A DNA stretch of 37,425 nucleotides from a virus, in IMG/VR virus record IMGVR_UViG_3300031951_000536, positions 1 to 37,425 of that record; one strand, written 5' to 3'. The position numbers were made by a program, and so were the translations under genes. Positions 1 through 37,425 of the stretch are shown here, one piece after another. Under the pieces are notes generated by a model. The model did no database searches. It worked only from the letters and a program-made list of their open reading frames with translations, and had not been told where the DNA came from. How positions within the stretch are numbered: position 1 is the stretch's first letter; every line of letters starts with the position of its first letter.

Positions 1-2269
1 TTCGTATATCTCCAAACTGATCAGAAATATTTCTTGTTTGCATTTGCTGTGGTTTGGTTGCATGTGCAAAAACTGTATCTGGTTTAGTTCTTTTCTTTTT
101 AGTTTTAGGAACAGCCGTTCCATCATTGATCAAAGAAGTAATTACTGGTCTATTTGCTGGATCTTGCGCTGCTTGTGCAGGAATAACTGCTTCGCCAGGA
201 GAAAGTAATGCTGGAACAATGTCGCCTGCTCCCATCGGTCCTGGAACTCTGTCAACACCTGTTGAATATCTTCTGCTTTGCGGAATACCACCGCCTTTTC
301 CACCTCTGCCAACTGGACCAGTGAATCCTAGTTGTGAGGCAATTGCTCTTTGATATGCCGCTGCAAGGGCATTAACTGCTGAAGTCTCAGAAGTAAAAGT
401 TTGTCTAAGTTTTTGATGAACTTGATCTAATGATGCTGCTACTGCAGATGCCTCAAGTTGTTGCTGAGTTAAATAATCTGTTTGATTACCAAGTATTTGC
501 GTTGATGATCCAGCACGATTAAACGAAGTTTTCATTGTTGCAAACAATTTAATTATGTTTGCAAGACCATTAGCAAGCAAGCCGAAGGTCATAAGAGCAA
601 TAGGTCCAACCGCTCCTAGCGCCACAGTGAGAATAGTTAAAAACTTTTTGCTTCCCTCTCCCAAGTTATTAAATTTATCTAAAATTTTAGACGCAAATTC
701 AACAATTGGGGTAAGAGCCTTTAAGAACTGCTCTCCCACTGGAGCAAGAGTTACCTTTAAATCCTCAATTGCTTTTTTAAATTTATATGTTGTGGTATCT
801 TCTATTTTATCTAATTCTCGTTGTGACAATATTGCTAACTCTTCTGTTGTTGCTCTTGTCAAACCAAGGACTCTGGCTGCCTGAGATCCTTGTGCGGTTA
901 CATTTTGAAACAGTGTTGAGAGTCTTGAAAACTGGAATTTTCCAAATAATTGCTCAATTGCACGAGCACGATTAAGTGGATCCAGTGTATCTAATGCTTG
1001 TGCAAATCCTACTACGGTTGCTGCCACATCTCCCTTGTTTGCTTCTACAATACCCTTGATATTTATACCAAGACCACCAAGCATCTTTGATGCTTTTTCA
1101 GATGGGTTAATTAAAGATGCTAAACCAGACTTAAGTGCGTTGGCACCTTCTGATGCATTGATACCGCCTTCTTTCATGGCAGTTAGGAAGAACGCTAAGT
1201 CCTCAACATCTCCGCCAAGTTGCTGAACAACTGGTCCTGCTTTTGGAATTGCAATTGTTAAATCTTCAATAGATACAACAGTTTGGTTTTCAACTGCGTT
1301 AAGGAAGTCAATCTTCTTTGCCAAGTCTTCTGCTGCTACACCAAATGCATTTGTAACAGATATTGTTGTTTCTAATGCTTGCTCTTGTTCAACTCCGCCA
1401 AGTACGGCAAGCCTTGTCGCTTCTGTAACTTGTGCAGTAAGTTCTACGCCCATCTTACCCATTGCTGCAGCGTTAGCAGCCATTTCCATTGTCTTCTCAA
1501 CAGCAACGCCATACTTTGTGTATTCTTTTGCAAGCGTTTGTATCTGTTTGACCATTGCATCTGTTTCTTCTTGAGTGGTAAACATTTCACCATAAACACG
1601 CTTAAATCTAATTGCCTGCTCTTCAAGTTTCATGAAGGTTTTTGCAGCGGTAGACCCAAGGAGCATGAGTGGAACCGTAAAACCAACCATTAACTGGCGG
1701 CCAGCCCATTGAGTATTCTTACCAAAGTTTAGAAGGTTAGTTGAACCTTGCTTAAGTAGTTGATTTAAAAGTTGTTGACGCTGTGCTGCTATTTGTGTTT
1801 GTGTTGCTAGATTCTTCATATCTAGCGTTAGAGGTCTTACAGCAATTGCCTGAAGTGCTCCATTGGCACCACGACCCATCTTGATATACTGGGTCTGTAT
1901 ATCTTTTACACGCTCTCGTGCAACCTTATTTATTGTTTCAAATTCAGACTTAAAAAGTCTTCCGAATGTTTTGGTTGCTGCTCCAGTATACCTAAAGTAT
2001 TCTCTGGATGTTAGTTTATTTTTCTCTAGCGCATTAGTAAAGTACTCTGTACTTGTTGCAACCGTTCTCATGGTTGCTTGGAACTTGCCAGTAGCATTTA
2101 TGCTGTTCATCAAGTTCTGTGCTTGATTTGCTGCTACCGCTGACGCTGCTGCGCCAGACTTTGACATCTGTGTATGGAAGGCTGATATCTGACGCTGCAG
2201 CAGTTTTAAACTTGCTAAAGCATCTGACGTATCAATATTTACATGAATATTGGATTGAACATCAGCCAT
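1..2269 (-). CDS. Phage tail tape measure protein (partial, C-terminus off the window)
   Basis: The reading frame is open from an ATG at 2269 to the window edge, giving 756 visible codons. The N-terminus is MADVQSNIHVNIDTSDALAS, followed by a long Ala/Gln/Lys-rich helical region and a conserved block like the TP901-type tape measure domain (GMFTTQEE-like segment, then AAAMGKMGVELTAQVTEATR and GGINASEGANALKSGLASLI). Near residues 530-580 is a hydrophobic segment (LTILTVALGAVGPIALMTFG), as expected for a protein that enters the host membrane. A Gly/Pro-rich stretch ending in LLSPGEAVIPAAQA resembles the C-terminal region of many tape measures. The protein sets tail length and is packed inside the tube. 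It lies directly after the two chaperone genes, the canonical siphovirus order. An ATG at 2273 hits a stop after three codons and was not used. Confidence 0.9.
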   Translation of the reverse strand, partial: MADVQSNIHVNIDTSDALASLKLLQRQISAFHTQMSKSGAAASAVAANQAQNLMNSINATGKFQATMRTVATSTEYFTNALEKNKLTSREYFRYTGAATKTFGRLFKSEFETINKVARERVKDIQTQYIKMGRGANGALQAIAVRPLTLDMKNLATQTQIAAQRQQLLNQLLKQGSTNLLNFGKNTQWAGRQLMVGFTVPLMLLGSTAAKTFMKLEEQAIRFKRVYGEMFTTQEETDAMVKQIQTLAKEYTKYGVAVEKTMEMAANAAAMGKMGVELTAQVTEATRLAVLGGVEQEQALETTISVTNAFGVAAEDLAKKIDFLNAVENQTVVSIEDLTIAIPKAGPVVQQLGGDVEDLAFFLTAMKEGGINASEGANALKSGLASLINPSEKASKMLGGLGINIKGIVEANKGDVAATVVGFAQALDTLDPLNRARAIEQLFGKFQFSRLSTLFQNVTAQGSQAARVLGLTRATTEELAILSQRELDKIEDTTTYKFKKAIEDLKVTLAPVGEQFLKALTPIVEFASKILDKFNNLGEGSKKFLTILTVALGAVGPIALMTFGLLANGLANIIKLFATMKTSFNRAGSSTQILGNQTDYLTQQQLEASAVAASLDQVHQKLRQTFTSETSAVNALAAAYQRAIASQLGFTGPVGRGGKGGGIPQSRRYSTGVDRVPGPMGAGDIVPALLSPGEAVIPAQAAQDPANRPVITSLINDGTAVPKTKKKRTKPDTVFAHATKPQQMQTRNISDQFGDIR

Positions 2270-2287
2270 CCATTAACACCTCTTTAT

Positions 2288-2611
2288 TTAATTATTTACA
2301 AGATTGCCTAAGAGTGTAGCGTCTGAAAGTCTAATTCCAGATGCCTCTTCAACGATCTTATATACTGTAGGAAGATCTATATTTTCTTCTAGGGCTTCCT
2401 TATCTTCCGCCAATTCTGGCTTGTATTGCTGCATTGCGATTTGTACACACTCCATGAGCAAAGTCATGGATTTTTCATTGTCTTCTGCGACCTTGGCGAT
2501 ATCTTCAAACTTCTTCATAAACGGACGAAGTAGCGAGATCTTTAGTGGTCTTACCTTGATCTTTGTTCCATCGATGAGAGTTACTGTTTTTTCTTCTGTG
2601 GCAGTTGCCAT
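2288..2611 (-). CDS. Tail assembly chaperone, short form (gpG-like)
   Basis: This 107-residue protein starts MATATEEKTVTLIDGTKIKV and contains FMKKFEDIAKV and NIDLPTVYKIVEEASGI. The same framework is found in the first 105 residues of the next gene upstream (IDGT, PLKI, KFE, MQQY/MKQY, NIDLPT/NLDLPT, ASGI/AAGI), so the two are paralogues. Its size and position just before the tape measure gene match the G-type chaperone that coats the tape measure during tail assembly. A strong AGGAGG lies 7 nt before the ATG, and TGGTATAAT lies further upstream. It ends without the T-type extension. Functional assignment is by synteny and paralogy. Confidence 0.75.
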   Translation of the reverse strand: MATATEEKTVTLIDGTKIKVRPLKISLLRPFMKKFEDIAKVAEDNEKSMTLLMECVQIAMQQYKPELAEDKEALEENIDLPTVYKIVEEASGIRLSDATLLGNLVNN

Positions 2612-2638
2612 TTATTCCTCCTTATAAGGTTAAAGTTA

Positions 2639-2647
2639 ATTATACCA
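2639..2647 (-). promoter_or_regulatory. Extended -10 (TGGTATAAT) for the short chaperone
   Basis: TGGTATAAT lies about 28 nt before the ATG at 2611, with AGGAGG in between, so the transcript would have a short leader and separate control from the long chaperone. Confidence 0.55.
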
Positions 2648-2667
2648 TAGCGGAGTGTTATTTTTGA

Positions 2668-3348
2668 CTATTCGTAAACCTCATAATCAAGACCCATGCC
2701 AATACCAAATCCAGCCCGTTCTGCGTTTTTACCCTGCAGGGCAAGAATATCATTTCCATTTTCTGCCTTGCCTTTACTAAACACTCTAGCCTTCATGTCT
2801 TCCCAAGCATTGCTGTTGCCTGAATTTTTATCTAAATCAACACCTTGCATTGCAGCAGCAAACTTTTTATCGCTATAGTCTAAGTCTCTTTTAACTTTAA
2901 TAGTTGCTGTCAATTCTGGCATTGATAAAGATTCTTCAAGTTCTTCATAGTCTTTCCAAATACCGATAAGAAAAGCCTCTGCTTCTAGTTTTGCCAAGTC
3001 TAATGTCTCCCACGAAGACCCACTATCTACTGCTTGAGACTTTACTGGCTCTTCTGATTTTTGATTAATTTTAATACCTGCTGCAATATCTATAACTTGA
3101 TAAATTGTTGGCAAATCTAAATTGTCTTCAAGGTCTTCAATTGTTTTTATATGTGGTGCATATTGTTTCATTGTTATAAGAGCACAAACCACTAGAATAG
3201 ATATTGATTCATCATCTGTTTTGGCAGACTTTATTGTTTCAAATTTTGTTAAAAATTCTCTTAGATATTTTATTTTAAGTGGGGCAGCCTCAATGACTGT
3301 TCCATCTATAAGAGAAAAGTTCTTTTTTTCATATACGCTTGTTGCCAT
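2668..3348 (-). CDS. Tail assembly chaperone, long form (gpGT-like, uninterrupted)
   Basis: The protein has 226 residues. Residues 1-105 are paralogous to the short chaperone downstream. Residues 120-226 form an extension with LEAEAFLIGIWKDYEELEES and LTATIKVKRDLDYSDKKFAA, the kind of second domain normally joined to the G domain by programmed frameshifting. Here both domains are in one continuous frame. The product would act with the short form to load and protect the tape measure before the tube polymerises. The ATG at 3348 has no Shine-Dalgarno sequence; instead TGGTATACT ends 6 nt before it, so the mRNA is probably leaderless. It follows a clear terminator after the tail tube gene. Confidence 0.72.
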   Translation of the reverse strand: MATSVYEKKNFSLIDGTVIEAAPLKIKYLREFLTKFETIKSAKTDDESISILVVCALITMKQYAPHIKTIEDLEDNLDLPTIYQVIDIAAGIKINQKSEEPVKSQAVDSGSSWETLDLAKLEAEAFLIGIWKDYEELEESLSMPELTATIKVKRDLDYSDKKFAAAMQGVDLDKNSGNSNAWEDMKARVFSKGKAENGNDILALQGKNAERAGFGIGMGLDYEVYE

Positions 3349-3354
3349 TATACA

Positions 3355-3363
3355 AGTATACCA
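3355..3363 (-). promoter_or_regulatory. Extended -10 (TGGTATACT), leaderless start of the long chaperone
   Basis: The box ends 6 nt before the ATG at 3348 and there is no Shine-Dalgarno sequence. The promoter lies directly after the terminator that ends the tail tube transcript. Confidence 0.6.
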
Positions 3364-3371
3364 AATGGAAA

Positions 3372-3397
3372 AGCCCAGACTTTCAAGGGTCTGGGCT
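3372..3397 (-). terminator. Intrinsic terminator after the tail tube gene
   Basis: A perfect 9-bp stem (AGCCCAGAC / GTCTGGGCT) with an 8-nt loop is followed on the minus strand by TTTT. It separates the tube gene from the chaperone genes, limiting chaperone expression relative to the tube. Confidence 0.8.
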
Positions 3398-3414
3398 AGT
3401 CCTATTAAGTTGTA

Positions 3415-4077
3415 TTAATCGAGTGAACGATCTACGATTTTACCGTATGATGCGTTATCGTTTGGAAGAAGACGGAATGATACTTCAAACATTGAAGCCT
3501 CATCACGCTTTGCTGATACTGTAACATTCTCAATTGAGAGTGCACGGTATGCAACATAGATTCTTTCCTTTGGCTCTAGAGAAGAACCAGATCCTGGTCC
3601 TACTGCTACTAGTCCACGCTCTAGTGGAACGTCACCAATATCTCCAGCAGACATCTTGAGTGTTGAAACTCCTGATGCTGTTGTGAGGTCTGTATCATCG
3701 GCTGCAATTGCAACTAGAAGATTTTCTAGTGTTGCTTCTGCGAATGATGTGTTTAGATTAACTGTCATACCTTGCTTGAATAGACGAGCAACGTCGAGAA
3801 GTTGATCTACTGCTACTTCACCGAAATCTGGCTGGAATGCGAGTTCCAGACCGTTCGATGTGTATCCTACGTTTGTGTACCCGTCACCTGTTACGGAATC
3901 TGACAAGGTTTCCTTGTAGGATGTTGAAGATGCGGTCATTGCTGGAAGATCTAGTAACGCTTGTGCGTCAGTAATCTTTCCAGTTGCTGAGTCGTATCCG
4001 ATTGGACCTGCATCATGCGTAAAGAGTGCTGCTGCACCCACGATGATGTTACTACTTGAACCACGGCTGTATGCCAT
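3415..4077 (-). CDS. Major tail (tube) protein
   Basis: This 220-residue protein begins MAYSRGSSSNIIVGAAALFT and later has GLELAFQPDFGEVAVDQLLD and AKRDEASMFEVSFRLLPND, a pattern typical of beta-rich tube proteins of siphophages (an early statement of what the value is, then a domain ending in a short strand motif before the C-terminus). It lies between a tail-terminator-like gene and the chaperones, and is followed by a strong hairpin terminator, as expected for a highly expressed virion protein. The start has a good Shine-Dalgarno sequence (AGAGGTGAG) and its own TATAAT box about 50 nt upstream. No second tube or sheath gene is present. Assignment rests on synteny and composition; I cannot run a profile search. 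Confidence 0.72.
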   Translation of the reverse strand: MAYSRGSSSNIIVGAAALFTHDAGPIGYDSATGKITDAQALLDLPAMTASSTSYKETLSDSVTGDGYTNVGYTSNGLELAFQPDFGEVAVDQLLDVARLFKQGMTVNLNTSFAEATLENLLVAIAADDTDLTTASGVSTLKMSAGDIGDVPLERGLVAVGPGSGSSLEPKERIYVAYRALSIENVTVSAKRDEASMFEVSFRLLPNDNASYGKIVDRSLD

Positions 4078-4128
4078 ATATTCTCACCTCTTTCATTTTA
4101 TTAAAAGGGGGTTTGTTTCCTCACCATA

Positions 4129-4134
4129 ATTATA
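4129..4134 (-). promoter_or_regulatory. -10 box (TATAAT) for the tail tube gene
   Basis: TATAAT in the 68-base gap upstream of the tube gene, about 51 nt before its ATG, followed by a purine-rich leader with AGAGGTGAG as ribosome-binding site. No clear -35. Confidence 0.5.
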
Positions 4135-4145
4135 CAGCCTTTTTA

Positions 4146-4742
4146 TTAGGGTATTAGGTCTGGGTATACAGCATGCCAGTCATAGTCTATGATCATCTTA
4201 TTCCCCGCATAGGTGCGGGCTGTGCCAAAATCAATAATATCTCTTGTTTCTTCCAACTGGTATATTTTAAAGTTATGGAAATATGGCACATAGAATGTTC
4301 CGTGTCCAGGGATTGTGGCTTTTGGTCGCAAAGTAACTGGCTCTGTTTCTATGGATAGGTTTGATAATATCCATTCATTGATGTCTTCTGCTGACTCATC
4401 GCCACGATCTAAAAGGTCTTGAATCTTTTGAGTTATTCTAATTAAATTTGGAACAGCATTTTCTTCTAAAGCATTAAAATAATAAAGTAATTGCTCACAC
4501 TTGATATGTGGAAATGGCATTCTTCTCATTTTAAACATTCTATCATATATTGCAGCATTACCATTAAACACAAATACTCCAGGAGTTCCTTCTGTTAGAT
4601 TGTTTATGGAAAACTCTTGAGCCAATCCAGCCATATCTGTTGGAACTGTTGGGAACATAGGGATTGCCCCAAAGTCTGGTCCAAGTTTTTGTTGTAAAAA
4701 CGCATTTATAAATGATGGCGGATGATCAATAACTACACTCAC
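4146..4742 (-). CDS. Probable tail terminator or head-tail joining protein
   Basis: The 198-residue product is not assigned to a family by sequence alone. It starts MSVVIDHPPSFINAFLQQKL, has MRRMPFPHIKCEQLLYYFNA and a beta-rich C-terminal half (GHGTFYVPYFHNFKIYQLEE). It overlaps the preceding gene by 4 nt (ATGA), so the two are translationally coupled, and it sits directly before the tube gene. In siphophages that slot normally encodes the protein capping the tail tube at the head side. Role inferred from position; a neck protein is the alternative. Confidence 0.5.
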   Translation of the reverse strand: MSVVIDHPPSFINAFLQQKLGPDFGAIPMFPTVPTDMAGLAQEFSINNLTEGTPGVFVFNGNAAIYDRMFKMRRMPFPHIKCEQLLYYFNALEENAVPNLIRITQKIQDLLDRGDESAEDINEWILSNLSIETEPVTLRPKATIPGHGTFYVPYFHNFKIYQLEETRDIIDFGTARTYAGNKMIIDYDWHAVYPDLIP

Positions 4743-5416
4743 TGAATACCAACTCCTGCGTTAGCAATCCAACGGTAGCCTGTTGATAAACCTTTAGACC
4801 TGCCAAGTTTTTTGCCTGCTGCCATATCTTTTCTATATACTATTGGATTCTCAAGATATCTAGCAATACCGCTTACTCTTAAAAATGCTTGAGAAAAATA
4901 TCTGCTAAAGAACATGTCAAACACCTTTTCAAAGCCACCCTGTACTTCTGTTCCTCCAGGATTATCTACCCTTACTTCATTTTTTGTAAACACTGTTTCT
5001 CCGTTATCTTCAAATGCCAAGGCTTGTGCCACTCTTGGTCTAATTATAACTGGAATGCCTTCTTCCATGATTCTTGCTTTATCGTAGAATGGAGTTCTAG
5101 ATCCGTTCTTGATTGAAGTAGACTGACGAAATGAAGACCTAAATGACAAACCTAGATTACTGGTCGTATATGATATATCATATAATCTTGCACCAGGACT
5201 ACCAGTTTGATTCCACTCATACACATGATGAAGCATATCTGGATTAACCCTAGCGTTAGAATCTATAAACTCTTTCATAAGTTCTACTGTTTCTACTCCT
5301 ATTGTTTTTAGAAATACTGTCTTACCTCTTTGTATGCCCTCTAAAAATCCCACAGAATAATCTACTATATTGTTCATTTCTTTTTTAAATTGCGCTGAAT
5401 TAAATACGGCTCTCAT
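4739..5416 (-). CDS. Probable tail completion / neck protein (HK97 gp10-like)
   Basis: The 225-residue protein has an N-terminal helical region (MRAVFNSAQFKKEMNNIVDY) and a C-terminal block with PRVAQALAFEDNGETVFTKN followed by GGFEKVFDMFFSRYFSQAFL. That arrangement (a helical start, then a loop-rich segment naming valine/glycine strands, then an aromatic helix) resembles the HK97 gp10 type of neck protein. It overlaps the upstream gene by 4 nt (ATGA) and the downstream one by 4 nt, forming a tight connector operon. It would join the head connector to the tail. Family placement is tentative. Confidence 0.5.
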   Translation of the reverse strand: MRAVFNSAQFKKEMNNIVDYSVGFLEGIQRGKTVFLKTIGVETVELMKEFIDSNARVNPDMLHHVYEWNQTGSPGARLYDISYTTSNLGLSFRSSFRQSTSIKNGSRTPFYDKARIMEEGIPVIIRPRVAQALAFEDNGETVFTKNEVRVDNPGGTEVQGGFEKVFDMFFSRYFSQAFLRVSGIARYLENPIVYRKDMAAGKKLGRSKGLSTGYRWIANAGVGIQ

Positions 5417-5862
5417 ACATCACCTGTTTGATTTTCTGATCTTCTTATAACTAACTTGTAAGATTCAACTGTTCCGAATGGTCCAACAAATGGTTCATAT
5501 GTTGCTATCTCAAACAGTGTTCCTTTGCCAGATCTCGGCCCAGATGTTTCTAAGTAGATCAGGTTGCCCTCTTGATCTTTAATATCTGTTATTAGTATGT
5601 TTGTTAAAGAATTTTTAGCATCTCTGGATGACATCCTTATGTCTGATTTTACTCTTCCAATTAAAATTGAATGTTGGGTTATATTAACATTTGGCTTAAC
5701 TTCTTCTTTAAAAGCAGTTCCACCAGAACTAAAGTTACATGCAATAACCCTATCTAAAACCCATTGCTTTTTTATTGCACCAAAGTCACCTTGCTCAACT
5801 ATTGGATGATACAAAGATGCTTGCATTGGAAACATGAAGTCTGGGGTTTCGCATATTGTCAT
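5413..5862 (-). CDS. Probable head closure / stopper protein
   Basis: The 149-residue product starts MTICETPDFMFPMQASLYHP and carries QGDFGAIKKQWVLDRVIACN and a strand-rich C-terminal half ending in LVIRRSENQTGDV. Size, beta-rich composition and position (second gene after the connector adaptor, before the neck protein) match the SPP1 gp16-like stopper that seals the portal channel after packaging. It shares its first base with the last base of the upstream stop codon, so translation is coupled. Role is inferred from synteny. Confidence 0.5.
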   Translation of the reverse strand: MTICETPDFMFPMQASLYHPIVEQGDFGAIKKQWVLDRVIACNFSSGGTAFKEEVKPNVNITQHSILIGRVKSDIRMSSRDAKNSLTNILITDIKDQEGNLIYLETSGPRSGKGTLFEIATYEPFVGPFGTVESYKLVIRRSENQTGDV

Positions 5863-6743
5863 TACAACACCCCAAGTTTTGTAATAGACTTAGTATACTT
5901 TGAAAGTATCTTGTCTACAAGTATATTTCCCGTTCCCTCGAAAAGACCTTTGTCAAACTGAATTCTATATTGATCTGTATTGTACGAAGAAATAAATCTC
6001 TTATAATAATCTAACTTTCCACAGTCTATATCGTGAACAAGCATCTCAGTTGCTTTTACAATATCTGATGGAACATTGGAGTAACCGTACTCAACTGTTA
6101 TTCTGTAGTCCCATGTTTTGCCAAATCCTCTGTAAATAAATTGTGGATCTAAAGAATCCGAAGACGCTGCTGGCAGAACAAGTGGGGCTGACTCTGCACG
6201 ATTAATATTGTCTGTTGACTTTTCAACAATTGCTGTTTTATCAGATGTTACTTCATATTCTCTATCTGTTACCAATTTGTTATTTTCATAAACCGACAAA
6301 ACTTTTTTTACATCATCCCAGATAGGCAAATAGTCTGATCCAGTTCCTGTAAAATTTAAAACCTTTTTCTTATAATAAAAACCTTCTCCAACAATTGAAT
6401 CAATTATTGCTCTTGCTATACCTTCACTATCTGCATATGCAGCAATGTCAGAAGCAGTGTTTCCCTTTGTGGACGGATCCACATACGGTCTAGTTACCTC
6501 ATATGTATCGTCAATAATAACATCGTCTATAATTTTTACTTCTACCCTATACTCAGAGTCATACCTTCCAGGAAGGTTTATAGTTAGAGTGTCCCCTGTA
6601 GAAAGTTCTGGAAATTCTAGTGTAGATACAGAAAGGTCCGCCATATCAGTTACTAAAACAGTTACGTCCTTATCGGCAATGCCTGAAGGAACAGTATAAA
6701 TAACTGGTATTTCTGCGTATGGCGGAACTCTCAGTATCTCCAT
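5862..6743 (-). CDS. Probable head-tail connector adaptor protein
   Basis: This 293-residue protein has a beta-sandwich-like N-terminal third (VIYTVPSGIADKDVTVLVTD) and a C-terminal helical part with VPSDIVKATEMLVHDIDCGK and KLDYYKRFISSYNTDQYRIQ, resembling the helical adaptor domains that ring the portal. It ends in GNILVDKILSKYTKSI. The N-terminal extension makes it larger than a minimal gp15/gp6 adaptor of about 100-150 residues. It starts 2 nt after the Val-Glu-Pro protein ends and is coupled to the stopper gene. Role from composition and synteny. Confidence 0.55.
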   Translation of the reverse strand: MEILRVPPYAEIPVIYTVPSGIADKDVTVLVTDMADLSVSTLEFPELSTGDTLTINLPGRYDSEYRVEVKIIDDVIIDDTYEVTRPYVDPSTKGNTASDIAAYADSEGIARAIIDSIVGEGFYYKKKVLNFTGTGSDYLPIWDDVKKVLSVYENNKLVTDREYEVTSDKTAIVEKSTDNINRAESAPLVLPAASSDSLDPQFIYRGFGKTWDYRITVEYGYSNVPSDIVKATEMLVHDIDCGKLDYYKRFISSYNTDQYRIQFDKGLFEGTGNILVDKILSKYTKSITKLGVL

Positions 6744-6745
6744 AC

Positions 6746-7201
6746 TTAATTACCAAAAGCCTTTTTTACTTCTTCTGGTGTTGCAATTCTAACATGTGCA
6801 CGAGTTAACCATTTATCTGCTTGCTCTTTTGTTACAATATTGTAACCTCTAGAGATAGACCCTACCTCTTCCCAACGAACATTCTTTGTTGAGTAGATTG
6901 CTAACTTGTCTGCGCTTTGATGTTCTGGCTTAGTTGTTTTCTTTGGACCATCTGCTGCCATTGATCCAATAGCGCCTGTTTCTGTAAATCCTAGCGCTTG
7001 AACTGGTTCTGCAACTGGCTCTACAACAGGTTCTACGACTGGCTCTACAACAGGTTCTACGACTGGCTCTACAACAGGTGCTGGTGCTTCTACAACAGGC
7101 TCTACAACTGGTTCTACAATTGGTTCTGCTGGTGTTTCAACAACTACTGGCTCTTGTACATCTTCTGTTACGAATGGCTTATTATATTCATTATTTTCCA
7201 T
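6746..7201 (-). CDS. Capsid-proximal protein with Pro-Val-Val-Glu-Pro repeats, function unknown
   Basis: The 151-residue product has an acidic N-terminal tract with about nine copies of a PVVEP-type pentapeptide (residues about 27-67), a linker, then a conserved-looking C-terminal domain (NVRWEEVGSISRGYNIVTKE ... LTRAHVRIATPEEVKKAFGN). It follows the capsid gene directly and precedes the connector genes, a slot often used for head decoration, head fibre or minor head proteins. The repeat tract would form an extended polyproline-like rod. AAGGAGG lies 6 nt before the ATG and TGATATAAT further upstream, so it has its own promoter after a hairpin. I do not recognise the family. Confidence 0.55.
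   Translation of the reverse strand: MENNEYNKPFVTEDVQEPVVVETPAEPIVEPVVEPVVEAPAPVVEPVVEPVVEPVVEPVVEPVAEPVQALGFTETGAIGSMAADGPKKTTKPEHQSADKLAIYSTKNVRWEEVGSISRGYNIVTKEQADKWLTRAHVRIATPEEVKKAFGN
7003..7130 (-). repeat. 15-bp-type tandem repeats encoding Pro-Val-Val-Glu-Pro
   Basis: Imperfect repeats of an acaacaggttctacgactgg-like unit encode about nine PVVEP pentapeptides in the capsid-proximal protein. The number of units could vary by slippage. Confidence 0.8.
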
Positions 7202-7219
7202 GATATCCTCCTTGTTTGT

Positions 7220-7228
7220 ATTATATCA
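7220..7228 (-). promoter_or_regulatory. Extended -10 (TGATATAAT) for the connector operon
   Basis: TGATATAAT lies 18 nt before the ATG at 7201, with AAGGAGG between, after the hairpin that follows the capsid gene. It would drive the Val-Glu-Pro protein and the coupled connector genes. Confidence 0.6.
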
Positions 7229-7240
7229 CTAAAGTATTAA

Positions 7241-7270
7241 GGGGGACAGGAGAGTGAACTCCCGCCCCCC
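7241..7270 (-). terminator. GC-rich hairpin after the capsid gene
   Basis: On the minus strand GGGGG plus CGGGAG pairs with CTCCTG plus CCCCC (one bulged base, one G-U pair; 6-nt loop). Only a weak T-rich run follows, so it may be a partial terminator or an mRNA-stabilising structure. Confidence 0.5.
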
Positions 7271-7291
7271 ATTAAAGGTTACTGTTACAGA

Positions 7292-8425
7292 TTATGCATC
7301 TGCAGCAGCGTCAGCGAATGCAATTGCATCCTCTTCTTCCCATTGAATACCGAAGCGGACGAATACTGTGTATTCAATTGTGTCCTTCTTCGCTACGTAC
7401 TCACGGTTTACAGTAATATCTCTTTGGAATCCCCATACACGGTTGGCAGGGAATGTCAAATCGATATAACCTTCTGGATAGTAAGGAACTTCCTGAACTT
7501 CGATTCCGAGAACACGAGTTGTACGTGCTCCACCGAAGGTCTGTCCGATACCATCAAGATAGTTCTGACGGTTTGCTTGAGTGCTTCCTGGAACTTGTCC
7601 AGCAAACGCCTCAGCAACAGCATCAGCGAGTGTACCGTTATTCTTAACGATACCGCCGAATGCGTCTGTACCTGCGTAGAACTTAAGATTGTTCTTAAGT
7701 GCACGGTACTTACGTGGCATTGCATTGATGATGCCCTGCATGACGCTAGGTGTCCAAGCATTATCTGCTACGGTCACTACTGACTCATGTGCATCTCCGT
7801 TTGTCTTTACCTTGTTGATAAAGCCTGGCATGATAGACAAGAATGCTCCTGTTGTACCATCACCATTGATAGCGAGATCTTCGATATCATTTGCGAATGC
7901 GTTGGTCATCAAGCGTACCAAGTGATCTTCTAGAGCATCACCTTCGACACCATCTTCCAAAGATTCTGCAGTTACTTCCCAATCAAGACGAATCTTCTTG
8001 GTAGTAAGTTCGACCTTGGAGAAGGTTGCGCCTGTGTTTGTGTAGTTACCAACTGCTTGCGCTGCTGCACGAATTACACGCTCACCTACGTTAATCTTCT
8101 CAAGTTCCATTGAGTTAGCCTTCATTGTTACACGACGGCCATCCTTTGCTAACACTGTAGCGTCCCAAACATAGTCGATAAAACGACGAGCCTGCTCGGG
8201 GCGCAAAATTCCAGAAGCCGCTGAACCACTAGGGTTAACAGCATTTGCTCCGCTAGTTGTTCCTAGCGTTGCTGTTGGAATGTTACCAAGTGTATCTGCA
8301 CCTGGATTTGTTACTCCACCAATACCACCTGATGCGAAAGCACCTTGGCCCTGATAAAGTCCTGGTGCTGTTCCACCTAGATCTCCTGCAGCGCCTGGCT
8401 GGTTTTTGATTATTTCTTCTGACAT
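7292..8425 (-). CDS. Major capsid protein, HK97 fold
   Basis: The 377-residue protein has a Gly/Ala-rich N-terminal arm with LGGTAPGLYQGQGAFASGGI, then ILRPEQARRFIDYVWDATVL, LTTKKIRLDWEVTAESLEDG, a mid domain with LEDHLVRLMTNAFANDIEDL, and a C-terminal block ending in EYTVFVRFGIQWEEEDAIAF. This is the layout of HK97-type capsid proteins of the larger, scaffold-assisted kind. The frame stays open to 8452, but AGGAGGTG sits 6 nt before the ATG at 8425, so that start (MSEEIIKNQPG) is chosen. It follows the protease/scaffold gene and is followed by a GC-rich hairpin. Confidence 0.88.
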   Translation of the reverse strand: MSEEIIKNQPGAAGDLGGTAPGLYQGQGAFASGGIGGVTNPGADTLGNIPTATLGTTSGANAVNPSGSAASGILRPEQARRFIDYVWDATVLAKDGRRVTMKANSMELEKINVGERVIRAAAQAVGNYTNTGATFSKVELTTKKIRLDWEVTAESLEDGVEGDALEDHLVRLMTNAFANDIEDLAINGDGTTGAFLSIMPGFINKVKTNGDAHESVVTVADNAWTPSVMQGIINAMPRKYRALKNNLKFYAGTDAFGGIVKNNGTLADAVAEAFAGQVPGSTQANRQNYLDGIGQTFGGARTTRVLGIEVQEVPYYPEGYIDLTFPANRVWGFQRDITVNREYVAKKDTIEYTVFVRFGIQWEEEDAIAFADAAADA

Positions 8426-8448
8426 ATTGTCACCTCCTAGTGATTTGT

Positions 8449-9027
8449 TCATTTGAATAGATCGGCTGTTTTGAGGAAACTACCGCCCCATAGGGATTTT
8501 TCAACCATTTCAGGTTGAGACTGGAAGATATCGCCGATATCTCCAGACTTTCGGAATGCGGTGTCTGCTTCCACAGCGTCTACTCGTTTTCCAAATTCAT
8601 TAAATTCAGTTGTTACTGCTGCAATATCTTTTGCAACGGCATCAAATGAATCCTTAACAGTATCAACATCGACCTTTGTAGACTTAAGAAGTTCTACTTC
8701 TGCCTGCAAAGCCTTTACTGTTGACACTAGATCGCTAAAGGCTGATTCTAGAGTATTTTTCATTTCGGTAACTGCCTCAGCAATTACTTCTTCTGATTTA
8801 GATACTTCTACAACTGCCTCGGTTACTGTTTCAATTGCTTCAGCATCTTCTGCCTTAGTAATTTCTTCTGCTACCGCTTCTGTGGTATTAACAACTTCAG
8901 TTGTCTCAACCTCTTCTGCCTTAGCAACTTGTTCAGTAACTTCTGCAACTGATGCATCTGCCTCTGGAGCGACCACAACATCTTCAACTACATCTGTTTT
9001 TTCAACTTGTGTCTTTGATTTTGTCAT
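8449..9027 (-). CDS. Nested scaffold protein from internal start (in frame)
   Basis: Inside the protease gene, an ATG at 9027 begins MTKSKTQVEKTDVVEDVV in the same frame. It is preceded 7 nt upstream by AAGGAGGT at 9035-9042, one of the best Shine-Dalgarno sequences in the window. The product would be the 192-residue acidic scaffold without the protease domain. Several phages make scaffold this way (lambda Nu3 within C is the classic case). The signal is visible in sequence; expression as a separate product is inferred. Confidence 0.6.
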   Translation of the reverse strand: MTKSKTQVEKTDVVEDVVVAPEADASVAEVTEQVAKAEEVETTEVVNTTEAVAEEITKAEDAEAIETVTEAVVEVSKSEEVIAEAVTEMKNTLESAFSDLVSTVKALQAEVELLKSTKVDVDTVKDSFDAVAKDIAAVTTEFNEFGKRVDAVEADTAFRKSGDIGDIFQSQPEMVEKSLWGGSFLKTADLFK

Positions 9028-9786
9028 ATGTTGTACCTCCTTGTTCATCTTAGAAGTATTAATGCCTTTAGCACTATCGACTAAGAATTTTATCATTGTT
9101 GTTTTTTCATTATCCGTTTTTTCAACGAACCCTATATTTTCCATTTGTTCTCCAGTAATTGGACTAACTTCTGATTCGTTTTCAGATGATATTACAATAC
9201 CGTTTTCTTTGTCATAAAAAACATTTTCTAGAACAGTTGAATCGCCTTTAATTACGTCTACGCCGTCAACTTTTTCAACTGAAACAATATTTGCAAATTG
9301 ATTTGCTGGAGAATCTACTAGACTTAATTCAATTAAATCATAATCTTTAATAATTCTAATTTGTGAGTCTGACTTTTCATCATAGCCATCATCCCACTTA
9401 TTCATTTTGCCACCAATAGAGAATCCTGTTAGTGTGCCGTCTAAAACCTTTTCCCATGTATCCTGTGCACCTTTTGAAACATAAGCAGATACAAAAACTC
9501 CGCTATAGAATTTTTTTGAGTCTGGATCAAAATACTTATCTTCTTTAAAGTTAACCATTTTTCCAACTGCTAGAGGCTGGTGCATCTCACGAATATTTCC
9601 TCTAAACTTTGCAAAAGCCTTCATAGATGCTTCTGCGGTAACTATGTCCATCTGTTTATCTAGGTTGTCAAGTGATGCAAAACCAGAAACGATACGTCTT
9701 TCCTTATCTACCTTGCTAAAAGGCATTGATAGACGAAGATTTTCCCCATCTGAGTTCCAATGGGCTTTAGATATATTGGTCACCAC
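8449..9786 (-). CDS. Prohead protease fused to scaffold region
   Basis: The 445-residue frame begins with GTG GTG. Residues 15-165 look like a prohead serine protease of the HK97/XkdF kind: a His in REMHQPLAVGK (about H69), a Ser in GTLTGFSIGGK (about S123) and an acidic residue in DLIELSLVDSPAN (about E153). Residues 254-445 are a highly acidic, Glu/Val/Ala-rich, partly coiled-coil scaffold (LVSTVKALQAEVELLKSTKV). The C-terminus (SLWGGSFLKTADLF) may be the capsid-binding tail. TATAAT ends 3 nt before the first GTG and 6 nt before the second at 9783, so 9783 may be the true leaderless start. Protease and scaffold precede the capsid gene, the usual order. Confidence 0.85.
   Translation of the reverse strand: MVTNISKAHWNSDGENLRLSMPFSKVDKERRIVSGFASLDNLDKQMDIVTAEASMKAFAKFRGNIREMHQPLAVGKMVNFKEDKYFDPDSKKFYSGVFVSAYVSKGAQDTWEKVLDGTLTGFSIGGKMNKWDDGYDEKSDSQIRIIKDYDLIELSLVDSPANQFANIVSVEKVDGVDVIKGDSTVLENVFYDKENGIVISSENESEVSPITGEQMENIGFVEKTDNEKTTMIKFLVDSAKGINTSKMNKEVQHMTKSKTQVEKTDVVEDVVVAPEADASVAEVTEQVAKAEEVETTEVVNTTEAVAEEITKAEDAEAIETVTEAVVEVSKSEEVIAEAVTEMKNTLESAFSDLVSTVKALQAEVELLKSTKVDVDTVKDSFDAVAKDIAAVTTEFNEFGKRVDAVEADTAFRKSGDIGDIFQSQPEMVEKSLWGGSFLKTADLFK
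9035..9042 (-). promoter_or_regulatory. Internal Shine-Dalgarno sequence for the nested scaffold
   Basis: AAGGAGGT sits 7 nt upstream of the in-frame ATG at 9027 within the protease gene. Confidence 0.65.
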
Positions 9787-9838
9787 TATATTATACCCTC
9801 CATTTTACACAAGTATCACATTCTGGACATATCGGACA

Positions 9839-11425
9839 TTAGGGAGTTTTTCTACCTTCGCCCTTTGGGTTTCTACCAACAACTGTAGACGAACTGTCAG
9901 AGTTGTTGTTTGTTCTCTCTGCACTTCTTGATCTGTTGGTTGTTGCTTCCGCTGCTGCCTCTGGCTTGAGTTGGAGAACCTCATCCCCACCTTCTCGCTG
10001 TGGCATATCCAAAACAACTCTTGCTTCGTTTGGAGTTATGATCTGATTCTTTACATATCTCTCAAGAATCTGAGATTGTGCAATTTCATCAGTTAGGGTC
10101 AACTCGTTAAATACAAACTCAACAATGTCTGTCTTTTCACGAATAATCTTGTTAATCATTTTTTCTAATTGTCTTTGTGCTGGTCTTGCTACCTGCTCTT
10201 TAAAGGTGCGATCCTGTGCAAGTGCTGCTGCAATAGAACCAGAATCGCCACCTCCTAATTTTGAAAGTGGAACTTGATGTGCTACCAGAATGTCGTCACG
10301 GTTTTGTTTTCTATATTCTTTAAATGATCCGTCTTGTATTCCGTCTTCAATTGGCTCCATCTTAAATTCTACCTTGTTGTTTTCAGTATCACCTGGTAGT
10401 GGGATGTATAGTGTTCTGTGTGATTGGCCACGAAGATTTGTCTGTAAGAATCTAAACATCTTGTCTTCTGCGTCTCCAGAAAGTTTTGCACCCTTTAGTG
10501 TGACAACGTATCTTGGTACAGCCTTATTTGCAAAGTAGTCAATATTGTATTGTGATGCCAGAGAGTCACCGTGGAGTGAGTTAATAGCAGACATAATGTC
10601 TGGAACTCCGTAGAATGTGTTTAATGGCGAGTATTGCTTAAAGTGAATAATTTCATTTGGTCTAGAATCAGTAGTAAGAGGGTTTGGATTTCTTGCTCCA
10701 AAATTACGGAAATAAACAATTTTGTTTCCAATAATCTGAACATATCCATCCTTTAACCTTCTTACTCTCATGGTTGTTGCTGGAATGTGACCAACATATC
10801 CGATCTCTCCACGAGTAGTTCTTCCTATTTCTAAATAGCCATTTCCAGTTGATTGTAGGTCTGTATAAACCTTTTCCATAGTAGCAGTAAATGAGTCATC
10901 GTCATTAAGAGACTCTAGCCAATCACGAAGTTCTATCTTTGTTCTTTCAATTCTCTTTCTTGCTTTTTGTGTTGCACTATTATCTTCAGATGCCTCTAGT
11001 CTAAGCATTGTTCTTGGAGAAACCTTAAACTCATATCCCAAACCAACAATGTTTTCTACCTTTGCATCAATTGCTGCGTGGTTTGCAAAAGATGTATCAT
11101 AATAGTTTGCCAATTCATAAAGATTCCATGGTGGGGTGATTACATCAAACATTCCATAGCCGTTTACGTATACTAGGCCTGGATTAATTTCTTTTGATTG
11201 TGCTCCATCAATACCGCTTTTTCCTGCCAACGCTGCTGTTGTATATTGCTGTGTTGGCTGTAATGCTTTTGTAGAAAGTCTACTTGTTCTACGCTTAAAG
11301 TTTGCATCTAAGCCATCTAATGTTTTTAATGTGTCCCAATTATTTGCAAATGGATCAGATTTTGAAAAAGGATCTTCCTTTTTAATAGCATCGTCAATCT
11401 TTGCGCTTATTGTATATTCTTCCAT
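9839..11425 (-). CDS. Portal protein (PBSX-family type)
   Basis: The 528-residue protein contains NPGLVYVNGYGMFDVITPPW, NLYELANYYDTSFANHAAID, a stem/clip region with STGNGYLEIGRTTRGEIGYV, PNEIIHFKQYSPLNTFYGVP, and a helical C-terminal half with DILVAHQVPLSKLGGGDSGS. These are typical of PBSX-type portals of siphophages. The portal forms the dodecameric DNA gate of the head. Upstream ATGs exist (11443, 11437) and the frame is open to 11488, but the ATG at 11425 lies one base after the upstream gene's TAA, favouring coupled initiation there. The tail is low-complexity (Asn/Ser-rich). It precedes the prohead protease gene. Confidence 0.88.
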   Translation of the reverse strand: MEEYTISAKIDDAIKKEDPFSKSDPFANNWDTLKTLDGLDANFKRRTSRLSTKALQPTQQYTTAALAGKSGIDGAQSKEINPGLVYVNGYGMFDVITPPWNLYELANYYDTSFANHAAIDAKVENIVGLGYEFKVSPRTMLRLEASEDNSATQKARKRIERTKIELRDWLESLNDDDSFTATMEKVYTDLQSTGNGYLEIGRTTRGEIGYVGHIPATTMRVRRLKDGYVQIIGNKIVYFRNFGARNPNPLTTDSRPNEIIHFKQYSPLNTFYGVPDIMSAINSLHGDSLASQYNIDYFANKAVPRYVVTLKGAKLSGDAEDKMFRFLQTNLRGQSHRTLYIPLPGDTENNKVEFKMEPIEDGIQDGSFKEYRKQNRDDILVAHQVPLSKLGGGDSGSIAAALAQDRTFKEQVARPAQRQLEKMINKIIREKTDIVEFVFNELTLTDEIAQSQILERYVKNQIITPNEARVVLDMPQREGGDEVLQLKPEAAAEATTNRSRSAERTNNNSDSSSTVVGRNPKGEGRKTP

Positions 11426-11426
11426 T

Positions 11427-11813
11427 TTATTCTTCATCTCCATATTTTGCAATTGTATCTTTTGCTGCTTGTACAGCACCCAAGTCATTTAGTGATGGAA
11501 TAAGTCCTGACTTCATTCTGTCTACTTGCTCAGAATACTCTTCTTCTGATACCCTGGTCCCGCCTGGAACAAAAATTGCTTCGCCATCTCCAGGGTCTCC
11601 GTAATACATTGCAACCTTTTTTAGTTCTGCAATTTTGGAAATGTCTCCCTTTTCAGATGGAATATTTAAAACCGATCCATGTCCGTCTGTAAACCACTTG
11701 CCATTTGACCTTTTATATACATAAAGACCCCAATTATAGTTCTTTTCAATTACTTTACGTCGTACATTTTGTACAATTGGCTTACCAGTTTTTGGGTTTA
11801 TTAATGAATCCAT
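11427..11813 (-). CDS. Conserved-looking protein of unknown function before portal
   Basis: The 128-residue product begins MDSLINPKTGKPIVQNVRRK and has a central YNWGLYVYKRSNGKWFTDGH and a region GDPGDGEAIFVPGGTRVSEE. It has no signal peptide or membrane segment. It ends one base before the portal ATG and should be co-translated with it. TGGTATACT ends 7 nt before its own ATG with no Shine-Dalgarno sequence, so it probably begins a leaderless transcript. In other phages this position holds the large terminase, which this clearly is not. I do not recognise a family; a small accessory head or packaging protein is possible. Confidence 0.5.
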   Translation of the reverse strand: MDSLINPKTGKPIVQNVRRKVIEKNYNWGLYVYKRSNGKWFTDGHGSVLNIPSEKGDISKIAELKKVAMYYGDPGDGEAIFVPGGTRVSEEEYSEQVDRMKSGLIPSLNDLGAVQAAKDTIAKYGDEE

Positions 11814-11820
11814 GACAATA

Positions 11821-11829
11821 AGTATACCA
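11821..11829 (-). promoter_or_regulatory. Extended -10 (TGGTATACT) before the small pre-portal gene
   Basis: The box ends 7 nt before the ATG at 11813, just after the stop codon of the LamG-like gene. It likely starts the portal-protease-capsid transcript without a leader. Confidence 0.6.
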
Positions 11830-11831
11830 TA

Positions 11832-14800
11832 TTAAACTGGATCAACAGTAAATTTGTTCCAGAAGATGTCGTTATATAATGAATATGCATAGTTTCCTAC
11901 GCTTATTGGAACATTATCTCCTACGATTATCTTGTTTGTTCCAGTATAACTTTTATAAACTTCTGATGGATTTACGCCATAATAACTTGTTTCTGCCAAA
12001 ACAAGAACCTTGTTCCAATTAAATGGTCCAATATGCCAGAATTCCCAATCTAAAGATTGACCAGCCAACACCTTCACCCTAAACCAAGGTCTTTCTGATA
12101 TATTTTGAACCTCTTGTAGATTAGTAGATTGATAATAAGATATGCTGTTGAAAACCAACGGTCCAGTTAATCTTATTGCTCCTTCAAAATATGAAAAATC
12201 AAGACTATCGGCAAAATTAATACCTAAGAATCCCCACTCTTTAAGAGTTAAAACTGGCTCTTTAACAATCTTTCCATTCCAATAGAATCCTATGCCGTTT
12301 TGAACTAATCCAGTTTTTGCATCAATTGCATATATTTTTGCTCTTCTACCACTTGGGTCGCTTGCAACCATATAAAATTTTATATTAGAAGATTTACTTT
12401 CTATTTCAAATATTTGTGTTGGAGCGTATGGAAAATAGTCTCCATCAAATCTTATAGCCATTTGTGATGCAATCACTTTAAAATTATTTGCTCTACTAGA
12501 ATTTATTGGAATAGACAGCCCACGATTTACTAAAGGATCATACTGTCCTTTAATTTGAATACCGCTGGTTTTTGTAAGATAAAGATATGGAGATGATCCA
12601 GTGTAGATGGCAAACGGATTATTCTTTTTAAAATTATAATAAATTCCAGTTTTTGTATATGGATAAATAGGAGTGCCAAATCTAGTACCAATTGGACTTG
12701 CATCCGATTCATTTAATGCTTGAGACGCATAAGAAAGTTTTTTAATATTAACATTGTTTGTTTTAGAATCTTTAACATTAATATCTATATGTGTAACAAT
12801 GGACAAATCATTAAAATCAACACCTGCTGGAGGATAAATAATCATATTATCAACAACTTCATATTTTGTTGTCATCCAATCTGATTTTGGAATTAAAATA
12901 CCATTTCTAGATGGTCTTTCTGTCTTTGTAAAATAAAATGGTGTTTGATTTGCTCCTAGTTCAGTATATTGAAATGTAACATATGTTTTTACAATTGCCC
13001 CGTCCGTATCATATCGGTAATCTTTTGCAATTTTATTTTTTAAGTCTTCATAATCATTATATCCAGTAAATAAATAATTATCTAATGATTCATATGTTCT
13101 TTGAACTGGAAGACCGTATTCATTTGCAAGTTCTGCATATGTCCATTCTGCTGGATCAGTTTCTATTGCAATTGTTTTTGATGGTATTGGATAGTCAATA
13201 TTGAATTGAATAAAATCAAGATCAAAATACTGATCTCCCCTTTTATCTAAAACAGATTCAGCAAAATATGTTAATGGTATATTGTCTTCCCAATATGCAT
13301 TTGCAGATATGTTAAGTTTATATGTATCAAACAACTGACCTGGAACCAATGTATATGTTGCTGTATGATCTAAAAGAAAATCTTCATCATCAACAAAAAC
13401 TCCACCGCCGCTTATTGCACCATTCGCTGTGCCTGTTATAGATCCATATGGTGGTAATGAGGTTGTATCTATTCCTCCATCTATATTGATTAATTGATTA
13501 TTTTGATAAACAGAAAACAAGTCTTCGTTCCAAACTGGAACACCCAATTCATTAAACAAAGATCTAATTTTTTGAAAATTATACTTGCTGCAAAATCCTA
13601 TTTTATATATTTTGCCAGTAAAAGTTTCTGTGTTATTATTTTTACCACCGACATACATTCGTAAGTCAGATAAAGATCCAAAAAAATCGGCTGCTGGATT
13701 TCCAAATCTTGAAACAAATGCTGGTATATTTAAACCAATATCAACTAATTCTCCTGGCTCTGCAATTAAAGGAGAGTATATATTTTTTATTACTCCGTCG
13801 TAATTAATGATATATGATATTTGATTATTAAGTAATTCTATTGCAAAATAACTGCTACTGTTTTCTTTTTCAATTCTAAACAATGTTTGCTTTGTAGAAG
13901 AAGATTGTGGTAACCTAAAACATCCATAAAATGCAGAAACTGTTTCTTTTAAAAAATCAAAGTTTTCAAAAAATAGATATCCAGACACATTGTTCCAAGA
14001 AGTGTTAGGTCTAAAAGAAAAGAAATTTACTGAATCAGATGACTGGACCAGTTTGCAATCTGATAATAATTCATCTTCTGTTTTTGAAGATAGCACTATT
14101 TTGGGAAGAGGGGCAGATGAAACAGATAAGGATTTATTTACAATAGAAGTATTATCATTAAATGCCTGCTGCCATCCACCTATTTTTGGATATGAATAAT
14201 TTGAAGTATAGTCTGCAAAAGCATAATCAACAAATACTGATGTTCCGCTATAAGATGTATTAATATTCTCTGGTATTTCAACGCCTTGACCAAAAACAAA
14301 TCTTCTTTTTGCTAATGCGGTTGCGACTACGTATGGATAAATACCGACACAGTCAATTTCTATTGGATAAATATCTTCATATGCATAAAAACCTATCCAG
14401 TCTTGATCTTTATTATTTTCATTAAGCATATTTGGAACAGATATAGAGTCTGGATCATATTCTAAAGATATTACTTCCTGACCATTAATAACTAAAGAAA
14501 TAACATCTTTACCAATTCTTAAATGTACCAACATTGGCCTTGTCCACTCACCAACATAATATGTTTTATAGTTAGAGCCAATTTTTAATCCTATTGATGG
14601 TCCATCTACATATATACCATCATCTGATGAAATTGGACCAATAATTCTTTTTGTTTGATTTGTATAAGAATTTATTCTAAGCCAAGTCTCAAGAGTATAT
14701 TCTCTAAATCTTCCTGATTCGTTTAAGAATCCTACTCCAGGAATAATTAGTGAAGGGTTTGAGCCATTTGGGTAAAGGGCTGTTAAACTTGATGTTCCAT

Positions 14801-15548
14801 ATACCATTGGAATGCTTAAATTTTTTGCTTTAATCATATTATCAGAAACTAAATAATATGCATCAAGGTCTTGTAGTCCGTAACATTTTGCAATAATACC
14901 TTTTTGTGGAGCAATTGATATATTTGACGGAATATCTATTGGTGTTATTCCAAGAGAAGTTGAAGCAAACTCTTCTGACCACTGCCCAAGACTTATTCCA
15001 TTAACTAAAAATACATCTGCTTCATCAGAACCACCAATAAAATTAATTTTAAAAACTAATCTAAAGTTTATGTCATCTGGAGGAATATCAAATGTTTCTG
15101 ATATAAAAACCCAACTATTATTTATTACAGTATCATAATTTTTTAAATTATTTACTATTTGTCCACTTGTGGTGTCTTCATACTGATATCCTATTTCAAA
15201 TCCTGCAATATAAGAACTTTTAGAGTAAAAATATCCACCAACAGAAAATGTTCTTAAGTAATAGTTTAGATCCTGAAGATTCATTATGTCATTGCTTATT
15301 GCAATGATTGATGCTGACTCACTTGAAGTGGGGGTTGCTGTTATTTTCCCTACATAACTACCTATGAATGGCTCATCTACTGACTGTGAATATGCTTCAT
15401 GAGTACCGCCAACAATTGTCCAATTAGAAAGATTTCTTTGTGCCTCTGATAAAAGAGAAACGTAGTCTGCATTATCATCTAATGCCCACAACCCCGTTGG
15501 GTGTTCTGAAAACACTTTTTCTGCATATAGGTTTGACGGACTAGACAT
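11832..15548 (-). CDS. Large LamG/concanavalin-like virion protein
   Basis: The 1238-residue protein starts MSSPSNLYAEKVFSEHPTGL and contains several segments that look like LamG/concanavalin-type jelly rolls: FREYTLETWLRINSYTNQTK with GEWTRPMLVHLRIGKDVISL and IGFYAYEDIYPIEIDCVGIY, and later repeats such as LFRIEKENSSSYFAIELLNN and PTQIFEIESKSSNIKFYMVA. Such domains bind glycans and occur in minor tail or fibre proteins of phages infecting Gram-positive hosts. It is one of the longest genes here, and its position between nrdJ and the portal region is unusual. TGGTAAAAT lies 9 nt before the ATG. No enzymatic motif was seen. Likely a tail-tip or capsid-surface adhesin. Confidence 0.65.
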   Translation of the reverse strand: MSSPSNLYAEKVFSEHPTGLWALDDNADYVSLLSEAQRNLSNWTIVGGTHEAYSQSVDEPFIGSYVGKITATPTSSESASIIAISNDIMNLQDLNYYLRTFSVGGYFYSKSSYIAGFEIGYQYEDTTSGQIVNNLKNYDTVINNSWVFISETFDIPPDDINFRLVFKINFIGGSDEADVFLVNGISLGQWSEEFASTSLGITPIDIPSNISIAPQKGIIAKCYGLQDLDAYYLVSDNMIKAKNLSIPMVYGTSSLTALYPNGSNPSLIIPGVGFLNESGRFREYTLETWLRINSYTNQTKRIIGPISSDDGIYVDGPSIGLKIGSNYKTYYVGEWTRPMLVHLRIGKDVISLVINGQEVISLEYDPDSISVPNMLNENNKDQDWIGFYAYEDIYPIEIDCVGIYPYVVATALAKRRFVFGQGVEIPENINTSYSGTSVFVDYAFADYTSNYSYPKIGGWQQAFNDNTSIVNKSLSVSSAPLPKIVLSSKTEDELLSDCKLVQSSDSVNFFSFRPNTSWNNVSGYLFFENFDFLKETVSAFYGCFRLPQSSSTKQTLFRIEKENSSSYFAIELLNNQISYIINYDGVIKNIYSPLIAEPGELVDIGLNIPAFVSRFGNPAADFFGSLSDLRMYVGGKNNNTETFTGKIYKIGFCSKYNFQKIRSLFNELGVPVWNEDLFSVYQNNQLINIDGGIDTTSLPPYGSITGTANGAISGGGVFVDDEDFLLDHTATYTLVPGQLFDTYKLNISANAYWEDNIPLTYFAESVLDKRGDQYFDLDFIQFNIDYPIPSKTIAIETDPAEWTYAELANEYGLPVQRTYESLDNYLFTGYNDYEDLKNKIAKDYRYDTDGAIVKTYVTFQYTELGANQTPFYFTKTERPSRNGILIPKSDWMTTKYEVVDNMIIYPPAGVDFNDLSIVTHIDINVKDSKTNNVNIKKLSYASQALNESDASPIGTRFGTPIYPYTKTGIYYNFKKNNPFAIYTGSSPYLYLTKTSGIQIKGQYDPLVNRGLSIPINSSRANNFKVIASQMAIRFDGDYFPYAPTQIFEIESKSSNIKFYMVASDPSGRRAKIYAIDAKTGLVQNGIGFYWNGKIVKEPVLTLKEWGFLGINFADSLDFSYFEGAIRLTGPLVFNSISYYQSTNLQEVQNISERPWFRVKVLAGQSLDWEFWHIGPFNWNKVLVLAETSYYGVNPSEVYKSYTGTNKIIVGDNVPISVGNYAYSLYNDIFWNKFTVDPV

Positions 15549-15557
15549 AATGAGTCT

Positions 15558-15566
15558 ATTTTACCA
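15558..15566 (-). promoter_or_regulatory. Possible extended -10 (TGGTAAAAT) for the LamG-like gene
   Basis: The box lies 9 nt before the ATG at 15548, between the nrdJ stop and the LamG-like gene. It differs from the common consensus by one base. Confidence 0.4.
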
Positions 15567-15573
15567 CAGAAGA

Positions 15574-17607
15574 CTACTTGTTTATTTTAATTTCACAGTA
15601 GTCAGTTGTGCAGTATGACTCTCCCTGAGCCTCAAGATTATCTACACCGTCATAAATAGCACTAAAGTCAATATGTTTTAATTTGCCAATATACGACTCA
15701 TACTGCTCTTCAGTAATCTGAGTATATGGCTGCTGTGGATAAACAGTGTTTCCCATTGGAAGGAATGAAACTGCCTTTAATTGTCCCTCGTACATGTGCA
15801 GTGCTGGAACAACATTCTTTGATTCTGTTTCCTTATCAAATGAAAGTGTTACAGAAACACCATTATCAGACCAATACTTTTGAGCAGTTGCAGCAAGAGC
15901 AATCTTCTCAAACAGCGTAACATCCTTTTCAGATCTTGGATGGCCTGACTTGATTGGAAAATATACAACTGATGTATTTGCTGATACTACGTCATCTTCA
16001 ATTGTGTACCCTGCTGCTTTGAACAAGTGCATCATTGGATCTGTGTTTCCAAATCGAACTGCACGAAGAAAGAAGTTTCCTCCAGGACCCCAGTGAACTC
16101 CAGGAGTTGCACCAGAAAGAATTGAAACTGATCCTGATGGCTTAACCGTTGTCACACGAATTGATTCACGAACACATAGCCATTCTGAATAGGAGTGATC
16201 ATATTTACGAATTGTTGTGTATCCTTCATCCATCCAATCACGAACTGTTGGCAGGCCATGCTGGTCTGCAAATGATGCAATGCCAGTGAGTGATGTACCG
16301 ATACGACGATTACGTTGCATGATACCGTTTGTTTGTGGCCAATGAGTTGGAACAAGTGTTACAGTCTTTCCATAAAGATATGCAAACTTAAGGGTACGCA
16401 GGAAGTCCTCCTTGGATTCGTGACGATTCAAGTGCACTTCTACAAGTGTACATAGTTCGTATGACTCCAATGGCTGCTCAGCACATGGATTAAATCCCAT
16501 TACACGATAATCCTTTCCGTCTGGCGCATCCTTTAGCCGTCCATAATTACGAGCAACATCAAGCCAAATAAACCCTGGTTCTCCGTTTTCTGTAATTAAA
16601 TCTACATAGTCTTCGTACTTTGTTCCTACCTCTGCTGAAATAGAATTATTAGACATCCAAGCCCATCCTGGGTTTTCTGGATCAAAAGAGTTTCTTTCTG
16701 GAAATACCTCAGAGTTTTTTAAATTCATAAACGCTTCGTCCCCAGCACTACCTAAAGCAAGTGTTGCAGAGCGTCTTACGTTTCCAGAAACTACACATGT
16801 TCCAATAAGATTTACTAGATCTACAATGGCACGAGAATCTAGGGTTTCTCCAGCCCTGGAGCCTATTACACGGTCAATCTGCTCATGCAGCCTAATAAGA
16901 GGTGCAGGTCCTGATGCAACCCCTCCAAACCCTTTTATAGGGGCTCCTAGAGGCCTAATTAAGTCATAATTAAATTTCTGTATGTTTTGATTAGGTCTGA
17001 GATATGAGTTTATTAAAACTCTCACCGACTCTACCCAACCTTCACGAGTGTCTGGTATTTCATAAACCTGTTCTGGTTCTGTTGGGGAATAAATAATAAA
17101 ATTCTTATCCTGACCAACTGTATCAAATCCAACTCCAATACCAAGCATTAGGGCATCCATTACCCAGGCGAATAAAGCACCTGGATCATTCTTGTCAAGA
17201 TCTTTTGTTGAAACCATAGCGCAGTTTTGTAATGCTGCAGAATTCCTTTTTTCCATTGTCATTGGAGTTCCAAATGCCCACATGCCTCTTCCTGGTGGTG
17301 TCCACTTCAGATTAAACATTCTGTCGAATGCTTCTTGTGCTGACTTCTGAGCCTTATAGTCATTCCATGGAAGACGATTTTCTTTGGCATGATTTTTTTG
17401 AACTGAATACATCCCCTCGATTACACGACGACAAACTTCGTGCCATCTTTCCTTAGTTCCATCTTCCTTCATTCTTGAGTAAGTACGAATAAACGTAATT
17501 TCTCCCAAAGAGTTTTCTGCTGCATCCTTAAACCCGAATGGACTGCTAACACTCTTATACTTTTCTACAAAGTCTTCTGGAAGTCTAAAACTAAAAAAAT
17601 CTGACAT
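15574..17607 (-). CDS. nrdJ: Adenosylcobalamin-dependent ribonucleoside-triphosphate reductase (class II)
   Basis: The 677-residue enzyme reduces ribonucleotides to deoxyribonucleotides for phage DNA synthesis, generating its radical from B12. Visible residues match the monomeric class II type (Lactobacillus leichmannii-like): FNPCAEQPLESYELC at about 372-386 holds the Asn-Cys-Glu active site (N373, C375, E377); C129 in LQNCAMVS and C386 are the reducible pair; the C-terminus has CTTDYC, the thioredoxin-facing pair with the same spacing as in the family. The ATG at 17607 is chosen because AAAGGACG lies about 11 nt upstream; the frame extends to 17628. A TGCTATAAT box and an inverted repeat lie before it. 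It sits among virion genes rather than in a replication module. Confidence 0.93.
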   Translation of the reverse strand: MSDFFSFRLPEDFVEKYKSVSSPFGFKDAAENSLGEITFIRTYSRMKEDGTKERWHEVCRRVIEGMYSVQKNHAKENRLPWNDYKAQKSAQEAFDRMFNLKWTPPGRGMWAFGTPMTMEKRNSAALQNCAMVSTKDLDKNDPGALFAWVMDALMLGIGVGFDTVGQDKNFIIYSPTEPEQVYEIPDTREGWVESVRVLINSYLRPNQNIQKFNYDLIRPLGAPIKGFGGVASGPAPLIRLHEQIDRVIGSRAGETLDSRAIVDLVNLIGTCVVSGNVRRSATLALGSAGDEAFMNLKNSEVFPERNSFDPENPGWAWMSNNSISAEVGTKYEDYVDLITENGEPGFIWLDVARNYGRLKDAPDGKDYRVMGFNPCAEQPLESYELCTLVEVHLNRHESKEDFLRTLKFAYLYGKTVTLVPTHWPQTNGIMQRNRRIGTSLTGIASFADQHGLPTVRDWMDEGYTTIRKYDHSYSEWLCVRESIRVTTVKPSGSVSILSGATPGVHWGPGGNFFLRAVRFGNTDPMMHLFKAAGYTIEDDVVSANTSVVYFPIKSGHPRSEKDVTLFEKIALAATAQKYWSDNGVSVTLSFDKETESKNVVPALHMYEGQLKAVSFLPMGNTVYPQQPYTQITEEQYESYIGKLKHIDFSAIYDGVDNLEAQGESYCTTDYCEIKINK

Positions 17608-17645
17608 AATATTTAATCGTCCTTTCAAAAACGGAATAAGTGTTA

Positions 17646-17654
17646 ATTATAGCA
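17646..17654 (-). promoter_or_regulatory. Extended -10 (TGCTATAAT) for nrdJ
   Basis: The box lies about 38 nt upstream of the nrdJ ATG at 17607; the leader contains AAAGGACG. An 8-bp inverted repeat sits immediately upstream. Confidence 0.55.
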
Positions 17655-17678
17655 GAGTTTTGCAAAAAGTAAAACTCT
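17654..17678 (-). promoter_or_regulatory. Inverted repeat in the nrdJ promoter (possible operator)
   Basis: AGAGTTTT and AAAACTCT form an 8-bp dyad with a 9-nt spacer that covers the region just upstream of the -10. It is placed like an operator. It is not followed by a T-run on the minus strand, so a terminator is less likely. Confidence 0.4.
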
Positions 17679-17695
17679 CACTGTATTGTTTATAC

Positions 17696-18502
17696 TTAGT
17701 CTTGCTTTTTATCTTTCTTTGCCCATTCTAATTTTTGAATTGCCTGCTGTCTACGAACTTCTTTTTCTTGCTCATCCCATTTGTCTAAAGTTTCCTGATC
17801 ATATTCAATTTCTGCATAATCCCAAAAAGATACCATCGTATATCTTGTTCCTTTTAGAATTTCAGTAACACCGTGAATATTTTCTACGCCTCCAGGAAAT
17901 ATGTAATAAGAGTAGGCATTAGGCTTAAAAGATAAATATGGATCACTCCAGACTGGAACTTTTTTACCATCCATATCAACACTACCAGAATCCTCTCCAG
18001 TATCATTTACAAAATATAACTCTCCACCTTCATAGTTATCATTTAAATACAGAATTCCAACATACTTATTTATTTCAAAAGCATTTGGATTTCCTTCAAA
18101 ATCTGAATTATCAGAATGTGGCGAAGCAAATCCTCCCTCATCCCATTTTTGTGCGTGAGATGTATTTGGTCTAACCTTTCTTTCAAAAACTAACTCTACT
18201 GCTTCTTGATATTTATTTTTTAAATCATCAAAAAATTTTCCATATAGGCCATGCTTTTCAAGTTCTGGATCATCTGGGGCTAAACCCATTCCAAGAGAAC
18301 CGTAAAATGCAATATCTCCCCACATGTCAGCCTTTGACTCCCAATATGAAATCATTGATTCTGCAGTTTTACTATTTATAAAATTTGGGATCTCTACAAT
18401 TTTATTGTGTGTTATTCCTAAAACACCTTTTGTTTTATTTAAATCTATTTCATCATTTTTATGATATATAAAGTTTTCTTTTTGTATTTTTTCAATTATC
18501 AT
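17696..18502 (-). CDS. Prolyl-4-hydroxylase-like 2OG/Fe(II) oxygenase (copy 5 of the left cluster)
   Basis: The 268-residue protein has the P4H-type double-stranded beta-helix with a complete site: iron ligands H129 and D131 (ASPHSDNSD), LYLNDNYEGGELYF, iron ligand H210 (NIHGVTEILKGTR) and the 2-oxoglutarate-binding R220 ten residues later. The N-terminal 120 residues are helical and start the substrate platform, as in collagen-type P4H. It should hydroxylate a proline (or related) side chain using O2, Fe(II) and 2OG in the cytoplasm. A long charged C-terminal helix (KWDEQEKEVRRQQAIQKLEW) is unusual. It overlaps the next upstream gene by 11 nt and is the last gene before the nrdJ promoter. 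Confidence 0.82.
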   Translation of the reverse strand: MIIEKIQKENFIYHKNDEIDLNKTKGVLGITHNKIVEIPNFINSKTAESMISYWESKADMWGDIAFYGSLGMGLAPDDPELEKHGLYGKFFDDLKNKYQEAVELVFERKVRPNTSHAQKWDEGGFASPHSDNSDFEGNPNAFEINKYVGILYLNDNYEGGELYFVNDTGEDSGSVDMDGKKVPVWSDPYLSFKPNAYSYYIFPGGVENIHGVTEILKGTRYTMVSFWDYAEIEYDQETLDKWDEQEKEVRRQQAIQKLEWAKKDKKQD

Positions 18503-19316
18503 TTTTCATTCCTTCTAATTGAATACGCATAAATTCTGACTGCTCTCTGTCAACCTTTTCTTTTTGCATTTTATACCACTCATCTTTACCGTACTTTTCT
18601 TCTCCATCAAACCACTCTTTAGATCCTGCATAAGGCTTTTGATAAAAACATCTAATTAAATATTTGTCTTCTTTATTTATTGCTTTTACGCCATGCAAAT
18701 ATTTGCCTTCATCAGACAACAGTTCTGGATGCCCTGAAGGAAAAACAAGGACATCTCCCGCTTTTGGCTTATAATTAAGAAAAGTTTTATTCGGCAATCT
18801 AAAAACTATGTCTCCACCATCGTAGTCGTCATTTAAATACATAGTGCAAGTTAAAATAAATTTATTTCCAGGCCAATGACCTTCTAGCGTAACGTAGTCT
18901 GTATGATATGTCATTTCAAGGCCAATATTTTTAAGTTCTTCTGGAGCAACATTTTTATGGTTATATTTTGATATTGATGGACCCATTATAACCCAGTCAT
19001 TACCTTTTTCTAATCCACGATTTTTTAAATAGGTTAATGTTGCAACATTAAAGGCATCATTAATCTCATTCAATAAAGACTGCTCTTCTAAATATGTTGG
19101 CTCGTTAGAAAAGTCTTTTGTCATATCTAAATAATTTCCTATTTGCCATACATAACTTCCAAATCTACTCCAGTCTCTCCAGTCTTTAAATAAAAAAGTA
19201 GAGGACTGATCTTTTTCAGATTGTTTAAATATTTCTACCATTCTTTTAGCATTTGGAATTAATCCAGTAAAAACAGAAATATTCGTATCTATATTTTTTA
19301 TTTCAAAACTTTTCAT
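18492..19316 (-). CDS. Prolyl-4-hydroxylase-like 2OG/Fe(II) oxygenase (copy 4)
   Basis: This 274-residue enzyme shows H138-x-D140 (MTYHTDYVTLEG), TMYLNDDYDGGDIVFRLPNK, the conserved KPKAGDVLVFPSGHPELLS, H208 (YLHGVKAINKEDKY) and K218 ten residues later as the likely 2OG ligand. All metal and cosubstrate positions are intact. The N-terminal 130 residues differ from the neighbouring copies and include two Trp-rich segments (KDWRDWSRFGSYVW), suggesting a different substrate. GAGG lies upstream of the ATG, which sits 1 nt after the preceding stop. The C-terminal tail is charged and helical. Substrate unknown. Confidence 0.8.
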   Translation of the reverse strand: MKSFEIKNIDTNISVFTGLIPNAKRMVEIFKQSEKDQSSTFLFKDWRDWSRFGSYVWQIGNYLDMTKDFSNEPTYLEEQSLLNEINDAFNVATLTYLKNRGLEKGNDWVIMGPSISKYNHKNVAPEELKNIGLEMTYHTDYVTLEGHWPGNKFILTCTMYLNDDYDGGDIVFRLPNKTFLNYKPKAGDVLVFPSGHPELLSDEGKYLHGVKAINKEDKYLIRCFYQKPYAGSKEWFDGEEKYGKDEWYKMQKEKVDREQSEFMRIQLEGMKNDN

Positions 19317-19317
19317 A

Positions 19318-19992
19318 TTATTTTACCTCTTTGTGAGACATGATTGTGAAAAAAAATGGCACAACATATCTAATGCCTTTTGTTATTTCAGTTACTCCAT
19401 GTATATAATTTTTATCTCCTGGGAAAAAATATGCTGCTCCAGCCTTTGGTTTAAATTGTATTTTTTGATTTGGAAAATATAGTTCTCCACCTTCGTAGTC
19501 ATCGTTTAAATAAAATAGCCCAGCAATATCGTACCATGGAAAATCATTAGGTTTCCCAGCATTTTCTCCTTCATGAAGTTCTTTGTCTGCATGTGGCATC
19601 TGCAACTGACCTGGTAACCATCTAACAATTGCAGGTGGTGTTGGATGAGCATCTACATTAAAAAAATTATCTACTTCTATTTTTAATCTTTGTTGCATAT
19701 TTGAAATAATTGGAACAATATCTGAATTATTCTTATTTAAACTTGGTGGAGTTGCAACTCTATTTTCCCAATACTTATGATCATAAATAACAGTACCCTC
19801 TTCATTATAATGAGTTTCTGTTATATCCCAAATTGTTATTTTTTTACCAGCATCTGATAAAAAATTTAACTCTTCGGCTGTCATAAAGTTTTCTCTTGCC
19901 TGAATATTTCCTGCAGATGTGCCAAAAAATCCAGATGGGGTTATAGATTTTGGATTATTTGTACCGCTATTCAGATATTCTACACTATTCAT
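19318..19992 (-). CDS. Prolyl-4-hydroxylase-like 2OG/Fe(II) oxygenase (copy 3)
   Basis: The 224-residue form starts at the ATG at 19992 (MNSVEYLNSGTNNP), because TGGTATAAT ends exactly 6 nt before it, although the frame is open to 20085. The site is complete: H134-x-D136 (QMPHADKELHEG), GLFYLNDDYEGGELYFPNQK, KPKAGAAYFFPGDKNYIHG with H198, and R208 ten residues on. These are the iron and 2-oxoglutarate ligands of P4H-type enzymes. The protein is a compact single-domain oxygenase. It is separately promoted although it lies inside the cluster, and the promoter overlaps the region after the upstream stop. Confidence 0.82.
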   Translation of the reverse strand: MNSVEYLNSGTNNPKSITPSGFFGTSAGNIQARENFMTAEELNFLSDAGKKITIWDITETHYNEEGTVIYDHKYWENRVATPPSLNKNNSDIVPIISNMQQRLKIEVDNFFNVDAHPTPPAIVRWLPGQLQMPHADKELHEGENAGKPNDFPWYDIAGLFYLNDDYEGGELYFPNQKIQFKPKAGAAYFFPGDKNYIHGVTEITKGIRYVVPFFFTIMSHKEVK

Positions 19993-19998
19993 TTTTAT

Positions 19999-20007
19999 AT
20001 TATACCA
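19999..20007 (-). promoter_or_regulatory. Extended -10 (TGGTATAAT), leaderless start of oxygenase copy 3
   Basis: The box ends 6 nt before the ATG at 19992 and fixes the start of that gene. It lies in the 19-base gap after the upstream cupin-like gene. Confidence 0.6.
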
Positions 20008-20011
20008 TTCA

Positions 20012-20746
20012 CTATTCGTATTTTCTTTGTTCCCAAACTTCATTTTTATATATTCCACCGTCTGGTTTGCGGTATTTTGCAGCATTTGCTGCTTTTTGTC
20101 TCATTAGTTCTAAAGCATTTTCTTGTTCAATTATTTCTGAAGTCCAGTTTTCTCTTTTAAATGGTATCACTTGAGAATAAATAGTGCCAGCGGGGATAAC
20201 TCCCTCAAACCCTTCCGAAATAAAAAATGGTAAAGATCCTGGAAGATGAACTTTATCATTATCAATTATTCCACTTGTTACTAAAAATGGAAGTTCAAAT
20301 CTATTAAATGGGTGACAATAAAGTGCGCTATATCCTTCTGGAAGTTTGATTTGCCAATCACAGGTCAATGCAAAATGTTCTTTATAATATCCCCTCGGAT
20401 GCTCAAACTGTGGCATTTCTTGTCTTACTTGAATAAAATCTTTATACTTATCGTCTAAAACTTTGTGCTTAATTCCAGATTCTGTCATATAAAACTCAAT
20501 ATCGCATGGAGTATTTAAAGAATACCCAGTTCCCATAATATCAAAAATTGCTGGACAGGCCTTCCATGTTGGTATTTTTCCATTATCTGGTCCTATTACA
20601 AAAGAATCATCAATAGGAGATTTAAAGAATCTATCTGCTTTTCTAAACCAATCTGGTATTGTTTTAAGTATTGGCTTTGGAGTAGACACACTTTCTTTTG
20701 ATAGCCAAACTCTATTTGCTAAAAATGTTATTTTTTCTGTATTCAT
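20012..20746 (-). CDS. Cupin-like protein of unknown function (possibly DUF6065), downstream paralogue
   Basis: The 244-residue product has WKACPAIFDIMGTGYSLNTP, DIEFYMTESG, LPEGYSALYCHPFNRFELPF and FEGVIPAGTIYSQVIPFKRE. The order (short Cys/Pro strand, DI-F strand, P-x-G-Y loop, then an isolated IPAGT turn) parallels the upstream gene, so the two are distant paralogues. They resemble the cupin-like DUF6065 family found in phages and some bacteria; I cannot confirm this by search. No HxD site is visible, so a catalytic oxygenase role is not supported; a ligand-binding or accessory role is possible. Its ATG overlaps the upstream stop (TAATG). Confidence 0.5.
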   Translation of the reverse strand: MNTEKITFLANRVWLSKESVSTPKPILKTIPDWFRKADRFFKSPIDDSFVIGPDNGKIPTWKACPAIFDIMGTGYSLNTPCDIEFYMTESGIKHKVLDDKYKDFIQVRQEMPQFEHPRGYYKEHFALTCDWQIKLPEGYSALYCHPFNRFELPFLVTSGIIDNDKVHLPGSLPFFISEGFEGVIPAGTIYSQVIPFKRENWTSEIIEQENALELMRQKAANAAKYRKPDGGIYKNEVWEQRKYE

Positions 20747-21486
20747 TATTTATTAAAGTCCATTCCTTTAATTATAGCATTTGGATTTCTATAGTCAGAA
20801 AACTTTAACTTTAAACTTTTAGTCTCATGACTTCCCTGTTTATTTCCTAAATGATCAACAGCATCTCTATAAAAATTGGTCCACTCTCCACCTTTTGTTA
20901 TTTCTCCAGATCGTTTCCCATACTCTGAAATTTTTTGATAATATTCTTGACTAAAGTTTTCATCGTGCAAATTAACTTCTGTATTTTGAATATCTGTTAA
21001 ACTTATTGGAACAATAGAGACAATTGGTGTATTTGCTGGAATTGTTATTACCTCATTTGCCTTTGTTATTTTCCAAGCATATGGTAATGCTGTATCTAAA
21101 ACAGATGTACTAATTATTGTTGTAAAACCTTGTACACCGTCTATAAACTGATTTGGAACTGGCATTAACAAAAGACTAACATTTTCATCAGTTCTAAAAT
21201 TTAAAGTGCTATTAAAACTTATAGTTGCATTTGCTCTATTTGTAAAAACATACTCTTCTCCATTTAAAACCTTTACATGTGAGTCTGATGAATCTGATAT
21301 TCCGTCCCAAATAAAAGAAATATCTTCTGGATAAGAGAATGTCCACCCTAAAGTATTTGCCAATGACACTGGGAAACATCTATATGCATGTTTATCAAAT
21401 GTATTGTCCATCCAATCTCTTTTTATAGGAACTGTAGAAAAATTTACCTTAGAGTTTTTTGGCTGATATACATTAATGCTAGACAC
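20746..21486 (-). CDS. Cupin-like protein of unknown function (possibly DUF6065), upstream paralogue
   Basis: This 246-residue protein starts with GTG, overlapping the upstream stop (TAGTG), and carries YRCFPVSLANTLGWTFSYPE, DISFIWDGISD, FRTDENVSLLLMPVPNQFID, and an ITIPANTPIVSIVPISLTDI turn. The block order matches the next gene downstream, so gene duplication is likely. DUF6065-like is a best guess from overall pattern. No clear metal site is seen. Because it is embedded in a coupled operon of P4H-like oxygenases, a role linked to their substrate or cofactor is plausible but not shown. Confidence 0.5.
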   Translation of the reverse strand: MSSINVYQPKNSKVNFSTVPIKRDWMDNTFDKHAYRCFPVSLANTLGWTFSYPEDISFIWDGISDSSDSHVKVLNGEEYVFTNRANATISFNSTLNFRTDENVSLLLMPVPNQFIDGVQGFTTIISTSVLDTALPYAWKITKANEVITIPANTPIVSIVPISLTDIQNTEVNLHDENFSQEYYQKISEYGKRSGEITKGGEWTNFYRDAVDHLGNKQGSHETKSLKLKFSDYRNPNAIIKGMDFNK

Positions 21487-22187
21487 TAGTCGCCAGTTTC
21501 TCTATAAATTTCTGGAGTGTGAAATTTTGCACTATAGTCTAACATTGTAACTATAGAATATTTAGTTCCAGATTTTACTGGCATTGCTCTGTGGCTATAC
21601 ATATAGTTTGAAGGGAATATGTATAAGTCTCCAGCCTTTGGCTTTACCAAAAGATCTTGTAATTGAAAATGTAATCCGCCCTCTTCGTAGTCATCATTAA
21701 CATATGCTACTAAGGATACTGTACAGTTATACGAAAATCCGTGGTCATGATGATATTGAAAATGTTGTCCTTTATTATATTTAATAAAATTCATTGCTTC
21801 CCAATATCTTAAATCTCCAATATTAAAAAATCTTCTGTAGTGATCAACTGCTGGTTTTTTTCTATCATAACAATCTTGCCATAAAGATTGAAGATTTAAT
21901 GATTCTTGACTTAAATCATCTTGTATGTCTGTTTTTTTAAATTTAAAATCTACACAATCTCTATAGTCTGGCATAGTTTGCATATAACCAACATATGCTG
22001 GTTGCCAAGAATATCTTTCATTTTCTGTTGCAAGATTACTTTCAAGTCTATTAATTATGTCTAAACTTTTTGGAAGAACATCTCTATATACAAAAATTCC
22101 ATTTCCAAGATTTTCAAAAGATGACCAGGTTTGTTCAGGAATTTTGCCTGTAACATTGCTGTTTATGCTAGTGCCTATTTGATCCAT
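21486..22187 (-). CDS. Prolyl-4-hydroxylase-like 2OG/Fe(II) oxygenase (copy 2)
   Basis: The 233-residue protein has H146-x-D148 (FQYHHDHGFSYN), AYVNDDYEEGGLHFQLQDLL, KPKAGDLYIFPSNYMYSH with H199, and K209 ten residues later, the complete Fe/2OG site of P4H-type enzymes. It is closely similar to the next upstream gene (both have HHDHG/HGDHG, KPKAGD, FPSN-x-x-Y, GTKYS), so these two form a recent-looking pair. A TGATATAAT box and GAAGGG precede the ATG. It begins a coupled operon with the two cupin-like genes. Confidence 0.83.
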   Translation of the reverse strand: MDQIGTSINSNVTGKIPEQTWSSFENLGNGIFVYRDVLPKSLDIINRLESNLATENERYSWQPAYVGYMQTMPDYRDCVDFKFKKTDIQDDLSQESLNLQSLWQDCYDRKKPAVDHYRRFFNIGDLRYWEAMNFIKYNKGQHFQYHHDHGFSYNCTVSLVAYVNDDYEEGGLHFQLQDLLVKPKAGDLYIFPSNYMYSHRAMPVKSGTKYSIVTMLDYSAKFHTPEIYRETGD

Positions 22188-22211
22188 TTTATTACCCTTC
22201 TATATGTATAA

Positions 22212-22220
22212 ATTATATCA
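22212..22220 (-). promoter_or_regulatory. Extended -10 (TGATATAAT) for oxygenase copy 2
   Basis: Its first three bases are the TGA stop codon of oxygenase copy 1. A leader of about 18 nt with GAAGGG precedes the ATG at 22187. Confidence 0.6.
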
Positions 22221-22922
22221 TAACTGCGACTTATGATGTAAATCGTTATAATCTGTCATTATTACTACTGAATACTTTGTACCGTCAAAAATTTCATGAG
22301 ATGAGTGCTCATAAACAAAGTTTGATGGAAAAATAATAATGTCGCCAGCCTTTGGTTTTATTTTTAATAACTGTCTAGGAAATTCTATTTCTCCACCTGT
22401 ATAATTATCATTTAAATAAACTACAGCAGATATTGTGCATGAATAGTATGGTCCGTGATCACCGTGAAGTTTAAAATATTTGCCTGGTAAATATTTTACA
22501 AAATTAAATGCTTCTTTATAAAACATCTGTAAATGCCATAAAGACTGATAATCTTCTAGGCATTTATCTAGTGCATCCTCTACCTCTTTATGAATATCAA
22601 ACATATCTTGATCAAATTTTAATATAGTTCCCAAATGTTCTCTTTTATATTTTATATCTACACAATTTCTTACATGATATGTATCCTCTTTATCATTTAC
22701 TTGTGCTCCATTCCAAGACATTTCAAAAGATTCACTCATTGCTCCACGTTCAAGTCTATCGATTATGCTTAGACATTGGTCTTTTGGTATAGCATTTCTA
22801 TAAAGGTTAATTCCATACTCTAAGTTAATAACTTCAATATTATTTTTAATTAAACGATTTGACAATCTGTTTTTTGTATTTTCTAATCTTGGAATATCAT
22901 ACCATTCTATTTTTTTTTCCAT
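22218..22922 (-). CDS. Prolyl-4-hydroxylase-like 2OG/Fe(II) oxygenase (copy 1 of the left cluster)
   Basis: This 234-residue enzyme opens the left oxygenase cluster. It has H153-x-D155 (FKLHGDHGPYYS), VVYLNDNYTGGEIEFPRQLL, KIKPKAGDIIIFPSNFVYEH with H206, and K216 ten residues on. Active-site positions are intact. TGGTATAAT ends 7 nt before the ATG and is one arm of a perfect inverted repeat, suggesting controlled leaderless expression. It is the nearest oxygenase to the Phe/Pro/Cys-rich fibre encoded immediately upstream. Substrate is not known from sequence. Confidence 0.83.
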   Translation of the reverse strand: MEKKIEWYDIPRLENTKNRLSNRLIKNNIEVINLEYGINLYRNAIPKDQCLSIIDRLERGAMSESFEMSWNGAQVNDKEDTYHVRNCVDIKYKREHLGTILKFDQDMFDIHKEVEDALDKCLEDYQSLWHLQMFYKEAFNFVKYLPGKYFKLHGDHGPYYSCTISAVVYLNDNYTGGEIEFPRQLLKIKPKAGDIIIFPSNFVYEHSSHEIFDGTKYSVVIMTDYNDLHHKSQL

Positions 22923-22929
22923 AAAATAA

Positions 22930-22938
22930 ATTATACCA
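22930..22938 (-). promoter_or_regulatory. Extended -10 (TGGTATAAT), leaderless start of oxygenase copy 1
   Basis: The box ends 7 nt before the ATG at 22922 and lies inside the downstream arm of an 11-bp inverted repeat. Confidence 0.6.
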
Positions 22939-22965
22939 TACCGAATTTATTTCAGTATGGTATAA
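22931..22965 (-). promoter_or_regulatory. 11-bp inverted repeat over the oxygenase promoter
   Basis: TTATACCATAC and GTATGGTATAA are perfect inverted copies with a 13-base spacer. The structure could be an operator over the -10 box, an AT-rich terminator of the FN3 gene (ATTTATTTT follows), or both. Confidence 0.5.
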
Positions 22966-22996
22966 CTTTTATATATTTTACTAATTAAGTATTAGT

Positions 22997-23896
22997 TTAT
23001 ACAGATCCGCCACCACTAAAGTATGGGAACCAAGGACAGAACGATGGTGGGAAGAACGGACAGAAGTTCGGTGGGAAGAACGGACAGAAGTTCGGTGGGA
23101 AGAACGGACAGAAGTTCGGTGGGAAGAATGGTGGGAAGAATGGGAAGAACGGACAGAATGATGGTGGGAAGAATGGTGGGAAGAATGGGAAGAACGGACA
23201 GAATGATGGTGGGAAGAATGGTGGGAAGAATGGGAAGAATGGGAATGATGGTGGGAAAAATGGGGGAGTAGTATTAACAGAACCAGTTGTTGCAGTTAAT
23301 GAAGATCCATTTGCGTTAGTTGCAGTGATAGTATATGTTTGTGATCCTGGAGAACTGGCAGAAGGTGTGTTATCTGTTGCATCATAGTATGTTTGTGATC
23401 CACTTACTGTTCCAGCAATATTATTATAAGATGTTCCATCAGATCCAGTAATTGAATAATTTCCTAATGTTTTTCCACCATTTGCTGGCGTAGTCCATAT
23501 AATTCTGTTTACGTTTGCTGATTGTGCATTTACACTTGGACTTTGGGGAGCCTGTGGTACTGTTGTAATAGGAATAGAACTAGATGGGCTTGATGGAGCA
23601 GATGTTCCAGAAGCATTTGTTGCTGTTACCGTAAAAGTATAATTTGTAGAACTAGATAAGCCAGTTATTGTTATTGGTGAAGACGATCCTGATGCTGTTA
23701 AAGATCCTGGAGAAGATGTTACTGTATAACTTGTTGCTGCTGGAGAACCTGCTGGAAGAGAAAAAGAAACTGATGCTGCTCCATTATTGTATGGTCTATT
23801 TGTTCCTACATCTGTTGCTATAACAGACACAGGTGGTTTTGGCTCTAAAAAGTCATTCTGTGCTAAAGCCTTTGAACCTAATTCTTTCTTTGCCAT
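22997..23896 (-). CDS. Fibronectin type III protein with Phe-Pro-Pro/Phe-Cys-Pro repeat tail
   Basis: The 299-residue protein has two FN3-like beta-sandwich domains (residues about 20-112, with SYTVTSSPGSLTASGSSSPI and YTFTVTATNASGTSAPSSPS; and about 115-208 with PQSPSVNAQSANVNRIIW and YTITATNANGSSLTA). From about residue 209 it becomes a tail made of FFPPFFPP, SFCP and NFCP units with six cysteines, ending PWFPYFSGGGSV. Such tails could form stiff, disulphide-linked stalks or membrane-binding tips. The FN3 part suggests a surface-exposed fibre. It lies between a fibre gene and the first P4H-like gene. GGGAG precedes the ATG. The repeats are encoded by very regular 24-bp and 45-bp tandem DNA. 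Confidence 0.7.
   Translation of the reverse strand: MAKKELGSKALAQNDFLEPKPPVSVIATDVGTNRPYNNGAASVSFSLPAGSPAATSYTVTSSPGSLTASGSSSPITITGLSSSTNYTFTVTATNASGTSAPSSPSSSIPITTVPQAPQSPSVNAQSANVNRIIWTTPANGGKTLGNYSITGSDGTSYNNIAGTVSGSQTYYDATDNTPSASSPGSQTYTITATNANGSSLTATTGSVNTTPPFFPPSFPFFPFFPPFFPPSFCPFFPFFPPFFPPSFCPFFPFFPPFFPPNFCPFFPPNFCPFFPPNFCPFFPPSFCPWFPYFSGGGSV
23047..23260 (-). repeat. 24-bp and 45-bp tandem repeats encoding FFPP/FCP units
   Basis: Three exact 24-bp units (23047-23118, eight residues each) are followed by two exact 45-bp units (23119-23208) and a diverged third. They encode the Phe/Pro/Cys tail of the FN3 protein and are prone to copy-number change. Confidence 0.85.
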
Positions 23897-23925
23897 TTAT
23901 ATTGCTCCCTTTTTTCTTTATTTTG

Positions 23926-26091
23926 TTATGCTGTTAAGTCTCCTACGACTACCCATGAGTCTGTTGCTCTCTTCATTAGAGTTGCAGATGACCATTGAGT
24001 ACGTAGTTTAAGTCCTGGTGTAGCATTAACTGTAACTCCGCCTGCGCCAGCAATTGTAACTTGTCCTGCTCCAGTTTGAAGGATATCAATTGATGTTCCT
24101 ACTGGCCATGCGACTGTTGCATTTGTTGGAATTGTAAGAGTTAATGCTGAACCGCTACCCATTTCTATTAAACAGTCTCTTTCTCCAAGTGATGATAGTG
24201 TGTAAGATGCTGTTTTTGGAATAATTGTTGTTCTTGAAGGAACGCCTTCTTTTGTCTGAGTTCCATCTGTAAATGCAACTCCAGAAGCAGATACTGTTAC
24301 AGTACCTGTAAATGTTGGAGAAGCAAGTGGAGCCTTGAGATCAAGTGCTGTTTGTGCAGCAGTTGAAACTGGCTTATTAGCATCGGAAGTATTATCAACA
24401 TTTCCAAGTCCAACCATTGATTTTGTGATACCTGAAACGGTACCTGTAAATGTTGGAGATGCAAGGTTTGCTTTGAGATCTAATGCTGTCTGTGTGGCAG
24501 TTGATACTGGCTTATCAGCATCTGATGTATTATCTACGTTGCCTAGACCAACCATTGATTTTGTAATACCTGAAACGGTACCAGTAAATGTTGGGCTTGC
24601 TAATCTTGCAATTGAGTTATTAACACTAAAAGATGTTCCTGTTAGTGTTAAACCATCTCCTGCTGTAAATGTACCAGTACCAGAAAATTGTGTAAATACA
24701 ATTGCATCTGTATCTAGTGTCGTAATAGTATTAGTCTGTACCCATCCCGTTTTACCATTTGAGGTTCCAGCCTCTACGAATATAAAGTCACCAGCATCCA
24801 CTTCTGGAATTGAGTTATAGTCTGTCGCTCTTGTCCATGAACCAGATGCAACTACATAAATACCATTTTCTGAATCTGTTGCTTGATTCTTAACTAGCAC
24901 TCTGTTTCCTGCAACAACTGAAATTCCATCAATTGTCTGAGTTCCGCTTAATGTTATGTTTGCTGTTGTGGCTGCTTGAACTGATGCATGAACATTTAAT
25001 CCTGCTGTTGCAGCATCAACATATGCCTTTGTAGCAGCATGAAGATCTGATGAAGGTGCACCTGAAAGTGTAAGTGCTCCTGTCATTGTGCCTCCAGCAA
25101 GCGATAATTTAAGACCTAATGCTGCATCTGTTGCCATGGAAACTGGCTTGTCGGAATCAGAAGTATTGTCTGCATTTGCAAGGCCAATCATTGCTTTTGT
25201 GATTCCTCCCACAGTTCCAGTAAATGTTGGGGATTCTAAGTTAGCCTTAAGATCTAGTGCTGCTTGTTGAGCAGTTGAAACTGGCTTATCATTATCGCTA
25301 GAATTATCTACGTCACCGAGGCCAACCATTGTTTTGGTAATACCAACAACGTTACCAGTAAATACTGGGGAATTCTTTGGAGCCTTGAGATCAAGTTCAG
25401 TTTGTACTGCTGTTGATACTGGCTTATCAGCATCTGCTGTATTATCTACGTTACCAAGTCCAACATCACCTTTAGCAATTCCAGTTGGACTATTGATTAC
25501 TGGAGACTGTAATGTTTTATTTGTTAAAGACTGAGATCCTGCTAGTGTTACTAGATTTGCTGTATCTTCAATACCATGTACACCAGTAGTATCTTGTGAG
25601 TGTACAGTTACTGAGTTATCTGCATAAGTTTTTGTTGCAACTGTAGAATCAATATCAAATCTTTCATCTATAGCATTCCAATCAAGGCCAGTTCCAGCAA
25701 GTGCTGCTTGATCTACTGTTGCATTTGCGATTGCATCCGTAAGGTTTGTTTGTGTTACAAGAACTGTTGTATCTGCAATACCGTGAACACTGCTTGTATC
25801 AGATGCATGTGTAGAAAGGTTTGTTGCTACTGTTGTTAAAAATGAAGGATCATCTCCGATAGCCGCTGCTAGTTCATTGAGAGTGTTAAGAAGGTCTGGA
25901 GCGCCGTCAATTATTGCTGCTAGTTCTGCTGCATTAGCAAAGTATTGTAATGCGGACCATGCTGATGATCCATTACCCATTTTAAATTTATTTGTGTCAG
26001 TTTCAAAACCGATTTCACCTGCTGCGAGAACTGGGTTAGCAGCCGTCCATTGTGCTGCAGTTCCTCTGCGCTGTTGCATTCTTGTTGCCAT
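23926..26091 (-). CDS. Tail fibre with repeated GLGNVDN modules
   Basis: The 721-residue protein begins MATRMQQRRGTAAQWTAANP followed by LAAGEIGFETDTNKFKMGNG, the typical N-terminal attachment domain of many tail fibres and of Mtd-type tropism determinants. Five repeats of a module with GLGNVDN, SDADKPVSTA and ALDLKA follow, two of them nearly identical and consecutive. A central domain has ATKAYVDAATAGLNVHASVQ and NRVLVKNQATDSENGIYVVA. The last about 95 residues (KTASYTLSSLGERD ... SWVVVGDLTA) are paralogous to a domain in the VTP-rich fibre further upstream. It probably forms a trimeric receptor-binding fibre. AAGGAG sits before the ATG; a hairpin and TGTTATAAT lie upstream. Confidence 0.82.
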   Translation of the reverse strand: MATRMQQRRGTAAQWTAANPVLAAGEIGFETDTNKFKMGNGSSAWSALQYFANAAELAAIIDGAPDLLNTLNELAAAIGDDPSFLTTVATNLSTHASDTSSVHGIADTTVLVTQTNLTDAIANATVDQAALAGTGLDWNAIDERFDIDSTVATKTYADNSVTVHSQDTTGVHGIEDTANLVTLAGSQSLTNKTLQSPVINSPTGIAKGDVGLGNVDNTADADKPVSTAVQTELDLKAPKNSPVFTGNVVGITKTMVGLGDVDNSSDNDKPVSTAQQAALDLKANLESPTFTGTVGGITKAMIGLANADNTSDSDKPVSMATDAALGLKLSLAGGTMTGALTLSGAPSSDLHAATKAYVDAATAGLNVHASVQAATTANITLSGTQTIDGISVVAGNRVLVKNQATDSENGIYVVASGSWTRATDYNSIPEVDAGDFIFVEAGTSNGKTGWVQTNTITTLDTDAIVFTQFSGTGTFTAGDGLTLTGTSFSVNNSIARLASPTFTGTVSGITKSMVGLGNVDNTSDADKPVSTATQTALDLKANLASPTFTGTVSGITKSMVGLGNVDNTSDANKPVSTAAQTALDLKAPLASPTFTGTVTVSASGVAFTDGTQTKEGVPSRTTIIPKTASYTLSSLGERDCLIEMGSGSALTLTIPTNATVAWPVGTSIDILQTGAGQVTIAGAGGVTVNATPGLKLRTQWSSATLMKRATDSWVVVGDLTA
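24320..25480 (-). repeat. Degenerate fibre repeats encoding GLGNVDN modules
   Basis: Five related units of about 120-140 bp encode the GLGNVDN/KPVSTA/ALDLKA modules of the 721-residue fibre; the two near 24340-24600 are the most alike. Confidence 0.75.
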
Positions 26092-26104
26092 TTATCTTCT
26101 CCTT

Positions 26105-26119
26105 ATGGGTTCTTCCCAT
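26105..26119 (-). promoter_or_regulatory. Small hairpin next to the fibre gene ribosome-binding site
   Basis: ATGGG and CCCAT form a 5-bp stem with a 5-nt loop immediately before AAGGAG in the leader of the 721-residue fibre mRNA. It may modulate translation or stabilise the 5' end. Confidence 0.35.
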
Positions 26120-26130
26120 GAACTAGTCTT

Positions 26131-26139
26131 ATTATAACA
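26131..26139 (-). promoter_or_regulatory. Extended -10 (TGTTATAAT) for the 721-residue fibre gene
   Basis: Located about 39 nt before the ATG at 26091, giving a leader with a hairpin and AAGGAG. Confidence 0.5.
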
Positions 26140-26147
26140 TCAATTTT

Positions 26148-26603
26148 TTAATTGAAATTATCTACTACGCTACCGCCATCAAATACGACTGTCCACTCTG
26201 TTGTATCTGGTCCACCTGCGTCTATTCCTATTCCAAGTGGGCTATTAAAAGATCCACCTTCGTAGAATTGAGACACGATAAATCCAGTTCCATCAATTGC
26301 GGTATCGTGAATGTGCTGCGGAAGATTATTTGTATCATCAATAGTTGCTTGGGTATACCAAGTTCCATTGTAATAGAAGTTAACTCGGTTTGTTAGAGTA
26401 TCCAACCACTGAGTTCCATTTGTTGGAGATGAAGGAGCAGTTGGGCCAACAGCCATAGATCCTGTTAGGGAATCTACATAAGCCTTAGTCGCTGCATGTG
26501 CTGCACTTGTAGGGGTTCCTACTGTTACTGCGCCTCCGAATGTACCGCCGTTAGTTACGACTAGTCCATTCTTGACCTTGAAGTCTTTATCGACTGTTGC
26601 CAT
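26148..26603 (-). CDS. Small fibre or baseplate protein sharing N-terminus with the next fibre
   Basis: The 151-residue product starts MATVDKDFKVKNGLVVTNGG, almost the same as the following upstream gene (MATVNKDFKVKNGLIVEGTT), then has AAHAATKAYVDSLTG, a common fibre module, and NRVNFYYNGTWYTQATIDDT. The C-terminal part (SFNSPLGIGIDAGGPD ... WTVVFDGGSVVDNFN) looks beta-rich. Shared N-termini imply a common attachment point on the tail tip. AAGGAG lies 7 nt before the ATG. Confidence 0.62.
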   Translation of the reverse strand: MATVDKDFKVKNGLVVTNGGTFGGAVTVGTPTSAAHAATKAYVDSLTGSMAVGPTAPSSPTNGTQWLDTLTNRVNFYYNGTWYTQATIDDTNNLPQHIHDTAIDGTGFIVSQFYEGGSFNSPLGIGIDAGGPDTTEWTVVFDGGSVVDNFN

Positions 26604-26636
26604 TTACTGCTCCTTCTTCCAACTATTTATTTTTTA

Positions 26637-28196
26637 TTACTTTAAAAGTGTTCCAACAACAGCGACTGTTGAGTCATTGTTGAGGGTTGCGACACGAAGA
26701 CGAACATCGTTTCCAGAAACATCTGCTGAAACTGATCCAAGATCACCATTTGTTCCAACCATTGCGTATTCTGTGATAGCGACATTGTCTGAAGTGTCAA
26801 GTGTTAGGATAACCTTTGAAACCTCTGTGTGGGTTCCAGCAGCAATCTTAACCAAGAATTCAGCAGAACGATAGTCTGCCTTAGCCCATGAAACTGCTGT
26901 GCTTGTGCTTGCAGTTGCGACAGTTGCCTGTGCTGCTACTTGCTTTGCTACAGAAGCAATCTCTACTGCAGGGAAGTCTGGAGTAACTGCTTCAAGAGCA
27001 GAAACTGCACGAGCATCTGTGAAGTAAAGATTTGTTATACCTTCTGCAAGTTGATCAGTATTAGAATCTGCAACACCGTTTTCTGCGGTAATTGTAAGAT
27101 TGTTTGATCCGTCCTTTGTGATTACAATGTTTGTCTTTGTTGCATTTGCAAGAAGCGTTGCTGCTTCTGCCTTTGCACGAGCATCAGTGTAGTAAAGGTT
27201 TGTTGTACCTTCTTCAATATCATCTGTGTCAAGATCATTGATTGCATTTGTTGTAAATGTTTGAGCGTTGCTTTGTGCTGTACTAGCAGAACCTGCGGGA
27301 TCAAAGATTGCTATACCCGCTGGGTACAAAGTATCTGTGACATGGGAAGTTGTGTAAGAGTTTGCATTTGCCTCTGCTGCATCAACATATTGCTTTGTTG
27401 CTGCACCAAGGTTTGCTGATGGATCTGCTGAAAGGACAAGAAGTCCAGTCATTGTATCTCCAGCCTTTGAAACCTTTTCTCCTACTGATGTAGCAAGGTT
27501 TGCTGCGAAGTTCTCGTCATCACCAATTGCTGCAGCCAACTCATTGAGTGTATCAAGAAGTGCTGGGGCTCCATTTACAAGTGCTGCAATTTCAGTGTCT
27601 GTGTAAGCATTTGCAGTTGTAACTGCGTCTGCCTCTGCAGTGTCTGCGTATGATTGGTAAGCATTTGTAATTGCTGTCTCACGGCCATCTGTATATGCAT
27701 TAGCATCTACCTCAGCCTGATCAGCATAAGCCTCGTAAGCAGTTGTGATTGCTGTCTCACGAGCATCTGTGTAATCTCCTGCATCTGAAATTGCTTCGCC
27801 CTTGGCTGTTGCAACTTCTGCATCTGTAGCAAAAGATCCGTTTAGTGTTGTAGAAATTTGAACATTTTGTGAACCATTGAAGTTAACTTGACCAGTTACA
27901 TCTCCAGTTAGTTCAATTGTACGAGCAGTTTCAAGTGTGGTTGCTGTATCTGCATTACCAGTTACATCACCAACGAGGTCTGCTGTAATTGTACCTGCAG
28001 CAAAGTTGCCTGAGCCATCACGCTTTACAACTTTGTTTGCTTCATTTGCTGATGTGGCTGTTCCGCCAATCAGGTTGACGATATAGGTCTGATCGTCTGT
28101 CTTCTTTGTAAGAATGTCAAAATTGTTTACTGTTGCTGTTGTGCCTTCGACAATGAGACCATTCTTTACTTTAAAGTCTTTGTTTACTGTTGCCAT
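26637..28196 (-). CDS. Tail fibre protein with coiled-coil/YADTAEA repeats
   Basis: The 519-residue protein has an N-terminal anchor (MATVNKDFKVKNGLIVEGTT), then GDVTGNADTATTLETARTIE, a repeated helical section (TDARETAITTAYEAYADQAE, TDGRETAITNAYQSYADTAE), GAPALLDTLNELAAAIGDDE (shared with the 721-residue fibre), two GTTNLYYTDARA/GITNLYFTDARA repeats and a C-terminal beta domain (EVSKVILTLDTSDNVAITEY) that parallels the end of the 148-residue gene just upstream. The pattern is of a trimeric fibre shaft assembled from recombining modules. AAGGAG is present upstream of the ATG. Confidence 0.8.
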   Translation of the reverse strand: MATVNKDFKVKNGLIVEGTTATVNNFDILTKKTDDQTYIVNLIGGTATSANEANKVVKRDGSGNFAAGTITADLVGDVTGNADTATTLETARTIELTGDVTGQVNFNGSQNVQISTTLNGSFATDAEVATAKGEAISDAGDYTDARETAITTAYEAYADQAEVDANAYTDGRETAITNAYQSYADTAEADAVTTANAYTDTEIAALVNGAPALLDTLNELAAAIGDDENFAANLATSVGEKVSKAGDTMTGLLVLSADPSANLGAATKQYVDAAEANANSYTTSHVTDTLYPAGIAIFDPAGSASTAQSNAQTFTTNAINDLDTDDIEEGTTNLYYTDARAKAEAATLLANATKTNIVITKDGSNNLTITAENGVADSNTDQLAEGITNLYFTDARAVSALEAVTPDFPAVEIASVAKQVAAQATVATASTSTAVSWAKADYRSAEFLVKIAAGTHTEVSKVILTLDTSDNVAITEYAMVGTNGDLGSVSADVSGNDVRLRVATLNNDSTVAVVGTLLK

Positions 28197-28212
28197 TTTT
28201 TTATCTCCTTAG

Positions 28213-28659
28213 TTATGCCTTAAGTCCAATTCGTGCAAAACGAACTGTGACTGGCTTAATCGCAGGGTCTGGAGTAACCGTCAAGGATACTGTATTTCCA
28301 ACCCTGGAGACGCTAACGGTGCCAATATTCCCATCATTGTCTATTGTGCCAAACTCAGAGACGTTTACATTCGTTCCGTCTACCAAGATGGTCAACTCTG
28401 TTGCATAGAACTTGTTATCTCCCGCAGTTGTTTTTGCGATAGAAACAAGATACTTAACCATGCGCCATTCTGTGGCGTCAAAGTTATCAATTACTGTGGC
28501 ATTTTCAATACCTGTAATTGTGTTTTCATTATTACCCATTGAACCAAGGTCGGTTGAACGGGCTGAGGCAGAATCAATTAAATCCTCATAATCTTGTTGC
28601 GTGGGGCGATCCCCAGTCTCAAACTTTGTCTTCAAATTAGGTATTGATATCTTTGCCAT
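28213..28659 (-). CDS. Small fibre/baseplate-type protein
   Basis: This 148-residue protein starts MAKISIPNLKTKFETGDRPT and has QQDYEDLIDSASARS, the N-terminal signature of many short tail fibre or baseplate-associated proteins (a small helical anchor). The C-terminal part (FYATELTILVDGTNVNVSEF, GNTVSLTVTPDPAIKPVTVR) is a beta domain similar in layout to the C-terminus of the next fibre gene downstream (TLDTSDNVAITEYAMVGTNG). TATAAT ends 6 nt before the ATG, with GGAG placed just upstream of it, so both leaderless and leadered initiation are possible. Confidence 0.6.
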   Translation of the reverse strand: MAKISIPNLKTKFETGDRPTQQDYEDLIDSASARSTDLGSMGNNENTITGIENATVIDNFDATEWRMVKYLVSIAKTTAGDNKFYATELTILVDGTNVNVSEFGTIDNDGNIGTVSVSRVGNTVSLTVTPDPAIKPVTVRFARIGLKA

Positions 28660-28665
28660 GGTGAT

Positions 28666-28671
28666 ATTATA
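28666..28671 (-). promoter_or_regulatory. -10 box (TATAAT) before the 148-residue fibre-type gene
   Basis: TATAAT ends 6 nt before the ATG at 28659, the leaderless spacing seen elsewhere in the window, but with AGT rather than TGn before it. Confidence 0.45.
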
Positions 28672-28682
28672 ACTCCTTTTTA

Positions 28683-28931
28683 TTATAAAATATAGTTGCT
28701 ATATCCTATAATTTGCAACGGTATTGGGGGTGGATTATTCTTAGAATACCCAAACACGCTAACATTAATAAACTGAACACGAAAAGGTAAAACCTCTTCT
28801 ATCTTTGCTTTTGGCTGTATATAATTGATTCTGACATACTTTTTGTCTAACTCTTTTATTTGAGCATGTGCTACTCTATGAGTTGTGTTATAGACTTGTT
28901 CGTTTATTGGAAGTAAATTTTGATTTATCAT
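28683..28931 (-). CDS. Small protein of unknown function in the fibre block
   Basis: The 82-residue product starts MINQNLLPINEQVYNTTHRV and carries KIEEVLPFRVQFINVSVFGY and a Pro-rich PPPIPLQIIGYSNYIL end. Its ATG overlaps the upstream stop (ATGA), so it is translationally coupled to the 129-residue gene. No signal peptide or membrane helix is clear, so a holin is not supported. Likely a small virion or assembly protein. Confidence 0.5.
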   Translation of the reverse strand: MINQNLLPINEQVYNTTHRVAHAQIKELDKKYVRINYIQPKAKIEEVLPFRVQFINVSVFGYSKNNPPPIPLQIIGYSNYIL

Positions 28932-29317
28932 TGTGTAACATCTTCAAGGATAACCATAGACCCTTTGGCTACCGTCCAGACTCTTCCCTCAGACAAAAGT
29001 TCTGTGAGTTGAATATCAAAGATATCTCCTGTCTCTAAAAGTTCTGATTGTGAAGATGTTAGGTTTACCGTGAAACTTCCTTCTGTGTCTTGAAACTCAA
29101 TTGGCTCTGGAGATAATGTAACAATAACATCATCTGTTGATGGACGATAAATGTCCATTTTAATTTCCCAGTCTTCTAAATAAATTGGCTCTCTTGCATC
29201 ATTTGTTACATACACTCTAAATGCTGCAGAGTCTCCTCTAACTACCGTCCAACGAACCTCTGGAGGTGCTGAACCAAGAGCGTAAGAATCTGTGGGTTGA
29301 TTTCTAAAGGTAGCCAT
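28928..29317 (-). CDS. Beta-sandwich virion-type protein
   Basis: The 129-residue product has VRWTVVRGDSAAFRVYVTND, EPIYLEDWEIKMDIYRPSTD, GSFTVNLTSSQSELLETGDI and FDIQLTELLSEGRVWTVAKG. The order (R/K-G-D-S/T-x-x-F-R, a constitutive strand naming a law of inputs, a limit strand, then a Y/F-D-I/V strand) is the same as in the 160-residue gene at 36092, like the small N-terminal beta-sandwich of baseplate upper proteins. TGATATAAT ends 6 nt before the ATG and its TGA is the previous gene's stop codon. Role: structural, inferred. Confidence 0.5.
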   Translation of the reverse strand: MATFRNQPTDSYALGSAPPEVRWTVVRGDSAAFRVYVTNDAREPIYLEDWEIKMDIYRPSTDDVIVTLSPEPIEFQDTEGSFTVNLTSSQSELLETGDIFDIQLTELLSEGRVWTVAKGSMVILEDVTQ

Positions 29318-29323
29318 AATGTT

Positions 29324-29332
29324 ATTATATCA
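29324..29332 (-). promoter_or_regulatory. Extended -10 (TGATATAAT) before the 129-residue gene
   Basis: The TGA is the stop codon of the 186-residue gene; the box ends 6 nt before the ATG at 29317. Confidence 0.6.
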
Positions 29333-29890
29333 CGACAACCCGTCTTTAAGGGCTCCCCATGTACCGTTGCCTTTTGTCTGAACAACTATCATTCCACCAA
29401 GTGGTTTGGTTGCTTGGATTGCAACAACACCAACATATATTGCTGCTCCAGTTGATGGGCGACCACCGACAAGACTTCCAGTAGAATCAACATAAACCTT
29501 AGTTCCAGAAGATCCAAGCCCTGTTGTATTCATTTGTATAATTCCAGAAACCACAGCAATGCCATCACTTAATGTTGCAGTATCTGCCTGCATTAAACCA
29601 AGTATCGGATTATTAGGATTATGTGTTGGACTTGATGGATTATATTTTTCAACAGTTGGTTTTAATTTTCCATCATGAGATATGCTTCCTGAAATAAATA
29701 CTGGCGTTCCTGCGGGAAGAGAAATAGAAGAACTTGTATTTCTTACAGGAGAAGCAACGCTAGTCATACCTAGCGGTGGCAAAATATTATTTAAAGCATC
29801 AACTAATACTTTAAAGTCTCCGTGTACATTGACGGGATCTGAAGCAAGCGGGTACTTCATAGTAGGATAGTTAGATGAACCTTGTGGCAT
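29330..29890 (-). CDS. Virion-type protein of unknown function
   Basis: This 186-residue protein begins MPQGSSNYPTMKYPLASDPV and has DFKVLVDALNNILPPLGMTS, then a small beta domain with SISLPAGTPVFISGSISHDG and LGLMQADTATLSDGIAVVSG, a pattern seen in DUF2190-like surface or fibre domains. The middle resembles domains that sit on fibres or capsids. It heads the fibre block after the divergent lysis gene: TGGTATAAT ends 7 nt before the ATG with no Shine-Dalgarno sequence (leaderless). Function not established. Confidence 0.5.
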   Translation of the reverse strand: MPQGSSNYPTMKYPLASDPVNVHGDFKVLVDALNNILPPLGMTSVASPVRNTSSSISLPAGTPVFISGSISHDGKLKPTVEKYNPSSPTHNPNNPILGLMQADTATLSDGIAVVSGIIQMNTTGLGSSGTKVYVDSTGSLVGGRPSTGAAIYVGVVAIQATKPLGGMIVVQTKGNGTWGALKDGLS

Positions 29891-29897
29891 AATCTTT

Positions 29898-29906
29898 ATT
29901 ATACCA
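29898..29906 (-). promoter_or_regulatory. Extended -10 (TGGTATAAT), leaderless start of the fibre block
   Basis: The box ends 7 nt before the ATG at 29890. It is divergent from, and within about 10 bases of, the lysis gene promoter. Confidence 0.6.
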
Positions 29907-29916
29907 TCCTATAAAG

Positions 29917-29946
29917 TTGACTTTTGACTAAATTTTGTGTTATACT
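29917..29946 (+). promoter_or_regulatory. Sigma70-type promoter of the lysis gene
   Basis: TTGACT at 29917-29922 and TATACT at 29941-29946 with an 18-nt spacer and TGT before the -10 (extended). Transcription would start near 29953 and read the secreted lytic enzyme. Confidence 0.75.
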
Positions 29947-29972
29947 TGGTAGTAACACCTACCAAGGTGTTA
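29945..29972 (+). promoter_or_regulatory. Two mutually exclusive inverted repeats at the lysis gene start site
   Basis: CTTGGTAG/CTACCAAG (29945-29966) overlaps the -10 and start site. TAACACC/GGTGTTA (29953-29972) shares bases with it in the leader. They may be an operator plus an RNA hairpin in the 5' leader. Confidence 0.5.
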
Positions 29973-29993
29973 TTGTTTTCTAAGGAGGAAACT

Positions 29994-30554
29994 ATGATTA
30001 AATTTATCGAAAGAAACAAAGAGATCATTAGCACACTCAGTATATTGGCTTTAGTAGTGACTTTATCAAATGCTGCTAATGCTGAAGAAATAACTATAAA
30101 GAACAATTTAAGTACTGAACAGGCTCAAAAAGCAGAAAACGCCTCGAAAGAGGTTTTTTTGGTTTCTAAGGCTAAAAAATTAGAGAGTTTTGAAAATAAG
30201 ACTTCTCTGACCGATATCGAATTAAAGCAACTCCTTTCCCTTGTAGGGTTTAAGGGGCAAGATCTTGTGGTGGCTTGGGCCATTGCCAAGAAAGAATCTA
30301 ATGGTAGGCCTTTGGCATTTAATGGCAACCATAAGACTGGGGACTCCTCTTATGGAATGTTCCAAATAAATATGATTGATGAATTGGGTCCAGACCGTAG
30401 AACTAAGTTTGATCTTGATTCTAATGCTGAGTTATTTAATCCCGTCAAAAATGCAGAAATCGCATACTATATGACAAATGGCGGAGAAGATTGGTCTTCA
30501 TGGAAAGGTATTACGCCTAAGACCAGAGAATGGATGAAAAAATTTCCTAAGTAA
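29994..30554 (+). CDS. Secreted lytic transglycosylase/lysozyme-like protein
   Basis: The only plus-strand gene. The frame opens at 29937, but AGGAGG precedes the ATG at 29994, giving 186 residues. It has a signal peptide: basic RNKE, hydrophobic IISTLSILALVVTLSNA, and an A-N-A cleavage site before EE (about 30/31). The mature part has an SLT-like fold signature: AWAIAKKESNGRPLAFN with the likely catalytic E101, then GDSSYGMFQINMIDELG and VKNAEIAYYMTNGGEDWSSW. It would cut peptidoglycan outside the membrane, so as an endolysin it would use the Sec pathway. No holin was recognised nearby. It has a strong promoter with overlapping inverted repeats and a shared terminator. A host-derived resuscitation-type enzyme is an alternative. 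Confidence 0.75.
   Translation: MIKFIERNKEIISTLSILALVVTLSNAANAEEITIKNNLSTEQAQKAENASKEVFLVSKAKKLESFENKTSLTDIELKQLLSLVGFKGQDLVVAWAIAKKESNGRPLAFNGNHKTGDSSYGMFQINMIDELGPDRRTKFDLDSNAELFNPVKNAEIAYYMTNGGEDWSSWKGITPKTREWMKKFPK
30142..30160 (+). other. Terminator-like CCTC-GAAA-GAGG stem with seven T inside the lysis gene
   Basis: A 4-bp stem with a GAAA tetraloop followed by TTTTTTT lies in frame at about codons 50-56. It could attenuate transcription or be a slippage site; the stem is short. Confidence 0.35.
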
Positions 30555-30571
30555 ATAAACATAATCTAAAG

Positions 30572-30601
30572 GCACCTATGGAAACCCTGTAGGTGCTTTT
30601 T
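30572..30601 (+). terminator. Terminator after the lysis gene
   Basis: GCACCTA and TAGGTGC form a 7-bp stem with an 11-nt loop, followed by TTTTT. It separates the convergent cupin gene; the minus-strand T-run is weak. Confidence 0.7.
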
Positions 30602-31187
30602 AGTTTCTCAAAATAAGATTTATTGCTACCCTTGGGGCTTTTATTGTTTCAATTTCATGTACCAGGTCTTTTGGAACAAAAATAAAATCACCCTCAACAA
30701 CATGAGTTTCATTTTCTAAATTTGGACCTGTTCTCCATATCATTTCACCTTTAACTACCCACTGGAACTGATCAACATAGTCACTATGCTTGCTTCCAAC
30801 CACACCACGATTTTTCATAAGAGATACCAATGCAAAATTTCCATCGTATACTTCTGAAGAATACTGAGAAATACCCCATTTTGTTACTGGTAATAATTCT
30901 GGGATAATTGATAGATATTTGTCTTCTGGATCATAAAGTTGAAACGCCAATCTAGACCAAAATCTGCATTTAAGACTCATGTCTGAAGATTCTCCTTCAA
31001 TAAAATCATTTAAGCGATATGATCTATGTGGAAATTTTTCTAAATCTTCATCAACATACTGAGAAACCATTGACATAATTGTATCTAATGATGGAAGAGT
31101 TGGAAAAGGATTTTTAAATACGTGAACCCTTTTTTCTATAATTGCCTGTCTAACAAGATTCATGTCTATTGCTGATAAATCTGACAT
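30600..31187 (-). CDS. Cupin/JmjC-like Fe(II)-dependent oxygenase
   Basis: The 195-residue protein has H134-x-D136 in GSKHSDYVDQFQWVVKGEM and H177 in GDFIFVPKDLVHEIE, 41 residues apart, which fits the compact cupin/JmjC-type metal site rather than the P4H spacing. FQWVVKGEMIWRTG is the expected first cupin strand pair, and the PKDLVHE turn the second. The N-terminal half (LPSLDTIMSMVSQYVDEDLE) is helical. It is likely an Fe(II) oxygenase, perhaps 2OG-dependent; the 2OG residue is not certain. It ends the right-hand oxygenase operon, after the glycosyltransferase, and converges on the lysis gene. Confidence 0.6.
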   Translation of the reverse strand: MSDLSAIDMNLVRQAIIEKRVHVFKNPFPTLPSLDTIMSMVSQYVDEDLEKFPHRSYRLNDFIEGESSDMSLKCRFWSRLAFQLYDPEDKYLSIIPELLPVTKWGISQYSSEVYDGNFALVSLMKNRGVVGSKHSDYVDQFQWVVKGEMIWRTGPNLENETHVVEGDFIFVPKDLVHEIETIKAPRVAINLILRN

Positions 31188-31195
31188 ATTATATT

Positions 31196-32227
31196 TTAAC
31201 TTTCTTTCTCATTTATTTTATCAATATTTTCTTGAATTAAATTTAATGTTTCTTCTTCAGACAAATTGACAACGTTAATATAGTAATGATTTGTGCCAGA
31301 GTAGTCTACAAACTCTTTATAATGATACCTGTGATTTGGAATTGCTGAAATTTCAAAAATGTTTGTTTCTTTATTTCCCCAAAAAGAATGAAATTCCCAT
31401 GTACCAGATGTTCCAGCAATATTTTTTGCAGAACTAAAAATTTTTATTTGTTCTATTAAACTATAATCTTCTGGATAAATAATTTTCCATCCATTATCTT
31501 CAAATTTCTTTTGTATAAAGTCTTCTTTTTCGCAGTATCTCCATTTAGCAAACCAGAAATCTCCTTTATCTTTCTCAGATAAAAAATCTTTATTTGAATA
31601 AAATTCAATTTGCCATTTACGAAAGTTATTAAATCTTTGTCTTGAAACAAAAATATTTCCTTCTTTCTTATCACTATAAAATTCTTTAAAATTTTCTTTT
31701 AAGATATCTATTGCTAAATAATTGTATTTAAAATATTCACTTTGACCACAATGCATTTGTCCATTACCTCCGCCTACAGGGCAGTCACAAAATGGAAAGT
31801 ATTGTAGTGATCTTGTTGCACCATTGCTTGAATAAAACTCTTGTGGGAATGTAAGGTTCATGTCAAAAAACATTATTACCTTTTCAAAAGAATAATTTCC
31901 GACTGAAATATTAAAAACTTCTGGATTTTTATAGCCAAGGAAATACATTTGGTCTATTGTTACCTTGTTTTGATTAAAGTATCCGTTCTGAGTTTCATAA
32001 AAAAATGGCTTTATATTTTTATATTTTAATTGTAAAATTTTAAATTGTCCATATATGTCCATTAATGAATGACCAAATGCCGAATGTGTCTGAAACAAAT
32101 AGGTTTCTCCAGGTACATTAATTACTGGGCCATCATCATTTTTTATAAAAAAATTATTAATAGATACACTATCAAATACATAGTCAAAAAATTTTTCCTG
32201 TGTAATACCATCGCATGATAAAATCAT
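31196..32227 (-). CDS. Family 61-like (DUF563) glycosyltransferase
   Basis: The 343-residue protein carries a GT61-like set: FGHSLMDIYGQ (about 51-61; family H-x-L-x-D), NIFVSRQRFNNFRKW (about 191-205; the arginine-rich donor loop), GWKIIYPEDYSLIEQIKIFS (about 246-265) and NIAGTSGTWEFHSFWG (about 269-284), then IFEIS. The last block usually reads G-x-H-G-A; here it is G-T-S-G-T, so the usual His is missing. GT61 enzymes add sugars to Ser/Thr or glycans. The ATG at 32227 overlaps the upstream oxygenase stop (ATGA), so the pair is coupled, suggesting it acts on the same substrate. Confidence 0.68.
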   Translation of the reverse strand: MILSCDGITQEKFFDYVFDSVSINNFFIKNDDGPVINVPGETYLFQTHSAFGHSLMDIYGQFKILQLKYKNIKPFFYETQNGYFNQNKVTIDQMYFLGYKNPEVFNISVGNYSFEKVIMFFDMNLTFPQEFYSSNGATRSLQYFPFCDCPVGGGNGQMHCGQSEYFKYNYLAIDILKENFKEFYSDKKEGNIFVSRQRFNNFRKWQIEFYSNKDFLSEKDKGDFWFAKWRYCEKEDFIQKKFEDNGWKIIYPEDYSLIEQIKIFSSAKNIAGTSGTWEFHSFWGNKETNIFEISAIPNHRYHYKEFVDYSGTNHYYINVVNLSEEETLNLIQENIDKINEKES

Positions 32228-32826
32228 GTTAGCCAACTAACTACAGCATATCTCTGTCCAGAAATAACTGGGGATACTGAATGATTATACATATAGTTTG
32301 ATGGAAAGGCAATGAAGTCATTTGCTTTTGGCTTGTAAATAACATTAAACCTAGGGAAAACTATTTCTCCACCCTCGTAATTATCATTTAAATAATAAAT
32401 TGTAGACATTCTTCTATGAAAATCTTTATGATCATCTATATGATTTGTAAATTTTTGTCCTATTCCATATTTTAATATGCTATATTGATCATGCCAGGTT
32501 GTCGCTAAAGCATGATCTCTTTTATAATCATCTTCTAGTGGTGCTAAAAATTTTAAAAATAGATTTGATAGAGTTGCATTAAAAGCATCATGAAAAGTAT
32601 TAAAATTTGTTATTTCTATATTACTATATCGAACTGGAATAACAAGGGTATCTCTTGATTCTTTATTTACATATGAATCTCCATCTGTTTTTACTTTTGC
32701 TTCTATCCACTCTATTTTTGCACTAGAAGCGCCATCTTCTATATCAGATACAAGAGACTCATGGTTTTCTATTGCATTTGAATATACAATAATTCCTGGA
32801 GCAATTTGTTTTTTATTAATTACCAT
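32224..32826 (-). CDS. Prolyl-4-hydroxylase-like 2OG/Fe(II) oxygenase (right-hand copy)
   Basis: The 200-residue form is taken from the ATG at 32826, which overlaps the upstream stop (ATGGTAA); an ATG at 32841 would add five residues. It carries H129-x-D131 (FTNHIDDHKDFH), STIYYLNDNYEGGEIVFPRF, KPKANDFIAFPSNYMYNH with H182, and R192 ten residues on: all Fe and 2OG positions of a P4H-type enzyme. It is separated from the five left-hand copies by about 10 kb and is coupled to the zinc-ribbon-like gene before it and the glycosyltransferase after it. The three may act together on the nearby fibres. Confidence 0.82.
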   Translation of the reverse strand: MVINKKQIAPGIIVYSNAIENHESLVSDIEDGASSAKIEWIEAKVKTDGDSYVNKESRDTLVIPVRYSNIEITNFNTFHDAFNATLSNLFLKFLAPLEDDYKRDHALATTWHDQYSILKYGIGQKFTNHIDDHKDFHRRMSTIYYLNDNYEGGEIVFPRFNVIYKPKANDFIAFPSNYMYNHSVSPVISGQRYAVVSWLT

Positions 32827-33065
32827 TTTCCAATTGGGCATTCTGCTAGAGATAACTTAGTTTTTACTGCCATAAAACATCCACACTTTTTGCATTGTTT
32901 TGTTAACTTAATTAATTCTGGACATGACTGACAAATTGAATATCTTTTATTTGATATATCTTCGCTTACCCAATCAGTATCAGATTTAACTATGTCTATT
33001 GGTTTGACTTTAGATATTCTATTGTTTTCAATTATTTCTTTTATTTTATCTATACGATTTTGCAT
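32820..33065 (-). CDS. Small zinc-ribbon-like protein (DUF6171-like)
   Basis: The 81-residue product has six cysteines: C45 and C48 (SICQSCPE), C58, C61 and C63 (QCKKCGCFMAVKTK) and C76 (AECPIGKW). The CPE ... CKKCGCFM ... CPIGKW arrangement is common in small proteins of tailed phages and is likely to bind zinc. The N-terminus is helical. The ATG at 33065 is chosen because TATAAT ends 6 nt upstream, although the frame is open to 33086. It lies next to a P4H-like gene and overlaps it by 7 nt, so a role in protein-protein docking is plausible; function unknown. Confidence 0.65.
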   Translation of the reverse strand: MQNRIDKIKEIIENNRISKVKPIDIVKSDTDWVSEDISNKRYSICQSCPELIKLTKQCKKCGCFMAVKTKLSLAECPIGKW

Positions 33066-33071
33066 ATATAA

Positions 33072-33077
33072 ATTATA
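33072..33077 (-). promoter_or_regulatory. -10 box (TATAAT) fixing the start of the zinc-ribbon-like gene
   Basis: TATAAT ends 6 nt before the ATG at 33065 and lies within the in-frame extension, so the shorter protein is favoured. Confidence 0.5.
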
Positions 33078-33097
33078 CACTATCAAAATCTTATATA

Positions 33098-35476
33098 TTA
33101 TACTGGAACATCATCACCAGGCGCTGGAGTTGGTGCTGGTGTAACTCCACTAGATGGGGTCACTCCACTAGATGGTGTTACTCCACTAGATGGTGTTACT
33201 CCACTGGATGGTGTTACTCCACTGGATGGTGTTACTCCACTGGATGGTGTTACTCCACCATCTGGCTCTTGAATAGTGAAATAAGGGAAGTATGGGAATG
33301 CTGGTGGGAAGAATGGTGCTGGTGTAACCGCTGGAGTTACTGCAGGTGTTACTGCAGGTGTGACTGCTGGGGTTACTGCAGGTGTCACTGCAGGTGTTAC
33401 TGTAACAGAGCAAGTAGGTGTTGCTGGTTGTGATCCTACCTGACATACAAAATTACTTACATTTGTATAGTTTGCAATTACAAATGATTCAATTTCTGCA
33501 CAATCGCTGCCAGTGTCAGAGTATGCTATGCCATTTGAGCACCACTTGGCATAAACAGTTTGTGCTGGAGTAACCGCTGGGGTTACTGCAGGTGTGACTG
33601 CTGGTGTAACCGCTGGAGTTACTGCAGGTGTGACTGCTGGGGTTACTGCAGGTGTCACTGCAGGTGTTACTGTAACAGAGCAAGTAGGTGTTGCTGGTTG
33701 TGATCCTACCTGACATACAAAATTACTTACATTTGTATAGTTTGCAATTACAAATGATTCAATTTCTGCACAATCGCTGCCAGTGTCAGAGTATGCTATG
33801 CCATTTGAGCACCACTTGGCATAAACAGTTTGTGCTGGAGTAACCGCTGGAGTTACTGGTGTTACTGGAGTAACTGGTGTTACTGGAGTAACAGGAGTTA
33901 CTGCAGGTGTAACTGCTGGTGTACAGTTTGGAAGTGCAGGAGCAGATCCCTGTTGATAACTTACTTGTGTAGGATTTACATAGTTTACAGCAATAAAGGC
34001 TTCTGCATCTAATTGACTGTCAAATGGACCATCTGCTACAGGTGTTGTTCCATTACATAAAGCGTAATACCAACCTGTTGCTGGGGTTACTGGAGTAACT
34101 GGTGTAACGCATGGAGATGTTCCTGCTCCACCAGAACCACCGCAAGCACTTACGTTAGTAGCAAGACAGTTTCCATAACCTATAAATGTTCCAGTTCCTG
34201 GTCCTGCTACCGTTAATATTTCATAACTTCCATCAGAACAAAGTCTTCTTGTTCCTTGCCAAATACCCTCGTAAGAGTCTTCCCCATTACATGTTGGAAT
34301 TATTGCTGTATATGATTCTGGGGTTCCATCACATACAACAGGTGTAACTGGTGTTACAGGTGTTACTGGAGTAACTGGTGTTACTGGAGTAACTGGTGTT
34401 ACTGGAGTAACTGGTGTTACTGGAGTAACTGGAGTAACAGGAGTTACTGCAGGTGTAACTGGTGGTGGAGGTGGATCAGCAAAATATGCTGAAAGTGTTA
34501 GATTTGCTGAACAATTAATAATATCTCCAGGAGATACATTTGAAGCATTTTGGAAAACACAAGACCCATCAGACTGAATAATGTATGCAATAAATGCACC
34601 TTGTTGCGGTCCAGGAGTTGGTGATGTTGATGGAATTGTGTATGTTCCATTGTGTGTTGTATTTGGAGGACATACCGATCCATAATCACAATTATAGGTT
34701 ACACTATATACAGTTGGAGGAGTTTCATTTGTTCCTTCATAAATATCTCCATATGCAACCCATGAGTTTTCTGCAACTTTTATTAAAACCACATGGCCAT
34801 ACTGAGTATCAATAAACAATTGATTATTTTTACTATTGATTGTGACTCCAGATGCTGGAACAAAAGTAGTAACTCCAGTTCCCATTTCAATTAAGATGTA
34901 CTTATATCCAATAGGGATATTAACGCTAGAATTAAGCGGTATAGTTAAATTCATTGATGATGATGTAGATAACAGTATTGTTTTATTAACATCTAATGGA
35001 TCTAAAGTAAAGCCAGAAGTTTTAGTTATTACAGTGTTGTTGTTTAGTATTGGAGTTTCAAGATCAAATTCTTCATTTACTGAATCCCAAACAATTCCAT
35101 CTCCTGCTAGTTCTGGATATCCGCCAGTAGCACCATCTATTGCATTAGTTATTGATGTTGTAACAAATGCTTGTGTTGCTAAATTTGCTGTATTTGGTAT
35201 ACCGTGTACATCTGTGGTGTCTGCATTATGGGCTGCAATTGCAGCATTTCTATTTACTATTTCTGCAGCATCTGCGTCTACAAGATTTTGTAGGTGTTTT
35301 GCAACCGAAGGGTTTGGTATAAGCGATGTATTTGTATTGGCGCCATCATATGTATATGAACCGTAGTGATATAAACGAAGTGCTGCCTGAATGTCTGCAG
35401 CATCTGTCAATCCTGGTATTTTGGTATTGAAGAGTCCAGTACCGTTGACGGTATTATCAATATTCTCTTCTGCCAC
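33098..35476 (-). CDS. Large fibre with Val-Thr-Pro repeats and duplicated Cys modules
   Basis: The 792-residue protein starts with GTG (AAGGGTGA upstream). Residues 1-250 are fibre-like: an anchor ([20 protein letters not shown]), a [14 protein letters not shown] linker, and a beta domain ([14 protein letters not shown] ... [11 protein letters not shown]) paralogous to the C-terminus of the 721-residue fibre. The rest consists of long [10 protein letters not shown] and SSGVTP tracts around small Cys-containing modules; one 90-residue unit ([20 protein letters not shown]...) is present twice. Near the end is [14 protein letters not shown], related to the tail of the FN3 protein. The repeats should form an extended, mucin-like rod rich in Thr and Pro, a plausible target for hydroxylation and glycosylation. 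Confidence 0.78.
33105..33258 (-). repeat. 18-bp tandem repeats encoding SSGVTP
   Basis: About seven units of a tccactggatggtgttac-type repeat encode the GVTPSS tract near the C-terminus of the VTP-rich fibre. Confidence 0.8.
33348..33580 (-). repeat. Exact direct repeat, copy 1 (233 bp, period 270 bp)
   Basis: Identical by eye to 33618-33850. It encodes a 90-residue unit with four cysteines and flanking AVTP steps. Confidence 0.85.
33618..33850 (-). repeat. Exact direct repeat, copy 2 (233 bp, period 270 bp)
   Basis: The second copy of the Cys module of the VTP-rich fibre. The lack of mismatches suggests a recent tandem duplication or gene conversion. Confidence 0.85.
34340..34455 (-). repeat. 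9/18-bp tandem repeats encoding VTP
   Basis: Alternating ggtgttact and ggagtaact units encode about thirteen consecutive VTP tripeptides. Confidence 0.8.
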
Positions 35477-35494
35477 TATACATCACCCTTCGTC

Positions 35495-35503
35495 ATTATA
35501 CCA
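35495..35503 (-). promoter_or_regulatory. Extended -10 (TGGTATAAT) for the VTP-rich fibre
   Basis: The TAA inside the box is the stop codon of the upstream gene. A short leader with AAGGGTGA precedes the GTG start at 35476. Confidence 0.6.
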
Positions 35504-36092
35504 CTGTAATAAATAAATGAACACGCTTAGAGCCACTAATTGGAGCCCAAGCGTTATCAATATATTCTACACCCTTTATTTCAAGTGGTAGAGCCAAAAA
35601 GCCTTGGCTAGTAATTAATTCTTTAACAACAAGACTTGTAGCCAATGGTCCAGCAGAATCTGGAGATGATATTGAGTATTGAACATTAAACGCTGCCGAA
35701 GTTGCTGCAGTTATTCCTGAAGACCCATATATATCTGCCACATTTATTGGCGGTATTGTAAGTTTTCCATTAGCAGCAGTAACATCCTTAATTGAAGAAT
35801 AATAATTTGTCTTTAAATTTATAAGCGGAGTCCATTGTAAAGATCCGCCACTAGAAACTTTTTGAAAAACGGTTTTATATGTTGTAGAGACTGGCTGATA
35901 GTCTATTGCAATATCTAGTGCCTGAGTATCCTGAACAATTGTTGAGGCCACATTTGCATCTCGTGGATCTCCTAATACTCCGATGATTATACTTCCACGA
36001 TCCCCTTGTGGACCAATATCAAGGTCAAGGCTTACTGTTTCTGGACCGCCAAAAATTGTTAGGTCATCATTTGATAAAAGTATGTCTGCCAT
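35496..36092 (-). CDS. Virion-associated protein with short collagen-like motif
   Basis: The 198-residue protein begins MADILLSNDDLTIFGGPETV, a start seen in fibre proteins of actinobacterial phages, then DIGPQGDRGSIIIGVLGDPR with two Gly-x-y steps, and a beta-rich body (NLKTNYYSSIKDVTAANGKL, FNVQYSISSPDSAGPLATSL). It ends VHLFITVV. The ATG overlaps the previous stop (TAATG). It likely forms part of a fibre with the neighbouring collagen-like protein. Family not certain. Confidence 0.58.
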   Translation of the reverse strand: MADILLSNDDLTIFGGPETVSLDLDIGPQGDRGSIIIGVLGDPRDANVASTIVQDTQALDIAIDYQPVSTTYKTVFQKVSSGGSLQWTPLINLKTNYYSSIKDVTAANGKLTIPPINVADIYGSSGITAATSAAFNVQYSISSPDSAGPLATSLVVKELITSQGFLALPLEIKGVEYIDNAWAPISGSKRVHLFITVV

Positions 36093-36574
36093 TATGCACC
36101 TGGCTGAGTTGCAGAAGTAGCACCAGTGACTTGATCAGTAACCGTTATTGCTCCTGTTAACAAGGTCTGAACAATTTCATACTGTCCGCTGCCTGCTGCA
36201 CCTGCTGGCTTTCTAACTTCAACGTCATAAACATATTCTGTTCCTGAAATCAATTGATTTCCTTCTGCTGGTCTAATTGCACATTGAACAAAGGTATTAT
36301 CATCCGAAACTCTAGCAAAACATTTAATTGGAACTGCTGTCTGAGTAACGCCATTCACCGTTCTTGTTGCACCACGAAACTCTGCAATAGTGAACTGTGC
36401 ACTATCGTATGGGGCTGTAGTATCTGTTACATCATCTGGCGTATTTGCATAGTTTGTTGGCACATAAAATGCGCTTAAATCAAATACAGTTCCATCATTT
36501 TTCTTCGGGTAGATACGAAACTCAAAGGTATCACCCTTATAATAGTTAAAGTCATAGGTTGCTGGAAATGCCAT
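36092..36574 (-). CDS. Baseplate/fibre-type beta-sandwich protein
   Basis: The 160-residue protein has NYYKGDTFEFRIYPKKNDGT at the start, VFDLSAFYVPTNYANTPDDV, DNTFVQCAIRPAEGNQLISG and YVYDVEVRKPAGAAGSGQYE. The strand order resembles the 129-residue gene at 28928 and small N-terminal domains of baseplate upper proteins. It is coupled to the next gene by a 1-nt overlap. TGGTATAAT ends 6 nt before the ATG, and its TAA is the upstream gene's stop codon, so it starts a leaderless transcript. Structural role inferred. Confidence 0.52.
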   Translation of the reverse strand: MAFPATYDFNYYKGDTFEFRIYPKKNDGTVFDLSAFYVPTNYANTPDDVTDTTAPYDSAQFTIAEFRGATRTVNGVTQTAVPIKCFARVSDDNTFVQCAIRPAEGNQLISGTEYVYDVEVRKPAGAAGSGQYEIVQTLLTGAITVTDQVTGATSATQPGA

Positions 36575-36580
36575 GCAATT

Positions 36581-36589
36581 ATTATACCA
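36581..36589 (-). promoter_or_regulatory. Extended -10 (TGGTATAAT), leaderless start of the 160-residue gene
   Basis: The box ends 6 nt before the ATG at 36574, and its TAA is the stop codon of the collagen-like gene. Confidence 0.65.
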
Positions 36590-37301
36590 CGCTGACGTAG
36601 ATAGAATTCATAATTACGGATGAGTCGTAGTCGGTTCTAATTTGAGGTACCGCTCCAGAATTCCACATAGCGTTGTCCTCTATAAAGAAATGCTGTGTTA
36701 CATACATATTATAGACATACTGATATTTTAGGGATGCCACGAACTGCGAAATTTCGGTGGTAGATTTAGGGAAAAACGTCCTCATCCAAACCTCTGTATT
36801 GTTAGACTCAGTAGTGAGTTCAAAGTTATAGGTTACGAATACCTGTGATCCAACCTTAAGGCCATGGAAGTTAAGCATTCTTTGTTCTGCATTCCAGAGG
36901 CTGGTACATCCTTCTGGCAGGTATTTTTCATTTGTATTGCTACCCTTGGAATCTACCCAAACCTTTACCCATCCATCATCTCCATAATTGACACCAAGGT
37001 TTGTAGGCTTTCTATTTAGGTTAAAGTAAGAAGCCCATCCTGCTTGCTGTCCAGAAGAAGATAAAGAACTTAGTCCGTCTTTTCCAGGAGTTCCTCTTTC
37101 ACCTTTAGGTCCTGGCAATCCATCTTTACCAGCAGGTCCTTGTGGTCCAGGTATACCCGCAGGTCCGACGGGACCCATAGGACCAGGAACAGGAACATAA
37201 TTAATTAATACATCGGTATTTGTTGTCTGTGTTTCTACTACCTGCGCTGCGTAACTTGATTTTTTGCTTGTGGGAAAGTCCATGGATTTAGAAACTGACA
37301 T
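36582..37301 (-). CDS. Collagen-like fibre protein
   Basis: The 239-residue protein has a short N-terminal segment, then twelve uninterrupted Gly-X-Y triplets (residues 40-75, [19 protein letters not shown] and on). Y-position prolines at 51, 63 and 72 (GIP, GLP, GTP) are the classic sites for collagen-type prolyl 4-hydroxylation, and K66 is a Y-position lysine. A C-terminal globular domain follows ([20 protein letters not shown] ... [20 protein letters not shown]), probably the trimerising or receptor-binding head. Phages use such trimers as fibres. TGAGATAAT ends 6 nt before the ATG (leaderless). The combination with six P4H-like genes is notable. Confidence 0.78.
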
Positions 37302-37307
37302 GTAGAC

Positions 37308-37316
37308 ATTATCTCA
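37308..37316 (-). promoter_or_regulatory. Extended -10 (TGAGATAAT), leaderless start of the collagen-like gene
   Basis: The box ends 6 nt before the ATG at 37301, right after the stop codon of the partial gene at the edge. Confidence 0.55.
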
Positions 37317-37318
37317 CA

Positions 37319-37425
37319 TTATTCAGAAATATAAGAAAAGGACATATGGAACTTATCATCAGTAGATGCATTAAACGGAACATTTTTTGTCATTGGAACA
37401 TCTTCTGAAGATCCAGCATGCTGCC
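37319..37425 (-). CDS. C-terminal end of an upstream gene (partial)
   Basis: One minus-strand frame is open from the window edge to a TAA at 37321-37319, encoding the last 34 residues (HAGSSEDVPMTKNVPFNASTDD-type text, ending SFSYISE). The other two minus frames close early. It likely belongs to another fibre or virion protein preceding the collagen-like gene. No function can be assigned. Confidence 0.55.
   Translation of the reverse strand, partial: QHAGSSEDVPMTKNVPFNASTDDKFHMSFSYISE

Follow-up and report, generated by a model that had tools for sequence, protein, structure and literature searches.

Tandem duplication as a probable replacement for the tail assembly chaperone frameshift in a large, uncultivated group of aquatic phages

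The window analyzed here is the whole 37,425-nucleotide stretch of the IMG/VR virus record IMGVR_UViG_3300031951_000536 (positions 1 to 37,425), and all coordinates below are window positions on its minus strand, where the genes run in the order portal, protease, capsid, connectors, major tail protein, GT-type chaperone (GT), standalone G-type chaperone (G) and tape-measure protein. The 220-residue major tail protein gene (3415..4077) matches PHROG 2175 (E 1e-30) and, weakly, a Pfam tail tube family, and its counterpart in Stanwilliamsviridae records is annotated as “major tail protein”. The gap between this gene and GT contains a predicted intrinsic terminator hairpin (3372..3397; 9-bp stem, T-rich tail, fold z -4.35) and an extended -10 element, TGGTATACT (3355..3363), which was recognized by motif count and conservation and lies 6 nt 5′ of the GT ATG in a leaderless-like arrangement. 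GT itself (2668..3348) is an in-frame fusion of 226 amino acids consisting of a G domain (residues 1-95, 3064..3348), a linker without a slippery heptamer at the place where relatives shift frame (3013..3063), and a T domain (residues 113-226, 2671..3012) that aligns with the T encoded in the -1 frame of Stanwilliamsviridae. Downstream lie a second, likewise conserved extended -10 element found by motif count, TGGTATAAT (2639..2647), a Shine-Dalgarno sequence, AAGGAGG (2617..2623), and the standalone G gene of 107 amino acids (2288..2611), whose C-terminal tail GIRLSDATLLGNLVNN (2291..2338) corresponds to the zero-frame end of the ancestral gene, LNDPNLLGAALVGTN. The tape-measure protein gene (2..2269) is incomplete in the window and was assigned by its position and length, and its equivalent in relatives is annotated as tape measure. 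Elsewhere, the window encodes a B12-dependent ribonucleotide reductase (15574-17628), two 2OG-Fe(II) oxygenase-like genes (19318-22922), and a protein with an Mtd N-terminal domain that is a possible receptor-binding protein (23926-26091).

The original prediction held that a G-type domain is present twice in this region, first fused in frame to a T-like domain and then alone, and both the gene order (GT at 3348-2668, then G at 2611-2288) and the homology agree with it. The GT N-terminal domain and standalone G align over 97 columns with 45% identity (E 4e-26), both match PHROG 10504 (E 2.5e-20 and 5e-20), and the remainder of the fusion matches PHROG 10474 (E 1.8e-17). The same prediction asked for similarity between modeled structures, and in the medium-confidence models (pLDDT 78 for G and 69 for GT) the predicted secondary structure of the shared domain agrees between the two proteins, in line with their sequences.

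Whether these proteins are tail assembly chaperones (TACs) at all had to be considered, as both PHROGs carry the label “unknown function” and the top-ranked PDB match to the G model, the HK97 chaperone 2ob9, is not significant (E 0.5). One or both could on these grounds be other small morphogenesis proteins, a reading that we regard as highly improbable. A sequence search of solved structures yielded no relative. Against it, the two genes lie between the major tail protein and tape-measure genes, as expected of lambda-type chaperones, relatives in which the same parts are joined by a -1 shift are annotated as tail assembly chaperones, and several family members weakly match five different TAC PHROGs. 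In addition, the G model matches a TAC among viral folds (E 6.5e-6), and the named viral fold matches for G and GT are mostly chaperones. The two products also have a common N-terminal domain, with a C-terminal T domain on the long one, as in lambda. From this homology and position, we infer that G and GT are the short and long tail assembly chaperones, and the roles assigned to them by analogy with lambda would be binding of the tape measure by G and recruitment of tail subunits by GT.

In order to place the locus among its relatives, three IMG/VR scans and one scan of GTDB genomes were conducted with G and T profiles and redundancy was removed, yielding at least 166 non-redundant loci. As the scans were query-biased, these counts describe the matches listed, and mixed forms may have escaped. 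The loci comprise 115 in which G follows a fused GT, 4 in which GT reaches the contig end, and 47 in which a single G is followed by T in the -1 frame. A standalone G was present in all 115 of the listed fusion loci with sufficient downstream DNA, no mixed locus was found among the 166 listed, and none of the 47 frameshift loci had a second G. Both genes of the pair are under purifying selection, with median dN/dS of 0.05-0.13 (G 0.053, GT N-terminal domain 0.127, linker plus T 0.051), and G is thus the better conserved copy of the shared domain. The arrangement is kept in 115 loci with both genes under purifying selection, neither gene is a chance open reading frame, and the 115 non-redundant loci also rule out an assembly or sequencing artefact. 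The GT-G arrangement is therefore not specific to this window and belongs to a large group of aquatic, uncultivated phages. In the 50,697 phage records searched, protein matches came only from Streptomyces phages (Stanwilliamsviridae) and Rhodococcus phages, and the host of the window phage is likely actinobacterial, judging from these relatives. The scan of GTDB genomes found a single relative, of the frameshift form, and neither a prophage nor a host with the GT-G pair. This relative (L172; CAINGU010000031.1, 110 kb) is binned as “uncultured cyanobacterium” and has an actinophage-like tail module; it is probably a misbinned phage contig.

The 47 frameshift loci come from Stanwilliamsviridae, Rhodococcus phage Dorin and other viral contigs, and the proposed check for a slippery site in relatives found CCCAAA[C/T] at the equivalent site in 42 of them. 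The shift region corresponds to KLNDPN/E codons, with C_CCA_AAT, C_CCG_GAA or, in Dorin, G_GGA_AAA, and the further viral contigs and L172 share this form, their heptamer being C_CCA_AAC or C_CCA_AAT. In total, there are 31 CCCAAAC, 11 CCCAAAT, 4 CCCGGAA-type and 1 GGGAAAA sites. Boydwoodruffvirinae (L083, L085, L088 and L090) have C_CCG_GAA, which does not fit the canonical X_XXY_YYZ heptamer, where Loccivirinae have CCCAAAT. A joined chaperone was annotated by the depositors in TunaTartare, Sham, Francob and Dorin, which are annotations and not experiments. On frameshift contigs, LNDPNLLGAALVGTN closes the zero frame, and the -1 frame leads through a short linker and W(D/E)ELDLA into T.

The prediction that two genes replace the frameshift here implies that neither of them retains a functional one, and this is what the GT-G loci look like. 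The -1 frame past the G stop is open for a median of 8 codons, compared to at least 91 codons in the frameshift set, and the window G has CGCTACA in place of CCCAAAY. Neither a T frame nor a slippery site was found behind standalone G. Of the 115 loci, 9 have a canonical heptamer in the GT linker and 11 have one close to the end of G, with mixed sequences, and synonymous conservation shows no rise at the GT linker, where its values (0.53-0.55) are among the lowest of the gene. These counts and conservation values rule out a hidden frameshift at the GT linker or the G end for the group, and the long form is encoded by in-frame fusion rather than by a programmed shift near the end of the short reading frame. 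Heptamers at other places, such as A_AAA_AAG at codons 7-9 of the window GT, were rejected as candidates, as they are not conserved and a stop follows within about a dozen codons. Relics of LNDPN are visible in some GT linkers (NPN in L103, DPN in L098, DDPD in L127). At GT codon 95, L103 and L104 retain the ancestral C_CCA_AAT with a -1 stop directly after it; this is most likely a relic, although a residual frameshift yielding extra G may persist in these two loci.

That last observation bears on a different account of the locus, in which standalone G is a paralogue with a new role and GT still supplies both chaperone forms, perhaps through proteolytic cleavage or through slippage at A/T runs within the linker. 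The linkers do contain homopolymers (6-base runs in eighteen and 7-base runs in three), and together with the L103/L104 sites and the separate long branch of standalone G described below, these are the points in its favor. However, 106 of 115 loci have no canonical heptamer in the linker, synonymous conservation shows no rise there, and it is G that is more conserved and that has the ancestral tail, promoter and Shine-Dalgarno sequence. Among the listed loci, G is always there when GT is fused and enough downstream DNA is available. We consider this account unlikely, and a division of the two chaperone forms between two genes is the preferred reading.

How the two genes arose was addressed with a tree of 104 G domains, which is displayed with the frameshift genes as outgroup and without root inference. 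The standalone Gs are recovered as a single clade (support 100/100) with a long branch of its own (1.09). The frameshift Gs are set apart by a branch (100/100), and relative to all of them G and GT belong together (100/100). In this drawing, GT is paraphyletic relative to G. No G pairs with the GT of its own phage, which rules out recent gene conversion between the copies, and because standalone G is one clade with full support, the duplication appears to be old and single. As an independent marker, the major tail protein tree separates GT-G phages from frameshift phages by one change (support 99-100), and the T tree separates the two kinds likewise with weaker support (90-93). The simplest reading of these trees is one old switch with no conversion since. 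Apart from these groupings, one very divergent GT-G pair (L209) has a short linker and end branches of 1.23 and 0.85, and it may represent an early branch of the GT-G lineage.

The separate clade and long branch of standalone G, and a codon usage that differs between G and GT, could also be explained if G had been acquired horizontally from another phage and placed beside a GT whose frame was repaired by an indel. Yet G and GT group together to the exclusion of every frameshift gene and are adjacent in every locus, and we judge such an acquisition to be quite unlikely; the outcome would in any case be identical, with two genes in place of a frameshift. Tandem duplication is further reflected in how the ancestral parts are distributed between the copies. 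G keeps the zero-frame tail, the promoter and the Shine-Dalgarno sequence, and the fusion reads straight into T. The region 5′ of G, TGGTATAATTAACTAA...AAGGAGG, resembles the TTGGTATAATTTAACTAA...AAAGGAG that precedes the single G of frameshift contigs, and the extended -10 element of G also precedes the single G gene in many frameshift relatives.

Each gene had also been predicted to have its own promoter-like element, and this proved correct in the form of an extended -10 motif without a -35. In the window, TGGTATAMT occurs 8 times against 0.82 expected, always on the coding strand, with one copy before GT and one before G, and a scan for two-hexamer sigma-70 promoters in the same window showed no excess (19 observed against 22.6 expected). 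The wider motif TGnTATAMT occurs on the minus strand at 2639, 3355, 7220, 11821, 17646, 19999, 20771, 22212, 22930, 26131, 29324, 29898, 35495 and 36581. All 14 of these coding-strand sites have a possible gene start at most 45 nt away, and 7 of them sit 6-7 nt 5′ of an ATG, which suggests a phage-wide extended -10 promoter motif and many leaderless phage genes. In actinobacteria, leaderless genes can be well translated. In M. tuberculosis, the center of TANNNT -10 elements lies 7-12 bp upstream of starts, leaderless genes make up 26% of those with a primary start, and genes led by a Shine-Dalgarno sequence show higher RNA levels during growth (PMC3898074).

Across the listed loci, the GT extended -10 lies 5-9 nt from the start in 109 of 115 (exactly 6 nt in 85), and a Shine-Dalgarno sequence precedes GT in none of the 115. 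For G, an extended -10 is present in 114 of the 115 and a Shine-Dalgarno-like site in 110 of 111 scorable loci, with the G start placed downstream of a TTG inside the promoter (TATAATTG; 30 loci have that TTG). A terminator-like hairpin lies 5′ of GT in 117 of 119 loci, compared to 8 of 595 mononucleotide shuffles, and none was found between GT and G; such a hairpin is also present in 39 of the 47 frameshift loci. GT thus appears to be leaderless-like, with a predicted promoter behind a terminator. In 108 of 113 loci, the codon usage of G is closer than that of GT to the major tail protein on the same contig. As GT is leaderless-like without a Shine-Dalgarno sequence, and G has a promoter, a strong Shine-Dalgarno sequence and this codon usage, initiation probably determines the G:GT ratio, with Shine-Dalgarno strength, promoter and codon usage serving only as proxies for the relative abundance of the two proteins.

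Taken as a whole, the evidence strongly favors tandem duplication of an ancestral frameshift gene, with each copy specialized on one frame. The ancestor would have produced both forms from one gene by -1 programmed frameshifting at C_CCA_AAY within LNDPN codons, and this gene would have been duplicated once, in tandem, in the lineage of this phage. One copy would then have become the in-frame G-T fusion, and the other would have been reduced to G alone by loss of T and of the slippery site. GT would be expressed from a leaderless-type promoter just behind the terminator, and G both by read-through from GT and from a separate promoter followed by a strong Shine-Dalgarno sequence. G, presumed to be in excess, would coat the tape-measure protein, and the scarcer GT would recruit the major tail protein. 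We hold it to be somewhat more probable than otherwise that the lineage exchanged a near-universal frameshift for a duplication once and for good, with stoichiometry moved to a pair of promoters, one leaderless and one led by a Shine-Dalgarno sequence.

It is often stated that the G/GT frameshift is conserved owing to the critical ratio of its two products. As relatives lie on both sides of a single switch, loss of the frameshift becomes testable here, and with it the purpose of the frameshift, whether control of the ratio can move to initiation, and the way in which one gene with overlapping frames splits in two. For annotators, an in-frame fusion with a small paralogue can be a full chaperone set and not an annotation or assembly error. 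The PRFect study counted 342 SEA-PHAGES genomes in which two chaperone genes are annotated and presumed these to be unannotated frameshifts (PMC10885494).

Finally, these loci can be compared with known systems. Most tailed phages make both chaperone forms from one gene by ribosome slippage. In lambda, gpG outnumbers gpGT by about 30:1; the former attaches to the tape measure and the latter brings in tail subunits (PMC5009743). The -1 frameshift is conserved among phages with long tails (Xu 2004, according to the review PMC5009743). The lambda pair resembles the one described here in having a short and a long chaperone with a common N-terminal domain, but it comes from one frameshifting gene, whereas GT-G phages have two genes and no frameshift signal. 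Chaperones made without frameshifting have already been reported in T4-like phages (Vladimirov, Gautam, Davidson 2022, according to its title and its citations in PMC10885494 and PMC12846349). At the level of that title and those citations, the likeness is a non-frameshift mechanism; T4-like phages are, unlike these, myophages, and no T4-like record was among the tblastn matches. For a duplication that splits the two chaperone frames, which is what these sequences point to, no earlier report was found in the open-access literature searched. The closest comparison is with the Stanwilliamsviridae chaperones (TunaTartare, Sham, Francob, Coruscant and EGole), which have homologous G and T (37-40% identity, alignment A1) over nearly the whole length and occupy the same slot between major tail protein and tape measure, but which, unlike the GT-G phages, have a single G gene, with C_CCA_AAT or C_CCG_GAA preceding a T that lies in the -1 frame.

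Follow-up and report, generated by a model that had tools for sequence, protein, structure and literature searches.

Clustered 2OG-Fe(II) oxygenase and DUF6065 genes beside an FFPP-repeat tail-type gene of a freshwater-type bacteriophage: a probable tail-protein maturation module

The 2OG oxygenases of phages are common in aquatic viruses and are without an agreed substrate. In the cited parts of two papers, DNA repair and 2OG metabolism are the roles put forward (PMC3037559, PMC2984593), and up to five 2OG oxygenases are given for cyanophages (PMC3037559). Prolyl 4-hydroxylases, such as those of B. anthracis (3itq/5hv0) and P. putida (4iw3), algal P4H-1 (3gze), PBCV-1 vCPH (5c5t), and PHD2, share the double-stranded beta-helix, HxD...H, and K/R with the phage oxygenases described here. 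According to a statement in PMC3368898, the prolyl hydroxylases that collagen requires are absent from bacteria and viruses. Mimivirus L230, a collagen lysyl hydroxylase and glucosyltransferase, is presented in the cited part of PMC9614988 as a virus 2OG hydroxylase acting on the virus's own repetitive structural protein. When literature on phage 2OG oxygenases with collagen-like proteins, on hydroxyproline in virions or tail fibres, and on freshwater actinophages was searched, the system reported below was not found described in the papers listed.

The window, meaning the whole stretch of 37,425 nt analysed, covers positions 1 to 37,425 of IMG/VR virus record IMGVR_UViG_3300031951_000536 and is a fragment. 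The virus carrying it is a bacteriophage of freshwater type. Its portal is 48.7% identical to that of Streptomyces phage Coruscant (Stanwilliamsviridae), and the order RNR, (LysM), LamG, small gene, portal, protease, and capsid is common to both, so a related portal and a shared gene order place the fragment as Stanwilliamsviridae-like. Megablast gave no near match among GenBank phages, and protein matches to GenBank phages were all below 60% identity. A genome search for the host gave just one contig, belonging to a Chitinophagaceae MAG, which is too little to assign a host.

Profile search identified five PF13640 oxygenases on the minus strand at 17696-22922, each above the Pfam cut-off, as the first-pass annotation had proposed; it had overlooked two DUF6065-type genes in the middle, so that the run has seven genes. 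In reading direction these are G (22218..22922, PF13640 1.1e-10), F (21486..22187, 9.9e-13), E (20746..21486), D (20012..20746), C (19318..19992, 1.6e-8), B (18492..19316, 2.8e-9), and A (17696..18502, 1.1e-7). The listed ORF of C extends to 20085, but the majority of alignment rows start near Met32, at about position 19992; the listed start is too early, and the C/D overlap is therefore an artefact. Exactly six PF13640 genes were found in the whole record, the sixth being H (32224..32841, minus strand, 5.9e-17) outside the run. All six exceed the curated cut-off of 27 bits, and all five run oxygenases match phrog_61. Directly preceding the run is the gene FN3 (22997..23896, minus strand), which codes for a tail-type protein with an fn3 domain (PF00041, E 1.2e-9) and ends, by its sequence and that of its homologues, in a long C-terminal Phe-Pro array of (FFPP)n-type, FFPP/SFCP-like repeats. 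FN3-G-F-E-D-C-B-A are on one strand with operon-like spacing of -11 to 74 nt. The FN3 product is the proposed substrate of the run, and its gene had been missed in the first-pass annotation.

The linkage of the FFPP gene with the cassette is well supported. FN3 homologues with FP arrays adjoin the cassette in relatives, which were drawn from two listings (the best 80 of 189 and the best 80 of 239). Where 3 kb or more of upstream sequence is available, 57 of 59 distinct core cassettes are preceded on their own strand by an FP-array ORF, with a median gap of 93 nt. A search by FFPP codon pattern alone gave at least 120 stretches, 119 of which were used; among the matches listed, of the 71 loci that span 8 kb or more, 58 contain an oxygenase and 39 contain three or more, versus none of 73 listed control loci from an arbitrary 14-mer, counts that favour close relatives because the profiles were built from this oxygenase family. 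The other 13 of these 71 loci, in which neither an oxygenase nor a DUF6065 gene was found, are all possible fragments. Pfam's own PF13640 model was applied to full records 25 kb or longer, hand-picked and in the FFPP set chosen for the repeats only; it found an oxygenase in 43 of 48 FFPP records versus 5 of 39 random ones, while 36 of 48 versus 1 of 39 carried at least three copies; the five FFPP records with no PF13640 match are all possible fragments.

Position was analysed by rotation in 17 of 20 records, with G002 and G006 (no match with the pattern) and G017 (matches beyond the part listed) left out; seven of the 20 came from a cassette-based scan. Within 10 kb of an array lie 91 of 127 oxygenases versus 44 expected on rotation, and 0 of 5000 rotations gave a value as high. 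Part of this clustering may reflect module position, since arrays and oxygenases are both in the tail region, and the p-values overstate independence because the contigs are related, the F proteins forming one cluster at 50% identity (clusters from all FFPP loci, including those below 8 kb).

All six oxygenase copies keep in alignment the HxD...H iron triad and the 2OG-anchoring R/K, which upholds the earlier claim of complete active sites with no metal ligand lost. These residues are intact in 374 of 375 rows in the relative sets of A, B, C, F, and G, and the single exception is truncated where its contig ends. Median dN/dS is 0.13-0.26 for the copies, at a dS of about 1.4, near saturation, in agreement with the selection proposed earlier. 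Judged from their sequences, every copy looks like an active enzyme under purifying selection, and relaxed selection was rejected because of this dN/dS and the intact residues. The N-terminal halves and tails differ among copies, as had been noted. F and G, which come first when the run is read in its coding direction and had been singled out as alike, are 38% identical (E 5e-45), while every other pair is 17-33% identical in global alignment.

In a quick tree of 70 rows, with single-member clusters left out, A, B, C, F, and G are each in their own lineage common to many viral contigs. The phylogeny proposed in the first-pass annotation as a check thus confirmed a common clade for F and G (starred, 98), but otherwise it gave separate lineages with a weak deep split (79) between F, G, H, and four of six cyanophage references on one side and A, B, C, and many others on the other. 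On this comparison the copies are old, separate lineages in which only F and G are clear sisters, and A, B, or C may each have entered independently. The burst of duplication assumed earlier, that is, a recent tandem amplification in this phage, was rejected because each of the five run copies has its own lineage. Nor does the view that one or two such genes are normal per phage apply to this group: across 20 full records, either related or FFPP-bearing, the number of PF13640 genes is 1-11, and five to eleven oxygenase copies are common per record. Oxygenases of the 2OG type are also found without FFPP as a known target, in cyanophages and as seven scattered genes in one 239-kb control record.

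Substrate diversification of the copies is plausible, if putative. Among 69 cassettes, repeat chemistry did not covary with oxygenase repertoire, and no signal was obtained when B-type was compared with Cys in the repeat (p 0.66) or with Hint (p 0.26), or when D was compared with Hint (p 1.0). In FN3 homologues, four of six scanned proteins match the Hint/intein profiles PF14890, PF07591, or PF13403, all below cut-off.

Neither D nor E is an oxygenase. E matches PF19541 (DUF6065) with 108.4 bits (5.1e-31) at a cut-off of 26.6; D has no Pfam match at E 0.1 and is tied to E via phrog_7084 (D 1.4e-34, E 5.3e-7). For the E model (pLDDT 87.3), a dUTPase-like beta fold is predicted: all 50 fold matches listed are dUTPases, marginal, with a best Z of 8.7, and no Foldseek match was found at E ≤0.001. 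With the fold match only marginal, dUTPase activity is not claimed for E. E and FN3 as queries had no match in 50,697 phage records, and a literature search on the name DUF6065 found no paper on the family.

G is the one oxygenase copy modelled (pLDDT 87.9), and its predicted fold is P4H-like. The model matches 5hv0 (B. anthracis P4H) in Foldseek at 4.9e-10 and 4iw3 (P. putida P4H) with Z 20.4, at 2.5 A over 188 residues. Its matches are almost all peptidyl-proline hydroxylases, including the algal P4H bound to (Ser-Pro)5, and the best profile matches of G and C also fall among prolyl hydroxylases. C has one weak Tet-like profile row (E 0.59).

The run is probably a tail-protein maturation module, in which the phage would encode the hydroxylation of prolines in its own Phe-Pro-rich tail arm, a predicted chemistry. 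That these phages chemically finish their own tail fibres is suggested because the oxygenase run adjoins the FFPP-repeat tail-type gene in nearly all examined relatives. The oxygenases would recognise the (FFPP)n arm as an extended polyproline chain and use Fe(II), O2, and 2OG to hydroxylate its prolines; several enzymes may handle different contexts or positions in the arm, and the DUF6065 proteins would help, perhaps as substrate-binding partners. Such modification could give the arm, as a C-terminal extension of the adsorption tail fibre, greater solubility, stiffness, or stickiness. As a weaker guess, the product of the GT61 glycosyltransferase gene beside H (31196..32236, minus strand, PF04577 2.6e-10) might glycosylate hydroxyproline. 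A bolder version is possible and rather doubtful: several hydroxylases with DUF6065 proteins would form a finishing line yielding a hydroxylated, extensin- or mussel-glue-like Phe/Tyr-Pro polymer at the tail tip, Hint variants would self-cleave, leaving the arm as the C-terminal end, and DUF6065 proteins would represent a novel kind of partner for proline repeats, one that bacteria also use beside polyproline autotransporters and collagen-like surface proteins.

Other explanations were weighed against the maturation module. Cassette and FFPP gene might be only inherited synteny in the tail hot spot of one phage group, without mutual action. A related portal (51-93% identity) in 20 of 33 tested records and the single F cluster speak for this; the terminase profile for lineage sorting matched just 6 of 33. 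Order and membership vary, however, with B gained, lost, or replaced among relatives and D found either side of F and G, yet the core remains near the FFPP gene, and the FFPP gene with C, F, and E recurs in G010, G016, and G017 (fibre - FFPP - C - F - E), a second phage lineage whose portal was not found or is 20% identical. Mere synteny is unlikely. Also of low probability is an action on other virion proteins with the FFPP gene mainly as a neighbour, even though the window codes on the minus strand for a collagen-like protein (36582..37301, PF01391 7.8e-7) as a possible alternative substrate and, by sequence, for a (TPV)n-rich protein that includes a short segment [12 protein letters not shown] (33098..35476) as a possible second one, and the top fold matches of G include B. 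anthracis P4H and PBCV-1 collagen prolyl hydroxylase. In 57 of 59 cases, however, the neighbour of the core cassette is the FFPP gene and not the collagen-like one, and arrays alone predict oxygenases in records (43/48 versus 5/39).

It is quite improbable that DNA, host lipids, or sugars are what the oxygenases act on, or that they tune 2OG metabolism in infection: the fold matches of G are nearly all protein prolyl hydroxylases, no AlkB-type repair enzyme is among its listed profile matches, and the oxygenase genes adjoin a tail gene. This reading draws on the DNA repair and 2OG/nitrogen modulation proposed for cyanophages in the cited parts of PMC3037559 and PMC2984593. The least probable reading puts the hydroxylation on side chains of aromatic residues or cysteine in the repeat instead of on proline; the arrays are 44.7% Phe and 3.9% Tyr, and varied residues can be oxidised by 2OG enzymes, but proline or lysine is the target of the enzymes nearest in fold.

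With a conserved cassette next to a single repetitive tail-type protein, phage 2OG oxygenases gain a concrete substrate candidate that can be put to experiment. If the tail-protein maturation module is true, there would be hydroxyproline in a phage tail and a first functional lead for DUF6065, a family (PF19541) whose phage copies occur as the diverged pair D and E. Compared with cyanophage 2OG-Fe(II) oxygenases, the run members match the same phrog_61, and F, G, and H group weakly with four of six references; a conserved cassette that joins them with DUF6065 and an FFPP tail gene is not described in the cited parts of PMC3037559 and PMC2984593. In Coruscant, the place that the oxygenase run takes here is filled by glycosyltransferase genes, one just before RNR and three farther upstream. 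Known prolyl 4-hydroxylases are only about 13-20% identical to G and are single enzymes, whereas phage records commonly have five to eleven copies, and the proposed phage substrate, a Phe-Pro tail array, is unlike theirs. Mimivirus L230, as characterised in the cited part of PMC9614988, differs in belonging to a eukaryotic virus and in being one fused enzyme that acts on lysine in collagen-like repeats.

The minus-strand run at 17696-22922 consists of seven genes, with tail-fibre genes on one side and a class II ribonucleotide reductase gene on the other, in a window of 37,425 bases that is the entire IMG/VR virus record. The five clustered oxygenases described by the first-pass annotation are present as the 2OG-Fe(II) oxygenases A, B, C, F, and G, but two more genes of the run, D and E, encode DUF6065-type proteins. 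A sixth 2OG-Fe(II) oxygenase, H, is encoded at 32224-32841. The run is preceded by FN3 (22997..23896, minus strand), coding for a protein with an fn3 domain and a C-terminal Phe-Pro array. In the order FN3-G-F-E-D-C-B-A, neighbouring genes are separated by -11 to 74 nt, an operon-like spacing. Among relatives, the arrays are of FFPP, FPFFPP, FPPHFPPH or FPPSFCP-like type. In 153 distinct complete array ORFs, their composition is 44.7% F, 44.4% P, and 3.9% Y; the median array length is 62 residues, and a median of 27 follow it. In a subset (e.g., L030:1189-2553, L047:3730-4971, and L113:5740-6720), a Hint/intein-like domain lies C-terminal to the array; these domains begin with Cys, some end in HNK, and all their Pfam matches were below cut-offs. 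Judged by sequence, they might cleave themselves and so free the Phe-Pro arm or join it; cleavage at the first residue of the domain would make the array the C terminus there too.

The core cassette, i.e., the conserved oxygenase and DUF6065 gene set, is linked to the array. Of the distinct core cassettes for which 3 kb or more of upstream sequence is available (59), 57 are preceded by an FP-array ORF on the same strand, at a median gap of 93 nt. The other two are L008, which closely resembles the window but has an altered FN3 reading frame, and L029. From the array side, IMG/VR was scanned for the FFPPFFPPFFP codon pattern, blind to oxygenases, and loci bearing an arbitrary 14-mer served as the control. 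Among the matches listed, 58 of 71 FFPP loci of at least 8 kb carried an oxygenase, compared with 0 of 73 control loci. In whole records 25 kb or longer, the Pfam model PF13640 was found in 43/48 FFPP versus 5/39 control records, and in at least three copies in 36/48 versus 1/39. The p-values overstate independence because the contigs remain somewhat related. Within 10 kb of an array lie 91 of the 127 oxygenases of 17 records, while 44 were expected by rotation. The content of the 71 FFPP loci, among the matches listed, is C+F+E+D (26), C+F+E (12), C+E (5), C alone (3), F+E+D (1), an oxygenase with D (3), or another oxygenase (8), with no cassette content in 13. In 32 of 90 cases, the array ORF is followed directly downstream by an oxygenase gene.

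The oxygenase class is well supported for G, as its AlphaFold model (pLDDT 87.9) matches B. anthracis P4H, PBCV-1 collagen prolyl hydroxylase, PHD2, algal P4H-1 bound to a (Ser-Pro)5 peptide, and P. putida P4H on EF-Tu, and nearly all of its 50 matches listed are protein prolyl hydroxylases. The class predicted for the other copies from the family profile is also well supported. Among plausible solved relatives, B. anthracis P4H and human P3H1 are the best profile matches of G and C. Designed chlorophyll proteins in two rows of the C profile matches were taken as chance. All six window oxygenases, and 374 of 375 rows from five relative sets, retain the full iron triad and the 2OG-binding R/K, in agreement with the complete active sites reported in the first-pass annotation. 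Its view that the oxygenases are probably under selection is supported by median dN/dS values of 0.13-0.26 among the close relatives compared; the medians for D and E are 0.12 and 0.20, for FN3 0.32, and for the reductase 0.05, all rough figures because dS is about 1.4 for most genes.

Substrate diversification after duplication, also proposed there, is only partly supported. In a quick tree of 70 rows, A, B, C, F, and G each belong to a separate lineage, the largest relative clusters of which have 19 to 113 contig members at 50% identity, and recent amplification was therefore rejected. F and G group together in a single starred clade (98). A common branch is possible for A and C (88), with B placed apart from it; support for the deepest split is weak (79). 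The topology fits old duplication and separate entry of A, B, and C equally well.

In the mechanism proposed, the P4H-like enzymes would hydroxylate prolines of the FFPP arm post-translationally with the assistance of the DUF6065 proteins, and the hydroxylated arm would be a functional tail extension; with this putative substrate and product, the reading is considered moderately probable. The model of E is confident, and all 50 matches listed are dUTPases at a marginal level (Z 8.7). Alphaproteobacterial plasmids have DUF6065 genes beside Pro-rich surface proteins (L418:4448-7729; L423:2180-5729; L420:5214-7762). In Sinorhizobium medicae, the neighbour is an autotransporter bearing a long stretch of polyproline; on S. 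meliloti pSymA, it is a polyproline autotransporter with a broken frame, and in Ochrobactrum, a protein whose C terminus is collagen-like. No such neighbour was seen at two Niveispirillum DUF6065 sites, and this small, uncontrolled set of sites amounts to a lead.

A portal akin to that of the window (51-93% identity) was found in 20 of 33 records, and no match in 12, some of which are likely fragments; the G017 match is 20% identical. Two in-frame TAG in the G022 portal frame and one TAA in that of G031 could reflect a match overrunning the gene start, or recoding. Among the records whose portal is unmatched or 20% identical, G010, G016, and G017 (76-105 kb) have the gene order fibre, FFPP, C, F, E and additional oxygenases, with about 39-48% identity to the window for C and F and 28-32% for E, which points to a second phage lineage with this set. 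G014 (L416:8685-10078) carries an FFPP gene, two D-type genes, and one distant H-type oxygenase; thus, D-type proteins accompany the array even where the C/F core is missing. Neither D-type proteins nor an H-type oxygenase was found on the G025 stretch, which has an FP gene. Contig L398, with the order G-F-E-D-C, was binned in a Chitinophagaceae MAG, which may be a host link or mis-binning.

In the window region 30600-33086, H is accompanied by a GT61 glycosyltransferase, a below-cut-off cupin-like protein, and a Cys-rich DUF6171-like protein, and a (TPV)n protein is encoded upstream of this group. The only clear long plus-strand ORF amid the minus-strand genes there, 29937-30554, resembles, by eye, a secreted transglycosylase-type lysis enzyme.

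The host of the phage is likely an actinobacterium. The portal of Streptomyces phage Coruscant is 48.7% identical to that of the window, and the two phages have most of the gene order between reductase and capsid in common. At the position of the oxygenase run, however, Coruscant has four glycosyltransferase genes (L399 9951-14447), one directly before its reductase and three further upstream. Phage 2OG oxygenases were proposed earlier for repair and 2OG metabolism, according to the available parts of two papers (PMC3037559, PMC2984593), and the accessible text of the Phold paper (PMC12774648) reports many EGLN3-like phage proteins and names no substrate. The nearest viral precedent found is Mimivirus L230, which, as described in the available portion of PMC9614988, modifies the virus's own repetitive structural protein.
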